A stretch of DNA of 64,000 nt from Flavobacteriaceae bacterium D16 (lineage in GTDB: Bacteria; Bacteroidota; Bacteroidia; Flavobacteriales; Flavobacteriaceae). The notes below the pieces were generated by a model that was given only the letters and a program-made list of their open reading frames with translations, made no database searches and was not told the DNA's origin. Positions 1 to 64,000 of this stretch are shown here, piece by piece. A program made the translations under genes and the position numbers. The stretch is taken from the NCBI GenBank assembly GCA_021295155.1, contig JAJTJC010000032.1, positions 1 through 64,000 of the forward strand, in the 5' to 3' direction. The stretch's first letter is position 1; the number at the start of each line of letters is the position of its first letter.

Positions 1-1575
1 CGTATCCGGACCATTGTCTGGATCCAGGTAATCAGGGGTGCCATCCTCGTCTGTATCGTCATTGGTAGGATCACCATCCTGGTCAACATCTTCATCCGGG
101 GTGTCTATACCATCCCCGTCGTCGTCAATGTCGCGGTAGTTTACATCTTCAGTGCCGTCCGTATCGGGAAGGTCGTTGGCAGGGTCATCGATCTCGTCGT
201 TGACATCAAAGCCATCATTGACATCACTGCCCTCATAGCCATCATCCAGTCCGTCGCCATCGGTATCCGTGCCCGTGAAGGTTTGATCAGGGATGCCGTC
301 GAAGTTAAAGTCGTTGCCTTCATTGTTATCAGCTACCAGGTCATTGTCCGTATCGCCGTCCAGGTAATCTACCTCATCCGTGCCGTCTGTGTTTACAGGA
401 GTAAGGCCTTCATCGCCTGAACCTTCATAAGCGTCATCCAGCCCGTCATTGTCACTGTCATTTCCCGTAGGTGGGATATAACCCGCCGTGGTCTGAGCCT
501 CCACATTGTCCGGAATACCGTCATCGTCTGAGTCGATATCACGGAAATTCGGATAACTATCTCCATCGGAATTTATAGGTGTTAAGCCCTCACCAGAACC
601 GGGATGTTCCTCATAATGGTCGTCCAATCCGTTACCATCACTGTCTATTCCACAGGGTTCCTGGAAACTATCTGTATCCTGTGCTTCCACATTATCCAGG
701 ATTCCGTCATTATCCGAATCGATATCTCTAAAGTCAGGATGTCCATCCCCATCAGTATCGAGTGGTACCAGTCCCAAATCCGGAAAATCAGAGTCCCCAC
801 AAGGACCTAATTTATCACCATGATCGAGGTGGGCTTGAACAGCAGCAGGCGCCACGGTTATTTCATGAAATCCATTCCTAGGATTATTGCGGCTTTTATC
901 CTCCTTATGGCATAGGGTTACCTTGTCTTTACCCTTGTATTTGGTATCAGGACCATTGTAATCACAGGTGTCGCCGTTACTTTCATATGCATCATCAAGG
1001 CCATTATTGTTGGCATCTTCACCAGAAGGTGCCTCGTAAAATGAGGTGCTCTGCGCTTCTACATTGTCAATTATTCCATCATCATCAGAATCGATATCCC
1101 TATAATCCGGAATATGATCTCCATCAGTATCAATAGGGGTAAGTCCACCACAACTACCAGGTGTTTCTTCGTAATTGTCGTCTAACCCATTACAATCCTC
1201 GTCATTGCCACTTGGGGGTATATATCCATTGGAAGGTTGTGCTTCCACGTTATCCAGTATTCCATCATTATCCGAATCGATATCCAGATAATCCGGGATA
1301 CCATCCTCATCTGTATCGGTAGGATTGGTATGCGGCTTATTGTCGCCATCTTCGTTAAGATCTTCGACAGTATCTATGATACCATCGTTATCATCGTCTA
1401 TATCTGTGTAGTCGTCAATACCATCCCCATCTGAATCGGTATAAAGAGTAGTGCTATAGGCGGTGTTGGCAAGAGAAATAGCGGGAGTACCCAGTAACAG
1501 GAAAAAAGCACAAGCGAGTGTGATCATTCCCCGAATAGCTACCCATAAATTATATCGGCGTAAAGGTTGTTCCAT
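1..1575 (-). CDS. Secreted Asp-rich TSP3-like repeat protein, C-terminus beyond window
   Basis: The frame is open from the ATG at 1575 to the left edge (525 codons, no stop), so only the N-terminal part is visible. Residues 1-35 form a signal peptide ([17 protein letters not shown]). The rest is a chain of calcium-loop motifs of the DxDGDGIxD kind, as in thrombospondin type 3 repeats. A unit of about 62 residues recurs, containing DIDSD(N/D)DGI-x-DNVEAQ. Residues 218-259 are different: they hold C222-H223, H237, an AHLDHGD segment (H249, H252) and C259, a compact Cys/His module. Such proteins are usually exported, Ca-stabilised cell-surface or secreted proteins, often ending in a T9SS sorting domain. 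That end is not visible, so T9SS export is only inference. Asp is encoded mostly by GAT in the N-terminal half and more often by GAC/GGC-rich DNA below position 480. The function is unknown. Confidence 0.85.
493..1284 (-). repeat. Four in-frame copies of a DIDSDxDGIxDNVEAQ unit
   Basis: The 48-base core lies at 1237-1284, 1051-1098, 679-726 and 493-540. Starts are 186, 372 and 186 bases apart, so the spacing is exactly one, two and one periods of 62 codons. The double-length interval contains the Cys/His module of the host protein. These are coding repeats, not a CRISPR array: they are in frame, have conserved amino acids and synonymous differences. Confidence 0.85.
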
Positions 1576-1959
1576 ACATGATAGTTTTTGATAAACATAT
1601 CACCATGGCCTGTAGGAATATTCTTTGTAAGAGCTTGGGGAAACTCACTAGAGAATCGCAATATAGATACAATATTGCTAGCATCAAATGGATTAAGTGG
1701 CAAACTTTTAACAACTTCTGCTAAACACATTTATCATCGACGAAATGGGAATTTGACCCATTTTTAAATGCCTAAGGGAGAAACCTCGATTAGTACCAAT
1801 ATTCAGAGATTTCGACAAGGAGTTTAAAAACATCGATCAGCTGTATCTGACAATATTTGGTTAAACATCAATCCACTACCCAAAAAAGAAGTTAAAAATG
1901 GAGACAACTACAAAAACTATCTTCCCATTAATTGGTGTATTTTTGCACAAATTTTTTGC
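1576..1959. other. Intergenic region between divergent repeat-protein gene and prfC
   Basis: These 384 bases are AT-rich and should hold the promoters of both divergent genes. An exact TAnnTTTG box (TATTTTTG, plus strand, 1938-1945) lies 14 bases before the prfC ATG, without a clear TTTG -33 partner. For the minus-strand gene only a 7/8 match (TATGTTTA) is visible near its start. No RNA gene or convincing small CDS was seen. Confidence 0.5.
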
Positions 1960-3549
1960 ATGAGTTTTGAGGCAGAAATCGCGAAGCGGAGAACTTTTGG
2001 AATCATTTCCCACCCCGATGCAGGGAAAACCACCCTAACGGAAAAACTATTGTTATTTGGAGGTGCGATACAGGAAGCCGGTGCTGTAAAAAGCAATAAG
2101 ATCAAGAAATCTGCTACCAGTGATTTTATGGAAATAGAACGGCAAAGAGGGATCTCGGTAGCCACCTCTGTACTTGCTTTTCTCTATCGTGGAAAAAAGA
2201 TCAACATCCTGGACACCCCTGGTCACAAGGATTTTGCGGAGGATACCTTCAGAACACTCACTGCCGTAGACAGTGTTATTGTGGTCATTGATGTGGCCAA
2301 GGGAGTTGAGGAACAGACCGAAAAACTAGTAGAGGTCTGCCGTATGCGGAACATTCCCATGATCGTTTTTATCAACAAGCTCGACCGAGAAGGAAAAGAT
2401 GCCTTTGATTTGCTGGACGAGGTGGAACAAAAACTGGGCCTTAAGGTTACCCCCCTGAGTTTTCCTATCGGCATGGGATACGATTTTAAGGGAATCTATA
2501 ATATCTACGAAAAAGGGATCAACCTTTTTAGCGGGGACAGTAAAAAACATATAGAAGAAAGCATATCCTTCAGTGATATTCAGAGTCCGGAACTGGAAAA
2601 GATTATCGGTTCAGCTGCAGCAGAAACACTTCGGGAAAATCTGGAACTGGTAGAAGGGGTATATCCTGCGTTCGACAAAGCGGCTTATCTGGAAGGTACA
2701 CAGCAACCGGTATTTTTTGGTTCTGCCCTCAATAATTTTGGGGTTAGGGAACTGCTGGATTGCTTTATTGAAATTGCACCTCCCCCCAGGGATAAAAAGG
2801 CGGAAGAACGCATGGTTAAAGCCAATGAGGATAAACTCACTGGATTTGTTTTTAAGATCCATGCGAATATGGATCCGAAACACCGTGACCGACTGGCTTT
2901 TGTAAAGATCGTTTCCGGGACCTTTGAGCGCAATAAGCCCTACCTGCATGTTCGGCACAACAAGAAGCTCAAGTTCTCCAGCCCCAACGCTTTTTTTGCC
3001 GAGAAGAAGGAAATTGTAGACACCTCCTACCCCGGGGATATCGTAGGGCTGCACGATACCGGAAATTTCAAGATCGGGGACACCTTAACCGAAGGGGAGA
3101 ACCTGCACTATAAAGGAATACCCAGTTTCTCACCAGAGCATTTCCGGTACATCAACAACGCAGACCCTATGAAATCCAAGCAATTGGCCAAGGGAATAGA
3201 CCAGTTGATGGACGAGGGGGTTGCCCAGCTCTTTACGCTTGAGTTGAACGGCAGAAAGGTGATTGGAACGGTGGGTGCCTTGCAATATGAAGTGATACAA
3301 TACAGACTGGAACATGAATACGGGGCAAAATGCACCTATGAACCCTTTCCCGTTCATAAAGCTTGCTGGGTAGATCCGGAAGATCCAAATAATGAAGAAT
3401 TCAAGGAGTTTAAAAGGGTAAAACAAAAATTCCTGGCCAAGGATAAACGCGGGCAGCTGGTATTTCTGGCAGATTCTGCATTCTCTTTGCAGATGACCCA
3501 ACAGAAATATCCCAGCGTTAAGCTGCATTTTACTTCGGAGTTCGACTAG
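1960..3549 (+). CDS. prfC: Peptide chain release factor 3
   Basis: RF3 is a cytosolic translational GTPase that recycles RF1/RF2 from the ribosome after termination. The 529-residue length is normal. GTPase motifs are visible: G1 HPDAGKTT at 18-25, G3 DTPGH at 85-89 and G4 NKLD at 139-142. An EF-G/RF3-type domain follows, and the C-terminus is typical of RF3. The start [20 protein letters not shown] matches the family N-terminus. No Shine-Dalgarno precedes it. It is a single-gene unit ending at a strong hairpin terminator and facing the DUF6090 gene. Confidence 0.97.
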
Positions 3550-3560
3550 ACCATAGTACA

Positions 3561-3601
3561 AAAATAGATAGCCCGGATTTAAAATCCGGGCTATCTATTT
3601 T
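3561..3601. terminator. Bidirectional intrinsic terminator after prfC
   Basis: A perfect inverted repeat with two 20-base arms (3561-3580 and 3582-3601) has a GC-rich core (GCCCGGAT) flanked by A-run and T-run. It lies 12 bases after the prfC stop and before the end of the convergent gene at 3668. Since arms carry A4 on one side and T4 on the other, it can act in both directions. Confidence 0.88.
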
Positions 3602-3667
3602 ATGCTTCCCCCGCGGCCTCAAAACTTATGAGCAATAAGATTTAATTAAGTATATGGGTGATTTTTC

Positions 3668-4486
3668 TTAATCCAGGTAATTTTCATTCAGAAGCGTAAT
3701 AATCTCCTCGGCTTGCCCTATCAGTTCCGGCAGCTCAATATTAGCACGAATATTCAGGAACCAACCCAATCGAAGGTAGCCATTGACCATTTGATTGATA
3801 CGTGCCTCATCATTAGTGAACAAATCCAAACCATCTTTTTGTGCCTCCATATAGGCCTCGCTTTCTCTAAAATTATCTGTGGTTATATGATATGCATTAG
3901 GGTTCCAGTAACCTGCTGCGAGTTGTTTGAAATTCGTGTAGTTCAAATTAACTATTTCGTCTGCCAGTGCTGAGACTCGTTCTCTATTATTTAGATCTAC
4001 CTGGTAATCCTCATTCATATGCATGGTTAATGCTTCATATTCGGCGATCATTCGCGACAATACCTGATTGCCTTTGTCTCTGAGTACCCCAGACTGTTTT
4101 AGGTCATCAATAGTTACGCGGTTCCAGGAATAAGGCCTATTTCCACCGGTGAGTAAGGGAAAGAGGTTAAGATTGGACAAGTCTTCCACAGGTGTATTCC
4201 TTACATAATTTGCCAGGCTATCAATCCGGTAAACATATTCGCGCATTTCGGCTTGGATGATCCCTACTTCTTCAATATCATCCTGTAAATCGGATATAAG
4301 CGAAGTGGCATAAGCCCGGGTTAACGCCCTTCGTGAAGAGCTCTCATTCCAGTTATCCAAAGAGAAGGCTATAAGTATTCCCAGAATCACCACTATGGTA
4401 TCAAAAACGTACCTGTACCAATCCTTTTTAAGGTGCTGGGTTAGTTTGATCCAGATGTTGCTTGCCTTTTTCTTGTATTTTCCCAT
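3668..4486 (-). CDS. DUF6090 family single-pass membrane protein
   Basis: The 272-residue protein has a basic N-terminus, one transmembrane helix at about 28-43 (DTIVVILGILIAFSLDNWNE) and a long, charged, mostly helical extracytoplasmic part. The helix-FSLDNWNE pattern is the hallmark of the Bacteroidota DUF6090 family. Its function is not established. It stands alone on the minus strand downstream of the rpoC-DUF3467 terminator and converges with prfC. Confidence 0.75.
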   Translation of the reverse strand: MGKYKKKASNIWIKLTQHLKKDWYRYVFDTIVVILGILIAFSLDNWNESSSRRALTRAYATSLISDLQDDIEEVGIIQAEMREYVYRIDSLANYVRNTPVEDLSNLNLFPLLTGGNRPYSWNRVTIDDLKQSGVLRDKGNQVLSRMIAEYEALTMHMNEDYQVDLNNRERVSALADEIVNLNYTNFKQLAAGYWNPNAYHITTDNFRESEAYMEAQKDGLDLFTNDEARINQMVNGYLRLGWFLNIRANIELPELIGQAEEIITLLNENYLD

Positions 4487-4558
4487 GATTTCATGGATTT
4501 TTGGAAAACCGGTTTTAGTGCTATACCTGTATAATACACTATTAAATTAAGGAGAATA

Positions 4559-4596
4559 AACAAAAAAGCCGCGCAATAATGCGCGGCTTTTTTGTT
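4559..4596 (-). terminator. Intrinsic terminator ending the rpoC-DUF3467 transcript
   Basis: The stem is 4559-4574 paired with 4581-4596 (16 bp; AGCCGCGC core, AATAAT loop), with a T-run on the minus strand. The DUF3467 stop codon (4595-4597) lies in the base of the stem, so the gene ends inside the terminator. Confidence 0.88.
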
Positions 4597-4906
4597 ATGC
4601 CTCTCCGGTAGGCCCGAAATTGATCGGGATCGGAGGTTGTTCATAATCCTTGATGGTTCCATGGGCCTGTTCAAAGCGATTTACATTATCATTAAGTGCC
4701 TTGAGGAACTTCTTGGCGTGTTGCGGGGTCAGTATAACCCTGCTTTTCACTTTTGCCTTAGGAGCTCCGGGCATTATGGTAATAAAATCGACTACAAATT
4801 CAGAAACAGAATGATTGATGATAGCCAGGTTGGAATAAACTCCCTCGGCCATCTTCTCATCCAATTCAATATTGATTTGTTTCTGTTTTTGTTCCTGTTC
4901 AGCCAT
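4595..4906 (-). CDS. DUF3467 domain protein
   Basis: This small acidic/basic protein (103 aa) starts MAEQEQKQKQINIELDE and carries the DUF3467 core (YSNLAIINHSVSEFVVDF, PQHAKKFLKAL). The family is known from many Bacteroidota, commonly right after rpoC; the molecular role is unknown. It starts 7 bases after the rpoC stop, and an AAGGA sequence overlaps the rpoC end, so it is very likely co-transcribed with rpoBC. The position suggests a role linked to expression or function of RNA polymerase, which is inference only. Confidence 0.85.
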   Translation of the reverse strand: MAEQEQKQKQINIELDEKMAEGVYSNLAIINHSVSEFVVDFITIMPGAPKAKVKSRVILTPQHAKKFLKALNDNVNRFEQAHGTIKDYEQPPIPINFGPTGEA

Positions 4907-4913
4907 TGGATCC

Positions 4914-7900
4914 TTAGAATTTCAGTTCTTCTTTCCGCGCCATAATCTCATCGTATTCTTCTTTGGAGCCTACAATGATACTTTCATAATCACGCATTCC
5001 AGTACCGGCAGGAATTCTGTGACCAACGATCACATTTTCCTTAAGGCCTTCAAGATGATCTACTTTACCGCTAACCGCAGCTTCGTTTAACACCTTGGTA
5101 GTTTCCTGGAAAGAAGCAGCCGAAATGAATGATTTGGTTTGCAGAGAAGCTCTGGTTATACCCTGAAGGATAGGCGTTGCAGTAGCTGCTACGGCATCAC
5201 GGGCTGAAACCAGATTCTTGTCTTCACGTTTAAGGATGGAATTCTCGTCACGCAATTCCCTTGCCGAAAGAATTTGTCCTGGCTTCAGGTTTTCGGAATC
5301 TCCCGCATCGTCAATCACCTTCATTCCATAGATGGCATCATTCTCCTTGATGAACTCATCCTTATGTACCAATTGATTTTCAAGGAAATGTGTATCTCCT
5401 GAATCCTCAATCCGCACCTTACGCATCATTTGTCTAACTACAACCTCAAAGTGCTTGTCATTAATCTTAACCCCCTGGAGGCGGTAGACTTCCTGAACTT
5501 CGTTCACCAGGTATTGCTGAACGGCAGAAGGTCCTTTGATTGCCAGAATATCTTCAGGAGTAATAGATCCATCAGAAAGTGGCATTCCCGCACGTACATA
5601 GTCATTCTCCTGAACCAGAATCTGGTTGGAAAGTTTAACCAGGTACTTTTTAATTTCTCCGGATTTGGCTTCGATGATGATCTCTCGGTTACCCCGTTTG
5701 ATCTTACCAAAAGAAACCACCCCGTCGATTTCAGAAACCACGGCAGGGTTAGATGGGTTTCGCGCTTCGAAAAGCTCTGTAACCCTTGGAAGACCACCTG
5801 TAATATCCCCAGCTTTAGCTGATTTTCTTGGAATCTTAACCAGGATCTTTCCTTCCTTGATCTTTTCGTTATCATCTACCATCAGGTGGGCTCCAACCGG
5901 CAGGTTGTAAGATCTTAGCACCTCATCCTTAGTATTCTTGATAAGAAGTGTTGGGATGAGCTTCTTATTCCGCGACTCCGAGATTACTTTTTCCTGGAAT
6001 CCGGTTTGTTCATCGATCTCAACCTGATAAGTTACACCCTGTTCGATATTCTCATAGGCGATCTTACCGGTAAATTCTGAAACGATTACACCGTTATAGG
6101 GATCCCACTGACAGATCACATCTCCTTTTTTAACCTTTTTACCAGGCTTGATAAATAATTGAGATCCGTATGGGATATTATTGGTACTTAGGGTAATGCC
6201 TGTTTTGGCATCAACCAGTTTGATTTCAGAAGTTCGGGAAATAACAATATCGACAGCCTTGCCTTCGCTGTTTTCTCCTTTTACCATGCGGAGATCTTCA
6301 ATTTCGGCAACACCATCAAATTTGGCTTCCAGTTTGTTGTCCTCTGAAATGTTTCCTGCAATACCGCCCACGTGGAAGGTACGCAGGGTAAGCTGTGTAC
6401 CAGGTTCCCCAATGGACTGGGCTGCTACTACACCTACTGCTTCTCCTCGTTGTACCATTTTGTTGGTAGCCAGGTTACGGCCATAACATTTGGCGCAAAT
6501 ACCTTTGGGAGCTTCACAAGTCAATGCTGAACGTACCTCAACCCTTTCAATAGGTGAGGCTTCTATCCTTCTCACGTCTGCTTCCAGGATTTGCTGCCCG
6601 GCCTCTATCAAGAGTTCTTCCGTAAGCGGGTTATGTACATCATGCAGCGATACCCTACCGAGAATTCGTTCTCCTAAGGTCTCCACCACTTCCTCATTCT
6701 TCTTAAGTGCTTCTACCTCTATACCTCTCAGGGTCTCGCAATCATCAATGTTTACGATAACATCCTGGGAAACATCAACCAAACGTCGAGTCAGGTATCC
6801 TGCATCGGCTGTTTTTAAAGCGGTATCAGCAAGTCCTTTCCGTGCACCGTGAGTAGATATAAAGTACTCCAGAATGGAAAGTCCTTCTTTAAAGTTAGAC
6901 AGAATAGGGTTTTCAATGATTTCCCCACCTCCGGCAGTAGACTTCTTAGGTTTTGCCATAAGACCACGCATTCCGGTAAGCTGTCTGATCTGCTCTTTAG
7001 AACCCCTTGCTCCAGAATCCAGCATCATATACACAGAGTTGAAGCCCTGTTGGTCTTCGCGTATCCGTTTCATGGCCAATTCGGTAAGCATGGCATTGGT
7101 AGAGGTCCATACATCAATCACCTGATTATACCTTTCATTATTGGTGATTAGACCCATATTATAGTTCATCATGATTCCGTCTACCTGTTCATTGGCATCG
7201 TCGATCATGCTTTGCTTCTCTTCCGGAATGATAATATCCCCAAGACTAAAGGAAAGTCCCCCTTTGAAGGCAAACTCGTAACCCATGGTCTTGATCTTAT
7301 CCAGGAATTCTGCCGTTGTTGGCACATCCGTAACCGCAAGTATTTTCCCAATAATATCCCTTAGGGATTTCTTGTTAAGTACCGCATTTACAAATCCTGC
7401 CTGTTCCGGCACCACCATATTAAACAGTACCCTACCGACGGTAGTTTCTACTATTTGGTTTACCAGTTCCCCTTCTTCATTGAAGTCCTTGGTACGTACT
7501 TTGATACCGGCATTAAGGTCTACGCGTCCTTCGTTGAACGCTATAACCACCTCTTCATCTGAGTAGAAAGTGATCCCTTCTCCTTTTACCGTATATTCCT
7601 TAGTAGATTTACGTTCCTTGGTCATATAGTACAACCCAAGAACCATATCCTGTGAAGGTACCGTAATTGGAGAACCATTAGCCGGGTTAAGGATATTATG
7701 TGAAGCCAGCATTAGTAACTGGGCTTCCAGAATGGCCTCAGGTCCCAAGGGAAGGTGAACCGCCATCTGATCCCCGTCAAAGTCTGCGTTAAATGCAGTA
7801 CATACAAGGGGGTGGAGGCGAATTGCCTTACCTTCTATCAACTTAGGCTGGAATGCCTGTATCCCTAAACGGTGCAAGGTGGGAGCCCTGTTCAATAATA

Positions 7901-9212
7901 CAGGGTGACCCTTAAGCACGTTTTCGAGGATATCCCAAACTACGGGCTCCTTTTTATCTATGATTTTTTTAGCCGACTTAACCGTCTTTACAATACCTCT
8001 TTCAATCAATTTTCGGATTACGAAAGGCTTGTAAAGTTCTGCTGCCATGTCCTTGGGAAGACCGCACTCGTACAAGTTCATCTCCGGCCCAACAACAATA
8101 ACTGAACGGGCTGAATAATCTACCCTTTTTCCAAGCAAATTCTGACGGAAACGACCCTGTTTCCCTTTCAGTGAGTCTGAAAGTGATTTTAGGGGCCTGT
8201 TAGATTCAGTCTTAACTGCTGAAGCTTTACGCGTATTATCGAAAAGAGAATCCACAGATTCCTGAAGCATCCGTTTTTCATTTCGGAGAATCACCTCAGG
8301 GGCTTTAATTTCCATCAAACGCTTCAAACGGTTATTCCTGATGATTACCCTACGGTACAGGTCATTCAGGTCAGAAGTAGCAAACCGCCCTCCATCCAGG
8401 GGAACCAATGGTCTCAGTTCCGGTGGAATAACAGGTACTACCTTCATGATCATCCATTCCGGATGGTTCTCACGATTATCCTGAGACTCCCTCAACGCCT
8501 CAACAACCTGCAGCCTTTTAAGGGCTTCGGTCTTACGTTGTTTGGAAGTTTCATTATTTGCCTTGTGGCGCAGTTCGTAAGAGAGTTCTTTAAGGTCTAT
8601 TCTGGAAAGCAGGTCAATAAGACATTCTGCTCCCATTTTAGCAATAAACTTGTTAGGATCTGAATCTTCCAGATACTGGTTTTCAGGTGGAAGGGTATCC
8701 AGAATGTTGAGGTACTCCTCTTCTGTAAGGAAATCCATCTTCTGGATTTCTTCACCTTCGGCACCTTTTGCCAATCCGGGTTGGATCACCACATACCTTT
8801 CGTAGTAGATGATCATATCTAACTTCTTGGAAGGTAATCCAAGCAAGTATCCTATTTTGTTCGGCAGGGAACGGAAGTACCAGATGTGAGCCACGGGAAC
8901 TACCAGGTTGATATGCCCCACGCGATCACGTCTCACTTTCTTCTCAGTTACCTCAACTCCACATCGGTCACAAACAATCCCACGATAGCGAATACGCTTG
9001 TATTTACCACAGGCACATTCGTAGTCCTTAACAGGTCCGAAAATCCGCTCACAGAACAAACCATCCCGTTCGGGCTTGTGTGTTCGGTAGTTTATGGTTT
9101 CCGGCTTAAGAACCTCTCCCCTGGATTCGGCCAATATGGCCTCCGGAGAAGACAATCCGATGGAAATCTTGTTAAACCTCTTTATAGCTGTGTTATCTTT
9201 AAGTCTAGCCAT
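4914..9212 (-). CDS. rpoC: RNA polymerase subunit beta'
   Basis: The largest RNAP subunit (1432 aa) carries half of the active site and the DNA clamp. The Mg-binding loop NADFDGDQM is at residues 475-483. The N-terminal zinc site is C66, C68, C81, C84. The second zinc site is C825, C899, C906, C909. The trigger-loop and bridge-helix regions are present. It follows rpoB by 42 bases, with no terminator between, and is followed by DUF3467. The start [20 protein letters not shown] is typical of Bacteroidota. Confidence 0.99.
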
Positions 9213-9254
9213 TAGAATATGGTGATAGTGTTATGTGTAAATCAAGAACTAATA

Positions 9255-12200
9255 TTATTCTTCCAATCGGATATCCAAGCCCAAACCTTTAAGTTCGTGC
9301 ATCAATACGTTGAAAGATTCTGGTAATCCAGGTTCTGGCATAGATTCGCCCTTCACAATAGACTCATAGGTCTTAGCCCTTCCGATGACATCATCCGATT
9401 TCACCGTAAGGATTTCCCTGAGTGTAGAAGAAGCGCCATAGGCTTCAAGTGCCCAAACTTCCATTTCTCCGAATCGCTGTCCACCAAACTGGGCTTTACC
9501 ACCCAAAGGTTGTTGAGTAATGAGCGAGTAAGGACCAATAGATCTGGCGTGCATCTTATCATCTACCATGTGGCCCAGCTTCAACATATAGATTACTCCT
9601 ACAGTTGCTGCCTGATCAAAGCGTTCTCCGGTACCTCCATCAAATAAATAGGTATGACCGAATTGCGGAATACCTGCTTCCTCTGTCAGACCATCAATTT
9701 GTTCAATTGTAGCTCCGTCAAAAATTGGAGTCGCAAATTTCTTATCCAATTTTTGTCCGGCCCAACCCAACACCGTTTCGTAAATCTGACCGATATTCAT
9801 CCTTGATGGCACCCCAAGTGGGTTCAATACAATATCCACAGGTGTTCCATCTTCGAGGAAAGGCATATCTTCCTGACGCACAATCCTGGCTACAATACCT
9901 TTGTTACCGTGGCGTCCAGCCATTTTATCCCCAACCTTCAGTTTACGCTTTTTGGCAATATATACCTTAGCCAGTTTCATGATACCAGCAGGTAGTTCAT
10001 CACCAACTGAGATGGTAAACTTATCACGCCTCAGGTTTCCTTGCAGGTCGTTGAGCTTGATCTTATAATTATGAAGCAAATCGGCTACCAAATCATTGGT
10101 GGCTTTATCAGTTGTCCAGCTTCCACTTACCAAATGCGCAAAATCGTCCACGGCATTCAGCATCTTGATAGTATACTTCTTACCCTTGGGCAGTACTTCC
10201 TCACCCAGGTCGTTCAGAACCCCCTGGGAAGTTTTACCACCAACAAGACTAAAGAGTTTTTCAACCAGAACATTCTTGAGTTCCTGGAATTTCACTTCGT
10301 ATTCCAGTTCAAGTTTGTTTATGGCTTCTTTATCTTCAGAGCGTTTCCTTTTATCCTTGATAGACCTGGAGAAAAGCTTCTTATCAATAACTACTCCCCG
10401 TAATGAAGGAGAAGCTTTAAGAGATGCATCTTTTACATCCCCGGCTTTGTCGCCAAATATAGCTCGAAGTAATTTCTCTTCAGGAGTAGGGTCAGATTCT
10501 CCTTTAGGAGTAATCTTACCGATCAGTATATCACCCGGTTTTACCTCGGCACCGATACGGATCATACCGTATTCATCAAGGTCCTTAGTTGCTTCCTCAG
10601 ATACATTGGGAATATCATTGGTTAGTTCCTCAGCTCCCAGTTTGGTATCCCTTACTTCCAGAGAGTACTCATCTATATGGATAGAGGTAAAGATGTCTTC
10701 CCTGACAACTTTTTCAGAAATCACGATCGCATCTTCGAAATTATATCCCTTCCATGGCATAAAGGCCACTTTAAGGTTACGTCCAAGTGCAAGTTCTCCG
10801 GTTTGTGTAGCATATCCTTCACAAAGGACCTGGCCTTTTTTGACCTTGTCCCCATTCCTTACAATAGGTTTCAGGTTGATACAGGTACCCTGGTTAGTCT
10901 TCCGGAATTTCACCAATTTATAGGTTTTGGAATCCTCGTCAAAACTCACCAGTCGTTCTTTTTCTGAACGCTTGTATTTGATCACGATCTTCTCAGAATC
11001 TACATACTCTACTACACCATCGCCTTCGGCGTTGATAAGTACCCTGGAGTCTGAAGCCACCTGCATTTCCAGTCCGGTTCCAACAATCGGGGATTGAGGA
11101 CGAAGCAATGGAACTGCCTGACGCATCATATTGGATCCCATCAAAGCCCTGTTTGCATCATCATGCTCCAGGAATGGAATCAGGGATGCTGAAATAGATG
11201 CAATCTGGTTTGGAGCAACATCCGTGTAGTTAACCTCTTTTGGGTCTACTACCGGGAAGTCACCTTCCTCCCTTGCAATTACTTTATCATCTATAATAGC
11301 ACCGTTATCTTTCAGCGGAATATTGGCCTGGGCAATCTTCATGCCTTCTTCTTCCTCTGCGCTCAGGTATATAAATTCTTTAGTATCTACTTTTCCTTTC
11401 TCTACCTTGCGATAAGGTGTTTCCAGGAAGCCCAGCGGATTTACTTTCGCAAATACCGACAAGGAAGAGATCAATCCGATGTTCGGTCCTTCCGGTGTTT
11501 CAATCGGACATAACCTTCCGTAGTGTGTATAGTGAACATCCCGAACCTCAAACCCAGCACGCTCCCTCGAAAGACCTCCTGGCCCGAGGGCAGAAAGGCG
11601 TCGTTTGTGTGTAATCTCAGCAAGTGGATTTGTCTGATCCATAAACTGAGATAACTGGTTGGTTCCGAAGAATGAATTAATTACCGAAGAAAGCGTCTTG
11701 GCATTAATAAGGTCAATGGGGGTAAATACCTCATTATCCCTAACATTCATACGTTCCCTGATAGTACGGGCCATACGGGCCAGTCCCACACCAAATTGAG
11801 AAGACAGCTGCTCTCCAACGGTCCTCACCCTTCTGTTGGAAAGGTGGTCAATATCATCAATCTCCGCTTTGGAATTGATAAGCTCAATTAAGTATTTGAT
11901 TATGGTAATGATATCGTCTTTGGTCAGTACCTGCTTGTCCATTCCGATGTCCAGGCCTAACTTTTTATTCATCCGATATCGTCCTACTTCTCCCAGGTTG
12001 TATCTCTGGTCTGAGAAGAAGAGCTTGTCGATTATACCACGAGCGGTTTCCTCATCCGGCGGTTCTGCATTACGCAACTGCCTGTAAATGTGTTCAACAG
12101 CCTCCTTTTCCGAGTTGGTAGGATCTTTCTGTAGTGTATTGTGGATTATCGCATAATCACTCTGTGCATTGTTTTCCTTGTGTAGCAGGATGGTTTTAAC

Positions 12201-13064
12201 ATCCGTTTCCAGGATAACATCAATATGCTCCTTTTCAAGGACGGTATCCCTGTCCAGAACAATCTCATTACGTTCAATAGATACCACTTCTCCGGTATCT
12301 TCGTCCACAAAGTCCTCGTGCCATGTGTTCAGCACACGGGCAGCGAGTTTTCTGCCCAGTATCTTTTTAAGGCCGGTTTTAGTCACCTTAACCTCTTCAG
12401 ACAGGTCAAATATCTCGAGGATATCCTTGTCCCGCTCATACCCAATGGCTCGGAAGAGTGTAGTTACTGGTAATTTCTTTTTACGGTCGATGTAAGCGTA
12501 CATTACGCTATTTATGTCCGTAGCAAATTCAATCCAGGATCCTTTAAATGGAATTACCCTGGCCGAATACAATTTGGTTCCGTTTGCATGGAAGGACTGG
12601 CCAAAGAATACGCCTGGAGAACGGTGTAGTTGTGAGACAACCACTCGTTCTGCTCCATTAATTACGAAAGTACCGCTAGGGGTCATGTATGGGATAGTAC
12701 CCAAATACACATCCTGAACGATGGTTTCAAAATCCTCGTGCTCCGGATCGGTGCAATACAGTTTTAACCTGGCCTTTAGGGGCACACTGTATGTAAGGCC
12801 CCGCTCTATACATTCCTGAATAGAATAACGGGGTGGATCAATAAAATAATCCAGGAATTCCAGCACAAACTGGTTCCTTGTGTCGGTAATTGGAAAGTTT
12901 TCCATGAAGGTGTTGTACAAACCTTCATTGCCCCTCTCGTCAGACTTGGTTTCAAGTTGAAAGAAATCTTGAAATGATTTAATCTGAATGTCCAAGAAAT
13001 CCGGATATTCCGGTATGTTCTTAGCGGATGCAAAATTTATTCTCTCAATCTGTTTGGTGAACAT
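9255..13064 (-). CDS. rpoB: RNA polymerase subunit beta
   Basis: The protein has 1269 aa. It contains the rifampicin-binding cluster (QLSQFMDQ...[13 protein letters not shown], about 468-496; H486 and S491 correspond to E. coli H526 and S531) and the [12 protein letters not shown] segment (1045-1056). Key rifampicin contact residues look wild-type except that E. coli S522 corresponds to Ala, which is common in relatives. It lies downstream of rplL across a hairpin-containing 129-base spacer and upstream of rpoC. Confidence 0.99.
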
Positions 13065-13133
13065 CTATGGACAAGTTTTTGAACGTGAATACTCAAACGG
13101 GTGGTATATCGCATCATATACCCAATATAAAAG

Positions 13134-13172
13134 GGTTTAGGCCTAGCCACCAAAAGGTGGAAGACCTAAACC
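13134..13172 (-). promoter_or_regulatory. Hairpin in the rplL-rpoB spacer (candidate attenuator or processing site)
   Basis: GGTTTAGG (13134-13141) pairs with CCTAAACC (13165-13172). Inside it CCACC (13147-13151) pairs with GGTGG (13156-13160) around an AAAA loop. There is no long T-run, so it is not a full terminator. In many bacteria the same spacer holds a partial terminator or RNase processing site that lowers rpoBC output relative to the ribosomal proteins. That role here is inferred from position. Confidence 0.55.
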
Positions 13173-13193
13173 AAAACCATATGGTCGACGCTT

Positions 13194-13577
13194 TTATTTA
13201 AGCTCAACTTCTGCTCCTGCTTCTTCCAGTGATTTTTTGATACCTTCAGCTTCGTCTTTAGCTACACCTTCCTTAACGGCTTTTGGTGCACTATCAACGA
13301 TATCTTTGGCGTCTTTCAGCCCAAGTCCGGTCAATTCCTTAACCAACTTAACTACGGCCAATTTAGAACCTCCTGGAGCTTTAAGGATTACATCAAATTC
13401 TGTTTGCTCCTCAGCTGCTTCGGCTTCACCACCTCCGGCTGCACCTCCACCAGCTACTGCAACTGCAGCGGCAGCGGGCTCAATACCATACTCTTCTTTA
13501 AGTATATCGGCTAATTCGTTAACCTCTTTTACGGTCAAATTAACCAATTGTTCTGCGAAATCTTTTAAATCTGCCAT
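13194..13577 (-). CDS. rplL: Ribosomal protein bL12 (L7/L12)
   Basis: This is the stalk protein of the 50S subunit, recruiting translational GTPases. Of its 127 aa, 1-32 are the dimerisation domain. An Ala/Gly-rich hinge lies at 35-56, and the C-terminal factor-binding domain carries [20 protein letters not shown] at 71-90. It is 53 bases downstream of rplJ. The only sites before the ATG are A/T-rich; no Shine-Dalgarno. Confidence 0.98.
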
Positions 13578-13630
13578 TTTTCTATCGTTTAATAAAAATT
13601 TTTAATTATTGTGTTTAAAGTGCGTACAAA

Positions 13631-14146
13631 TTATTTTTCTGAAAGGGTTTTCAGGATTCCTGCCAGTTTTCCACCACCGGATTTCAATCCAGAAATCACA
13701 TTCTTGGCCGGTGATTGAAGCAAGGCGATAATATCTCCGATTACCTCTTCCTTAGACTTGATATTGACAAGGGATTCCAATTTGTCATCCCCGATAAATA
13801 CTGCCTCTTCTACAAAAGCTCCTTTCAACAAGGGCTTTTCAGATTTCTTCCTGAAACTCTTTATCAGTTTAGCCGGAGCGTTTCCAGTTTCGGAAAACAT
13901 CAGGGAGGTATTTCCTTTAAGAACATCCGGCAACTCACCGAATTCCTTTTCAGAAGCCTCCATGGCCTTGGCCAACAAAGTATTCTTTACTACAGAAAGT
14001 TTAATATTAGCCTTAAAGCAAGCCCTCCTCAAAGCAGAGGTGGTAGATGCGTCCAGGCCGGAAATGTCTGCCAGATAAATCGTGGCGTTTTCAGCCAACT
14101 GTGCAGTCAAATCCTCAATAACGTTTGCTTTTTCTTGTCTTGTCAT
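13631..14146 (-). CDS. rplJ: Ribosomal protein uL10
   Basis: The base of the L7/L12 stalk, 171 aa, starts MTRQEKANVIEDLTAQL and has the family pattern YLADISGL and SVVKNTLLAKA. It binds 23S rRNA with uL11 and carries bL12 dimers on its C-terminal helix. It is 16 bases downstream of rplA, with no room for a separate promoter. A long L10 leader like that of enterobacteria is not visible. Confidence 0.98.
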   Translation of the reverse strand: MTRQEKANVIEDLTAQLAENATIYLADISGLDASTTSALRRACFKANIKLSVVKNTLLAKAMEASEKEFGELPDVLKGNTSLMFSETGNAPAKLIKSFRKKSEKPLLKGAFVEEAVFIGDDKLESLVNIKSKEEVIGDIIALLQSPAKNVISGLKSGGGKLAGILKTLSEK

Positions 14147-14162
14147 GATTACACAATTACCG

Positions 14163-14852
14163 TTAAACTGTTTTTGGATCTAATTGCACACTGGGGCTCA
14201 TGGTAGTAGACATATAAATGCTCCTCATGTAAACCCCTTTTGCTGCAGCCGGCTTCATTTTATTTAAAGTATCCAACAACTCTTTAGCATTACCTGCGAT
14301 CTTGTCAGCAGAAAAAGATGCTTTACCGATAGCGGCGTGTACAATCCCTGCTTTATCTACTTTAAAATCTATTTTACCTGCTTTCACATCAGAAACCGCT
14401 TTTGCCACGTCCATGGTAACCGTTCCTGTCTTTGGGTTAGGCATAAGGCCTCTTGGTCCCAGGATTCTTCCTAAAGGTCCCAATTTACCCATTACACTAG
14501 GCATAGTGATGATTACGTCTACGTCTGTCCATCCCCCCTTGATTTTCTCAAGGTATTCGTCCAAACCAACAAAATCTGCACCTGCGTTTTGTGCTTCTTC
14601 TTCTTTATCAGGAGTTACCAGTGCAAGCACTTTTACGTCCTTACCTGTTCCGTGTGGAAGTGTAACCACCCCACGTACCATCTGATTCGCTTTTCTAGGA
14701 TCAACTCCCAGACGAACAGCCAGGTCTACGGATGCGTCGAACTTAGTCTTAGTTATCTCCTTGATAAGTGCTGATGCCTCTTCCAGGGAGTATAACTTGT
14801 CCTTTTCAATCTTAGCCCGGGCTTCCTTTTGTTTTCTCGTTAACTTTGCCAT
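14163..14852 (-). CDS. rplA: Ribosomal protein uL1
   Basis: The 229-residue L1-stalk protein shows the family signature ([15 protein letters not shown], residues about 130-145) and the N-terminal [16 protein letters not shown]1 proteins in many bacteria repress their own mRNA; I did not identify an L1-like hairpin here. It is encoded 21 bases after rplK. Confidence 0.98.
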
Positions 14853-14873
14853 GTTACAATTGCTTTTAAGATT

Positions 14874-15311
14874 TTAAAAAGGCCTCTTGCCCGAAACCTT
14901 TAGTCCCATTGATCTTGCCGTTCCTGCTACCATGCTCATTGCAGATTCTACTGTAAAGGCGTTTAAATCCACCATTTTGTCTTCTGCAATAGCTCTAACC
15001 TGGTCCCAGGAAACGTTTCCAATTTTTGCTCGGTTCGGTTCGCCAGATCCTTTTTTAATCTTAGCCGCTTCCAAAAGTTGTACTGCCGCTGGCGGTGTTT
15101 TAACGACAAAGTCAAATGACTTGTCCTTATACACGGAGATAACAACAGGCAAGACTTTACCTTGCTTGTCCTGAGTCCTGGCATTAAACTGCTTACAGAA
15201 CTCCATAATGTTAACTCCGGCAGCACCTAAAGCGGGTCCAACCGGTGGCGACGGATTCGCTGCACCTCCCCTAACTTGTAGTTTAACTACTTTACTTATT
15301 TCTTTTGCCAT
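14874..15311 (-). CDS. rplK: Ribosomal protein uL11
   Basis: uL11 (145 aa) forms the GTPase-associated centre with 23S rRNA helices 43/44. Visible marks are [20 protein letters not shown] near the N-terminus and the C-terminal [12 protein letters not shown]. It lies 68 bases downstream of nusG in the classic nusG-rplK-rplA order. Confidence 0.98.
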
Positions 15312-15379
15312 TGTTATTAATTAAATACTAATAAAGTGTGTTATAGTTTGGAAGCAACACAGCTTTTATCGCGTAACAT

Positions 15380-15931
15380 TTAAATTTTCTCAACTTGCAT
15401 ATAACTTAACTCCAAAGGTGTTTTTCTTCCGAAGATCTTCACCATTACTTCCAGCTTTCGCTTTTCCTCATTGATCTTCTCAACCGTACCATTGAAGCCG
15501 TTGAAAGGCCCGTCTATCACTTTTACTGTTTCCCCCAAAATAAATGGGATGGCTACAGAATCTGTACTTACAGCCAGTTCATCTACCTTTCCTAGCATTC
15601 TATTTACCTCAGCCTTTCGAAGAGGTACCGGATCACCCCCTTTGGTTTCTCCAAGGAACCCAATTACGTTGGTGATGGATTTTATAACGTGTACCATTTC
15701 ACCTACCAGACTGGCTTTTATCATGATATAGCCTGGAAAATAAACACGTTCCTTATTAATCTTTTTTCCGTTACGGATCTGAATTACTTTTTCAGTGGGT
15801 ACCAGAACTTCTTCCAGGTAATCGCCCAATCCGTGACGCTCTACTTCGCTCTCAATATAGCCCTTGATCTTATTTTCCTGACCACTTACGGCCCGGACCA
15901 CATACCATTTTTTTTCCAGCACTTCAGACAT
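15380..15931 (-). CDS. nusG: Transcription termination/antitermination protein NusG
   Basis: The 183 aa hold an NGN domain (KKWYVVRAVSGQENKIKGYI at the N-terminus) and a KOW domain near 125-160 (GETVKVIDGPFNGFNGTVEK). NusG binds the RNAP clamp and couples transcription to Rho and the ribosome. It is 9 bases downstream of secE, the conserved order. Confidence 0.98.
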   Translation of the reverse strand: MSEVLEKKWYVVRAVSGQENKIKGYIESEVERHGLGDYLEEVLVPTEKVIQIRNGKKINKERVYFPGYIMIKASLVGEMVHVIKSITNVIGFLGETKGGDPVPLRKAEVNRMLGKVDELAVSTDSVAIPFILGETVKVIDGPFNGFNGTVEKINEEKRKLEVMVKIFGRKTPLELSYMQVEKI

Positions 15932-15940
15932 AGGCTTATT

Positions 15941-16129
15941 TTAACCGATTAGCAGATTAAAGTATATTGTAATCAACTCACTGAATACGCTGTCCACGCC
16001 CCAGGTAGCTAATGCAAACAAAATGGAGAATACTGCAACTACAACCATCAGGTTTGAAGATTCAGCCCTGGATGGCAGGGTGACATTATTTTTCAATTCA
16101 TCTATCGATTCCTTAATATAAGTTATCAT
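15941..16129 (-). CDS. secE: Preprotein translocase subunit SecE
   Basis: This is the short single-spanning SecE type (62 aa). It has an amphipathic N-terminal segment (YIKESIDELKNNVTLPSR) and one transmembrane helix at about 28-55. It clamps SecY in the inner-membrane translocon. A GGAAG lies before the ATG, but the match is weak. It sits between tRNA-Trp and nusG as in many bacteria. Confidence 0.95.
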   Translation of the reverse strand: MITYIKESIDELKNNVTLPSRAESSNLMVVVAVFSILFALATWGVDSVFSELITIYFNLLIG

Positions 16130-16205
16130 AGTATTCTTCCGTTTGATATTCTCAAAAGCATCTTAGCCTTTGTTGTGCTCGTTTAAACCCGGAATTTGTG
16201 AAGAT

Positions 16206-16221
16206 TTTGTGTTCTCACAAA
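16206..16221 (-). other. Small stem-loop between tRNA-Trp and secE
   Basis: TTTGTG and CACAAA form a 6-bp stem with a 4-base loop in the 124-base spacer between tRNA-Trp and secE. It may mark an RNA processing site where tRNA and mRNA are cut apart. This is weak, position-based inference. Confidence 0.25.
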
Positions 16222-16253
16222 GAATAGCCAACCTTTTTTTTCCGCAGTTTCCT

Positions 16254-16329
16254 TGGCACGGGAGGAGAGACTCGAACTCCCGACACCTGGTTTTGGAGAC
16301 CAGTGCTCTACCAACTGAGCTACACCCGT
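16254..16329 (-). tRNA. tRNA-Trp (CCA anticodon)
   Basis: The cloverleaf is complete with anticodon CCA in the loop CTCCAAA, D-arm GCTC/GAGC and T-loop TTCGAGT. The 3' CCA is encoded (16254-16256), unlike in the four tRNAs upstream of tuf. In the acceptor stem, ACGGGTG against CTCCCGT leaves one T-T mismatch at the sixth pair. It lies between tuf and secE. Confidence 0.95.
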
Positions 16330-16396
16330 TTCTATTTACGTGGAAAGGTATCCTGCAGAAGCAGGACACCCTTTCCCGTAACTATGTTCAAATTAT

Positions 16397-17584
16397 TTAA
16401 TCCAAAATTTTGGTAACCTGACCGGCACCTACAGTCCTGCCACCTTCGCGAATCGCAAATCGCAATCCTACGTTAAGGGCAATAGGTTGGAGCAAATCTA
16501 CCGTAATGGTGATGTTATCTCCAGGCATTACCATTTCAACTCCGTCAGGAAGGTTGATGGTACCTGTTACGTCTGTAGTCCTTACATAGAACTGTGGACG
16601 GTAATTGTTATGGAAAGGTGTGTGACGACCTCCTTCTTCTTTTTTCAGGATATAAACCTCTGCTTCAAATTTAGCGTGCGGTGTAATGGAACCTGGCTTA
16701 CAGATTACCATTCCACGCTTAACATCAGACTTTTCAATACCCCTAAGCAGGATACCTACGTTATCTCCAGCTTCACCTCGGTCAAGAATCTTACGGAACA
16801 TCTCAACACCAGTAATAGTAGACGTAAGCTTCTCAGCTCCCATACCGATGATGTCAACAGGATCACCTGTATTAGCCACTCCGGTTTCAATCCTACCAGT
16901 TGCTACAGTACCACGTCCTGTAATAGTGAATACGTCTTCAACAGGCATAAGGAAATCCTTCTCCACGTCACGCTTAGGTAATTCGATCCATGAATCTACA
17001 GCCTCCATCAATTCCATAACTGTGTTAACCCATTTTTCCTCACCGTTCAATGCTCCAAGAGCAGAACCAGAAATTACCGGGCTATTGTCACCGTCATAAT
17101 CGTAGAAAGAAAGTAATTCACGAACTTCCATCTCAACGAGTTCAAGAAGTTCTTCATCGTCTACCATGTCTACCTTATTAAGGAAAACTACAATTCGTGG
17201 AATACCAACCTGACGACCAAGAAGGATGTGCTCACGAGTTTGTGGCATCGGACCATCCGTAGCAGCAACTACAAGGATAGCACCATCCATCTGGGCAGCA
17301 CCAGTAACCATGTTCTTTACATAATCCGCGTGACCAGGACAGTCAACGTGTGCGTAGTGACGGTTAGCTGTTTGATACTCTACGTGTGAAGTATTAATTG
17401 TAATACCTCTTTCTTTTTCTTCCGGAGCGTTATCGATAGAATCGAAACTCCTTACTTCGGACAAACCTGCATTTGACAACACTGTTGTAATAGCAGCAGT
17501 CAATGTGGTTTTACCGTGATCTACGTGTCCAATAGTACCAATATTCAAGTGCGGTTTGGAACGATCAAAAGTTTCCTTTGCCAT
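16397..17584 (-). CDS. tuf: Elongation factor Tu
   Basis: EF-Tu delivers aminoacyl-tRNA to the ribosome. The 395 aa show G1 GHVDHGKTT (19-27), G3 DCPGH (81-85) and G4 NKVD (136-139), then the two beta-barrel domains. It is embedded between tRNA-Thr(GGT) and tRNA-Trp, so mature mRNA is probably released by tRNA processing. No Shine-Dalgarno precedes the ATG. Confidence 0.99.
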
Positions 17585-17637
17585 GGTTAAATAATTTAAT
17601 CTTAGTTTATATTAGTGTACTTGTTATTCAAAATTTG

Positions 17638-17709
17638 AGCCAACGACGGGAATTGAACCCGTGACCTCTTCCTTACCAAGGAAACGCTCTACCCCTGAGC
17701 TACGTCGGC
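17638..17709 (-). tRNA. tRNA-Thr (GGT anticodon)
   Basis: The 72-nt cloverleaf has acceptor GCCGACG/CGTTGGC and anticodon loop TTGGTAA. CCA is not encoded. It is last in the tRNA run before tuf. Confidence 0.95.
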
Positions 17710-17794
17710 TTAATGGGTTTCACGGGTTCAAACTTTTCAGTTTCCGGAGTTTACCTCCACTACCGAAACCGCAAAGTTGAACTCAATTTTGTTG

Positions 17795-17867
17795 AGCGGG
17801 AGACCGGGTTCGAACCGGCGACATTCAGCTTGGAAGGCTGACGCTCTACCAACTGAGCTACTCCCGC
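17795..17867 (-). tRNA. tRNA-Gly (TCC anticodon)
   Basis: The 73-nt cloverleaf has acceptor GCGGGAG/CTCCCGC, anticodon stem TCAGC/GCTGA and loop CTTCCAA. CCA is not encoded. Confidence 0.95.
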
Positions 17868-17961
17868 AATATTCAATTTCAATATGTCAAAATCAATTCC
17901 AAATCTGCCTGGGCCGCCCGAAATCAAATTCATGATTCTAGCCATTGGAATTTCACCTTTG

Positions 17962-18044
17962 TGGGGAGAGCAGGATTCGAACCTGCGAAGGTAAAAACCA
18001 ACAGATTTACAGTCTGTCCTCGTTGGCCGCTTGAGTATCTCCCC
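17962..18044 (-). tRNA. tRNA-Tyr (GTA anticodon)
   Basis: This class II tRNA of 83 nt has a long variable arm. The acceptor is GGGGAGA/TCTCCCC, the anticodon stem ACAGA/TCTGT and the loop CTGTAAA. CCA is not encoded. Confidence 0.95.
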
Positions 18045-18070
18045 CTCCTTAGTATTTCTAGGAACATTCG

Positions 18071-18144
18071 AGCCGATGGAGGGACTCGAACCCACGACCT
18101 GCTGATTACAAATCAGCTGCTCTAGCCAGCTGAGCTACATCGGC
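18071..18144 (-). tRNA. tRNA-Thr (TGT anticodon)
   Basis: The 74-nt cloverleaf has acceptor GCCGATG/CATCGGC, anticodon stem GCTGA/TCAGC and loop TTTGTAA. It is the first gene behind the tRNA-tuf promoter. CCA is not encoded. Confidence 0.95.
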
Positions 18145-18164
18145 TTTTTTAGCGATTTGACGCA

Positions 18165-18192
18165 TAAAAAAGCCCGTCATTTCTAACGGACT
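18165..18192 (-). terminator. Terminator-like hairpin overlapping the tRNA-tuf transcription start
   Basis: On the minus strand AGTCCGT (18192-18186) pairs with ACGGGCT (18177-18171) around an 8-base loop and is followed by a run of six T. Transcripts arriving from xerC would contain the full 7-bp stem. RNA starting at the tRNA-tuf promoter would lack most of the 5' arm. It may thus stop read-through without blocking its own promoter. Confidence 0.5.
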
Positions 18193-18193
18193 G

Positions 18194-18223
18194 CAAATGT
18201 AGATAATTATTTTTTTAATCAAA
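18194..18223 (-). promoter_or_regulatory. Main promoter of the tRNA-tuf-secE-rpl-rpo block
   Basis: On the minus strand TTTG (18223-18220), an 18-base spacer, then TACATTTG (18201-18194) fit the Bacteroidota primary-sigma consensus TTTG-N19-TAnnTTTG. The predicted start is near 18187-18190, about 45 bases before tRNA-Thr(TGT). The remaining upstream stretch to 18446 is AT-rich and shows nothing else. Confidence 0.75.
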
Positions 18224-18446
18224 ACTATTTTGGAAAATTTTTGGAACTCTCCCAAACCCTATATTTTAAGACCTTTGCATGTGTTTTAGATATCCAATTT
18301 AATGGGGGTATAAAGAGCAATAGACAGGAATCGCGAAGTGGGTTTATACTTTAAAGATAGCACAGGTCTATATTCTATTTATCAATATAGGTATATAATC
18401 CTAATTCTACCTGGGACTTGCTGCCCCTCCTGAGGAATCTTAATCC

Positions 18447-19334
18447 CTATTTGTTACGGGGGTGTGAACGGGAATGTATTTCCTGAAGTTCAGCAATACT
18501 GCTATGGGTATATACCTGGGTTGATGCCAGGCTTGCATGTCCAAGCAATTCCTTAACTGAATTCAGGTCTGCTCCCTTGTTAAGGAGGTGGGTAGCAAAG
18601 GTATGCCTTAACACATGTGGGCTTTTCTTGACTTTGGTGGAAACCTGACTAAGACAGCTATTAATGATACGGTATACCAGCGTGGCATATATCTTTTTAC
18701 CGGCAGAAGTAAGGAAAACATGCTTTGGGTCTTGAATTACTTCCAGGGTCTTGCGCTCATGGAGGTATAGTTCTAATAATTCGCATGTAGCATTCAAAAG
18801 CGGGATAATGCGTTCTTTATTTCGCTTTCCAAGAACCTTAATCGTATTCCTATGCCGATCCACATCCGATAGTTTTAATTCGATAAGCTCGGATCTTCTT
18901 ACTCCAGTGGTGTAAAATAAATCTATGATGAGCTTGTCACGGGTCCCTTCAAAACCAGTCTCAAAAACAATCTCTTTTAGTAGTAGGTCCATCTCGGTCT
19001 CCGAGAAAGGTACTTCCACCTTTTTTGGTGTCTTTAACGCTTTATGACGAGACAGGGGATTGTGTTGCAAGCTTCCGGTCTTGGTCAGGAATTTATAATA
19101 AGCTTTGAGGGAGGCTATTTTTCGGTTAACGGTGCGGTTGGTTACCTTCTTTGCCAAAAGGGCAACAATCCAACTTCGTATTAAACTATAATCCGCTGAT
19201 GCCAGATCTTTCAATTCGTACTCCTCCCGGCAGAAAGTCTCAAATTCCAGAATGTCTTTTTGATAGGCCTTGCTGGTATGCCCGGAATACTTCTTTTCCA
19301 GGTTCAGGTAATCTACAAATGCTTGGACAGACAT
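18447..19334 (-). CDS. xerC: Tyrosine recombinase XerC
   Basis: A tyrosine-type site-specific recombinase that resolves chromosome dimers. The chosen ATG gives 295 aa (MSVQAFVDYLNLEKKYSGHT); an upstream in-frame start at 19373 would run through the promoter region. The SAM-like N-terminal domain spans 1-90. Catalytic residues are R146 (GVRRSEL), K170, H240 and R243 (HVLRHTFATH), H266 (LGHAS) and nucleophile Y275. The neighbours are housekeeping genes rather than mobile genes, which favours Xer over a transposon integrase. Distinguishing XerC from XerD would need a phylogeny. Confidence 0.88.
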   Translation of the reverse strand: MSVQAFVDYLNLEKKYSGHTSKAYQKDILEFETFCREEYELKDLASADYSLIRSWIVALLAKKVTNRTVNRKIASLKAYYKFLTKTGSLQHNPLSRHKALKTPKKVEVPFSETEMDLLLKEIVFETGFEGTRDKLIIDLFYTTGVRRSELIELKLSDVDRHRNTIKVLGKRNKERIIPLLNATCELLELYLHERKTLEVIQDPKHVFLTSAGKKIYATLVYRIINSCLSQVSTKVKKSPHVLRHTFATHLLNKGADLNSVKELLGHASLASTQVYTHSSIAELQEIHSRSHPRNK

Positions 19335-19338
19335 ATTA

Positions 19339-19346
19339 CAAAGGTA
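19339..19346 (-). promoter_or_regulatory. -7 box directly before xerC
   Basis: TACCTTTG matches TAnnTTTG exactly and ends 4 bases before the ATG at 19334. The nearest TTTG -33 candidate (19371-19374) is 24 bases away, which is long. If used, xerC mRNA would be leaderless or nearly so. Confidence 0.4.
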
Positions 19347-19370
19347 GCAAAGCAAGGTTTTACATAAAGG

Positions 19371-19399
19371 CAAAAAAAATCCCGCAAAATGCGGGATTT
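19371..19399 (-). terminator. Intrinsic terminator of rpsU
   Basis: AAATCCCGCA (19390-19399 on the minus strand) pairs with TGCGGGATTT (19377-19386) around TTT. On the minus strand it is followed by a T-run (19372-19379). It lies 19 bases after the rpsU stop. Confidence 0.88.
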
Positions 19400-19417
19400 A
19401 ATTTAATCTATATCTGA

Positions 19418-19612
19418 CTAGATCTGTTCTAAGTCTCGTAGTCGTTGAATATACTGTGCTTTCTGAATCTGCTGACGCCGTTCTACAGAGGGCTTCGTAT
19501 ACTGCTTTCGATTACGCAATTGCGTCATTTTACCGGTCTTGGTAAACTTACGCTTGAAACGCTTCAGCGCTCTATCTATATTCTCTCCTTCTTTAACTGG
19601 TATCACTAACAT
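19418..19612 (-). CDS. rpsU: Ribosomal protein bS21
   Basis: bS21 is a 64-residue basic 30S protein (MLVIPVKEGENIDRALKRFK). In Bacteroidota it is known to help sequester the 3' end of 16S rRNA, so that most mRNAs are translated without a Shine-Dalgarno contact. This gene alone among those checked has a full GGAGG before its ATG, which fits known autoregulation of rpsU in Flavobacterium: scarce bS21 exposes the anti-SD and raises its own translation. It is a single-gene unit with its own terminator. Confidence 0.97.
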   Translation of the reverse strand: MLVIPVKEGENIDRALKRFKRKFTKTGKMTQLRNRKQYTKPSVERRQQIQKAQYIQRLRDLEQI

Positions 19613-19620
19613 AGGCTACA

Positions 19621-19628
19621 ACCTCCTT
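19621..19628 (-). promoter_or_regulatory. Strong Shine-Dalgarno of rpsU
   Basis: AAGGAGGT on the minus strand; GGAGG is separated from the ATG by 9 bases (TTGTAGCCT). Other starts in the window (tuf, rplL, rplJ, rplA, rplK, rpoB, rpoC, prfC, trpB, ftsH) have A/T-rich sequence with no such motif. Confidence 0.88.
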
Positions 19629-19649
19629 TCTTTTAGCATTTTGCGGTGG

Positions 19650-19657
19650 CAAATATA
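19650..19657 (-). promoter_or_regulatory. -7 box of rpsU
   Basis: TATATTTG is an exact TAnnTTTG match, about 38 bases before the ATG. The -33 element is weak (GTTG 21 bases further). The predicted leader of roughly 30 nt keeps the GGAGG inside the mRNA. Confidence 0.5.
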
Positions 19658-19682
19658 AAATGAATAAGTGAAATTTTACAAC

Positions 19683-20831
19683 TTATTTCAAAATATTCTT
19701 TGCAATTACCACCTTTTGAATTTCTGTGGTGCCTTCGCCGATTGTACAAAGCTTGGCGTCTCTATAAAATTTCTCTACCGGGAAATCTTTGGTGTATCCA
19801 TAACCTCCATGGATCTGTACTGCTTCATTAGCCACCTTTACACAGACCTCTGAAGCATACATTTTGCACATCGCACTTAATTTACTCATGGGCCTGTTTT
19901 CATTTTTGAGATAGGCCGCTTTGTGCATAAGCAGTTCAGAAGCTTCAATCTCCGTAGCCATTTCTGCCAGTTTAAAGGATATTCCCTGGAACTGGCTGAT
20001 CGGTTTACCAAATTGCTCGCGTTCCTTGGAATATTTAAGGGCTGCCTCATAGGCACCTTTAGCTACTCCCAGGGAGAGTGCGGCAATAGATATCCTGCCC
20101 CCATCGAGTACTTTCATGGACTGAATAAACCCTTCACCAACTTCTCCAATTCGATTGGCATCGCGAACCCGGCAGTTATTGAAAATTAGCTCAGATGTTT
20201 CGCTGGCGCGCATGCCCAATTTATCTTCCTTTTTTCCACTAGTGAAACCAGGTGTACCTTTCTCGATAGCAAAAGCTGTCATCCCACGGCTATCTCCCTT
20301 TTCTCCGGTGCGGACGATAACCACAGCTACGTCTCCGCTTATCCCGTGTGTAATAAAATTCTTGGCTCCATTGATCACCCATTCATGACCATCGCGAACA
20401 GCTGTGGTTGACATTCCTCCCGCATCAGATCCTGTATTGTGCTCCGTTAATCCCCAGGCACCAATCCATTCTCCCGTGGCTAATTTGGGAATCCACCTCT
20501 CCTTTTGCTCCACGCTGGCAAACATCAACATATGATTGGTACAAAGAGAATTGTGGGCGGCAATAGAAAGTCCTATGGAAGGATCTACCTTGGATATTTC
20601 TTCAATAATGGCAATGTATTCATGATAACCCAGTCCCGATCCGCCAAGGGATTCCGGAACTAAGATTCCCATAAATCCCATTTTTCCAGCTTTCTTGAAC
20701 AACTCTACGGGAAAAGTTTGTGCCTCGTCCCATTCCATTACATGCGGCTGTATAAACTGAGCAGCAAAATCCCGCGCAGAAGCAGCTACCATTCGCTGGG
20801 TTTCCGAATAATCAAAAACTAAGGAAGACAT
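19683..20831 (-). CDS. Acyl-CoA dehydrogenase
   Basis: This flavoprotein oxidises acyl-CoA at the alpha-beta bond and passes electrons to ETF. The start MSSLVFDYSETQ (382 aa) fits the family better than an ATG five codons upstream (20846). Marks are LTEHNTGSDAGGMSTTA (FAD/substrate region) and the C-terminal RDAKLCTIGEGTTEIQK, where E366 is the catalytic base of short/medium-chain types. The substrate is not deducible; the sequence is closest to short/branched-chain enzymes. It is monocistronic or follows the helix-hairpin-helix gene. Confidence 0.93.
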   Translation of the reverse strand: MSSLVFDYSETQRMVAASARDFAAQFIQPHVMEWDEAQTFPVELFKKAGKMGFMGILVPESLGGSGLGYHEYIAIIEEISKVDPSIGLSIAAHNSLCTNHMLMFASVEQKERWIPKLATGEWIGAWGLTEHNTGSDAGGMSTTAVRDGHEWVINGAKNFITHGISGDVAVVIVRTGEKGDSRGMTAFAIEKGTPGFTSGKKEDKLGMRASETSELIFNNCRVRDANRIGEVGEGFIQSMKVLDGGRISIAALSLGVAKGAYEAALKYSKEREQFGKPISQFQGISFKLAEMATEIEASELLMHKAAYLKNENRPMSKLSAMCKMYASEVCVKVANEAVQIHGGYGYTKDFPVEKFYRDAKLCTIGEGTTEIQKVVIAKNILK

Positions 20832-20858
20832 TGTGCCTGTAATCATTGTAGCAATTTT

Positions 20859-21554
20859 TTATAGCGACAAATATAGGCTAATTCTCTTAATCTTATCCGA
20901 GGGAAAATCTTCAATTTTTGTTAATTCTCCGAAGGTTTCAAAGGGTCCATGCTGTTCTCGGAACATTACAATCCTTTGTGCTACTTCCCATCTCAGGTAA
21001 ATAAGGGAGGCTATTTCTTTTACGGAAGCTTTGTTGATATTGATGGGCTGCAGTTCTGGTTTTTCCATTACACCATAACGTTTGAATACCCGCTCAACTA
21101 CCTCCTTTTCCAATCCATAAACATCGTACAACTGTTCCTTAACTTGAAAGCCTCCAAGACGGTTGCGGAATTTTATAATACGTTCGGACAATACAGGTCC
21201 GATACCCCGAACTTCTCTGAGTTCACTGAGACTGACCTTATTGATATCTTTTAGTTCCTGCTTTTCCCCATTGACTTGGTTTTTTACGGAAGTTACACGG
21301 AAACTCTTTTCCTTCTGAAAACGCAGTCGTGCCGCAATTTTGCTTCTCCGTAGACCGGTCACCTGGGAAACCCTCCAGAATTCTGCTTCTGTATTTATCC
21401 AGTTGCCCTGAGCCCGATGGGTAAAAATGCGGTCTATCTCCTGTGGGGTCATTCCCAGCATATAGCCCTGGTAATCCGACAAATAATTTGGATTATAGGT
21501 GTAAACAGGAAGATCTACTTTAGCTGCAGTCTGTAATGAATCTAGCCATCGCAT
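20859..21554 (-). CDS. Helix-hairpin-helix (ComEA-like) protein, start uncertain
   Basis: From the first ATG the protein has 231 aa. It carries repeated helix-hairpin-helix motifs: NKVSLSELREVRGIGPVLSE, then ININKASVKEIASLIYLRWE, of the ComEA / DNA-uptake type. The frame stays open upstream to 21725 and encodes a basic stretch (RFNNQERSG) and a hydrophobic helix (FFLLLIILAQGIRYFLL). This is the membrane anchor expected for the family. None of those 57 codons is ATG, GTG or TTG. The true protein therefore probably starts upstream at a rare codon, or the start has been lost. It overlaps the symporter stop region, suggesting coupling. Confidence 0.75.
   Translation of the reverse strand: MRWLDSLQTAAKVDLPVYTYNPNYLSDYQGYMLGMTPQEIDRIFTHRAQGNWINTEAEFWRVSQVTGLRRSKIAARLRFQKEKSFRVTSVKNQVNGEKQELKDINKVSLSELREVRGIGPVLSERIIKFRNRLGGFQVKEQLYDVYGLEKEVVERVFKRYGVMEKPELQPININKASVKEIASLIYLRWEVAQRIVMFREQHGPFETFGELTKIEDFPSDKIKRISLYLSL
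20868..20875 (-). promoter_or_regulatory. -7 box of the acyl-CoA dehydrogenase gene
   Basis: TATATTTG, an exact TAnnTTTG match, lies 21 bases before the 20846 ATG and inside the end of the preceding gene. No good TTTG partner was found. Confidence 0.4.
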
Positions 21555-21721
21555 GGCAGAGGGGTTCTCCTCTAAAGCAAATGCAGGGGCTTTGGGGGGA
21601 GTATTAAGCAGGAAATAGCGTATTCCCTGTGCCAGTATAATAAGAAGCAGTAAAAAGAAAATCCCACTTCGTTCCTGATTATTGAAACGCCAGTGGGATT
21701 CCCTATGTCTGTAATTACGTC

Positions 21722-23335
21722 TTACTTAACTGTATTTTTAATCGCCTCCAGGTATTTTGTCAATTCCTCCCGAACTTTCGGGAAGAGGAGCATCAATCCA
21801 ATCATATTCGGGAACACCAGGGCCAGGATCATAGCATCTGAAAATGCAAAAACCGCTCCCATGGAGGCCGAAGCTCCGATTACTACAAACACCACAAATA
21901 GTAGTTTATATATCAGATCCGCAGTTTTTCCCCTGCCAAACAAGTATTTCCACGACTGCAGCCCGTAATAGGACCAGGAGATCATGGTTGAAATAGCAAA
22001 GAGTACTACCGCCAGGGTGAGTACATATGGGAACCATGGTATTACGGATTCAAAGGCCATGGAAGTTAGGTTTACCCCGCCAACAGTTTCTCCATTAACC
22101 AGGACATTCCCTACACCATCACCACCGTATTCAAATACACCTCCACTATTATAAAAAATGATAACCAATGCTGTCATGGTACAAATAACGACTGTATCAA
22201 TGAAAGGTTCCAGCAGTGCAACAATACCTTCACTTGCAGGGTACTTTGTTTTTACTGCGGAGTGAGCAATAGCAGCAGAACCTGCACCGGCTTCATTGGA
22301 GAAAACTGCACGCCTGAATCCTATGATAAGGACACCAAACAGTCCGCCTAACCCCGCTTCAGGAGTAAAGGCTCCTTCGAAAATAAGCACAAAAGCATCA
22401 TCCACATAGCTATAGTTAGCTACAATAACAATGATACAGGCCAGGGCATAAATGACAGCCATAAAAGGAACAATTTTCTCCGTTACGGAAGCTATTCGCT
22501 TAATACCCCCAATAATCACAATTCCAACAATAATAGCTAGGATTACCCCTATTATGAATCCGGTTGAGCCCCCCTGCATATTGAACATGGCAGCTAGCTG
22601 TTCAGCCGCCTGATTGGATTGTACAGCGTTTCCTCCTCCGAAGGAAGCTCCTACACAAAGAATAGCGAATATCACTGCCAAGGCTTTACCAAGGCCCACA
22701 TAACCGCGTTCTTTAAGTCCACGTGATAAATAGTACATCGGACCTCCGTAAACGGTCCCGTTTTCATCCACATCACGGTATTTCACACCCAATGTACATT
22801 CCACAAATTTGGTAGACATACTGAGCAATCCACAAACTATCATCCAAAAGGTTGCACCTGGTCCCCCTATGGCTATTGCAAGAGCCACACCGGCTATATT
22901 ACCTAATCCAACTGTCCCTGAGACAGCAGTGGCCAATGCCTGGAAGTGACTAACTTCTCCTTCTTTGCTTTCATCGCGTATGGTGTCCGGTAAATCCCCG
23001 TCAACGATATTGACTTCTGCCTTTTCGACACCGTGCCCTTCTGATCCTTCCACGGCATCGTATTTACCTCTAACCACATTAATGGCCAGGGGAAATCTTC
23101 GGATATTTACAAAACCAAAATACAGGGTAAAAAAAGTGGCCCCAAATACCAGGATTATTACGATTAGTGGTATCCCCGTCCCGGGAACTTCCCAGAAGAC
23201 GATCCCTTCCCACACCGCAGTAATGGGCTCAAACCAGGCATTAATTCGCTCATCAATTCCCATTTCGGAACTTTCCTGAGCAAAGGTTATAAAAGGTAAT
23301 AAGAGTGCGGATATTACGAGAAGTTTCTCCTTCAT
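21722..23335 (-). CDS. Alanine/glycine:cation (Na+) symporter family protein
   Basis: An inner-membrane transporter of the AGCS family, 537 aa. The first 20 residues resemble a signal (LLVISALLLPFITFAQ), followed by about ten transmembrane helices. Family signatures are SGTVGLGNIAGVA and GGPMYY, then AGAGSAAIAHS. The soluble insert at about 88-125 is acidic and unusually long. Substrate is probably alanine or glycine with Na+, by family. It is followed directly by the helix-hairpin-helix frame. Confidence 0.93.
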   Translation of the reverse strand: MKEKLLVISALLLPFITFAQESSEMGIDERINAWFEPITAVWEGIVFWEVPGTGIPLIVIILVFGATFFTLYFGFVNIRRFPLAINVVRGKYDAVEGSEGHGVEKAEVNIVDGDLPDTIRDESKEGEVSHFQALATAVSGTVGLGNIAGVALAIAIGGPGATFWMIVCGLLSMSTKFVECTLGVKYRDVDENGTVYGGPMYYLSRGLKERGYVGLGKALAVIFAILCVGASFGGGNAVQSNQAAEQLAAMFNMQGGSTGFIIGVILAIIVGIVIIGGIKRIASVTEKIVPFMAVIYALACIIVIVANYSYVDDAFVLIFEGAFTPEAGLGGLFGVLIIGFRRAVFSNEAGAGSAAIAHSAVKTKYPASEGIVALLEPFIDTVVICTMTALVIIFYNSGGVFEYGGDGVGNVLVNGETVGGVNLTSMAFESVIPWFPYVLTLAVVLFAISTMISWSYYGLQSWKYLFGRGKTADLIYKLLFVVFVVIGASASMGAVFAFSDAMILALVFPNMIGLMLLFPKVREELTKYLEAIKNTVK

Positions 23336-23421
23336 TTTGATTTGTTTTGGTTTAAATCGGAATCGTAGGGCGGCAATATCCTAAAAAATACCTCAACAAT
23401 CAAATATTCGGGAAAATACCA

Positions 23422-24429
23422 CTATCCGATGTGAAACATCTCGTTGAGCTTCTTGATCTGTTCAGGTCGGCCCAAAACAATCACTTTACTATGAGGTTCC
23501 AATTCCAGATCAGCTTCGGGGTTGATGATATAGTTGCCATCCGGATCAATATAACCTATAATGGTGCAACCCGTCCTTCTCCTGAGGTCAAGGTCCCGCA
23601 ATGACGTACAGTCTATCTGACCTGCAAAAGCCTCAATAGCTACTTCTTCCAGATTAGTGGTATGCTCTCCTTCCACAGATAATTTATCCATAAAGGTAAT
23701 CAGGTCCGGAATCACCACCAGTGATGCCATATGGTCTCCTCCAATTTTATCCGGCATAATTACCTTATCGGCACCGGCCAGGGTTAATTTTTTCTGTGAA
23801 GTAACCTGAGATGCCCTGCTTATGATAAACAAATTCTGGTTCAACTGGCGAGCAGACAAAACTACAAATAAGTTCGCTGCATCATCGGGAAGGGTAACAA
23901 TCAGGTATTGGGCGTCCTTTACCCCAGCCTCTATCAATACGTCGTCTTCATTGGCATCTCCATTAACAAAAAGCACTTCGTCTTCAAACTTTTCTATGAC
24001 CTTTTCATCATTTTCGATAACTACAAAAGGCCTTTTGTAGGCTCGCAAGCGCTCTGCAGCCTGCATACCGTTCCTGCCAAAACCACATACAATTACATGG
24101 TTTGTAAGACTGTTGATCTTGTTTTTCACTTTTTTCTTCTTTAGGATTTGCAATGAATTCTTGCTGAGGATGTATTCGGTAATTACCGATATGGCGTAAG
24201 CAAAAATAAAGACACTACTGGTGATCAGTAAGACCGTAAATATTTTGGATTCTGCATCCAGGGGGCGGACTTCCATGAAGCCAACCGTAGTGACTGTAAT
24301 AATCGTCATGTACAAGGCATCCAGCCATGTGTAATCCGATATAAATCTATACCCTATTACCCCGGCCAACAGCACGGTAAGCATCAGTAACAGGGCCAGT
24401 AATATTTTGGATCGGAAGAGTCTTATCAT
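23422..24429 (-). CDS. K+ channel pore with RCK (TrkA-N/TrkA-C) domain
   Basis: The 335 aa hold a short two-helix pore module: TM1 7-28, pore loop 41-55, TM2 62-86. A Rossmann RCK domain follows with GFGRNG (116-121), binding NAD(H) or nucleotide, and then a TrkA-C domain from about 250. The pore sequence TVTTVGFMEV (45-54) replaces the canonical TVGYG with TVGFM. It is followed 2 bases later by the PspC-like gene (start 24659 upstream), so both form an operon. Ion selectivity cannot be told from sequence. Confidence 0.85.
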   Translation of the reverse strand: MIRLFRSKILLALLLMLTVLLAGVIGYRFISDYTWLDALYMTIITVTTVGFMEVRPLDAESKIFTVLLITSSVFIFAYAISVITEYILSKNSLQILKKKKVKNKINSLTNHVIVCGFGRNGMQAAERLRAYKRPFVVIENDEKVIEKFEDEVLFVNGDANEDDVLIEAGVKDAQYLIVTLPDDAANLFVVLSARQLNQNLFIISRASQVTSQKKLTLAGADKVIMPDKIGGDHMASLVVIPDLITFMDKLSVEGEHTTNLEEVAIEAFAGQIDCTSLRDLDLRRRTGCTIIGYIDPDGNYIINPEADLELEPHSKVIVLGRPEQIKKLNEMFHIG

Positions 24430-24431
24430 TA

Positions 24432-24659
24432 TTAAAGGTCGAATACGGAGGTTCTTTTGGTGTATACCAGGTCCTTAATTTTTAACCAGAAAGCCAGGAA
24501 AAGGTAGAGGGCAAACCCGAACCCTAGGGTAACAAAAGTGAGGTATATGAAAGTAGTCCGCACTACCCTTGCCCGGATACCGAGACGTTCAGCAATCCTT
24601 CTGCTAACCTCAAAGCCGCGTTTCTGGAAATAGTAAAGAATCTGGTAAAATAAATTCAT
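24432..24659 (-). CDS. PspC-like small membrane protein
   Basis: A 75-residue protein with a single clear transmembrane segment (TTFIYLTFVTLGFGFALYLF) preceded by a basic helix (RRIAERLGIRARVVR). This is the PspC domain layout found alone in many flavobacteria. In enterobacteria PspC senses membrane stress with PspB. There is no psp regulon here, so its role is unknown. It lies between DUF2851 (12 bases) and the channel gene (2 bases). Confidence 0.75.
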   Translation of the reverse strand: MNLFYQILYYFQKRGFEVSRRIAERLGIRARVVRTTFIYLTFVTLGFGFALYLFLAFWLKIKDLVYTKRTSVFDL

Positions 24660-24671
24660 GCACTAAAAATA

Positions 24672-25952
24672 CTATATTCCTTTTAATAAATACCCGCCAA
24701 TAGCACATTCCAAACAACGGTTTTTGAGGCAATGATGATGGTACTTCTGCAGCAGTGCCTGACTCTGAAGGCCATTGGTTGGGCGCATTCCTATTTCGGA
24801 TAAACTATTCAGGGTATAATTATATTCTGGCGGACAAGTTTCAAGAAGAGACCTCAAACGCCGCCAGCTGTCCAGACCTTTAGCACAGGCGTGGGTAAAT
24901 TGTAAAGGCACCACAGTATTTATAATCAGCAAATCCTTAAAGGCTGGCGAAAGCCTTTTGCGTTTTCTTTTGGACTGCTTTCCAAAAGTATAGTGCGTTT
25001 CCCAATAGGATGATGGACCCACCGATAAGAGTTTATGGAATTCAGGTCGTTTAAAGGTACTCGTCAGTTGACCAAAAAGCCGCGGTTGTGTGGCTATTAA
25101 AACAGCAAGTTGTGACAAGCGGATTGTGGGAAAGTTAGCCGGTCTTAATCTGAGAAAGTCAGGACGTAGTATGCCCATACTATTTAATCGAAACTTTGTA
25201 CATAGGAATTGGAAGGCCAAATGCAATTCTTTGGTGTAGGGATCAGGTTTTTTCTGCTTACCAAGCAGACCAGCCATTCCCAGAAAAAGTGCCTCCAGCT
25301 GAAACTGGTCTTGACGTAGTTTCTGAACAATGGAAAAATCCAGCTTGAGGCCGAGGCTAAGAAAGGATTCCCCGTTGACGTGCAAGCCGAAACTCTTTAT
25401 TAAGCTAATAAACAATACCTGCTCCCAGTCATTCCGGCTGATTTGTAACCAGGTCCTGATCTCATTTGATTTGTGAATCAGACGTTCTTTAAACATGCTC
25501 AACCACCAGTCTTCCTTTATTTTATTAGGAACGGCAAGATGATCCTGTTGGCAATTGATCAGGTAATCTTTTGCTTTGGTTTGTATTCGCAACACAGAGA
25601 CCAGCGCGGATTCGTCCACATAATCCCTCAGTTGGAGTGTTGGCAAGGGAGTTCCATGAAAACCCGTAATTTCTTTGTCATCTTCCCAAACAACATGTAA
25701 AATTACGTTCTGATAATTAGGATCAGCACTGTGTTCGTGAGCATTCCAATCGGACGCCCTTAAATGCAATTCCACATGACCTGCCCAAAGGGTTTCCCCG
25801 ATTATTATCCGAGCGTTAAGGAAATCAGGACCGGCGTTCTTATTGAGCTTTCCGGGGTCCCAGATTTGCAACTCTTCCCCCGAGGCTAGTTTTAAACCAC
25901 TAAAAGGTAATTTTTGTTGCTCCCAAAGACCGTGTAAAAGTACTTCCCGCAT
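24672..25952 (-). CDS. DUF2851 family protein
   Basis: A soluble protein of 426 aa starts MREVLLHGLWEQQKLPFSGL and includes NKNAGPDFLNARI and WAGHVELHLRASDWNAHEHS, the N-terminal hallmark of DUF2851. The C-terminus has CLECAIGGYLLKG, with a CxxC pair plus an earlier cysteine (C-x3-C). The function is unknown. It heads the minus-strand run with PspC-like and the channel. Confidence 0.85.
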   Translation of the reverse strand: MREVLLHGLWEQQKLPFSGLKLASGEELQIWDPGKLNKNAGPDFLNARIIIGETLWAGHVELHLRASDWNAHEHSADPNYQNVILHVVWEDDKEITGFHGTPLPTLQLRDYVDESALVSVLRIQTKAKDYLINCQQDHLAVPNKIKEDWWLSMFKERLIHKSNEIRTWLQISRNDWEQVLFISLIKSFGLHVNGESFLSLGLKLDFSIVQKLRQDQFQLEALFLGMAGLLGKQKKPDPYTKELHLAFQFLCTKFRLNSMGILRPDFLRLRPANFPTIRLSQLAVLIATQPRLFGQLTSTFKRPEFHKLLSVGPSSYWETHYTFGKQSKRKRKRLSPAFKDLLIINTVVPLQFTHACAKGLDSWRRLRSLLETCPPEYNYTLNSLSEIGMRPTNGLQSQALLQKYHHHCLKNRCLECAIGGYLLKGI

Positions 25953-26015
25953 ACCCCTAAGATGTAGCAGGGCACTGCAGCAACTAAGCAGGAATTATAG
26001 TAACATGGTAGGTTT

Positions 26016-26327
26016 CTACTGGATAACTTGGCCCTGCCAGTCCAGAATTCCACCTTCAAGATTATAAGCCTGTTTAAAGCCCATATTGTTCATCAGTGCG
26101 CAAGCCTGGCGACTGCGATGACCGGATCGACAGTACACGTAGTAGTTTTTAGATTTATCCAGCTTGCCAAGTTCATCAATAAAGCCCTGACCTTCATATA
26201 TATTGATATTGACAGCCTCAGGTATATACCCGGCCTCAAATTCTTCTGGGGTTCGTACATCAAGTATAAAGGACTGCTTGTCTTCATTTAGTTTTCCAGT
26301 CCAATCCTGCTGACTTAAATCTGCCAT
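26016..26327 (-). CDS. Rhodanese-like domain protein
   Basis: A single small rhodanese domain (103 aa from MADLSQQDW; a longer in-frame start at 26372 is less likely). The active-site loop is CRSGHRS at 66-72 with C66 as the persulfide cysteine. Such stand-alone domains act in sulfur transfer or relay. LDVRTPEEFEAGYIPEAVNI is the typical first half. It is divergent from marR. Confidence 0.92.
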   Translation of the reverse strand: MADLSQQDWTGKLNEDKQSFILDVRTPEEFEAGYIPEAVNINIYEGQGFIDELGKLDKSKNYYVYCRSGHRSRQACALMNNMGFKQAYNLEGGILDWQGQVIQ

Positions 26328-26470
26328 ATTGTGTATAATAAGGTTATTGCGGCGCGAATATACAAACTCCAAAATATTTTGCAGCTTGCTTAACCCCTTC
26401 TAAACAATGGCTTCAATCAGAATTAACAAAAATTTAGCGCAGTAGTAATTTAAGCAATAGGCAATATTAC

Positions 26471-26489
26471 TATATTTGTATATACAAAT
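26471..26489 (+). promoter_or_regulatory. marR promoter with overlapping 16-bp palindrome
   Basis: TATATTTG (26471-26478) is an exact -7 box, 22 bases before the marR ATG. A perfect palindrome ATTTGTAT/ATACAAAT covers 26474-26489, overlapping the -7 box and the predicted transcription start. A dimeric MarR regulator binding here would block its own promoter. Confidence 0.65.
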
Positions 26490-26500
26490 GTTGTAGTAAC

Positions 26501-26947
26501 ATGAATGTTGAGGCTGTAATAAAAACCAAAACCGCTATCCCCCTGCCACAGAGAACGATTATTCATCTCACCCTGGTAACTAACAAGATTACTGAGGAAT
26601 TGGGTAATGCGCTAAAACCCTATGGTGTATCTCTGCAACAATTTAACGTTCTGAGGATCCTGAGGGGTCAGCAAGGGAAGCCTGCTCATATGAGTACACT
26701 AAATGAGCGAATGGTTCGTAAAATGAGTAACACCACCAGGCTGGTAGACAAACTTTTACTGAAAGGATATGTAGATCGGGTAGTCTGTGAGTCTAACAGG
26801 CGCAAGGTAGAAATAAACATTACGAACAAAGGCATGGATGCATTAAGGGAGATGGATAAGGCTGTTACGGCTTCCGAAGCAGATTTATTAGCTGAGCTGA
26901 CCGAGGATCAAATGAAAGCACTCAATTTATTACTGGATAAATTTTAA
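26501..26947 (+). CDS. MarR family transcriptional regulator
   Basis: The protein is a winged helix-turn-helix dimer of 148 aa. SLQQFNVLRILRGQQGKPAHMS is the recognition-helix region start, and RLVDKLLLKGYVDRVVCESNRRKVEI is the wing. It is followed at 32 bases by yceI on the same strand. The palindrome in its promoter suggests autorepression and control of yceI. The ligand is unknown; MarR-YceI pairs are common in flavobacteria. Confidence 0.93.
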   Translation: MNVEAVIKTKTAIPLPQRTIIHLTLVTNKITEELGNALKPYGVSLQQFNVLRILRGQQGKPAHMSTLNERMVRKMSNTTRLVDKLLLKGYVDRVVCESNRRKVEINITNKGMDALREMDKAVTASEADLLAELTEDQMKALNLLLDKF

Positions 26948-26979
26948 ACCACATATCGATAATTATTAAAAACAGAAAC

Positions 26980-27558
26980 ATGAAACAGAATGTATTAAGT
27001 TTGGCCTTGGCCATAGTATTTGGAACGTCATTAACGGCTTCCACACCAATTGAAGTTGTAACCAAACAAGTAAAGACAACTGAAAGCACCGTAACCTGGA
27101 AGGGATATAAGGTAACAGGATCTCACTATGGAAACATCAATCTTAACAGCGGTTCCCTCTCTTTTGATGGCGATAAGCTCGTTGGTGGAGAATTTGTTGT
27201 AGACATGAGCAGCCTCATTTCAACAGATCTGGAAGGCGAATACAAAGGTAAACTGGAAGGACACTTGAAATCAGATGATTTCTTCGGAGTTGAAAAACAC
27301 CCAACCTCCACCCTGGTATTCACTGAAGTAAAAGCTAATGGTAAAAATTCCTATGAAGTTACTGGCGACCTGACCATTAAAGGGATTACCAAAGCCGTTA
27401 CCTTTGATGTATCTGTTTATGGAAGCAAAGCTACAGCAACAATGAAGGTAGACCGTTCAGAATACGACGTGCGCTACGGTTCCGGAAGCTTTTTTGACAA
27501 CCTGGGAGACAAGACCATTTACGATGAGTTTGACCTTGTAGTAGATTTACAATTCTAG
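26980..27558 (+). CDS. YceI family secreted lipid-binding-like protein
   Basis: The 192 aa include a signal peptide (1-20, LSLALAIVFGTSLTAS) and a lipocalin-like YceI domain: TESTVTWKGYKVTGSHYGNI, HLKSDDFFGVEKHP, and YDVRYGSGSFFDNLGDKTI. The family binds isoprenoid chains in the periplasm. It is co-transcribed with marR and ends at a strong terminator before the trp promoter. Confidence 0.93.
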   Translation: MKQNVLSLALAIVFGTSLTASTPIEVVTKQVKTTESTVTWKGYKVTGSHYGNINLNSGSLSFDGDKLVGGEFVVDMSSLISTDLEGEYKGKLEGHLKSDDFFGVEKHPTSTLVFTEVKANGKNSYEVTGDLTIKGITKAVTFDVSVYGSKATATMKVDRSEYDVRYGSGSFFDNLGDKTIYDEFDLVVDLQF

Positions 27559-27573
27559 AAAAAGAGAATTTAT

Positions 27574-27607
27574 AAAACCCAACCGTTAAAATTTAGGTTG
27601 GGTTTTT
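27574..27607 (+). terminator. Intrinsic terminator of marR-yceI
   Basis: AAAACCCAACC (27574-27584) pairs with GGTTGGGTTTT (27596-27606), followed by T. It is 15 bases after the yceI stop and separates this unit from the trp operon. Confidence 0.88.
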
Positions 27608-27615
27608 ACTTTTGA

Positions 27616-27646
27616 TTTGGAATTCTGAAATTCCTTTCTATCTTTG
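27616..27646 (+). promoter_or_regulatory. trp operon promoter
   Basis: TTTG (27616-27619), a 19-base spacer and TATCTTTG (27639-27646) match the Bacteroidota consensus perfectly. The start would fall at about 27650-27653, right at the leader peptide ATG (27652). Confidence 0.75.
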
Positions 27647-27651
27647 AGCTG

Positions 27652-27708
27652 ATGAAAAGAAATACAGCAAATAACTGGTGGTGGACTAACGATCGAATAA
27701 TGTCGTGA
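27652..27708 (+). CDS. trpL: trp operon leader peptide
   Basis: An 18-codon ORF encodes MKRNTANNWWWTNDRIMS. Three consecutive Trp codons (27676-27684) serve to sense charged tRNA-Trp by ribosome stalling. It lies between an excellent promoter and a terminator hairpin just before trpE, the classical arrangement of transcription attenuation. ACAGCAA inside the ORF (27664-27670) can pair with TTGCTGT at 27722-27728. Confidence 0.85.
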   Translation: MKRNTANNWWWTNDRIMS

Positions 27709-27730
27709 GTAGGCCCTTGTATTGCTGTTT

Positions 27731-27762
27731 AAAAAGGCTTGTCTTCCACGACAAGCCTTTTT
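27731..27762 (+). terminator. trp attenuator terminator
   Basis: A perfect 13-bp stem AAAAAGGCTTGTC (27731-27743) with GACAAGCCTTTTT (27750-27762) and loop TTCCAC, followed by a T-rich tract. A competing antiterminator is possible: AGGCCCTT (27711-27718) can pair, with one C bulged, with AAGGCTT (27734-27740). trpE starts 22 bases after the stem. Confidence 0.85.
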
Positions 27763-27784
27763 GATTTTTATATCCAATACAAAC

Positions 27785-29182
27785 ATGCGTTACAAATTAA
27801 AGACCCATTACAAACAGATTTTGGCCGATACGCTTACCCCGGTGAGTGTTTATCTGAAGATCAGGGATCGTTTCCCCAACAGCATCCTGTTGGAGAGTAG
27901 TGATTACCGTGCCAATGACAATACTTTTTCCTACATCTGCTGCAATCCCATTGCCGGGATACAAATTTCGGATGAGATTATTACGGAGTTCTTTCCAGAC
28001 GGTAGTCAAAAACAAACCCCGGTTGACAAAGAAACCGATGTTCCTCAGCACATCCACCAATTCAGTCAGAAATTTGAAGTAGATAAAAACGGGTTTAAGT
28101 TCATCAACAACGGCCTTTTTGGGTACATGGCCTACGATGCTGTTCGGTACTACGAAGACATTGACCTGGAGAAAAAACCGGGAGAATTGGGTATCCCCGA
28201 TGTGTATTATGCGGTGTATCAAAACATCATTGCCATTAACCACTTCAAGAACGAGGCCTACCTGTTTGCCCACTGCTACAATAGTGAAAATAACCTCGAA
28301 GATCTGGAGCAACTATTAAGTGTACGTACTTTCTCTTCTTATTCTTTTACCAAAGACGGCAAGGCAGTGTCTAACCTCAGCGATGAGGAGTATATGGAAC
28401 TCGTGGAACAGGCCAAGATTCACTGTAAAAGAGGAGATGTATTTCAACTGGTTTTATCCCGACGTTTCTCCCAGGGATTCAAAGGAGATGAGTTCAACGT
28501 ATACAGGGCCCTTCGCTCCATAAACCCTTCACCCTACCTCTTTTATTTTGACTACGGCAACTTCAAAATATTTGGAAGTTCTCCGGAGGCCCAGTTAGTA
28601 GTGCACAAAGGGAAAGCAGAGATCCACCCTATAGCCGGAACTTTTAAACGTACCGGTAATGATGAGGAAGATGCCCGTTTGGCTAAGGCCCTTACCGAAG
28701 ACGATAAGGAAAACAGTGAACATGTTATGCTGGTAGACCTGGCCCGAAACGACCTGAGTCGTCATGGGAATATGGTCCACGTAGACAACTACAGGGAAGT
28801 GCAGTACTTCTCCCATGTAATTCATTTGGTATCCAAGGTCACAGGGAAGATTAAGCCGGATGTACCTACTATGAAGATCGTTGCAGATACCTTTCCTGCA
28901 GGGACCCTTAGTGGTGCTCCAAAACATATGGCCATGCAATTGATTGAGAAATATGAAAAAAACAACAGGGATTACTATGGAGGTGCCATTGGTTTTATGG
29001 CCTTTGACGGCGATTTTAATCACGCAATTATGATCAGGACCTTCCTGAGCAAAAACCACCTCCTGCATTTTCAGGCCGGAGCAGGTCTGGTAGCTGCTTC
29101 AGATTCAGAGAATGAATTGCAGGAAACCTATAATAAACTTGGTGCCCTGAATCGGGCCCTGGAAATGGCTGAACAGATTTAA
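27785..29182 (+). CDS. trpE: Anthranilate synthase component I
   Basis: TrpE converts chorismate with ammonia or glutamine to anthranilate. From the ATG at 27785 it has 465 aa; an in-frame start at 27722 would translate the attenuator. The feedback-inhibition motif LLESSD is near 29-34. The catalytic regions are HPIAGTFKRTG, ENSEHVMLVDLARNDL and PAGTLSGAPK. It is the first structural gene of the operon and is separated from trpG by one base. Confidence 0.97.
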   Translation: MRYKLKTHYKQILADTLTPVSVYLKIRDRFPNSILLESSDYRANDNTFSYICCNPIAGIQISDEIITEFFPDGSQKQTPVDKETDVPQHIHQFSQKFEVDKNGFKFINNGLFGYMAYDAVRYYEDIDLEKKPGELGIPDVYYAVYQNIIAINHFKNEAYLFAHCYNSENNLEDLEQLLSVRTFSSYSFTKDGKAVSNLSDEEYMELVEQAKIHCKRGDVFQLVLSRRFSQGFKGDEFNVYRALRSINPSPYLFYFDYGNFKIFGSSPEAQLVVHKGKAEIHPIAGTFKRTGNDEEDARLAKALTEDDKENSEHVMLVDLARNDLSRHGNMVHVDNYREVQYFSHVIHLVSKVTGKIKPDVPTMKIVADTFPAGTLSGAPKHMAMQLIEKYEKNNRDYYGGAIGFMAFDGDFNHAIMIRTFLSKNHLLHFQAGAGLVAASDSENELQETYNKLGALNRALEMAEQI

Positions 29183-29183
29183 T

Positions 29184-29750
29184 ATGAAAAGAGTTCTTGT
29201 CATAGACAATTACGATAGTTTCACCTATAACCTGGTGCATTACCTGGAAGAACTGGGTGCCGAGGTAGTGGTAAAACGCAATGACCAGTTGGAACTTTCT
29301 GAGATTGCTCCATTTGAAAAAATAGTGCTGTCTCCTGGTCCGGGAATACCCGATGAAGCGGGTTTGCTCAAGGATATTATCGCCGCATACGCAAAGGAAA
29401 AAAGTATTTTTGGTGTTTGCCTTGGCCAACAGGCCATAGCAGAGGTCTTTGGAGGTAAGTTGATCAATCTGGAAGATGTTTACCACGGTATTGCCACCGA
29501 GGCACATATCATTGTTGCAGATCCCATTTTCGAGGGTCTTCCCAACGACATACCTGTAGGTCGGTACCATTCATGGGTAGTGGATCCTGAGTTACCCGCC
29601 TGCCTGGAAGCTACCTCCTTCGACGCCCAGGGTCAGCTCATGTCTCTAAGACATAGGGAATACGATGTAAAGGGTGTACAGTTCCATCCGGAATCCATAC
29701 TTACACCGCATGGAAAACAAATATTAGAAAACTGGTTAAACCAAGCATAA
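29184..29750 (+). CDS. trpG: Anthranilate synthase component II (glutamine amidotransferase)
   Basis: The class I amidotransferase (188 aa) delivers ammonia to TrpE. The nucleophile is C79 in GVCLGQQ, and the other triad residues are H168 and E170 in VQFHPES. The stop overlaps the trpD ATG (29750), so translation is coupled. Confidence 0.97.
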   Translation: MKRVLVIDNYDSFTYNLVHYLEELGAEVVVKRNDQLELSEIAPFEKIVLSPGPGIPDEAGLLKDIIAAYAKEKSIFGVCLGQQAIAEVFGGKLINLEDVYHGIATEAHIIVADPIFEGLPNDIPVGRYHSWVVDPELPACLEATSFDAQGQLMSLRHREYDVKGVQFHPESILTPHGKQILENWLNQA

Positions 29751-30742
29751 TGAAAGAAACGCTAAACCGGCTGATCAATCACGAAATACTATCCAAGGAG
29801 GATGCACAGCAAATCTTGGTGAATATGGCCCAGGGAGCTTACAATACCAGTCAAATAGCTGCATTCCTTACGGTCTATATGATGCGGAGTGTGACCATTG
29901 AGGAACTGGAAGGATTCCGCGACGCGCTACTCGAGCTGTGCCTTGCTGTGGATTTATCAGAGTTTGACCCGGTAGACCTGTGTGGTACCGGTGGAGATGG
30001 CAAGGATACCTTCAACATCTCTACCCTTGCCTCCTTTGTGGCTGCCGGTGCAGGAATCAAGGTAACCAAACACGGAAACTATGGCGTGTCCTCCACTTGT
30101 GGAAGTAGTAATGTCATGGAATTCCTGGGAATTCAATTCAGTAGTGATGCAGACTTCCTTAAAAAATGCATTGATGAAACCGGGATATGTGTTTTACACG
30201 CTCCCCTGTTCCACCCTGCCATGAAACATGTAGCGCCCATACGAAAAGCTCTAGCAGTAAAGACGTTTTTCAATATGCTCGGTCCCATGGTGAACCCTGC
30301 ATTTCCAAAGAACCAAATGGTAGGGGTCTTTAACCTGGAATTAGCCAGGATGTACGGCTACCTTTACCAGAATACAGATAAGAAATTCACCGTATTACAT
30401 GCACTGGACGGGTATGATGAAATTTCCCTTACCGGGCCAACAAAAACCATATCCAACAACAGTGAAAGCATCCTCCATCCTTCGGATTTTGGGGTATCCC
30501 AGGTGCGCCCTGAAGAGATTGCCGGTGGAAGTACCGTGGCCGAATCTGCCCAGACCTTTTTGAATATTTTGCAGGGCAAGGGAAGCGAAGCCCAGAACCA
30601 TGTAGTCTGTGCAAATGCCGGTGTAGCCATAAGTACCGTCCAGAATTTAAATCCTAAGCAAGGCTTTGAAAAGGCCATGGATTCCCTGAAAAGCGGCAGG
30701 GCCCTGGAAACTTTAAAGAAATTACAACAATTGAGTACATAA
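29750..30742 (+). CDS. trpD: Anthranilate phosphoribosyltransferase
   Basis: This enzyme (330 aa) joins anthranilate to PRPP. Signatures are CGTGGDGKDTFNIST (about 79-93), the PRPP-binding glycine loop, and KHGNYGVSSTCGSSNVMEFLG. It is a free-standing TrpD, not fused to TrpG. Its stop is directly followed by the trpC ATG. Confidence 0.97.
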   Translation: MKETLNRLINHEILSKEDAQQILVNMAQGAYNTSQIAAFLTVYMMRSVTIEELEGFRDALLELCLAVDLSEFDPVDLCGTGGDGKDTFNISTLASFVAAGAGIKVTKHGNYGVSSTCGSSNVMEFLGIQFSSDADFLKKCIDETGICVLHAPLFHPAMKHVAPIRKALAVKTFFNMLGPMVNPAFPKNQMVGVFNLELARMYGYLYQNTDKKFTVLHALDGYDEISLTGPTKTISNNSESILHPSDFGVSQVRPEEIAGGSTVAESAQTFLNILQGKGSEAQNHVVCANAGVAISTVQNLNPKQGFEKAMDSLKSGRALETLKKLQQLST

Positions 30743-31528
30743 ATGGATATCCTGGATAAAATAGTAGCCGACAAAAGGCAGGAAGTAGCCCTGAAGAAGC
30801 AATTGATTTCCGTTGAGGCGCTGGAGAAATTTCCGCTATTTGACCGCGAATCCCCATCATTGTCAGAAGCCCTCAAAAAAGCCGAAGTAGGTATTATAGC
30901 CGAACACAAAAGACGCTCCCCTTCACGGGCAGTAATCAATAACAGCCTGGATATCCATAAAGTAGCACAGGGCTATCAAAAAGCAGGAGCCTGTGGCATG
31001 TCAGTACTGACAGATGGTAAATATTTCGGAGGTTCTTTGGACGACCTTATCCTGGCCCGCTCAGTAGTGGATTTTCCCTTATTGCGAAAGGACTTTACCA
31101 TTGATGAGTACCAGATCATTGAGGCCAAAGCCTATGGTGCAGATGTGATACTGCTTATTGCGGCTGTTTTAGATCCGGGGGAGATCAAACAATTTAGTGA
31201 ACTGACGAACAGTCTGGGCATGGAAGTGCTCCTAGAGGTTCATAACCTGGATGAACTCAAGGCCTCGATAATTCCGGGAATTGAGATGCTGGGAGTAAAT
31301 AACCGTAATCTCAAAACTTTTGAAGTAGCTCTGGATACCAGCAGATCGCTATGTGAACATATTCCAGAGGGCATGGTCAAAGTATCGGAAAGTGGTATCA
31401 GCAATGCCGAGGCCATTCGCAATTTACAGGGCTTTGGTTACCAGGGGTTTCTGGTAGGAGAACATTTTATGAAGAACGAAGATCCGGGGAGATCTGCATC
31501 AGAATTTATAAATAAGGTTAAGGGATGA
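30743..31528 (+). CDS. trpC: Indole-3-glycerol phosphate synthase
   Basis: A TIM-barrel enzyme of 261 aa closes the indole ring. Visible are AEHKRRSPSRAVIN (catalytic Lys on strand 2), LRKDFTIDEYQI (second catalytic Lys) and LGVNNRNLKTF. It overlaps trpF by 4 bases. Confidence 0.97.
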   Translation: MDILDKIVADKRQEVALKKQLISVEALEKFPLFDRESPSLSEALKKAEVGIIAEHKRRSPSRAVINNSLDIHKVAQGYQKAGACGMSVLTDGKYFGGSLDDLILARSVVDFPLLRKDFTIDEYQIIEAKAYGADVILLIAAVLDPGEIKQFSELTNSLGMEVLLEVHNLDELKASIIPGIEMLGVNNRNLKTFEVALDTSRSLCEHIPEGMVKVSESGISNAEAIRNLQGFGYQGFLVGEHFMKNEDPGRSASEFINKVKG

Positions 31529-32172
31529 AACTCAAGGTTTGCGGCATAAAAGAAAATCCTGAAGCGGTAAGGGCTCTGCAGCCAGATTACCTGGGCTTTA
31601 TCTTTTGGGAACCTTCGCCACGATTTATTTCGAATCCGCCGGAGGGTTTGCCTTCAGACATTCAAAGGGTAGGGGTCTTCGTGGATGCGTCAATCCCTGA
31701 TATCCTGAGGCAAATACAGGTCTTTGGTTTGTCCCTCGTTCAATTGCACGGAAAAGAAAGTCCTGAATTTTGTACTGCCCTTCAAAAAGAACTGGCCAAA
31801 TCCCAGGGAGATGACAGTTTAAAAGTGAAACTTATTAAGGTCTTCTCCGTAAATGATGAGTTTGATTTTACAGTTCTATCTGCCTATGAAAAGATCTGCG
31901 ATTATTTCCTTTTCGATACCAAGGGAAAATTACCCGGAGGTAATGGATATGCTTTTAACTGGGAATTGCTGAAGGAGTATCCTTCCAAAAAACCTTACTT
32001 TTTAAGTGGTGGGATTGGTCTGGAGGAAGTACCTCAACTGATTCGATTTATAGAATCTCCTGAAGCTGCCTTCTGCCATGCATTGGATGTAAACAGCAAA
32101 TTTGAACTAAAACCGGGAGCTAAAGATGTACCGGAATTAAAACGTTTTATGAAATTAATATTCGACAAATAA
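31525..32172 (+). CDS. trpF: Phosphoribosylanthranilate isomerase
   Basis: TrpF (215 aa) carries the N-terminal KVCGIK motif with the catalytic Cys, then VQLHGKE and the phosphate-binding FLSGGIGLEEV. The barrel is complete. It is a separate gene rather than the TrpC-F fusion of enterobacteria. It follows trpC with an ATGA overlap. Confidence 0.96.
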   Translation: MKLKVCGIKENPEAVRALQPDYLGFIFWEPSPRFISNPPEGLPSDIQRVGVFVDASIPDILRQIQVFGLSLVQLHGKESPEFCTALQKELAKSQGDDSLKVKLIKVFSVNDEFDFTVLSAYEKICDYFLFDTKGKLPGGNGYAFNWELLKEYPSKKPYFLSGGIGLEEVPQLIRFIESPEAAFCHALDVNSKFELKPGAKDVPELKRFMKLIFDK

Positions 32173-32175
32173 AAG

Positions 32176-33357
32176 ATGAGCTATAACGTAAACGAAAAAG
32201 GATATTACGGCCAGTTCGGTGGCGCATTTATACCAGAGATGCTCTATCCCAATACGGACGAACTGCGCCGGCAATATATTGAGATTATGGAAGCAGCTGA
32301 CTTCCAGCAGGAATTCAGGCAATTACTGCGGGACTATGTGGGCAGGCCCACCCCCCTGTATTTTGCGGAACGTCTGTCAGAGACTTTTAAAACCAAAATA
32401 TATCTGAAAAGGGAAGACCTCTGCCATACCGGTGCACATAAGGTGAACAACACAATCGGACAAATATTGCTGGCCAAGCGGCTTGGAAAAAACAGGATAA
32501 TCGCTGAAACCGGAGCAGGGCAACATGGGGTAGCCACAGCTACTGTTTGTGCACTGATGGGGATAGAATGTGTGGTATACATGGGTGAGGTAGATATTGC
32601 CAGACAGGCACCAAATGTAGCCCGGATGAAAATGCTTGGAGCAACAGTCAAACCGGCAACCTCCGGAAGCCGAACGCTCAAGGATGCCACAAATGAGGCT
32701 ATCAGGGACTGGATAAATAACCCGGTAGACACGCATTATATTATCGGATCTGTGGTTGGTCCACATCCCTACCCTGATATGGTTGCTCGTTTTCAGTCGG
32801 TGATCTCCGAAGAAGTACAGCAACAATTACTGGAAAAAGAAGGAACCCCAAACCCGGATTATGTAGTGGCCTGCGTTGGAGGAGGAAGTAACGCAGCCGG
32901 CCTGTATTACCACTACCTGGATAATCCTGAAGTGGGCATTATTGCGGTGGAAGCGGCAGGTAAAGGAATTCATACAGGAGAAAGTGCTGCCACCTCGGCC
33001 CTCGGAAAAGTAGGTATCATCCATGGAAGTAAAACCTTGCTGATGCAAACCCCAGACGGACAGATTACCGAACCTTATTCCATTTCGGCAGGGCTGGACT
33101 ATCCCGGAGTTGGTCCTATGCATGCCAACCTCTATGCTTCTGGAAGGGGAGAGTTTATCTCCATAACGGATAAAGAGGCCATGGAAGCAGGTTTGTTGGT
33201 TTCGAAACTGGAGGGGATAATCCCGGCCATTGAAACCTCACATGCCTTCGCGATATTTGACCACCGTTCTTTTAAACCGGACGATATTGTAGTGTTCAAT
33301 TTATCCGGGCGCGGTGATAAAGACCTGCAAACCTATATCGATTACTTTAAACTATAG
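32176..33357 (+). CDS. trpB: Tryptophan synthase beta chain
   Basis: A PLP enzyme of 393 aa makes tryptophan from indole and serine. The PLP lysine is K89 in HTGAHKVNN. The phosphate-binding GGGSNA and the C-terminal LSGRGDKDL are present. It starts 3 bases after trpF and is followed by trpA after 10 bases. Confidence 0.98.
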
Positions 33358-33367
33358 TAGAAACCCA

Positions 33368-34138
33368 ATGAACAGGATTACAAAAAAACTGAGGGAAGAC
33401 GGAAAACTACTGTCCATTTACTTTACAGCAGGGTATCCGGAATTAGAGGATACCGTTCCTATTATCAAGGCACTGGAAAGAAATGGTGTGGATATGATCG
33501 AGATCGGTCTGCCCTTTAGTGACCCTCTCGCAGATGGGCCTACCATTCAGGAAAGTTCTACCGCAGCGCTTCGGAAAGGGATGTCTACCGAACTGCTTTT
33601 TGAACAGCTGGAAGGGATTAGGGATTCAGTAAAGATCCCTTTGATCATCATGGGCTATTTCAATCCGGTACTGCAATACGGAGTTGAGGCCTTTTGTTCC
33701 CGATGCGCAGATATTGGGATTGACGGGCTTATACTTCCCGATCTTCCCCTGGATGTTTACCAGGAGGAATATGAGGCCATATTCAAAAAATACGGCTTGC
33801 AAAACATGTTCCTGATTACTCCTCAAACCAGTGATGAGCGGATACAGCAAATAGATGAGGCTTCAGAAGGTTTTATTTATATGGTAAGCTCCGCAAGCAC
33901 AACCGGGGCTCAAACAGGATTTGGAACAGAACAACAGCAATACTTCGAACGTATTGCCCGTATGCAACTGGAACATCCACAGATAGTGGGCTTCGGAATA
34001 AGCAATGCGGAAACTTTTGAGCAGGCTACACGAAAAGCAAAGGGTGCCATCATCGGGTCCGCATTTATCAAATTCCTCACCAAGGAGGGAAAAGAACATA
34101 TAGACCAATTTATCAAGTCCATTAAAATCCCTGTATGA
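33368..34138 (+). CDS. trpA: Tryptophan synthase alpha chain
   Basis: The 256-aa alpha subunit cleaves indole-3-glycerol phosphate and feeds indole to TrpB. Catalytic residues E45 and D56 lie in MIEIGLPFSDPLADGP, 11 apart as in the family. The start MNRITKKLRE is preferred over an in-frame ATG inside trpB (33314). Confidence 0.97.
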   Translation: MNRITKKLREDGKLLSIYFTAGYPELEDTVPIIKALERNGVDMIEIGLPFSDPLADGPTIQESSTAALRKGMSTELLFEQLEGIRDSVKIPLIIMGYFNPVLQYGVEAFCSRCADIGIDGLILPDLPLDVYQEEYEAIFKKYGLQNMFLITPQTSDERIQQIDEASEGFIYMVSSASTTGAQTGFGTEQQQYFERIARMQLEHPQIVGFGISNAETFEQATRKAKGAIIGSAFIKFLTKEGKEHIDQFIKSIKIPV

Positions 34139-34359
34139 AATTCCTAAACGACTGGAAGCTTATAGTCTTACTTTGCCTTACCCTGGGTCTGGCGCCGTAT
34201 TTTCCGGAACCCCACCTTTGGGGAAAGATCCGCTGGCTGGCCGGAGGGGCAAAGGGAATGCAGGCCATGGACTATTTTGATGTACTCATGCACGGCGCTC
34301 CCTTCATACTCCTGTTGCGTTTACTGATTCTTAAGGCGAGGCCAAAAAAGCAAGCCTAG
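34135..34359 (+). CDS. Small trp-linked membrane protein, function unknown
   Basis: A 74-residue protein overlaps trpA by 4 bases (ATGA). It has two hydrophobic segments (WKLIVLLCLTLGLAPYF and the C-terminal APFILLLRLLILKA) joined by a loop with PEPHLWGKIRWLAGGAKGMQ. It resembles a small family that flavobacterial annotations sometimes label RND transporter, but 74 aa cannot be an RND pump. Because of the overlap it must be translated with the trp mRNA. A link to tryptophan transport is only a guess. Confidence 0.65.
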   Translation: MKFLNDWKLIVLLCLTLGLAPYFPEPHLWGKIRWLAGGAKGMQAMDYFDVLMHGAPFILLLRLLILKARPKKQA

Positions 34360-34395
34360 AATTCCATACATTTACGCATTGAAATAGAAAAAATT

Positions 34396-35901
34396 ATGAG
34401 GAAATATCTGGTATTTTTCATGCAATTCATCATGCTCGGTATTTGGGCGCAGGAGCAAGGGGAACTGAAAACCCAGATCCGTCACAGCATTGACGAACTT
34501 AGGGATTTTGTGAAGATCCCTAATGATGCACTAGACGGGGCTAACATTAACCGCAATATTACCTGGTTAACTAAAAAATTCAGCGAAAGGGGCTTTAATA
34601 CCACTGTACTGCCCACCACCGGTCGACCTTTGTTTTTTGCCGCCTTACCCATGTCTGATGATAAGCCTACCCTCTTAATCTATATGCATTTTGACGGACA
34701 GTCTGTTGACCCGGGTAAATGGAGTCAAAAAAATCCTTTTGACGTGGTTTTACGATCGCAAACCGAATCTGGCTGGGAAGACCGTAATTTTGACGAACTT
34801 AAAGACAGTATTCCAGCTAACTGGAGGTTATTTGGAAGGTCTACTGCAGATGACAAAGGTCCTATTGTCATGTTCCTGAACACCATCGACCTCTTGAAAA
34901 AACAAGAAGTCACCCTACCTTACAATGTGAAGGTAATCCTGGACGGTGAGGAAGAAAAAGGAAGTGATCCATTGGCGAAGGCCGTCCGTGAATACCGGGA
35001 ATTACTTGAGGCGGACTACCTCATTATCAATGATGGCCCGGTACATACTTCGGGCCTTCCTACGGTTATTTATGGCTGCAGAGGGATAACCAGCCTTACC
35101 CTGACTGCTTATGGCCCAATAAAACCTCAGCACAGCGGTCACTATGGGAATTACGCCCCAAACCCGGCCCTTGAATTATCCCGTTTGTTGTCTGGCATGA
35201 AAGACCAGGATGGAAAGGTCATTATTCCTGGCTATTACGACGGCATTTCCCTGGATGAGGAAACACGGAAAATTCTACAAAGTGTTCCGGACGACAGGGA
35301 TAGGATCCATGAACTGCTGCAGATTGCAGAGCCGGAGAAAGTGGGTGATTTTTACCAGGAATCCCTTCAATATCCCTCTCTGAACGTTCGCGGTCTCAGT
35401 TCCGGCTGGGTAGGAGATGAAGCGCGAACGATAATACCTGCTTCAGCTACAGCTGAAATCGATCTTCGGCTGGTCCCGGAATCTGATGGAAGCCGACTTA
35501 AAAAACTGGTCAGGGAGCATATAAAGCGTCAGGGATATTTTATTACAGACAGCATCCCGGATAGGGAAATGCGCATGCAGCACCCACGGATAATCAGTAT
35601 ATCTGAGAGCGGGGTAACTGATGCGTTTCGTACCAGTCTTAAGGATCCTTTTGGTAATTATCTGGTACAGCTTTTATCGGACACCTTCAATGAGCAGGTG
35701 GTTCAAATCAGGATAATGGGTGGCACAGTGCCTATTGCTCCATTTATCAACGAGCTGCAAATACCCGCTTTTATATTACCCCTGGTAAATCCTGATAACA
35801 ACCAGCACAGTCCGGATGAAAATCTTAAGATCGGTCAAATTGGTTATGGGATCCAGGTGTTCTATACCCTTTTAAGCACAGCACCAGGAGATATCCATTA
35901 A
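34396..35901 (+). CDS. Exported M20-family metallopeptidase (dipeptidase-like)
   Basis: The protein (501 aa) has a signal peptide (1-18, ending WAQ). It is a zinc M20 peptidase of the CNDP type: H98 and D100 in YMHFDGQ, D152/D153 in ADDKGP, catalytic E185/E186 in DGEEEKGS, D213 in INDGP, and a late His in NNQHSPDE. The dimerisation lid domain is between about 220 and 350. It probably degrades small peptides outside the inner membrane. It converges with the BLUF gene, with 14 bases between stops. Confidence 0.88.
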   Translation: MRKYLVFFMQFIMLGIWAQEQGELKTQIRHSIDELRDFVKIPNDALDGANINRNITWLTKKFSERGFNTTVLPTTGRPLFFAALPMSDDKPTLLIYMHFDGQSVDPGKWSQKNPFDVVLRSQTESGWEDRNFDELKDSIPANWRLFGRSTADDKGPIVMFLNTIDLLKKQEVTLPYNVKVILDGEEEKGSDPLAKAVREYRELLEADYLIINDGPVHTSGLPTVIYGCRGITSLTLTAYGPIKPQHSGHYGNYAPNPALELSRLLSGMKDQDGKVIIPGYYDGISLDEETRKILQSVPDDRDRIHELLQIAEPEKVGDFYQESLQYPSLNVRGLSSGWVGDEARTIIPASATAEIDLRLVPESDGSRLKKLVREHIKRQGYFITDSIPDREMRMQHPRIISISESGVTDAFRTSLKDPFGNYLVQLLSDTFNEQVVQIRIMGGTVPIAPFINELQIPAFILPLVNPDNNQHSPDENLKIGQIGYGIQVFYTLLSTAPGDIH

Positions 35902-35915
35902 AATGATCTTAGTGT

Positions 35916-36359
35916 TTATTGCGGACGAAAGAAGCCCTTTTCATCCAGCAGTGAATAAACATTATACCAGAATACCTTTGAAGTAAAATTAGGACGTTCA
36001 GTAGCCTCTTCCAGGGTTTTTAGGTCTTTCTTTACCTGACCTTCCAGTTTCGAATCAGGGTCATCAGGTAATTTGATATAAGCCATTTTCCAATCTTCGA
36101 ACATGCGCTCCAGGGTTTGTCCTTCTGAAAGCACTTCTACCATTTCATGTCGCTTATCACCTTCAATTATGGCGAACCGTTCCTTCACTATTTCCTTCTC
36201 TCCCTCCAGCAGTTGCACAAAATACCCTTCATTAAAAACAAGACAGCCGGTAATTTCATATTTGGGATTGTTGGTCTCTGACTGCCGAAGAATGCTAATT
36301 ATGTCTTCCGCAGTAATTCCAAGTTTGGCCTCGGAACGATAGGTGAGTTGATATAACAT
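35916..36359 (-). CDS. BLUF-domain blue-light photoreceptor
   Basis: A short BLUF protein of 147 aa (from ATG 36359) with a C-terminal helical extension. The flavin-binding photocycle residues are conserved: counted from the TTG-start version, Y15, N39, Q57, W98 and M100 fall at the same spacing as AppA Y21, N45, Q63, W104 and M106. The core includes YEITGCLVFNEGYFVQLLEGE. No output domain such as EAL is attached, so it must signal through a partner. An exact promoter box at 36381-36388 covers the alternative TTG start, which favours the ATG. Confidence 0.9.
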   Translation of the reverse strand: MLYQLTYRSEAKLGITAEDIISILRQSETNNPKYEITGCLVFNEGYFVQLLEGEKEIVKERFAIIEGDKRHEMVEVLSEGQTLERMFEDWKMAYIKLPDDPDSKLEGQVKKDLKTLEEATERPNFTSKVFWYNVYSLLDEKGFFRPQ

Positions 36360-36380
36360 TTGGTTAGGGCTTGAATAAGT

Positions 36381-36388
36381 CAAAATTA
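36381..36388 (-). promoter_or_regulatory. -7 box of the BLUF gene
   Basis: TAATTTTG on the minus strand matches TAnnTTTG exactly. The start would be about 36374, giving a leader of about 15 nt before the ATG. No -33 TTTG was seen. Confidence 0.4.
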
Positions 36389-36428
36389 ATGAAAAATATT
36401 CTACCCACCCCCGACAGCACTGATTGTA

Positions 36429-38975
36429 CTAAGCCGAATTTCGACTTGCATTAATATTACCATAAAGGGATCGGGTAACAATCTTTTCATAAACCTCCCG
36501 GTTTTTATCATTCTGTCCAATTTTCTGAAGGGCATTTTGCTGAATAACCAACAGAGGTAGTACGATATTTTCCCGTATCCTGATGGACTCCCTTGAGACC
36601 ATTTCATCTTCCATAAGCACTTTGGACTCGGATATCTCCAGCAGCATTTTCTTGGATAGCAGGTATTCATCATACAGGATTTTCCAGAAAGAACCGTACT
36701 TAGGATCCTCCTCCATATAACGTGTCAGTTCAAAATAACATTTGGACAGTGACATCATACTATTACTCATAAGGGCTTGAAAAAAGGGCACTTCCTGGTA
36801 AAGGCTTTTAAGGGATTCTATTTTCCCCTGGTCTGCCAGGGTTTTTAAAGCCGTACCAATACCAAAATAGCCTGGTACATTCTGCTTAAGCTGACTCCAG
36901 GATCCTACAAAAGAAATTGCCCTAAGGTCGCTTAACTCCAGCTTCGCCTTATTGCCACGCTTACCTGGCCGGCTTCCAATATTGGCTTTCTGATAATATT
37001 TTAGGGTACTTCGGTTTTCGAGATAGGGGATAAAGACCTCGTGATTCTTAAGATCATTATATTTTTCAAAGCTTAGTTCAGAGAGGGTCTCTATCAGCTC
37101 CCGTTGCACATCGGTGATCACATTTTCCTTTCCGTAAATAGTATTGGAAAGGCCAGCAGTTAAAAGTTGTTCGCTGTTGTGCATGAATTGTTCCTTGGTC
37201 CCGTAGGTACTGGTAATCGTCTGCCCCTGTATGGTTAATTGAATCTGGTGATTAACTACATCTTTGGTTTGTGCGGCATAGAAGCGGTGTGTTTTTCCCC
37301 CTCCGCGTGCAGGAGGCCCACCACGACCATCAAAGAAAATCGCTTTGATGCCATTTTCAAGACATACCCCCGATAATTTTTCCTTGGTTTTAAGAATAGA
37401 CCAGTTGGCCTTCACATAGCCGCCGTCCTTAGTACCATCCGAAAAGCCCAGCATCATGGTTTGGGTAAGGTTTCGATTTTCCAGATGAGTCCGGTAACTC
37501 TTAAGGTCGAAGAGTTGCTGCATAACTGTATCTGAAGCATCCATTCCTTTCATCGTCTCAAAAAGCGGGACAATATCAAAGGTGATGGCCTCAACATCCC
37601 AGCCACACCATCGGAACAGCCCGAAGACAAACAACACCGAAAAAATATCTTCCGAGTTACTGATGATATAGCGGTTACACCCGGCTTCCCCATTTTTCTG
37701 TTGAATGGCCTTTAGCTGACCTATGTTCAATAAGGTGTCTTTTAGCAAGGGGTCCTTAAATTCTTCGGGTTTAAGCTGTATGTCCTCCCGGAGTAAATAA
37801 TTGATAAGCTCTTGCTTATCCAATTCCTCCAGATCCTGCTTTATAAATCCTTTTTGCTTTAATCCCTCAGTCACCAGTCTTTTATGTACGCTATGGTCCT
37901 GTCTGATATCCAGAGTGGCAAAATGGGTTTGGAAAATGTGCACCTTATCAATAAAGTGGTCCAGTTCTTTGAGGTAGAGGCTATGGTAATCTTCAATCAA
38001 ACCTGTCCTGATGGCTTGTAATTGCTGCAGAATGGAATTGTAACTCAGTATTTTATCAGCATTAAACATGGACTGGTATAACTCCGAGCGAAGGTTGTAA
38101 ATCGCCTCATGCAAGCCCCGAAATGAAATTTTCCTATGCAAAGCTTTGAGATCGTGGTAGTAACACTTCATGAGTGTCATGCGCATTTCATCGGCAACGG
38201 CATTGGTGATTTCTGCAGTGACATAGGGATTGCCATCGCGATCTCCGCCGGGCCAGAAGCCCAGCTTGATGATGTCGGGATTATAGAAATCCCTGTCGTC
38301 TACATGCTGTTTGATGTAGGCATACATTTCTCCCACGGCATCATAGTATACATGACGTAAGGTGAAAATAATATTCTTTGCTTCATCCAGCGGTGTTGGC
38401 TTCTTTCTATTGACCAGGGTAGTAAGTCCAAGTTGCTGCAGTATCAGGTCTATGTCGTCAATTTCATTTTCCGGGATCAGGGTTCTGAGACGATTCATAA
38501 TACTCAGCACTGCGGGTGTGTAAAACTGTGTTGGATGTGCGGTCAATACTATCCTTGCGCTGAAAGTTTCCAGTTTATTGGCCAGTTCTTCGCCCCTTTT
38601 ATTCTTATTAGCCAATTGGAAGTAATCCCGGATCGACAGGGATAAGGTGTGCTCATGAAGTTTTGGAAAGGCTGCATCTTCCACACTGTCGTACAGTACT
38701 ACCTGGCGCTCTACGTATTGAATGATGCGAAACATAAAATCAATGCGTTCCTTTTCCGTTTTAATATCGGCATAATTGGTAAAGAAATCATCCAGAATTT
38801 CTGAAGGATTCTTTCCTGCTTTCAAGCCCTTCTCACATTGTTGGAACAACAAAGGGACTAACATCCCAATATTTTCCATATCCGTGTAGGGAATATTCAA
38901 AAAAAGTGTGTTGTAGATATTGAACTTTTTCTGAACTGATTTTTTAAATTCCTGAAGTCGTTCAATCTGGCTCAT
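36429..38975 (-). CDS. ppc: Phosphoenolpyruvate carboxylase
   Basis: PEPC (848 aa) makes oxaloacetate from PEP and bicarbonate for anaplerosis. Catalytic motifs are VLTAHPTQ (His about 146), FWPGGDRDGNPYVT, the FDGRGGPPARGGGKTHRF loop in place of the enterobacterial FHGRGGSIGRGG, and GSRPGKRGNKAKLELSDLRA. The C-terminus ends NASRNSA rather than the usual RNTG. It converges on no terminator that I can see; upstream 258 bases (38976-39233) carry no gene and no clear promoter box. Confidence 0.96.
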   Translation of the reverse strand: MSQIERLQEFKKSVQKKFNIYNTLFLNIPYTDMENIGMLVPLLFQQCEKGLKAGKNPSEILDDFFTNYADIKTEKERIDFMFRIIQYVERQVVLYDSVEDAAFPKLHEHTLSLSIRDYFQLANKNKRGEELANKLETFSARIVLTAHPTQFYTPAVLSIMNRLRTLIPENEIDDIDLILQQLGLTTLVNRKKPTPLDEAKNIIFTLRHVYYDAVGEMYAYIKQHVDDRDFYNPDIIKLGFWPGGDRDGNPYVTAEITNAVADEMRMTLMKCYYHDLKALHRKISFRGLHEAIYNLRSELYQSMFNADKILSYNSILQQLQAIRTGLIEDYHSLYLKELDHFIDKVHIFQTHFATLDIRQDHSVHKRLVTEGLKQKGFIKQDLEELDKQELINYLLREDIQLKPEEFKDPLLKDTLLNIGQLKAIQQKNGEAGCNRYIISNSEDIFSVLFVFGLFRWCGWDVEAITFDIVPLFETMKGMDASDTVMQQLFDLKSYRTHLENRNLTQTMMLGFSDGTKDGGYVKANWSILKTKEKLSGVCLENGIKAIFFDGRGGPPARGGGKTHRFYAAQTKDVVNHQIQLTIQGQTITSTYGTKEQFMHNSEQLLTAGLSNTIYGKENVITDVQRELIETLSELSFEKYNDLKNHEVFIPYLENRSTLKYYQKANIGSRPGKRGNKAKLELSDLRAISFVGSWSQLKQNVPGYFGIGTALKTLADQGKIESLKSLYQEVPFFQALMSNSMMSLSKCYFELTRYMEEDPKYGSFWKILYDEYLLSKKMLLEISESKVLMEDEMVSRESIRIRENIVLPLLVIQQNALQKIGQNDKNREVYEKIVTRSLYGNINASRNSA

Positions 38976-39233
38976 TATCGCTAAGGGAATTAGATGTGCT
39001 TTTTCAGTGTAATTTCGGCAGGTAAATTAATGCTTTTTTGACGGGAATCGCTTTTTCCATTACACTACTGTAACAAAATACAGTCAGCACAGCACAAAAC
39101 CAACAATATGCCCGAAAATAATTGCATTATCCTTAGTTCGGGATAATCCAGACCCAATGTTGAGTATCTACCTTTATCTCAAAATTTTAGAGAATCCAGC
39201 GCTTGAATGTTTGTTGTCTTGTAGTCTTCCGAT

Positions 39234-39902
39234 TTAATTCCGAATACTTTTAATGGTCTCCAGTGTTTTCCCTACTAATTGCTCCAGTAGTTCAAAGTCT
39301 TTGTTGACAAGGATATCTTTACTGATCAATTTGGAGCCCATTCCCACGCAGGTAACCCCGGCATCAAACCATGCCTTAAGATTGTCCTCTTCTGTACTCA
39401 CGCCTCCTGTTGGCATTATACTTGTCCAGGGTTGTGGTCCTTTTATGGCTTTTACAAAACCGGGGCCATAGGTCGACCCAGGAAATAGCTTTACAAGTTC
39501 ACAGCCAAGTTCTTCAGCCCTGTTGATTTCTGTCAGGGAACCGCAACCCGGAGACCAGAGTACTTTTCTCCGGTTACAGATTATGGCGATGTCTTCACGG
39601 AGCGAGGGAGTAACAATAAAATTAGCGCCAATTTGCATAAATAGTGAGGCCGCAGGTCCATCGGTAATAGAACCTACACCCAGGATCATCCCCGGAAGCT
39701 GCTTTAGGGCATATTTGTTGAGTTCAGCAAAGACTTCAAAGGCATAATCACCGCGTGCTGTAAACTCCAGCAAGCGAGCACCCCCATCATAACAGGCCTT
39801 AAGAACTTTTTTTCCCAACTCGAGGTCCGGATGATAGAATAGCGGCACCATGCCCGTTTCTTTCATCATTGCAATAACTTCCAGCCTTGAATATTGTGCC
39901 AT
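39234..39902 (-). CDS. eda: 2-dehydro-3-deoxy-phosphogluconate (KDPG) aldolase
   Basis: A class I aldolase of 222 aa splits KDPG to pyruvate and glyceraldehyde 3-phosphate. K138 in ELVKLFPGS is the Schiff-base lysine and E46 in LEFTARGD the acid/base. MPTGGVS is the phosphate site. It lies downstream of a KDG kinase across a 69-base spacer with a LacI-type palindrome. Without edd, the pair fits catabolism of uronates (alginate, pectin) rather than glucose. Confidence 0.92.
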   Translation of the reverse strand: MAQYSRLEVIAMMKETGMVPLFYHPDLELGKKVLKACYDGGARLLEFTARGDYAFEVFAELNKYALKQLPGMILGVGSITDGPAASLFMQIGANFIVTPSLREDIAIICNRRKVLWSPGCGSLTEINRAEELGCELVKLFPGSTYGPGFVKAIKGPQPWTSIMPTGGVSTEEDNLKAWFDAGVTCVGMGSKLISKDILVNKDFELLEQLVGKTLETIKSIRN

Positions 39903-39930
39903 TTTTTCGGATTTTGGGATATAAGTTAAC

Positions 39931-39940
39931 TAAGCGCTTA
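39931..39940 (-). promoter_or_regulatory. LacI-type palindrome between kdgK and eda
   Basis: TAAGCGCTTA is a perfect 10-bp palindrome with the central AA-x-CG-x-TT pattern typical of LacI/GalR operators. It lies 28 bases before the eda ATG. No LacI regulator is encoded in the window. A chance palindrome remains possible. Confidence 0.4.
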
Positions 39941-39971
39941 CATCCATTTAAATTACCATAATAATCTAACA

Positions 39972-41012
39972 TTATCTCGCCACTCTTCCTGAAGCATCAC
40001 CCCCCATTAATTTTTCAACTTCTGCAACAGTTACCAGGTTGGCATCACCCTTAATGGTATGTTTCAGACATGAGGCGGCCACTGCAAAATTCAGTGCCTT
40101 CTGATCATCTTCCGGATATTTCAATAGCCCATAGATCAATCCCCCCATAAAGGAATCACCCCCTCCAACACGATCCACAATATGGGTGATCTGGTATTCA
40201 GGAGATTTATACATAGTCTTACCGTCGTAAAGCACTCCTGCCCAGGTGTTGTGAGAAGCAGATATGGACCCTCTCAGGGTGGTAATAACTTTTTTGGCCC
40301 TGGGGAACTTTTTCATCATTTGTTTACAAACCGATAAAAAGGCTTCAGCTTTCACATGCTCGCCTTGGGTTGTGATATCGAGGCCTTCAGGTTTTATCCC
40401 AAAGTGTTTTTCAGCATCTTCTTCATTGCCCAGAACAAGGTCGCAATACGAGGTTAACTCGGTCATAATAGCTTCCCGGTCTCCTCCGTACTTCCACAAC
40501 TTGGCCCGGTAGTTTAAATCGGTCGAAATGGTAATCCCTTTGGCACTGGCCGCCTTGACAGCCTCCAGACAAGCATCTGCTGCTCCCTGGGAAATTGCCG
40601 GGGTAATTCCTGTCCAATGGAACCATGCTGCGCCTTCAAAGACAGCATCCCAGTCTACCATACCTTTTTCAATTTCTGCCATGGCAGAATGGGCACGGTC
40701 ATAAACCACCTTGCTCCCGCGGCTTACCGCTCCTGTTTCCAGAAAATAAATACCCAGGCGGTCACCACCAAAAATCATTTTGTCGGTGCCTACACCCCTT
40801 TTCCGCATTTCCATAAGCGCACAATGCCCGATGTCGTTATCGGGTAGCCTGGTAACAAAATCTACCGGGACTCCGTAATTGGCAAGGGAGACAGCCACAT
40901 TGGCTTCACCCCCTCCGTAAACCACATCAAAACTATTTGCTTGTGAAAATCTTAAAAACCCGGGTGGAGCCAAACGGAGCATTATTTCTCCAAAGGTTAC
41001 TACTTTCTTCAT
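39972..41012 (-). CDS. kdgK: 2-keto-3-deoxygluconate kinase, PfkB family
   Basis: The 346-aa sugar kinase has the ribokinase N-terminal motif GGGEANVAVSLANYG and the C-terminal PfkB motif DRVGGGDSFMGG, with catalytic D286. It lies directly upstream of the aldolase, which uses its product KDPG. Uronate pathways end with these two steps. Substrate is inferred from this pairing, since PfkB members are hard to separate by sequence. Confidence 0.88.
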   Translation of the reverse strand: MKKVVTFGEIMLRLAPPGFLRFSQANSFDVVYGGGEANVAVSLANYGVPVDFVTRLPDNDIGHCALMEMRKRGVGTDKMIFGGDRLGIYFLETGAVSRGSKVVYDRAHSAMAEIEKGMVDWDAVFEGAAWFHWTGITPAISQGAADACLEAVKAASAKGITISTDLNYRAKLWKYGGDREAIMTELTSYCDLVLGNEEDAEKHFGIKPEGLDITTQGEHVKAEAFLSVCKQMMKKFPRAKKVITTLRGSISASHNTWAGVLYDGKTMYKSPEYQITHIVDRVGGGDSFMGGLIYGLLKYPEDDQKALNFAVAASCLKHTIKGDANLVTVAEVEKLMGGDASGRVAR

Positions 41013-41042
41013 CTATGCGTTATTCCTTGATAGGCTACTAAG

Positions 41043-41711
41043 CTAAAAAAACTTCCGGTACTGCTCTATCCTAAAATCCAGAACCGTGTAAGAAGGATCC
41101 TGAGCTTTTCGTGCCTTGTATTCCAAAATACCGCCTACAGCCCTGTTAGCAGAACCCGAGGGCGCGGTTAAGGAAACCGTATGTACTTCCCTGACTCGGC
41201 CTCCCGACAAGGGGAGTTCTAAGCGATACTGCCTGGGAATTTCTTCAGACACAGCAATCAATTGCAATCCTTGTTCGCGAAGTAACCTGCGGAACAAGTA
41301 TTCCGGGCCATTTTTGCTATTTCCTCCTGTAAAAAGCAAAGTATCTATAGTGGGATAGGCCTGCAGGTAGCCCAATAAATCCCTCAACCTGATATCTCTC
41401 ATACCCAAATCAGAAGCATCTACCTTTTCCCGATTCGCTATATCCACTATATCGCAAATCCCTATTTTGCGACTTCTCAAAAAATCTTTGCGTTGAGTAA
41501 CAGCAACAGGGCTAGTTTCATAGATAAGGTCCAGGTCAAAGATCCGATCCAGAATACGCCACAACTGACCGTCGCGACTACCGTAGCAGAAATCAACATC
41601 CCCGGGCTTCAGTTCCCCGGTTGTAAACCGAGGCGGAGGCAGGGTTCCCACGATCAGTTTCTGGACCCCTTCAAAAAGGAAGGGTTCATAAGGATGTTTG
41701 TGCAAGAACAT
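41043..41711 (-). CDS. Uracil-DNA glycosylase-like protein
   Basis: The protein (222 aa) begins with a segment like the UDG fold: KLIVGTLPPPRF, then DVDFCYGSRDGQLWRILDRIF, matching the GTxPG and YY...FW regions of mismatch UDG families. A C-terminal VSLTAPSGSANRA resembles the H/N-P-S-x2-N motif of the second UDG motif. Catalytic identity is uncertain. It could be a DNA-repair enzyme or a non-catalytic family member. Confidence 0.6.
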   Translation of the reverse strand: MFLHKHPYEPFLFEGVQKLIVGTLPPPRFTTGELKPGDVDFCYGSRDGQLWRILDRIFDLDLIYETSPVAVTQRKDFLRSRKIGICDIVDIANREKVDASDLGMRDIRLRDLLGYLQAYPTIDTLLFTGGNSKNGPEYLFRRLLREQGLQLIAVSEEIPRQYRLELPLSGGRVREVHTVSLTAPSGSANRAVGGILEYKARKAQDPSYTVLDFRIEQYRKFF

Positions 41712-41823
41712 TCTTTATTCTTTTATCAAACACAAGATATCCAAAACAGATAACTCTGCAACCGCTAATCACTTTGAAAAAAACGGGTAAATGCGTAGCT
41801 TTAAGAACAAGAAAGATGAAGAT

Positions 41824-41952
41824 ATGGGAAAAGGCGACAAAAAATCGAAGCGAGGAAAGATTGCAAACAAAAGTTACGGGGTTAGAAGACCACGAAAAAT
41901 AAAGAAAAAGACCTCGGTAGAAGACAAGGTAGGCGTAAAAAGTAAAACCTAG
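41824..41952 (+). CDS. Ribosomal protein bTHX (30S)
   Basis: A 42-aa basic protein (MGKGDKKSKRGKIANKSYGV, then RRPRKIKKK) is an obvious relative of Thermus THX, which fills a cavity in the 30S head. It has no other annotation cue because of its size. An in-frame ATG at 41791 would add 11 residues (MRSFKNKKDED); the MGKGDKK start is like the known protein. Its stop overlaps the convergent lipoprotein stop by 4 bases. Confidence 0.88.
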   Translation: MGKGDKKSKRGKIANKSYGVRRPRKIKKKTSVEDKVGVKSKT

Positions 41953-42314
41953 TCGATAACAAAAGTAAGGAGTACCTCCCCGGTATCCGTTACGTCCAGT
42001 TCATAAGTGTAAAACCCAAGCGGCAGGGGTGTCTCCCCAACAAAGTCTATGGGTTGCAGGGTAAATATTTCTTCACCCGAAGTAATCTGAATAAAGGCAT
42101 AGGTGTAGGCCGTTTCAAACTCCTGATAGTCGGAATAGTCATCAGGGTTCAGGGCAGTAATCGGATCTTCAGCCTCTCCAACTTGCACAGAGTCAAACAC
42201 AAGTTCACTTGCATTTTTAATCCTGATGTTTACAGCAACAAGATCGTCATCTCGGTCTGTGCAGGACAGGGTTATGGTTGCCAGAAAAACCATTAAAAGA
42301 ATACACCGTTTCAT
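41949..42314 (-). CDS. Predicted lipoprotein
   Basis: An exported protein of 121 aa from ATG 42314 (a TTG six codons upstream is less likely). The signal peptide ends in a lipobox (TITLSC), so the Cys would be lipidated. The mature part is acidic and looks like a small beta-sandwich (VAVNIRIKNASELVFDSVQV, PLGFYTYELDVTDTGE). No known family was recognised. Its end overlaps bTHX. Confidence 0.75.
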   Translation of the reverse strand: MKRCILLMVFLATITLSCTDRDDDLVAVNIRIKNASELVFDSVQVGEAEDPITALNPDDYSDYQEFETAYTYAFIQITSGEEIFTLQPIDFVGETPLPLGFYTYELDVTDTGEVLLTFVID

Positions 42315-42357
42315 AAAATTTCCTTTACTCAATTAACGGTGCTAAACCCGATTTATT

Positions 42358-43119
42358 CTATCGGATAAAAACAGGCTGGTTCTCTTTTAGTGTATGTTCA
42401 GGGCTAAACAGGTAGTCGTCGTAATTAAAGCCTTTGATGTCTTCCAATGATTGTGCATCAGTATCGATAATGTAGCGAACCATAGCGCCTCTGGCCTTCT
42501 TGGCAAAAAAGCTGATTATTTTTAGCTTATCATTTTTCCAATCTTTGAAAATTGGCGTGATCACTGGCACCTTCATTTTCTTCTCATCCAGCGCACTGAA
42601 GTATTCATTACTGGCAAGATTCACAAAAAGTTCCCCTTCCTCCAATTCATTATTCATGGCCTCGGTCAAGGTCTTTTTCCAAAACTCATATAGGTTTTTC
42701 TTTCTGCCTACCTTAAGTTGTGTTCCCATTTCGAGCCGGTAAGGCTGCATCAGGTCCAGAGGTTTTAGTATGCCATACAGGCCGGATAGAATACGCAGGC
42801 TGTCCTGCAATCTGTCCAATTTATCTGCCGGGATAGAATACGCATCGAGACCCTGGTAGACATCCCCACTAAACGCATACACTGCAGGCCGGGCATTCTC
42901 CGGAGTGAAAGGTGGATTAAATTCCTGGTTCCTTTCATAATTCAACTCAGCCAGATTGTTGGAAATTCCCATCAGGGCAGAGAGTGCCTTCGGCTTTTTC
43001 TTTACCAAAACTTTGTTAAGCGATGCGGCTTCTTTCAGGAACTGCGGCTGGGAGAACCTGTCTGTAGGTAACAGGCGCTCGAAGTCAAGTGATTTTGCCG
43101 GGGAAATAACAATCTTCAT
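42358..43119 (-). CDS. yaaA: Peroxide stress protein YaaA
   Basis: UPF0246 family protein, 253 aa: [14 protein letters not shown] at the N-terminus, [11 protein letters not shown] and [19 protein letters not shown]. In E. coli YaaA limits intracellular iron under H2O2 and has a DNA-binding fold. It is a monocistronic gene with a clear -7 box. Confidence 0.93.
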
Positions 43120-43136
43120 AGCTACTAATTTGACTT

Positions 43137-43144
43137 CAAAAATA
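43137..43144 (-). promoter_or_regulatory. -7 box of yaaA
   Basis: TATTTTTG on the minus strand is an exact TAnnTTTG, 17 bases before the ATG, giving a leader of roughly 10 nt. Confidence 0.4.
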
Positions 43145-43215
43145 ACGATGATTTTTGTGATTTCCTCAGGCCTATCCTAAAGTCTTTTCAATACCTGCAT
43201 TGAAGAAATTTATTG

Positions 43216-44241
43216 CTACTGCTGATGCGTGGCGTACTGGCGCCATTTGGAAATACAACTGGCCATATCCTCCGGTATTTCTGCCTCAAAATGCATGGAT
43301 TTACCAGTAGTCGGGTGAATAAAACCCAGCGATTTTGCATGAAGGGCCTGGCGGGGAAGCAGCTTAAATGCATTGTCCACAAACTGCTTGTACTTGGTAA
43401 AGGTGGTTCCTTTCAGAATTTTGTCGCCTCCGTATCGTGCATCATTGAATAGCGTATGGCCAATATATTTCATATGGGCCCTTATCTGGTGCGTCCTTCC
43501 TGTCTCCAGCTTACAGGAAACCAGGGTAACGTAATGCAAGCGTTCCAGCACTTTGTAGTGAGTCACGGCAGGCTTTCCCTGCTCTCCTTCCGGAAATACC
43601 TGCATTTGCAGACGGTTTTTGGGATTGCGACCAATGTGTCCTTCTACCGTACCCTCATCTTCAGCAACACTACCCCAAACCAAAGCGATATATTCCCGCT
43701 CGCTTGTTTTGTCGAAAAATTGCTGAGCCAGGTGGGTCATGGCCTCCTCCGTTTTGGCAACTACCAGAAGCCCCGAGGTATCCTTGTCTATGCGGTGAAC
43801 CAGGCCGGGCCTGTTGTTGCTGTTTACCGGTAACTTTTCAAAATGGTAAGCCAGGGCATTAACCAGCGTTCCTGAATAATTGCCATGTCCGGGATGCACT
43901 ACCATGCCTGCTGGTTTATTGACTAACAGGAGGGCATCATCTTCGTAAACCACATCCAGTGGCAGGTCTTCAGGTACAAGCAAAAATTCATAAGGGGGAT
44001 GTTCAAAGAGCACCTTAACCTCATCATCTGCTTTTACGCGGTAGTTTTGTTTAACTGGGGTTCCGTTTACCCATATATGTCCGGCTTTTGCGGCCTGCTG
44101 GATTTTATTGCGGGTAGCATTCTCAATGAAGTTCATGAGGAATTTATCCACACGAAGGGGTTCCTGTCCCTTTGAGGCATTGAATTTATAATGTTCAAAA
44201 AGATCATCTTCTCCCGGAGGGTCAATTGAATCAACAGACAT
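43216..44241 (-). CDS. RluA-family pseudouridine synthase (RluD-like)
   Basis: The 341-aa enzyme has an S4 RNA-binding domain (about 27-90, EPLRVDKFLMNFIENATRNK) and the RluA catalytic core with HRIDKDTSGLL, D152 being the catalytic Asp. GRTHQIRAHMKYIGHTL is the second conserved block. It likely modifies 23S rRNA helix 69 as RluD does; the exact target is not certain. It is 1 base after the PASTA gene, so both form an operon. Confidence 0.92.
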   Translation of the reverse strand: MSVDSIDPPGEDDLFEHYKFNASKGQEPLRVDKFLMNFIENATRNKIQQAAKAGHIWVNGTPVKQNYRVKADDEVKVLFEHPPYEFLLVPEDLPLDVVYEDDALLLVNKPAGMVVHPGHGNYSGTLVNALAYHFEKLPVNSNNRPGLVHRIDKDTSGLLVVAKTEEAMTHLAQQFFDKTSEREYIALVWGSVAEDEGTVEGHIGRNPKNRLQMQVFPEGEQGKPAVTHYKVLERLHYVTLVSCKLETGRTHQIRAHMKYIGHTLFNDARYGGDKILKGTTFTKYKQFVDNAFKLLPRQALHAKSLGFIHPTTGKSMHFEAEIPEDMASCISKWRQYATHQQ

Positions 44242-44242
44242 G

Positions 44243-44830
44243 TTAATTGGAATTGTCTTTTACCCTGGCCCTTCCTGTTACGGTGCCATTGCCGCAGATC
44301 AGTTCCAGCCTGGAGGTTTTGGGAAGCTTATCTCCGGGGCTTATGGTCTTGCCCTTATGCTTGATGTAATATACCATATCCTTTCCGAGTTCATCAATAT
44401 AGGTCACCCGGTCTACGTCTAAACCAACAGCCCGTAGCATTGCAGTGGCATTTCTTTGGGTTACCTGGATAATTTTAGGAATCGTTACTTTTTTATATCC
44501 CGATGGATTCACGGTAACATAGATCTTTCTGTTGGCCTTTACCTTATTGCCAGCAGGAGGATCCTGTTCGATAATGGAAAATCGGGGGTAGGCAGGGTCA
44601 TAATTCGCCGAGTCCAGCACTTCATAACGCAGTCCGGCAGATTCCAGGGTTTCCCTCATTTCCATAACGGACAGCTTTGCAAGGTCGGGCACTTCAACAA
44701 ACTCCCCGTGATTGGTGGAACCCTTTAGCCATTGCATGCTCAGATATACAATGAGCACTACGGCAAGCAATGCCAGTCCCAGATTGATTAAAAACACACG
44801 GCTTCTCAAAAATGCAATAAACTGTTTCAT
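44243..44830 (-). CDS. Membrane protein with PASTA domains
   Basis: A 195-residue protein has one N-terminal transmembrane helix (about 12-32) and two to three PASTA repeats (VPDLAKLSVMEMRETLESAG; IPKIIQVTQRNATAMLRAVG). PASTA domains bind muropeptides in penicillin-binding proteins and kinases. Here there is no kinase or transpeptidase domain, so it may be a wall-associated scaffold. It lies divergent from ddl, which also acts in peptidoglycan synthesis. Confidence 0.88.
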   Translation of the reverse strand: MKQFIAFLRSRVFLINLGLALLAVVLIVYLSMQWLKGSTNHGEFVEVPDLAKLSVMEMRETLESAGLRYEVLDSANYDPAYPRFSIIEQDPPAGNKVKANRKIYVTVNPSGYKKVTIPKIIQVTQRNATAMLRAVGLDVDRVTYIDELGKDMVYYIKHKGKTISPGDKLPKTSRLELICGNGTVTGRARVKDNSN

Positions 44831-44851
44831 CTAAGGTTCTGCTTTACCGGT

Positions 44852-44859
44852 CAAAGATA
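44852..44859 (-). promoter_or_regulatory. -7 box of the PASTA-rluD operon
   Basis: TATCTTTG on the minus strand, exact consensus, 21 bases before the ATG. The 167-base divergent region also holds the ddl promoter, of which only a 7/8 box (GATATTTG, 44968-44975) was seen. Confidence 0.4.
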
Positions 44860-44997
44860 GGAAATGCCAATTCTTTATTCGCCCTGAGGCCATTACAAAT
44901 TGTGTTCCCTTCCTTATATACGCATTAAGAATTGGTTTGGTCTATTTTTTCTTTAACGGGAAAAGATGATATTTGTGTATAGCCTTAAACCAATTAC

Positions 44998-45981
44998 GTG
45001 AAAAAGAATATTGCCATTATCATGGGAGGGTACTCCAATGAAGCCAGCATTTCCCTGAAAAGCGGCAAGGTGGTTTATAGCCATTTAAACAATGAGAACT
45101 ATAATGCCTATCGTATCCATATTCTGAAGGACAAATGGGTTGGACTCAATGAAGCGGGAGATGAATTTCCCGTAAACAGGCATGACTTTTCAGTAGACTT
45201 TGGGCAGGGACCTGTGACCTTTGACTGTGTTTTCAACGCCATTCACGGTTCCCCGGGAGAGGATGGTTATATGCAGGCATACTTTGAATTACTGCACATC
45301 CCCCACACCTCATGCAACCACTATCAGGCGGCATTAACCTTCAATAAGCGTGACTTATTAAGTGTACTGCAGCCCTATGGGGTAAAATGTGCGCGTTCCT
45401 TTCATCTAAACAAAGGAGACGAATTAAATTCTGTGGCCATTCTGGAAAAGGTTGGCCTCCCTTGCTTTGTAAAAGCAAACAGGGCGGGCAGCAGTTTCGG
45501 GGTGTTTAAGGTATATCAGGAGAGAGAACTGGCTGATGCTATTGAAAAGGCTTTTGAAGAAGACAATGAACTCCTGATTGAAGCAGCCCTGGAAGGAACG
45601 GAAGTATCGGTAGGGGTTATCCAATATGAAGGAAAAATTAAAGTACTTCCGATCACTGAGATTGTAAGTGAAAACGACTTTTTCGACTACCAGGCCAAGT
45701 ATGAAGGTAAGTCTACTGAAATAACACCAGCGAGGATCAGTCCTAAACAGGCCAGGAAAGTTTCAGAAGTGGCAGCCACGGTTTACAAGGTTTTGAAAAT
45801 GAAAGGCTACTCCAGAAGTGAATTTATTTTTATTGGAGATGAACCACATATGCTGGAGATGAATGCTACCCCTGGCCTTACAGAGGAAAGCATATTACCC
45901 CAGCAAGCATTGGCTGCAGGAATTTCACTACGAAGGCTTTTTGAAAGTGCTGTGGCAGAAGCTTTGAATCAGAAGTATTAA
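44998..45981 (+). CDS. ddl: D-alanine--D-alanine ligase
   Basis: This ATP-grasp enzyme (327 aa) makes D-Ala-D-Ala for peptidoglycan. It starts at GTG (MKKNIAIIMGGYSNEASISL). HGSPGEDGYMQ, the ATP-binding core and EMNATPGLTEESILPQQ at the end are typical. It stands divergent from a PASTA protein and directly upstream of coaD. Confidence 0.96.
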   Translation: MKKNIAIIMGGYSNEASISLKSGKVVYSHLNNENYNAYRIHILKDKWVGLNEAGDEFPVNRHDFSVDFGQGPVTFDCVFNAIHGSPGEDGYMQAYFELLHIPHTSCNHYQAALTFNKRDLLSVLQPYGVKCARSFHLNKGDELNSVAILEKVGLPCFVKANRAGSSFGVFKVYQERELADAIEKAFEEDNELLIEAALEGTEVSVGVIQYEGKIKVLPITEIVSENDFFDYQAKYEGKSTEITPARISPKQARKVSEVAATVYKVLKMKGYSRSEFIFIGDEPHMLEMNATPGLTEESILPQQALAAGISLRRLFESAVAEALNQKY

Positions 45982-46006
45982 CTTAGGCTGCACTAACCCA
46001 TTTAAG

Positions 46007-46462
46007 ATGAAGCGCGCAATCTTTCCCGGATCCTTTGACCCCATCACCCTGGGTCATTATGATATTATTCAGAGAGGAATCCTTTTATTTGATGAACTTG
46101 TAATTGCCATTGGGATCAATGCTGAAAAAAAGTATATGTTCTCACTGGAAGAGCGAACCCGCTTCATTTCTGAGGCTTTTGCCCATGAACCAAAGGTAAA
46201 GGTGGAGACCTACGAGGGACTTACCATCGACTTCTGTAAAAAGATAAAAGCGGATTATATCCTGAGAGGCCTCCGTAATCCTGCAGATTTTGAATTCGAA
46301 AAAGCCATCGCACACACCAACCGAAAACTCTCTCACATAGAAACAGTTTTCCTCCTAACCTCTTCCGGAAAATCGTATATCAGTTCTTCTATTGTCCGAG
46401 ACGTAATTCGGCATGGGGGTGATTATACTGTCTTAGTTCCTCATACGGTCAGAATTAGCTGA
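46007..46462 (+). CDS. coaD: Phosphopantetheine adenylyltransferase
   Basis: The 151-aa enzyme performs the penultimate step of CoA synthesis. PGSFDPITLGH (7-17) is the nucleotidyl-transferase HxGH-type motif, and SSGKSYISSSIVRD the second one. It follows ddl by 25 bases, so the two are probably one transcript. Confidence 0.97.
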   Translation: MKRAIFPGSFDPITLGHYDIIQRGILLFDELVIAIGINAEKKYMFSLEERTRFISEAFAHEPKVKVETYEGLTIDFCKKIKADYILRGLRNPADFEFEKAIAHTNRKLSHIETVFLLTSSGKSYISSSIVRDVIRHGGDYTVLVPHTVRIS

Positions 46463-46582
46463 TTAAAAGATATTTAAGGATACTTTTCCTTATAATATTT
46501 CTTTCCAAGGCCACCTTTATTTAAATGGACATTTGATTTTTAGTAAGAATTTTCTGTATTTTTAATCATAATTTACGTATAC

Positions 46583-46599
46583 CCTATACGAAATATAGG
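46583..46599 (+). repeat. Inverted repeat upstream of the PAS kinase
   Basis: CCTATA-N5-TATAGG (arms 46583-46588 and 46594-46599) lies about 85-100 bases before the kinase start. It may be a dimeric regulator site. The rest of 46463-46683 shows no gene and no convincing promoter box. Confidence 0.3.
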
Positions 46600-46683
46600 A
46601 CACACAACGGGAATTGAGGACTTCACAACATTGATTGAACTTTGATAGAAAATCCATATACATTAGTAGGAAAATTCGACTTA

Positions 46684-49299
46684 ATGTTGAGGGGTACTCA
46701 GGATTCTATAGATAACAACTTAATAAAACAGTTGCCATATGCAACGGCATTCATTAATTCTGACATGGAATTGGTACATGCCTCTGACCGCTGGATTTCC
46801 GATTTCGATTTAGGGAACAAAAAAGTTATCGGTCAGACCTTGAGGCAAGTGTTTCCGGATATACGCAATTCCTGGAAAAAAGATCTTAAAAAAGTACTTC
46901 AAGGGGGTGCTAAGACATCAGGTATTGAGTGCATTATGAATCAAGATGGAGAAGAACACTGGTTCAACTGGACCAATTCTCCCTGGTATGATCAAAATAG
47001 CGAGATCATCGGAGTAATTATACAGACGGAAGATATCACCAATGAAATATTTGACAGTGCCAAGCTTGAGAAGCTGGAAATTCTGCTTAACGACAAATCT
47101 GAAATTTCCAGGATCGGAAGCTGGCAATTCGATGCTGTAAAAAAGGAATTGATGTGGTGCGATATCACCAGGGAAATCCATGATGTCCCTGCAGATTATA
47201 AGCCGAATATTGAAACAGCTATTAGTTTTTATAAAGAAGGGTATAGCAGAAATACCATTGCCATGGCAGTAGATCAGGCAATGGTAGAAGGCAAACCCTG
47301 GAACGAAAAACTACAACTCGTTACGGCTAAAGGAAATGAAATTTGGGTAATTGCTGCTGGAAAACCAATCTTTAAAGACGACAAATTCCTGGGTCTGATA
47401 GGTACCTTTCAGGATATAACGAACGATATTATAAGTCAGCGAAAGAATGAAGAACAGGAGCGGCTTTTCCAAAGCATTTTTAATTCTTCTTACCAGTTTA
47501 CGGGGATTCTTGACCTGGATGGTACCTTTCTGCAGATAAATGAAACTGCCTTGGAATTTGCAGATCTGAAAGAAAAGGAAGTCGTTGGCAAAAAGTTCTG
47601 GGACGCCTACTGGTGGCCCGTACCGGATATGATCAAAGACGGTCTTAAAACTGTGGTAAAGGCCGCAGCTGGCGGTGAGATCATGCGTAGTGAAATAGTG
47701 GTGCAGGATAAGAATCAGGTAAAAGTCCCTGTCGATTTCAGTTTAAAGCCCATTTTTGACAAAAAGAAAAAGGTCACTTCCCTACTTGCAGAAGGTAGGA
47801 TGATCAAGGAAATGGTAGTGGCACGGGAAAAACTAAAAGTAAGTGAAAAGAAATTCCGTGCGCTTTTTGAACTGTCTCCTATTGCCATCAACCTTAGTGA
47901 TTACGATACCGGAGAAATCCTGGAAATCAACAGTGCCTTCACAGAGGCTTTAGGCTTTGACAATAACGAAATTGCAGCATTGAATTACAGCAGTCTCGTA
48001 CCCAATACCAAAAAACTCAAACTCAATCAAATTAAAGAAATCCTCGAGAAGGAAGGTACTTTTGGACCGTTGGAACATGAGTTGATCCGCAAAGATGGTT
48101 CTTGTTTCAAAGCCAGTTTAAGTGGATCGCTGGTAGAGACCAAAAAAGGAAAGCGACTGCTCTGGACTGCTACTCAGGACCTCACCGAGGTTAAGAAGAA
48201 AGAAAAGCAGATCAACGAGGAGCGGCATTTGCTAAGGACTCTTATCGACAACCTTCCGTTAAATGTTTACATAAAAGACCTGGATTCCAGAAAAGTATTG
48301 GTTAACAAGGCTGAAATGGATTACTGCGGAATCAAGCAGCATGCCGATATAATCGGTAAGAGCGATTCTCATTTTTACGATGATACTTCTGTAAAAATAT
48401 CCCGCGAGGAGGACCTTCAGGTAATGAATACCCTAACCCCAATACTGGGTAAAGAAACGATCAACATAAAGAAAGATGGACAGCTCACAACCTTCCTGAC
48501 TTCTAAAATACCGCTAATCGGTGAGGATGGTAAAGCCAAAGGCCTCATCGGTATTAGTATGGACATATCCGATTTAAAGCACAAGGAAAAGGAATTGCAG
48601 GACCTTATTAGTGTAACTTCTGTTCAGAACAAACAGCTGATCAATTTTGCCCATATTGTTTCTCATAATTTGAGATCGCACTCTGCAAACTTCTCCATGC
48701 TGCTGGAATTCCTGGTCAATGAAACTGACGAAGGGGAAAAAGAGAATTTGGTGAAAATGCTTACGGTTGCCTCAGATAACCTGCTGGAGACCCTGGATAA
48801 CCTCAACGAGGTTGTGGCAATAAGCACCAATGTCAATCTGGAAAAGAAACCGGTAAACCTGGTAAAAAAGATAAATGCTGTAGAACAGAATCTGTCAGCA
48901 TTCCTCAAGAAAAATAATGCCCAAATTATAAATGAAATCCCCCACGACACTAAAGTCAGTGTGGTACCTGCCTACCTGGATAGTATTTTAATGAACTTCA
49001 TTACTAATTCTGTAAAATACAGAGATCCGCAAAGAGACCCTTTAGTTAAACTAACCCTGGATCAGTGTGATGATTATACGGTATTAAGCATAACGGATAA
49101 TGGCCTGGGTATTGATCTGGAGAAGTACGGAGAAAAGCTCTACGGGATGTACAAGACCTTTCACGATAATCCGGATGCCCGGGGTATCGGACTGTACATA
49201 ACCAAAAACCAGGTTGAAGCCATGAATGGCAAGATTACGGTAAACAGCGACCCGGGTAAGGGATCTACATTTAATATTCATTTTAATGAAAAAAATTAG
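46684..49299 (+). CDS. Soluble multi-PAS sensor histidine kinase
   Basis: About 871 aa (from ATG 46684; a TTG at 46642 gives 885). No transmembrane segment is present. About five PAS/PAC blocks run from 15 to 640 (repeats such as DITNEIFDSAKLEKLE, GLIGTFQDITNDI, LWTATQDLTEVKKKE, GLIGISMDISDLK). The H-box FAHIVSHNLRSHSANF and an ATPase with NFITNSVKYRD (N box), DNGLGI (G1) and RGIGLYITKNQVEAMNG (G2) follow. The kinase should sense cytosolic signals and phosphorylate the receiver protein encoded next. Confidence 0.93.
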   Translation: MLRGTQDSIDNNLIKQLPYATAFINSDMELVHASDRWISDFDLGNKKVIGQTLRQVFPDIRNSWKKDLKKVLQGGAKTSGIECIMNQDGEEHWFNWTNSPWYDQNSEIIGVIIQTEDITNEIFDSAKLEKLEILLNDKSEISRIGSWQFDAVKKELMWCDITREIHDVPADYKPNIETAISFYKEGYSRNTIAMAVDQAMVEGKPWNEKLQLVTAKGNEIWVIAAGKPIFKDDKFLGLIGTFQDITNDIISQRKNEEQERLFQSIFNSSYQFTGILDLDGTFLQINETALEFADLKEKEVVGKKFWDAYWWPVPDMIKDGLKTVVKAAAGGEIMRSEIVVQDKNQVKVPVDFSLKPIFDKKKKVTSLLAEGRMIKEMVVAREKLKVSEKKFRALFELSPIAINLSDYDTGEILEINSAFTEALGFDNNEIAALNYSSLVPNTKKLKLNQIKEILEKEGTFGPLEHELIRKDGSCFKASLSGSLVETKKGKRLLWTATQDLTEVKKKEKQINEERHLLRTLIDNLPLNVYIKDLDSRKVLVNKAEMDYCGIKQHADIIGKSDSHFYDDTSVKISREEDLQVMNTLTPILGKETINIKKDGQLTTFLTSKIPLIGEDGKAKGLIGISMDISDLKHKEKELQDLISVTSVQNKQLINFAHIVSHNLRSHSANFSMLLEFLVNETDEGEKENLVKMLTVASDNLLETLDNLNEVVAISTNVNLEKKPVNLVKKINAVEQNLSAFLKKNNAQIINEIPHDTKVSVVPAYLDSILMNFITNSVKYRDPQRDPLVKLTLDQCDDYTVLSITDNGLGIDLEKYGEKLYGMYKTFHDNPDARGIGLYITKNQVEAMNGKITVNSDPGKGSTFNIHFNEKN

Positions 49300-49690
49300 G
49301 GCAATAAGTATCATTGATGACGACCCCATCACTGTTTTTGGAATAAAGAAGATGTTGAGTTCCATAGAAGTCAGTGACCATATCGTTACCTATCCTAATG
49401 GAAAGGAGGCCATAGATGGAATCAGGCTGTCGCTGGAGAACGGATCCGGTGTTCCTGAGGTAATTTTCCTGGATATTAATATGCCCATAATGGACGGATG
49501 GCAGTTTCTGGAAGAATTTATCACACTTCCTTTAAAAGAACGCATAAGGATCAATATCGTTACCTCCTCCATTGATCCCGCAGACAAACAGAATTGGGAA
49601 CGCTACAAAGAAAAAACCCATCATCTTCTGGATTACAAGAATAAACCCATCCGCAGATCAGACATCCTGGAGATCACCAGGGTAGCCTGA
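49286..49690 (+). CDS. Receiver-only response regulator
   Basis: A single CheY-like receiver of 134 aa with the acidic pocket D11-D13, phosphoacceptor D63 (FLDINMPIMDGW), T93/S94 and K120. It has no output domain. It overlaps the kinase by 14 bases, so translation is coupled, and the pair forms a two-component module whose output must lie elsewhere. Confidence 0.93.
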   Translation: MKKIRAISIIDDDPITVFGIKKMLSSIEVSDHIVTYPNGKEAIDGIRLSLENGSGVPEVIFLDINMPIMDGWQFLEEFITLPLKERIRINIVTSSIDPADKQNWERYKEKTHHLLDYKNKPIRRSDILEITRVA

Positions 49691-49751
49691 AACCACTAAC
49701 AATCTTCTTAAATTCCTTATTTTTATTCCTGGTCATCTACGATTTGGTAAT

Positions 49752-51506
49752 ATGCGGCTAAAGGTATTTATTGTTTTGTTTTTGTCAGGCCTTATATGGT
49801 CCTGCGACACAAGGGTGGAAAATGAAGTTCTTAACTATAAAACACCTTTTGAATTGGGTTCTGGAAATGAGACCCCAACCTACGATCAAATCCTTGATTT
49901 CTATATTCGCCTCGCCAAGGACTTTCCGGAAATCAACATTCAGTCTGTGGGAGAAACCGATATCGGTTTACCGCTGCATGTAGTAACCTTCAATCCTGAT
50001 GGCGACTTTAATTTTGCAAAGATTCGCGAAAACAAGGCCATCATCCTGATCAATAACGGGATCCATCCCGGGGAAAGCGACGGTATAGATGCCAGCCTGA
50101 TATTATTCCGGGATCTTGCTACAGGTAAACGGCCAGCACCTGAAAATACCGTAATTGCTACCATACCCATCTATAACATTGGGGGAGCCCTGAATCGGAA
50201 TAGCACAAGCAGGGTTAACCAGAATGGGCCCTTAAACCATGGGTTTAGGGGAAACGCCAGGAACTATGACCTCAATCGTGATTTTATCAAAGCAGACACC
50301 AAAAATGCGGCCAGTTTTGCTCAGATTTACCATCTACTTAAACCCGATGTCTTCGTGGACACTCATGTTAGCAATGGAGCAGATTATCAATATACCCTCA
50401 CCCACCTTTTTACCCAGCACAATAAAATGGGGGGCAATATTGGGCAGTTTCTAAATGAAACCTGGCAGCCCTCGCTGGAAAGTGCCCTGGCCAAAGAGGG
50501 ATGGGACATTACTCCCTATGTCAATGTATTTAACCGGGTGCCTGAAACGGGCTTCAGTCAGTTTATGGACTACCCGAGATATTCCACAGGCTATACCACA
50601 CTTTGGAATACCTTGGGGCTGATGGTGGAAACCCATATGCTCAAACCCTATTCCAATCGTGTATCAGGGACCTACGCCCTTTTGAATTCGGTAATACAGA
50701 TTACAGAGGAGTATAAGGAAGATATCCAAAACCAGAGGATGATGGCTTCTACCCGCTATAAGAAAGGGGACTTCTACCCTACCCGATGGAGAATCGATTC
50801 CACCAAAGTTAGCCGGCTGTCTTTCAAAGGGTATCATGCAGACACCTTAATAAGCAAGCTTACCGGGCACCCAAGACTGCGTTACGATCAAAACAGGCCT
50901 TTTGAAAAGGAAGTAGCCTATTACAACACCTTTATCCCATCCGACTCCGTTAGTATTCCCGAAGCCTATATTATCCCCATAGGATGGAATTATTTACTGC
51001 CCTATTTAGACAGAAATGACATTCAATATACGCGAATCGATCGGGATACCAGCTTGGTAGCGGAGATTTACTATATAGGGAATTACCGAACCAGATCACA
51101 GGCCTATGAAGGCCACTACCCCCATTACAACACCAAGGTCCATACTTCCCGGGATACCGTGATTGTAAAGGAAGGCAGTTACTGGATCCCAACAGATCAG
51201 GAAGGGGTTCGTTACCTGTTAGAAACACTAGAGCCATCGGCTACGGATTCTTTTTTTAACTGGAATTTTTTTGATGCCATATTACAACGTAAGGAGGGGT
51301 TTTCTCCCTATGTTTTTGAAGACCTCATGGAGCAAATGCTTAAAGAGAACGACACCCTTAACCGAGCATTCCTGGATAAAAAGGAAACAGATGAAACGTT
51401 TGGCCAGAATGCCTATCGACAACTTTACTGGCTATATGAACGGTCTCCTTTTGCAGAAAAAGAATTTAAAAGATATCCAGTATTGCGAATAACAGGGAAA
51501 AAATGA
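49752..51506 (+). CDS. M14-family zinc carboxypeptidase lipoprotein
   Basis: An exported lipoprotein (584 aa; lipobox LIWSC, Cys18) of the M14 carboxypeptidase family. Zinc ligands are in GIHPGESDG (H and E) and a later His in DTHVSNGADYQYT. RNYDLNRDF gives the substrate-binding Arg/Asn, and VETHML may include the catalytic Glu. A C-terminal region of about 200 residues has no recognised domain. It follows the response regulator by 61 bases, so co-transcription is possible, and converges with the Nudix gene. Confidence 0.85.
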   Translation: MRLKVFIVLFLSGLIWSCDTRVENEVLNYKTPFELGSGNETPTYDQILDFYIRLAKDFPEINIQSVGETDIGLPLHVVTFNPDGDFNFAKIRENKAIILINNGIHPGESDGIDASLILFRDLATGKRPAPENTVIATIPIYNIGGALNRNSTSRVNQNGPLNHGFRGNARNYDLNRDFIKADTKNAASFAQIYHLLKPDVFVDTHVSNGADYQYTLTHLFTQHNKMGGNIGQFLNETWQPSLESALAKEGWDITPYVNVFNRVPETGFSQFMDYPRYSTGYTTLWNTLGLMVETHMLKPYSNRVSGTYALLNSVIQITEEYKEDIQNQRMMASTRYKKGDFYPTRWRIDSTKVSRLSFKGYHADTLISKLTGHPRLRYDQNRPFEKEVAYYNTFIPSDSVSIPEAYIIPIGWNYLLPYLDRNDIQYTRIDRDTSLVAEIYYIGNYRTRSQAYEGHYPHYNTKVHTSRDTVIVKEGSYWIPTDQEGVRYLLETLEPSATDSFFNWNFFDAILQRKEGFSPYVFEDLMEQMLKENDTLNRAFLDKKETDETFGQNAYRQLYWLYERSPFAEKEFKRYPVLRITGKK

Positions 51507-51510
51507 GGTG

Positions 51511-52098
51511 TTAGTGCCCGAACAACGTCTTGATGTTCGTATACGAATTCTCAAGAGCCTTCTGAATTTTCTTGGGACCTTTCCATTTCACTTTTTCTAT
51601 CCCTTCACTTTTTTGACCTTTCAAAGGCCCCTTATAATTGGTTTTCATGGCAAACCAATGCACTTCTTTTAGTCGGTATTTACCGCTACTTTTGAAAATA
51701 TGGTAAGTGGTTGTTAGAAAATTTTCAATCTTTAGATTTTGCACACCGGTCTCCTCCTCCACCTCTCTCAGTGCGCATTCTTTAATGGTTTCACCCTTAT
51801 CTAATTTTCCTTTGGGAAGGTCCCACTTATTATTGCGATAAATAAACAGCACTTTACCTTCCTTATTGGTTACCACTCCCCCGGCGGCAATTTCCAGGGG
51901 TATCTTCTTAGTGAATTTCTTTAGTATTTCCTCATTGTTCGGATGATAAATGAAGGCCGTTTCAAGCTTCTTGCTTACCAGAGAATCAATGGCTTTCTGA
52001 ATGGCTTCACTGTTCAGCAAAAAGTATTCACCGTTGTTAGTTTCGGAGAGTTTATTCGTTAAAATCAGCGGAGCGTTTTTAACAAAAACTTTATACAT
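51511..52098 (-). CDS. Nudix hydrolase
   Basis: The Nudix box GKLDKGETIKECALREVEEE then TGV fits GX5EX7REUXEEXGU. The N-terminal half (about 70 aa) resembles a divergent second domain found in flavobacterial homologues. The chosen start MYKVFVKNAPLIL gives 195 aa; ATG 52107 would overlap the pyrE ATG by two bases. The substrate is unknown; MutT-like nucleotide cleaning or diadenosine hydrolysis are options. Confidence 0.9.
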   Translation of the reverse strand: MYKVFVKNAPLILTNKLSETNNGEYFLLNSEAIQKAIDSLVSKKLETAFIYHPNNEEILKKFTKKIPLEIAAGGVVTNKEGKVLFIYRNNKWDLPKGKLDKGETIKECALREVEEETGVQNLKIENFLTTTYHIFKSSGKYRLKEVHWFAMKTNYKGPLKGQKSEGIEKVKWKGPKKIQKALENSYTNIKTLFGH

Positions 52099-52101
52099 TT
52101 G
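52094..52101 (+). promoter_or_regulatory. -7 box of pyrE
   Basis: TACATTTG is an exact consensus box ending 4 bases before the pyrE ATG (52106). It also covers the Nudix start codon. An mRNA from here would be essentially leaderless. Confidence 0.45.
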
Positions 52102-52105
52102 CGAC

Positions 52106-52750
52106 ATGGTTTTGAACAAAGATACCGCGGCGAAAACAGCAGAACTTCTATTGCAAATTAATGCAATTAAGTTGAGACCGGAAAATCCCTTCACATGGGC
52201 TTCGGGATGGAAATCACCCATATATTGTGATAACAGAATTATTCTGTCTTATCCGGCCATACGAAACTATATCCGTGAAAAAATGGGTAAGCGTGTGGAG
52301 GATTTATATGGCAAACCCGATGTGATTGCCGGTGTGGCCACAGGTGCCATCGGAATAGGCATGCTGGTGGCAGAATATCTGGGACTGCCCTTTATCTATG
52401 TAAGACCTGAACCTAAGTCACATGGCAGGCAAAATCAGATCGAAGGATACCTGGAAGCCGATCAAAAAGTAGTGGTTATTGAAGATTTGATCAGCACAGG
52501 AAAAAGTAGCTTAAATGCGGTAGCGGCATTGGAGGAACAAAACGCTGTGGTTAAGGGAATGGTGGCTATATTCACCTATGGATTCGATATAGCACAAAAA
52601 AATTTCTCGGAAAAAGGACTGGATTTACATACCCTTTGTGATTATGACCACCTGATACAGCAGGCTATAGAGACAAATTATATCAAAGAAGAACAACTGA
52701 ATACCCTGATGGACTGGCGACAAAATCCTGCAGGCTGGAACCCCCAATAA
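52106..52750 (+). CDS. pyrE: Orotate phosphoribosyltransferase
   Basis: PyrE (214 aa) makes OMP from orotate and PRPP. The PRPP loop is VVVIEDLISTGKSS, and ASGWKSPIYCDNR and RPEPKSHGRQNQIEG are the other substrate regions. ATG 52106 is preferred over an in-frame upstream start at 52001. It is followed by the SRPBCC gene after one base. Confidence 0.96.
   Translation: MVLNKDTAAKTAELLLQINAIKLRPENPFTWASGWKSPIYCDNRIILSYPAIRNYIREKMGKRVEDLYGKPDVIAGVATGAIGIGMLVAEYLGLPFIYVRPEPKSHGRQNQIEGYLEADQKVVVIEDLISTGKSSLNAVAALEEQNAVVKGMVAIFTYGFDIAQKNFSEKGLDLHTLCDYDHLIQQAIETNYIKEEQLNTLMDWRQNPAGWNPQ
52117..52124 (-). promoter_or_regulatory. -7 box of the Nudix gene
   Basis: TATCTTTG on the minus strand, exact consensus, inside the first codons of pyrE. 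The predicted start near 52110 is 12 bases before the Nudix ATG. Confidence 0.4.
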
Positions 52751-52751
52751 G

Positions 52752-53147
52752 ATGCATTTAGAAAGCCCAAAGAATACAATAGGAAAAAGCGGTAAAGAAG
52801 TATTTGAATTCCTTACGGAGCCCAAAAATTTTGAAACCTTAATGCCTGATAATGTAGATAAGTTTGAAGTTGTAAACCAGGACACTTTCCTTTTTGCTTT
52901 AAAAGGCATGCCGGAAATTGCTTTAAGAAAAAAAGAAGAACTCCCCCATTCCAAGGTTGTTTTGGGTGCAGCAAGTGACAAACTCCCTTTTACCTTAACC
53001 GCACACATTAGTGAAATAGCTGAAGAAAAATGTGAAGTTTATCTGAGCTTTGAGGGAGAATTCAATGCCATGATGGCGATGATGATCAAAACCCCGATCA
53101 CTAATTTCATAGGGACGCTTTCCGAGAACATGAGCCGTATCGGCTAG
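52752..53147 (+). CDS. SRPBCC (START-like) family protein
   Basis: A compact START-like fold of 131 aa: ESPKNTIGKSGKEVFEFLTE and FVLA-like strands, ending with the long helix MMAMMIKTPITNFIGTLSEN. These domains bind lipids or other hydrophobic ligands; the ligand is unknown. It follows pyrE directly and likely shares its mRNA. Confidence 0.8.
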   Translation: MHLESPKNTIGKSGKEVFEFLTEPKNFETLMPDNVDKFEVVNQDTFLFALKGMPEIALRKKEELPHSKVVLGAASDKLPFTLTAHISEIAEEKCEVYLSFEGEFNAMMAMMIKTPITNFIGTLSENMSRIG

Positions 53148-53163
53148 CTCCATAAAATCGCTA

Positions 53164-53901
53164 TTACCCCTTTAAAACCATTCGGATTTCATTTAAGCCG
53201 TAAGCCTTAGTGACCCCGGAAGCTCTTTTCACCCTGAGCCTGCCGCTGGAATCTATCCCCAGTATAGTTGCCAGAAAGGTTTCACCCTCTGGTGTACTAA
53301 AAGACATCTCCCCTCCCCTTCCATATAGCAATTCTTCATAAGCCTTTTGAGCTGGCTCCATTGGTTTGAAGAGGTATTGATCCATGGCAAGTTGAAACTC
53401 ATCCAGCAGGTCCTTCAAGATTAATTCCAGTGGTATTTCATTACCTGTCAGCAGTCTTATAGAGGTAGCATTAAGCCCGGAACCAAATATTTCCTGGTTC
53501 ACATTGAGTCCAATTCCGATGATGGCAGACTTTAACAAGGTTCCTTTAACAGTATTTTCCACTAAAATCCCGCATAGTTTATGTCTACCTGACAGAATGT
53601 CGTTTGGCCATTTGACCTTAACATTAGGCACACCATATTTATTCAGGACAGTTGCAATAGCCAGGGAGGTAATTATGCTTAGCACAAATTGGTCAGAGAC
53701 CTTTAGACCTTCAAATTTCTTTAAAATACTAATTGTCAGGTTTTTATCAGGATCAGAAAGCCATTGCCGGCCAAGTTGTCCCCGGCCTTTTTTTTGCCAG
53801 TTTGTTTGTACGACCGTTCCATCAGGCGGATTTTGCGATACCAAAAGTTCTTTAAGGTATGCATTAGTGGAATCCGTGGCATCAAGTTTGATCAAAAGCA
53901 T
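53164..53901 (-). CDS. birA: Biotin--[acetyl-CoA-carboxylase] ligase
   Basis: BirA without the N-terminal repressor helix-turn-helix (245 aa, starting MLLIKLDATDSTNAYLKELL; a GTG at 53922 is less likely). GRGQLGRQW is the biotin-adenylate loop, KVKWPNDIL holds the lysine that contacts biotinyl-5'-AMP, and CGILVE follows. It modifies biotin-dependent carboxylases. Being monofunctional, it is not itself a DNA-binding regulator. Confidence 0.93.
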   Translation of the reverse strand: MLLIKLDATDSTNAYLKELLVSQNPPDGTVVQTNWQKKGRGQLGRQWLSDPDKNLTISILKKFEGLKVSDQFVLSIITSLAIATVLNKYGVPNVKVKWPNDILSGRHKLCGILVENTVKGTLLKSAIIGIGLNVNQEIFGSGLNATSIRLLTGNEIPLELILKDLLDEFQLAMDQYLFKPMEPAQKAYEELLYGRGGEMSFSTPEGETFLATILGIDSSGRLRVKRASGVTKAYGLNEIRMVLKG

Positions 53902-53967
53902 GCTGTGGCGATGTTTTACCACTGCAATGTTATGTTAAAAACAATGTCTGGCAAAACAAAAAAATAA

Positions 53968-53975
53968 TAACTTTG
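53968..53975 (+). promoter_or_regulatory. -7 box of the rsfS-ftsH operon
   Basis: TAACTTTG is an exact box with TCTG (53947-53950) 17 bases upstream as a weak -33 element. The leader would be about 14 nt before the rsfS ATG. Confidence 0.45.
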
Positions 53976-53994
53976 TACAAACTAAAAACACTTA

Positions 53995-54372
53995 ATGCAG
54001 AAAAGGAAAGCTAGTGCAGATGAGCTAATTGCCCTAATCTTACACGGAATAGAAGAAGTAAAAGGACTGGATATAAACCTACTTGACTTAAGGGAAATTG
54101 AGAATACCGTTTGTGACTATTTTATCATTTGCAATGGCACTTCCAATACTCATGTTAACGCTATAGTCAATTCCGTACAAAAATCCGTCAGCAAGGCTAG
54201 TAAAGACAAACCCTGGCATGTAGAAGGCAGGGAAAACGGTGAATGGGTACTCCTGGATTACATCAACATCGTAGTCCATGTATTCCAGCCACAGGCTCGT
54301 GAATTCTATGACATAGAAGGCCTTTGGGGAGATGCGAAGATGACAGTAGTGGAACGAAGTGTAAATCAGTAA
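53995..54372 (+). CDS. rsfS: Ribosome silencing factor RsfS
   Basis: The 125-aa protein (formerly RsfA/YbeB) binds uL14 and stops subunit joining in starvation. Family marks are NTVCDYFIICNGTSNTHVNA and GRENGEWVLLDYINIVVHVF. It is the first gene of a run with ftsH (9 bases). Confidence 0.94.
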   Translation: MQKRKASADELIALILHGIEEVKGLDINLLDLREIENTVCDYFIICNGTSNTHVNAIVNSVQKSVSKASKDKPWHVEGRENGEWVLLDYINIVVHVFQPQAREFYDIEGLWGDAKMTVVERSVNQ

Positions 54373-54381
54373 AGAAAAATA

Positions 54382-56370
54382 ATGGCAAAAGATAATAAGA
54401 CCCCGCAAAAAAAACCAAGATTCAGTGCCTGGTGGATATATGGCTTAATCGCCGTATTGCTTATTGGGTTTCAGTTTATTGGAGGAGAAGGGCTTTCAAC
54501 AACAAAAAAGACTACAACCTCAGAATTACAGGAATACCTTAGGAATGGTGATATTCAGAAGATCATCATAATTACCAATACCAATCAGGCCAAGGTATAC
54601 CTTACAGAGGAGGCATTGCAAAAAGACGTACACAAGGATGTGTCTGAAAAACCGCTATTCCCTACTACGAGTACACTCCCGCAGTATGTTTTGGATTATG
54701 GTGATCTTCAGCTCTTCCAAAGTGATATATCTGAAATAAAGAAAGAAAACAGCCTGGACACTATTGTTGAATTTGACAAAGAGTCCAATGTTTTCATGGA
54801 GCTACTGTTAACTATTTTGCCCTTTGTCCTGATAATCGGTATCTGGATCTATCTGATGAGAAGGATGTCAGGAGGAGCAGGTGGCGGTGCCGGCGGGCAG
54901 ATATTTAACATTGGCAAGTCCAAGGCTAAACTATTTGACGAAAAGACAGATACCCGTACGTCTTTCCAGGATGTCGCAGGATTAGAAGGCGCCAAGGAAG
55001 AAGTAGAAGAGATCGTCGAGTTTCTAAAACATCCGGATAAATACACCTCCCTTGGGGGTAAAATCCCTAAAGGAGCCTTGCTTGTTGGACCTCCGGGTAC
55101 GGGTAAAACCTTATTGGCCAAAGCAGTGGCCGGTGAGGCCAAAGTGCCTTTCTTCTCGCTGTCAGGTTCAGACTTCGTGGAAATGTTTGTCGGTGTGGGA
55201 GCCTCCAGGGTAAGGGACCTGTTTAAACAGGCCAAAGACAAATCCCCATCCATAATCTTTATTGATGAGATAGATGCCATTGGACGAGCGCGAGGTAAAA
55301 ATAATATTACCGGATCTAATGACGAGCGTGAGAATACCCTTAATCAGCTGCTAACTGAGATGGATGGTTTTGGTACAAATACCAATGTAATCGTACTGGC
55401 GGCTACAAACCGGGCAGACGTACTGGATAAAGCCCTCATGCGGGCGGGAAGGTTTGACCGTCAAATCTATGTAGACCTGCCTGATATTCGGGAGCGTAAA
55501 GAGATATTTGAAGTACACCTGAGGCCTATTAAAACCTCAGAAACCCTTGATCTGGACTTCCTAGCAAGGCAAACCCCGGGATTCTCAGGGGCCGATATTG
55601 CCAACGTCTGTAATGAAGCCGCTTTAATTGCTGCACGTAAGGAAAAAAAGGCAGTAAACAAACAAGACTTCCTGGACGCCGTGGACAGAATTGTAGGAGG
55701 TCTGGAAAAGAAAAATAAAATCATTACTCCTGAAGAGAAGCGGACCATTGCCTATCACGAGGCAGGTCATGCTACCGTGAGTTGGATGCTGGAACACGCT
55801 GCCCCTCTTGTAAAAGTAACCATAGTTCCTCGTGGACAGTCCCTTGGTTCTGCATGGTATTTACCTGAAGAACGGCTAATTGTTCGTCCGGAACAAATGC
55901 AGGACGAAATGTGTGCTACATTGGGAGGCAGAGCTGCCGAGAAGGTTATCTTTAATAAAATTTCTACCGGGGCCTTAAGTGACCTGGAAAAAGTGACCAA
56001 ACAGGCTCGGGCCATGGTGACCATCTACGGTATGAATGATGAGATTGGCAACCTTACCTATTATGACTCATCAGGCCAAAATGAATATGGGTTCACCAAG
56101 CCCTACAGCGAACAAACCGCTCAAAAAATTGATGAGGAAATTTCTAAAATCGTTGAAGAACAGTACCATCGGGCTATAGCAGTTCTAAATGAACATAAAG
56201 ACAAACTTACTGAGCTGGCGGAACGATTATTGGAAAAAGAGGTTATCTTTAAGGAAGATTTAGAAAAAATCTTTGGTAGGAGACCCTTTGAAAAGCAATT
56301 TGATCAGAAAGGGCAGGAAATACCCTCGGACACCCTGACTCCCGAGGAAACTACTGAAGAAAATAAATAA
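54382..56370 (+). CDS. ftsH: ATP-dependent zinc metalloprotease FtsH
   Basis: A membrane-bound AAA+ protease (662 aa). Two transmembrane segments near 17-36 and 139-160 flank a periplasmic part. Walker A GPPGTGKT at 236-243, Walker [10 protein letters not shown] near 291-299, and the second-region arginine fingers follow. The zinc motif HEAGH is H459-H463. It degrades membrane and regulatory proteins, including lipid synthesis enzymes in other bacteria. It is followed by a hairpin. Confidence 0.98.
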
Positions 56371-56377
56371 GTTCCTT

Positions 56378-56406
56378 TAGCGTTTCCTTTAATAGGAAGG
56401 ACGCTA
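56378..56406 (+). other. Strong hairpin between ftsH and LUD gene
   Basis: TAGCGT (56378-56383) pairs with ACGCTA (56401-56406), and TTCCT (56384-56388) with AGGAA (56394-56398), leaving a two-base bulge. There is no T-run, so it is more likely a stabilising or processing structure than a terminator. Confidence 0.45.
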
Positions 56407-56426
56407 CGTGAATTGATATTACGCGA

Positions 56427-57038
56427 ATGGGTCTTTGGGACATATTTTTCGGGGGAGGCAAAAAAAAAGTCTCCAAGGAAACTGCAGAAACCAGAGGGGT
56501 TCATATGCCCGACCTCCAGATTCCTGTCGATGAAAAATTTACCATCCACTTTAAAAAGAATGGCGGTAAATTTTTGTACTGCGACTCCTTTGATGAAATA
56601 TCCGAAGCCCTTAAAAACATACTCGATGAAAATGGGTGGCACGACCATCCTTTCTTCACTTTAAATCCCCGGCTGGAAGAACGATTTGCAAAAGAAAACC
56701 TGACCTTTACCAGCAAGGCTTCGGAAAGTGAAGTATTCTTTACTACCTGTGAACATTTAGTGGCCCAAAATGGATCCATACTGGTTTCTTCCAATCAGCT
56801 CAAGGAAAAGAAAATCAATGAGGTTCCTGAAAACTTAATTGTTTTCGCCACAACCAGTCAGCTAGTCGAATCTATTGGTGAAGGTTTAAAAACCATCAAA
56901 CGTAAATACAAAGATGGTTTTCCGGGCAACATCACTACAATCAAGCATTTTCAGGCTACCGAAGAAAACGAGGATGATTTTCTAACCTACGGTAGCAGCT
57001 CCAAGCATTTGTATCTCTTGTTACTGGAAGACCTTTAG
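56427..57038 (+). CDS. LUD domain protein
   Basis: A 203-aa protein with the LUD (LutB/LutC, DUF162) fold: FTTCEHLVAQNGSILVSSNQ and IVFATTSQLVESIGEGLK. The N-terminal 20 residues are basic and Gly-rich (GLWDIFFGGGKKK). LutC homologues act in lactate oxidation, but no LutA/LutB genes are near. It overlaps nothing and lies 1 base before cdsA, so it shares this lipid operon. Confidence 0.8.
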   Translation: MGLWDIFFGGGKKKVSKETAETRGVHMPDLQIPVDEKFTIHFKKNGGKFLYCDSFDEISEALKNILDENGWHDHPFFTLNPRLEERFAKENLTFTSKASESEVFFTTCEHLVAQNGSILVSSNQLKEKKINEVPENLIVFATTSQLVESIGEGLKTIKRKYKDGFPGNITTIKHFQATEENEDDFLTYGSSSKHLYLLLLEDL

Positions 57039-57039
57039 T

Positions 57040-57843
57040 ATGAGAGAATTGTTAAGAAGACTCCTCACTGGGGTATTATATGTGGTCATCTTACTCTCAG
57101 CCATTTTCCTTAGTTCGGACGCCTTCGATTTTCTTTTTATGGTATTTGGCCTGGCCTGCCTTTATGAATACAAGCGATTGGTTCATCTGCGGGGGTACTA
57201 CATCTTTATCGCCTATTTAGGCCTGTGGTGGGCCTACATCTACCTGATACAGGACAGAGTGCTCATTAATGTGCTCATGTTTCTAACCCTTGCTGTCAAT
57301 ATAACTTTATTGCTTTATTTATTCTCCCGCAAAAGAAGGCTTTATTACAATTACCAAAAGTTTATCACCGGGCTATTTTACATCGGTGGCGGGTGTATTT
57401 TCCTTACCATGATCCCGTACAATGAAAAAGAATTTGCCAAACTACTGATCATGGGTATTTTTATCCTGATATGGGTGAACGATTCCTTTGCCTATCTGGT
57501 GGGAAAAACCCTGGGTCGGCACAAACTATACCCTTCCATTTCGCCAAAAAAAACAATAGAAGGATCCCTGGGCGGATTTGTATTCACCTTAATTGCCGCT
57601 TACTTCATGGCACGATACGAACCTATATTGGATCTTATTCAATGGATGGTACTTGCTGCAGTAATCGTATTGACGGGAAGCCTGGGGGATTTATTGGAGT
57701 CCAAACTAAAACGTCAGGCGGGAGTTAAGGATAGTGGTGCCATTTTACCTGGACATGGAGGTATGCTAGACCGATTGGATAGTCTTATATTTGCAGCACC
57801 ATTTGCTTATTTAACACTCAATATTTTTTCTTATGTTTCATAA
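57040..57843 (+). CDS. cdsA: Phosphatidate cytidylyltransferase
   Basis: CdsA (267 aa) makes CDP-diacylglycerol, the common phospholipid precursor. It is polytopic with about seven helices. The signature KLKRQAGVKDSGAILPGHGG followed by MLDRLDS near the C-terminus is complete. It overlaps psd by 11 bases. Confidence 0.95.
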   Translation: MRELLRRLLTGVLYVVILLSAIFLSSDAFDFLFMVFGLACLYEYKRLVHLRGYYIFIAYLGLWWAYIYLIQDRVLINVLMFLTLAVNITLLLYLFSRKRRLYYNYQKFITGLFYIGGGCIFLTMIPYNEKEFAKLLIMGIFILIWVNDSFAYLVGKTLGRHKLYPSISPKKTIEGSLGGFVFTLIAAYFMARYEPILDLIQWMVLAAVIVLTGSLGDLLESKLKRQAGVKDSGAILPGHGGMLDRLDSLIFAAPFAYLTLNIFSYVS

Positions 57844-58501
57844 GGAAGGACAACGCATAGTAATAACCACTTTCTTTATTGTAGCTGCAATAATTCTGGC
57901 AGCTGACTTCTTAGTAGACCTGTCATGGCTAAGGTACACCCTGCAGATAGGAGCATTGGTATTACTTATCCTCATCCTTCAATTTTTCAGGAATCCCAAA
58001 AGGATAGCCATAAAGAGTTTTGATGAAATTCTGGCTCCTGTAGATGGTAAAGTGGTCATAATTGAAGAAGTTGAAGAAAAAGAATACTTTAAAGACAAAC
58101 GGATTCAGGTATCTATCTTTATGTCGCCCTTAAATGTGCATGTAACGCGCTATGCGGCCAGTGGTGTAATTAAATATTCCAAATACCACCCTGGAAAATA
58201 TCTGGTTGCCTGGCATCCTAAATCAAGTGAAAAAAATGAGCGCACCACAGTGGTGATCAATACTCCCAAATTCGGGGACATATTATACCGTCAAATTGCA
58301 GGTGCTGTAGCCCGAAGGATAGTCAACTATGCTGAAGTAGGAGAAAATGTACAACAAGGTGAAGATGCAGGTTTTATTAAATTTGGATCAAGGGTAGACC
58401 TTCTGCTACCGCTGGACAGTATTATAACGGTAAAGCTTAATCAAAAGGTTGTAGGCGCCAAGACCTGTATAGCCACGGCAAGGGACAAAGATGAAGAATG
58501 A
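57833..58501 (+). CDS. Phosphatidylserine decarboxylase
   Basis: A short PSD (222 aa) with two membrane helices near 10-28 and 36-52. Autocleavage probably occurs at G185-S186 in FGSRVD, giving the pyruvoyl-containing alpha chain. FMSPLNVHVTRY is the typical core. It makes phosphatidylethanolamine. The preceding phosphatidylserine synthase is not in the window. Confidence 0.9.
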   Translation: MFHKEGQRIVITTFFIVAAIILAADFLVDLSWLRYTLQIGALVLLILILQFFRNPKRIAIKSFDEILAPVDGKVVIIEEVEEKEYFKDKRIQVSIFMSPLNVHVTRYAASGVIKYSKYHPGKYLVAWHPKSSEKNERTTVVINTPKFGDILYRQIAGAVARRIVNYAEVGENVQQGEDAGFIKFGSRVDLLLPLDSIITVKLNQKVVGAKTCIATARDKDEE

Positions 58502-58751
58502 GACGCTGCATATCGAATTTCGGGAAGCTGTTAACTATATTAACAGCTACACAGATCCTATCCCTGCAGATCTGCTGCTAAAGTTGTATGCCTACTACAA
58601 AATCGCCAATCAGAATTTTGAAAATCCGGGAAGCAAAACCCCACTGATCAATGCCTTTAAGGCCAATGCTCTTATTCAGGCCAATAATACCAGTCCAGAA
58701 CAAGCCATGCAGCATTATATTGAGCTGGTAGAAAAATTCAAGACAGTATAA
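58491..58751 (+). CDS. Acyl-CoA-binding protein
   Basis: A four-helix ACBP of 86 aa: [30 protein letters not shown] and AFKANALIQANN. It buffers long-chain acyl-CoA. Its start overlaps psd by 11 bases, so it is translated with the lipid operon, consistent with a role in supplying or protecting acyl chains. It converges with the creatininase gene. Confidence 0.9.
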   Translation: MKNETLHIEFREAVNYINSYTDPIPADLLLKLYAYYKIANQNFENPGSKTPLINAFKANALIQANNTSPEQAMQHYIELVEKFKTV

Positions 58752-58755
58752 GGTA

Positions 58756-59529
58756 TTACTGGTAGAGGTCTTTCAGGTCTGCCTGGCAAAGTTCCAGCAT
58801 GAAGGCACCTAGTTTTTGGGTCAGTGCTTCAGAATACTTCAGCCCTTTTTCCTTACTAGCCTTTCTGGGGTTGCCAACACCGGTATCTTCACTGATGGCT
58901 GACCACTTGCGTTCGGCCCAGGCCCAACCTTCTCGGAAAGCGCCAATTTTATGTTGTTTGGATGCCCCATCACCCCATTCCTCCCTGGGCAAGATCAATT
59001 CCGGTTTAAGGTGTAACATCAGGCTGGTTTCTAATTCGTCAGCATGATCACCGGATTCCTCAAAAAAGACTGTTCTGTCTAAGGCATGAAACCAGTTAGA
59101 AAATGAAACCCACATATCTGGATATTTCATTCCCAACTCGCGAACCAGGGGTTTGAAATTATTGCCGCCATGACTGTTGAAAATAAGCAATTTCTTTATT
59201 CCATGCCGACTAAGAGTGTCTGTTATATCTGATAAAACCGCCAGCTGTGTGGAAGGGTTAAGGTTCATATCCAGGTAGATATCGGACTGACCAGTATTAA
59301 CGCCAAAGGGCACAACAGGAAGTACCACCAATCTGCCGCCGGACTCCCATGCTAATCGGGCCGCCTCAGCTGCCAAAGCCTCCGCTTCATAATTATCCGT
59401 GCCATAAGGGAGGTGATAATTATGTGCTTCTGTAGCTCCCCATGGAAGCACTGCCAGTTCATAACGAAACTCTTTTAAGTGTTTCCAGTTATTCTCTGCA
59501 AGGATATAGGGTCTTATTTCAGTCATCAT
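58756..59529 (-). CDS. Creatininase family protein
   Basis: An amidohydrolase-like metal enzyme of 257 aa. LPWGATEAHNYHLPYGTDNYEA holds the first metal ligands (E, H, D), and NSHGGNN the second site. Substrates vary widely (creatinine, formamides, mycofactocin peptides), so the function is not assignable. It overlaps the preceding sterol desaturase by 4 bases (ATGA). Confidence 0.88.
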   Translation of the reverse strand: MMTEIRPYILAENNWKHLKEFRYELAVLPWGATEAHNYHLPYGTDNYEAEALAAEAARLAWESGGRLVVLPVVPFGVNTGQSDIYLDMNLNPSTQLAVLSDITDTLSRHGIKKLLIFNSHGGNNFKPLVRELGMKYPDMWVSFSNWFHALDRTVFFEESGDHADELETSLMLHLKPELILPREEWGDGASKQHKIGAFREGWAWAERKWSAISEDTGVGNPRKASKEKGLKYSEALTQKLGAFMLELCQADLKDLYQ

Positions 59530-60791
59530 GAAAGAGTTAGGTGCTTTAATGGACGGTCAATAAAGGTGAAATAATGTGCCCCCAATATGGTAACTATAAA
59601 ATATACGACAACGACAATACTTCCCCAGGGCAGCCATGTATTCAGGCCAAACCAGTCGCCTGTATACCAAATCAGTGCAACACCAGCTATTCCCCGAATT
59701 GTTTCTATCCAAACCGCAGTTTTGCTTCTATCCATAAGTGCGGTATAACCATATATCCCTACAAAAACATACAATCCGAAAAGCATAAGCCCATCAAAAC
59801 CTATTGCGCTGTAATTGTAAAACATAAATAACAGCAGCATTAGCGTAAATAGCATTTGAAAAATGGCATAGGTTTTTAAGCTACTGCTGGCCGGGGTTTT
59901 ATAACGCTCGAAATGAAATACGTCCTCAATGATCTCTCTGGGGTATTTCCGGGCAACATCCTCCGGGCGCCATCCGGTAGGCATAAACCAAATTCGAAGT
60001 TTGTCCCAGAAATTATTCGTTCTCCAGGCATCCTGAATCAGACACCACAGATGCTGAAAATTGATGACGATCGGATTCCAGGTTCTGGCCGGTTTCAATA
60101 CTCCATATTGAGGAGGCACCTCATCAAGCTCTTCCTGGAAAGTTCCAAACATTCGATCCCATATACACAGTATTTGTCCCAGGTTCTTGTCGATATATTC
60201 GGGATTTATAGCATGGTGCACACGATGTTGAGAGGGCGTTACGATCACATATTCCAGGATACCCATTTTACCTATATGCTGGGTATGGTACCAGAATTGT
60301 CCGAAAAGATGTATTGGGGCCAGAATAGCGATTACCTGATGTGGCACTCCAAGCAGTGCAGCGGGAAGTAGCATTATTGGAAAATAACCTATAAGGTTGG
60401 ATATAGACTGCCTTAAGGCGCATGCCAGGTTGAATTCTTCACTGCTGTGATGGATCACATGCTGGTTCCAGAAGATGTTGATATGGTGACTTAGGCGATG
60501 GTTCCAGTAGCCTGCAAAATCCATGGCAATAAATGCAACCAACCAAACCCACCAGGTAGCTTCAATCTCCACAACTGCAAAATGCTCAACAAGGTATGGA
60601 TAGCTAACAAGAATAACCCCCAAACCAAGGGAATCCTTGACAATATTTGTCAGTCCGGAGCTCAGGCTGCTAACTGTATCCATAATTGTATGCTTCTGCC
60701 TTCTGACAAAATATCCATAGAGGATTTCAATCAGGAGCAGGATAACAAAAAACGGAATAGCGTACAGGAGTGCTTGAGCGTAGGCTTCCAT
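59526..60791 (-). CDS. Sterol desaturase / fatty acid hydroxylase family membrane protein
   Basis: A polytopic protein (421 aa) with the di-iron His clusters HRLSHH, HVIHHSSEEFN and HHAINPEY. The C-terminal half adds several helices and a tail absent from short members. This family hydroxylates or desaturates lipids or carotenoids. It is one transcript with the creatininase gene. The substrate is unknown. Confidence 0.88.
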   Translation of the reverse strand: MEAYAQALLYAIPFFVILLLIEILYGYFVRRQKHTIMDTVSSLSSGLTNIVKDSLGLGVILVSYPYLVEHFAVVEIEATWWVWLVAFIAMDFAGYWNHRLSHHINIFWNQHVIHHSSEEFNLACALRQSISNLIGYFPIMLLPAALLGVPHQVIAILAPIHLFGQFWYHTQHIGKMGILEYVIVTPSQHRVHHAINPEYIDKNLGQILCIWDRMFGTFQEELDEVPPQYGVLKPARTWNPIVINFQHLWCLIQDAWRTNNFWDKLRIWFMPTGWRPEDVARKYPREIIEDVFHFERYKTPASSSLKTYAIFQMLFTLMLLLFMFYNYSAIGFDGLMLFGLYVFVGIYGYTALMDRSKTAVWIETIRGIAGVALIWYTGDWFGLNTWLPWGSIVVVVYFIVTILGAHYFTFIDRPLKHLTLS

Positions 60792-60820
60792 AGAAGTAAA
60801 CTGAAATTGGTCTCAAATAT

Positions 60821-61408
60821 TTAATTAAAAGGACCTACCATGATATGGGCCCTGTGAGTTCCGGGATCCATAAGCCAGGGCATTCCCGGAGCATGCGGCT
60901 TATCTGGCAAGCCGGTAGATTCTGTTGTTGCAAAAGGAATATAGATCACGTAACGGAATTTTCCATCTTTGAGTTCCCCGGTCTCCGAATTGTAGTTTTC
61001 CTGTTTACCATAGTATACATACATCATACTGGGTTCCCTCGGTATTTTTAAACTCCCTTCAGCAATTTCTTTCCCGCGTATTTCTCTTTTTTCCTTAAAA
61101 TCCTTTCCTTCTGCGCTAAGTGCCCTACCCCTGGCCATAAAGGGTTCCAGTTTGCGAGAATAGCAACTTACACTAATTCCTTCCTTTTCAGGATCATCCC
61201 CCAGACAGACCATATTGTTGGTTCCTTCCCTAAGTAATATTAATTGCCCTTCGTTATCATAACCATATACCATGGCTCCATCCCTGTCCGCCTCGGGCAA
61301 GGGTAGCACAGCGGTTTTTATTTGTACATCCGCAGGAAGTGCCTGGCCGTAGATGGTGTATAGACCCAGGCTCATTGCTGAAAGTAAAATCAGTAGGAAA
61401 CTTTTCAT
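60821..61408 (-). CDS. Secreted protein of unknown function
   Basis: A 195-aa protein with a signal peptide (1-21, LLILLSAMSLGLYTIYG) and no recognised domain. Marks are REPSMMYVYYGKQENYNSET and the C-terminal PWLMDPGTHRAHIMVGPFN. Two cysteines remain in the mature part (MVCLG, VSCYS). It is monocistronic, 30 bases beyond the sterol desaturase start. Confidence 0.7.
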   Translation of the reverse strand: MKSFLLILLSAMSLGLYTIYGQALPADVQIKTAVLPLPEADRDGAMVYGYDNEGQLILLREGTNNMVCLGDDPEKEGISVSCYSRKLEPFMARGRALSAEGKDFKEKREIRGKEIAEGSLKIPREPSMMYVYYGKQENYNSETGELKDGKFRYVIYIPFATTESTGLPDKPHAPGMPWLMDPGTHRAHIMVGPFN

Positions 61409-61486
61409 GTCTTCTGGTTTTCCTTAAAGATAAGGATCACAAAACACTTTCTCAAATAAGAAAACTGGACTCAGTTCTGTCAAGAA

Positions 61487-62143
61487 TTAATTACAGTCCA
61501 ATGCATAAACATCCTCAGGATCTTTGGTCCACTGAGAGGGAATGGCTGCTAATTGATCCTCATTTACCTTTATGCATTCCAAAGGATTATCTTCTATTGT
61601 AAAAGCATTAAGCTGAATCACAGTAGGCAAGGCAGAAATGTCAATAGCATTAAGCCTGTTATTCGCCAGACTTAACTCCTGAAGTGCTAGATTATCAGCA
61701 ATATTTAAACTGGAAATAGTATTATTCTCCAACTCTACCTTTTCAAGATCCGTTAGTCCGGCCAGCTGTATCGATGTTAGCGAGTTGTTTGATGCAAAAG
61801 CAAATTTTAGGTTCGCGTTTTGCCTCAGATCCAGTTGGGTAATTTCATTGTTACTTACCCATAAGCCAATCAGAGCAGTAAAATCTTCAATCCCGGTAAG
61901 GTCAGTAATTCCTTTATTTTCAATATCAATGTTTTGGACATCCTTAATTTCATCGGTTCTTACAAACCCGTCTAATTCATCATCAATATTCAAGTCTACC
62001 AGTGCCTGCTCAAAATTAGCATCCGGTATGGCTGTCATGGCAAATACAGGCATATTGTCTTGTTCATTTGAAGAATCGGCGTCTGTGGAGCATGAAGTCC
62101 ATACCAGCATAAGTGAAAGAATGAGATAGAAACCTCTTTTCAT
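61487..62143 (-). CDS. Lipoprotein with leucine-rich repeats
   Basis: A 218-aa lipoprotein with lipobox VWTSC (Cys18). It carries a short run of LRR motifs (ITDLTGIEDFTALIGLWVSN, LDLRQNANLKFAFASNNSL, LEKVELENNTISSLNI, LQELSLANNRLNAIDI) and a C-terminal capped region with two cysteines. Such proteins sit on the outer membrane and bind proteins or glycans. It lies 71 bases after valS ends (valS is upstream). Confidence 0.85.
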   Translation of the reverse strand: MKRGFYLILSLMLVWTSCSTDADSSNEQDNMPVFAMTAIPDANFEQALVDLNIDDELDGFVRTDEIKDVQNIDIENKGITDLTGIEDFTALIGLWVSNNEITQLDLRQNANLKFAFASNNSLTSIQLAGLTDLEKVELENNTISSLNIADNLALQELSLANNRLNAIDISALPTVIQLNAFTIEDNPLECIKVNEDQLAAIPSQWTKDPEDVYALDCN

Positions 62144-62195
62144 AGCAATAAGATTTAATTAACAAATTACTGGTTAGGTAGTTGCTTTCGGCCCG

Positions 62196-62203
62196 CAAAG
62201 ATA
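62196..62203 (-). promoter_or_regulatory. -7 box of the LRR lipoprotein gene
   Basis: TATCTTTG on the minus strand is an exact consensus box, 52 bases before the ATG, close to the end of valS. No clear -33. Confidence 0.35.
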
Positions 62204-62214
62204 TAGTAATTATA

Positions 62215-64000
62215 TTATTCCAGACCCGCCAGACTTTTTTCAAGTGTTTGAATCTTGGCTTGGGCATCGGCAGCTTTCTTTTTTTCCAGCGCTACCACTT
62301 GCTCCGGCGCGTTATTTACAAACCTTTCATTGGATAGTTTCTTCTCTACACTGGCGAGAAATCCCTTGGTATAATTCAATTCCTCCTGAAGCTTATTAAT
62401 CTCTTCGGAAATATCTACATGGCCTGTGATAGGGATGAAATACTCGTTGCTTTTGACCCGGAAGGACAGTGCCCCATCTACTTTTTGCTGAACAGCGGTA
62501 ATAGCACTAACATTTGTAAGCTTTCGTATTACCGTATCCCAGGATTCTCCGGCCTTTTCAGCATCCAAAACAAACAAATCCAGGGGCTCTTTCATTGGAA
62601 TATTCTTCTCCTTACGGATAGTTCTGATCCCGGAAATAACCTCACGCGCTATACGGAAGCCTTCGATCAAATCATTGCCTACAGGTCCTTCCTGAGGCCA
62701 GCTAGAAATTATCAGTGCTTCTTCAGGACAGCGTTTTTCCATGTGCTGCCAAATCGCTTCGGACAAAAATGGCATAAAAGGATGCAGTATTTTAAGATTG
62801 GCCTCAAAAAGACTGATAACCGCCTTATAGGTAGTGGCGTCAATAGGTTGCTGATATGGTGGTTTGACAATTTCCAACAACCAGGAGCAGAAATCATCCC
62901 AGATGAGTTTGTATATGACCATTAAGGCATCCGAGATTCTGTATTTGGAAAAATGATCTTCGATTAGCGCTAAAGCAGCATTAAAACGGGACTGATACCA
63001 GGCAATACCCATTGCCGAAGCCGTGGGCTGTTCTGTATCACTAATTTCCCAGCTCTTTACCAGGCGGAAGGCATTCCAAATTTTATTGGCAAAGTTCTTT
63101 CCTTGCTGACAGAGGGATTCATCAAAGAGAAGGTCGTTACCCGCTGCTGAACTCAGCATCAGGCCAACCCTTACCCCATCGGCTCCATAATTCTCTATAA
63201 GTTTTAACGCATCCGGAGAATTACCCAGGGATTTCGACATTTTACGTCTTTGTTTATCCCGGACCAGACCGGTGAAATAAACATTGTTAAAGGGCTTTTC
63301 TCCACGAAATTCATATCCGGCAATGATCATTCGGGAAACCCAGAAGAAAATGATATCCGGAGCTGTTACCAAATCACTGGTAGGGTAGTAATACTGTACT
63401 TCCTTATTATCAGGTTCCAGGATACCGCCAAAAACGCTAATAGGCCATAACCAGGAAGAAAACCAGGTGTCCAGGACATCCTCTTCCTGCCTAAGATCTT
63501 CCATGCTCAGGGCAGGATTTCCGGATTGCTTGCGTGCTAGTTCCAATGCAGCTTCAGGACTTTCTGCTACGACTAAATCACTGCTACCATCACCGTAATA
63601 ATATGCGGGTATGCGTTGACCCCACCAAAGTTGTCTCGAAATGTTCCAGTCACGGATATTTTGCATCCAGTGTTTGTAGGTGTTTTCAAATTTTTTAGGA
63701 TAGAACTTCACCTCCTGGGTCTCCATTACGGCCTTCATAGCAGGCTTTACCAGGTCCTCCATCTTAAGAAACCATTGTTCGGACAAGCGTGGTTCTATAA
63801 CAACTTTCGTTCTTTCTGAGGTACCCACCTTATTTGTGTAGTCCTCGGTTTTTATCAAAAAACCTTTTTCATGAAGTTCTTTGACAATCTCCTTACGAAC
63901 TACAAAACGATCTTTCCCCTTGTAATGAAGCCCATTTGAATTGAGGGTGGCATCATCATTAAAAATATCTATGGTTTCCAGATCGTATTTTTCCCCCAGC
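62215..64000 (-). CDS. valS: Valine--tRNA ligase, N-terminal part beyond window
   Basis: The frame is open to the right edge (63999), so the N-terminus is cut off. Visible are the class I Rossmann core and editing domain ends, WNISRQLWWGQRIPAYY, KMSKSLGNS (63229-63243), then the anticodon-binding domain and the C-terminal coiled coil (LQEELNYTKGFLASVEKKLS). The enzyme charges tRNA-Val and edits Thr. The apparent start MIKTED at 63858 is an internal TTG, not the real start. Confidence 0.97.
   Translation of the reverse strand, partial: LGEKYDLETIDIFNDDATLNSNGLHYKGKDRFVVRKEIVKELHEKGFLIKTEDYTNKVGTSERTKVVIEPRLSEQWFLKMEDLVKPAMKAVMETQEVKFYPKKFENTYKHWMQNIRDWNISRQLWWGQRIPAYYYGDGSSDLVVAESPEAALELARKQSGNPALSMEDLRQEEDVLDTWFSSWLWPISVFGGILEPDNKEVQYYYPTSDLVTAPDIIFFWVSRMIIAGYEFRGEKPFNNVYFTGLVRDKQRRKMSKSLGNSPDALKLIENYGADGVRVGLMLSSAAGNDLLFDESLCQQGKNFANKIWNAFRLVKSWEISDTEQPTASAMGIAWYQSRFNAALALIEDHFSKYRISDALMVIYKLIWDDFCSWLLEIVKPPYQQPIDATTYKAVISLFEANLKILHPFMPFLSEAIWQHMEKRCPEEALIISSWPQEGPVGNDLIEGFRIAREVISGIRTIRKEKNIPMKEPLDLFVLDAEKAGESWDTVIRKLTNVSAITAVQQKVDGALSFRVKSNEYFIPITGHVDISEEINKLQEELNYTKGFLASVEKKLSNERFVNNAPEQVVALEKKKAADAQAKIQTLEKSLAGLE

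Follow-up and report, generated by a model that had tools for sequence, protein, structure and literature searches.

The window, the whole 64,000-nt stretch analysed here, comes from a marine flavobacterium, Flavobacteriaceae bacterium D16. Positions 27616-27784 hold a promoter, a short leader ORF and a terminator ahead of trpE (Table 1), and Pfam matches and ORFs place a complete trp operon, trpEGDCFBA, downstream of the leader in a single direction. The terminator sits between the leader ORF and this first structural gene, and because the trpE start at 27785 lies only 20 nt past the terminator stem, there is no space for a second promoter. Upstream, a gene encoding a YceI-like protein (Pfam) ends at 27558 and is followed at 27575-27608 by a strong inverted repeat with a T run (AAACCCAACC...GGTTGGGTTTTT). 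This repeat is likely the terminator of the YceI-like gene, so the leader unit appears self-contained.

Table 1. Features of the trp leader and operon, with positions in the window
Feature	Position	Strand	Details and basis
Bacteroidota-type promoter	27616..27646	+	TTTG 27616-27619, N19, TATCTTTG 27639-27646; sequence
Predicted transcription start	G27651 or A27652 (A of ATG)	+	4 or 5 nt from box; 5' UTR of 1 or 0 nt
Match to Rfam RF01692 (Bacteroid-trp)	27632..27743	+	full length (1-131), 48.7 bits; permissive covariance-model scan
Leader peptide ORF, 18 codons	ATG 27652 to TGA 27706-27708	+	MKRNTANNWWWTNDRIMS, then stop; sequence, WWW leaders kept in relatives
Trp-Trp-Trp codons (three consecutive UGG)	27676-27684	+	sequence
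Outer leader hairpin, 5' strand ACAGCAA	27664..27670	+	pairs with 27722-27728; minimum-energy fold
Outer leader hairpin, 3' strand TTGCTGT	27722..27728	+	minimum-energy fold
Anti-antiterminator strand	27689..27693	+	pairs with 27702-27706 at the leader hairpin tip; fold
Antiterminator 5' strand	27701..27718	+	core UGUCGUG 27701-27707, AGUAGGCC 27708-27715, UU 27717-27718; stalled-ribosome folds
Antiterminator 3' strand	27733..27753	+	terminator 5' arm, loop and first four 3'-arm bases; core CACGACA 27747-27753
Intrinsic terminator	27729..27764	+	stem 27729-27743/27750-27764, loop 27744-27749; folds
T-rich tract of terminator	27758-27769	+	sequence
trpE (anthranilate synthase component I), first gene of operon	27785..29182	+	Pfam Anth_synt_I_N, Chorismate_bind
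trpG, trpD, trpC, trpF, trpB, trpA	29184..34138	+	Pfam GATase, Glycos_transf_3, IGPS, PRAI, PALP, Trp_syntA; ORFs

A preliminary description of this DNA had read three consecutive Trp codons in the leader peptide. They are present, and a WWW leader behind a promoter lies ahead of trpE in nearly all Flavobacteriaceae examined, in the shared order of TAnnTTTG box, ATG, usually seven residues, WWW and terminator. The combination of WWW leader, promoter and terminator ahead of trpE extends to other families of the phylum. The closest relatives of the window locus are in Lentiprolixibacter and Eudoraea; the leader of Lentiprolixibacter aurantiacus, from the same genus, reads MNKTTANNWWWTNEQIMS. Across families the UGG codons stand at a nearly constant position after the ATG, with variable codons around them. 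We rejected a chance match because the arrangement recurs in relatives and because the fold and pairing tests described below beat shuffled sequences. A crude search for short ORFs that follow a promoter and contain runs of a single amino acid, covering the window and 800 kb of the same genome, gave no convincing second attenuator.

Folding of the RNA had been put forward as a check on the leader. The folding energy of the whole leader is -41.8 kcal/mol, compared with -21.5 +/- 3.2 kcal/mol in dinucleotide shuffles (z -6.4, 0 of 200 shuffles), and the minimum-energy fold contains the suggested pairing of ACAGCAA (27664-27670) with TTGCTGT (27722-27728). The leader hairpin that results is the structure of Rfam model RF01692. 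At its tip, the antiterminator strand is hidden by pairing of 27702-27706 with 27689-27693, bases that would be wholly or partly covered once a ribosome halts on Trp codon 2 or 3. The equivalent of this hiding hairpin in relatives is 69% paired, which is moderate support, and it is less conserved than the other elements. The terminator had been described as a 13-bp stem; this stem (AAAAAGGCTTGTC/GACAAGCCTTTTT) is present in the sequence, and in the fold it extends to 15 bp at -20.7 kcal/mol. Among relatives the terminator covaries, with two-sided changes in 8 of 12 pairs.

In folds that mimic a stalled ribosome, a competing antiterminator helix forms from four segments (27701-27707/27747-27753, 27708-27709/27743-27744, 27710-27715/27736-27741 and 27717-27718/27733-27734). 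Its core pairs UGUCGUG, located at the leader stop codon, with CACGACA, which runs from the terminator loop into the 3' arm. The preliminary description had proposed a bulged antiterminator of 27711-27718 with 27734-27740. This pairing does occur in the stalled-ribosome folds, but it is only the outer part of the helix, and the conserved segment 27701-27707/27747-27753 had been missed. The window's duplex has an energy of -18.0 kcal/mol, which was equalled by 19 of 2000 shuffles; since it would arise alone with a chance of about 1%, the case for it rests on relatives.

In an alignment of 60 sequences, the antiterminator core is 89.5% paired, and five of its seven pairs carry two-sided changes (0 of 500 shuffles); controls in which the strands were slid reached a maximum of three such pairs and 56% paired. 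A swap test with 28 to 127 distinct sequences gave a similar picture: leader and loop from the same genome pair better than those exchanged between genomes (0 of 5000). The same test applied to the leader and the terminator 5' arm alone found own pairs no better than swapped ones, and thus no co-evolution. The bulged pairing was therefore rejected as a stand-alone antiterminator and is counted as an extension of the core. In relatives, UCGUGA is found in the leader at or near the stop codon and UCACGA in the terminator loop and 3' arm. The frame in which UCGUGA is read varies, from TCG-TGA at the stop of leaders ending in TS, to TTC-GTG in those ending in FVN, to a position past the stop in those ending in FRN. 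A leader word that stays constant while its reading frame shifts points to conservation of the RNA and not of the peptide. Because kinship inflates both covariation and swap tests, the weight lies on several distinct compensating changes that can be read from the sequences: UCGCGA with UCGCGA (L030), GUCGUAAG with CUUGCGGC (L142), GAGAAG with CUUCUC (L156) and GUUGGUG with CACCAGC (L157).

A further observation concerns bases shared between the structures. Alignment columns 60, 124 and 137 show a possible three-way covariation, in few sequences and with an uncertain alignment. Where a G-C pair of the terminator is replaced by A-U, four genomes have an A at the leader position that would pair with that 3'-arm base.

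The leader region matches an Rfam family along the full length of its model. The gathering cut-off of RF01692 is 49 bits, and the window copy falls 0.3 bits below it, with an E-value of 6.1e-5 when 401 bases are searched and 1.2e-4 for the whole genome, where it is the sole match. At the curated cut-off, a search of the whole window with Rfam retrieved tRNAs only, including a cluster of five tRNA genes at 16257-18144 on the minus strand. The same-genus copy of L. aurantiacus scores 54.1 bits, and 14 of the 20 relatives tested, that copy included, pass the cut-off; members of RF01692 are also found in other families of the phylum. Other traits of the family are present in the window, namely a Bacteroidota genome, a position upstream of tryptophan synthesis genes and a short ORF with consecutive Trp codons. 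On this evidence the window copy is best taken as a divergent, borderline-scoring member of RF01692. The model holds the leader hairpin alone and ends at the terminator 5' arm, so that both the 3' strand of the antiterminator core and the terminator 3' arm are absent from it.

Some loci depart from this arrangement. Several Muricauda/Flagellimonas loci (L037, L041, L047, L048 and L050) had no leader in the 400 nt scanned before trpE. At one of them, L037, an RF01692 match at 1991-2103 lies about 400 nt upstream of trpE, which begins at 2501, so extra sequence separates attenuator and trpE. In another family of the order (L165-L167, L152 and L155), the leader is able to pair with the terminator 5' arm, for example UCAAAGUCUU with AAGACUUUGA, and the terminator sequence differs (AGACUUUGACG), which would be another antiterminator geometry inside the RF01692 family.

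To follow the effect of ribosome position, we folded RNA whose free part was set to begin 13 nt past the first base in the A-site codon, a footprint assumed from general knowledge. A ribosome placed at any of the three Trp codons leaves the antiterminator as the best fold while the transcript ends between about 27739 and 27755-27757; past that point the terminator is more stable even with the ribosome stalled. When the ribosome sits at the stop codon instead, or is absent, the terminator side alone forms. At full length, structures with the terminator reach -22 to -25 kcal/mol versus -16.4 kcal/mol for the antiterminator. The switch must therefore be kinetic and act during transcription.

What is observed are the sequence elements, their conservation, covariation and folding energies; termination, antitermination, dependence on Trp and leaderless initiation are inferred as follows. 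Transcription would start at the leader ATG or 1 nt before it, and ribosomes would load on a leaderless message. When Trp is ample, a ribosome would clear the three UGG codons and sit at the stop codon (27706-27708), where it would cover UGUCGUG; the terminator would then fold and transcription would end at about 27765-27770. When Trp is short, the ribosome would wait at the UGG codons (27676-27684) and mask the strand that otherwise hides UGUCGUG. The freed 27701-27718 would pair with the emerging terminator 5' arm, loop and 3'-arm start, the terminator would come too late and the polymerase would continue into trpEGDCFBA. Without translation, the leader hairpin would hide UGUCGUG and the terminator would form, which would make off the default state. 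As far as folding and covariation go, the antiterminator freed by the stalled ribosome would thus be mutually exclusive with the terminator. The classical ribosome-mediated trp attenuator of the preliminary description is supported by the full trp operon, the conserved WWW leader, the co-varying terminator and competing pairing, and folds that switch with ribosome position. The locus is very likely a trp attenuator acting on transcription, in which translation of the 18-codon leader serves to sense charged tRNA-Trp, with a start predicted at the ATG or 1 nt before it.

The predicted start follows from the position of the promoter. Most relatives have a promoter of the same layout with a spacer of N18-N20, and in the window the only consensus promoter in this region has its -7 box 5 nt from the ATG. 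In Flavobacterium psychrophilum, a start-site study places the TAnnTTTG box at -12 to -5 (PMC9723704), and in F. johnsoniae the distance from box to start is 4 or 5 nt (PMC6847099). Together, the 5-nt gap and these two flavobacterial start-site maps predict a start at 27651 or 27652, and hence a leaderless leader mRNA with a 5' UTR of 1 or 0 nt. The gap is also 5 nt in 41 of 151 records, with 22 different spacer sequences, and ranges from 4 to 24 nt in most of the others. In the trpE tree, a quick one in which the placement of two long-branched rows (L029 and L030) is unsure, the window falls in a starred, well-supported clade of 33 where every gap is 4-6 nt and nearly all are 5. This clade includes Lentiprolixibacter, Eudoraea, Zeaxanthinibacter, Maribacter, Cellulophaga, Muricauda and others. 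Such closeness is uncommon elsewhere in the genome: of 28 consensus promoters in 800 kb, 2 have a long ORF within 6 nt. The near-leaderless start that had been suggested for the leader message therefore stands as a prediction, in agreement with published start-site rules and with the clade-wide spacing.

It may be that the attenuator is real and its message is not leaderless, with a start several nucleotides upstream of 27651 or at an unseen promoter and with A-rich, SD-independent initiation. Most flavobacterial transcripts carry leaders: leaderless mRNAs amount to 5.5% in F. psychrophilum (PMC9723704), and leaders exceed 10 nt in 87% of F. johnsoniae transcripts (PMC6847099). In sister groups and more distant relatives the box-to-ATG distance is 8-24 nt, and because the attenuator is kept in these groups, a leaderless start is not required for the switch. 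However, just 5 nt lie between the sole consensus promoter and the ATG, the 4-6 nt spacing holds in 33 of 33 clade members and the upstream gene has a terminator-like repeat of its own. We consider a leadered message unlikely, if worth keeping in mind.

Two other readings would dispense with attenuation by a ribosome. The terminator might be constitutive, with the conserved leader acting mainly after transcription as a small RNA or trans-acting peptide like rnTrpL and peTrpL of Sinorhizobium meliloti, where attenuated leader RNA and peptide work in trans (PMC7298713). The RNA released here is predicted to measure about 115 nt and to end in a stable 3' hairpin, which would suit such a role, but the co-varying pairing of leader and terminator and the position of the WWW codons just before the pairing segment are left unexplained, and we regard this reading as very improbable. 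The leader RNA could, though, have a trans role in addition to attenuation. Trp operons elsewhere are controlled by a protein or tRNA that binds the leader directly, in a TRAP-like or T-box-like manner, and the short ORF would then be incidental. No T-box or other riboregulator family reached threshold in the window, however, and UGG codons nearly fixed in position after the ATG across families, among variable flanking codons, are not expected of an incidental ORF; we give direct binding hardly any credence.

A ribosome-mediated attenuator at this locus would share its working principle with E. coli trpL, where stalling of the ribosome releases an RNA stretch able to pair with one part of the terminator. 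The E. coli antiterminator takes the 5' arm, whereas the co-varying core in the window pairs with the terminator loop and the first 3'-arm bases, and the window leader is predicted to lack both an SD and a 5' UTR. An RNA that starts at the leader ATG has a counterpart in the S. meliloti trpLE(G) attenuator, whose leader RNA rnTrpL begins with the ATG of the leader ORF (PMC7298713); that system belongs to another phylum, and its start is reported as mapped while ours is predicted. Leader peptides are likewise transcribed without a 5' UTR in Actinobacteria (leuL, thrL and metL of Streptomyces lividans); S. lividans uses leaderless messages frequently (17%; PMC8079986), in contrast to the 5.5% of F. 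psychrophilum (PMC9723704).

Closer to home, the Bacteroid-trp motif was published as a probable cis-regulatory RNA of Bacteroidetes (Weinberg et al. 2010, PMC2864571). The window resembles the motif given there in its site upstream of trp genes, phylum, consecutive-Trp leader ORF, leader hairpin and full-length match, and the start of its terminator (AAAAAGGCUUGUC) is the same; it differs in scoring 0.3 bits under the cut-off and in an antiterminator core whose 3' strand the model does not contain. In the same bacterial family, two F. psychrophilum papers note Bacteroid-trp ahead of the trp operon (PMC6414381) and propose leader-peptide attenuation for amino-acid operons (PMC9723704, PMC6414381), and the text consulted describes neither the mechanism nor a leaderless start. 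Our search covered open-access text and found there no description of a leaderless attenuator in Bacteroidota and nothing on ribosome-mediated attenuation with an antiterminator in Bacteroidetes. The trp attenuation system is thus known in kind, and in open-access text we found its Bacteroidota version described only as a computed motif.

Taken together, an SD-free flavobacterial clade probably keeps, under selection, a trp attenuator on a leaderless message, in which the antiterminator takes hold of the loop and 3' arm of the terminator and not of the 5' arm alone. If true, leaderless initiation would be tied directly to the control of transcription in a phylum where leaderless messages are rare. 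The textbook trp attenuator would gain a testable mechanism in Bacteroidota, down to the bases that form the antiterminator, and the clade would mark a place where leaderless, SD-free initiation could be read through a natural reporter. A comparison of clades with 5-nt and 14-22-nt box-to-ATG distances would reveal the effect of leaderless initiation.
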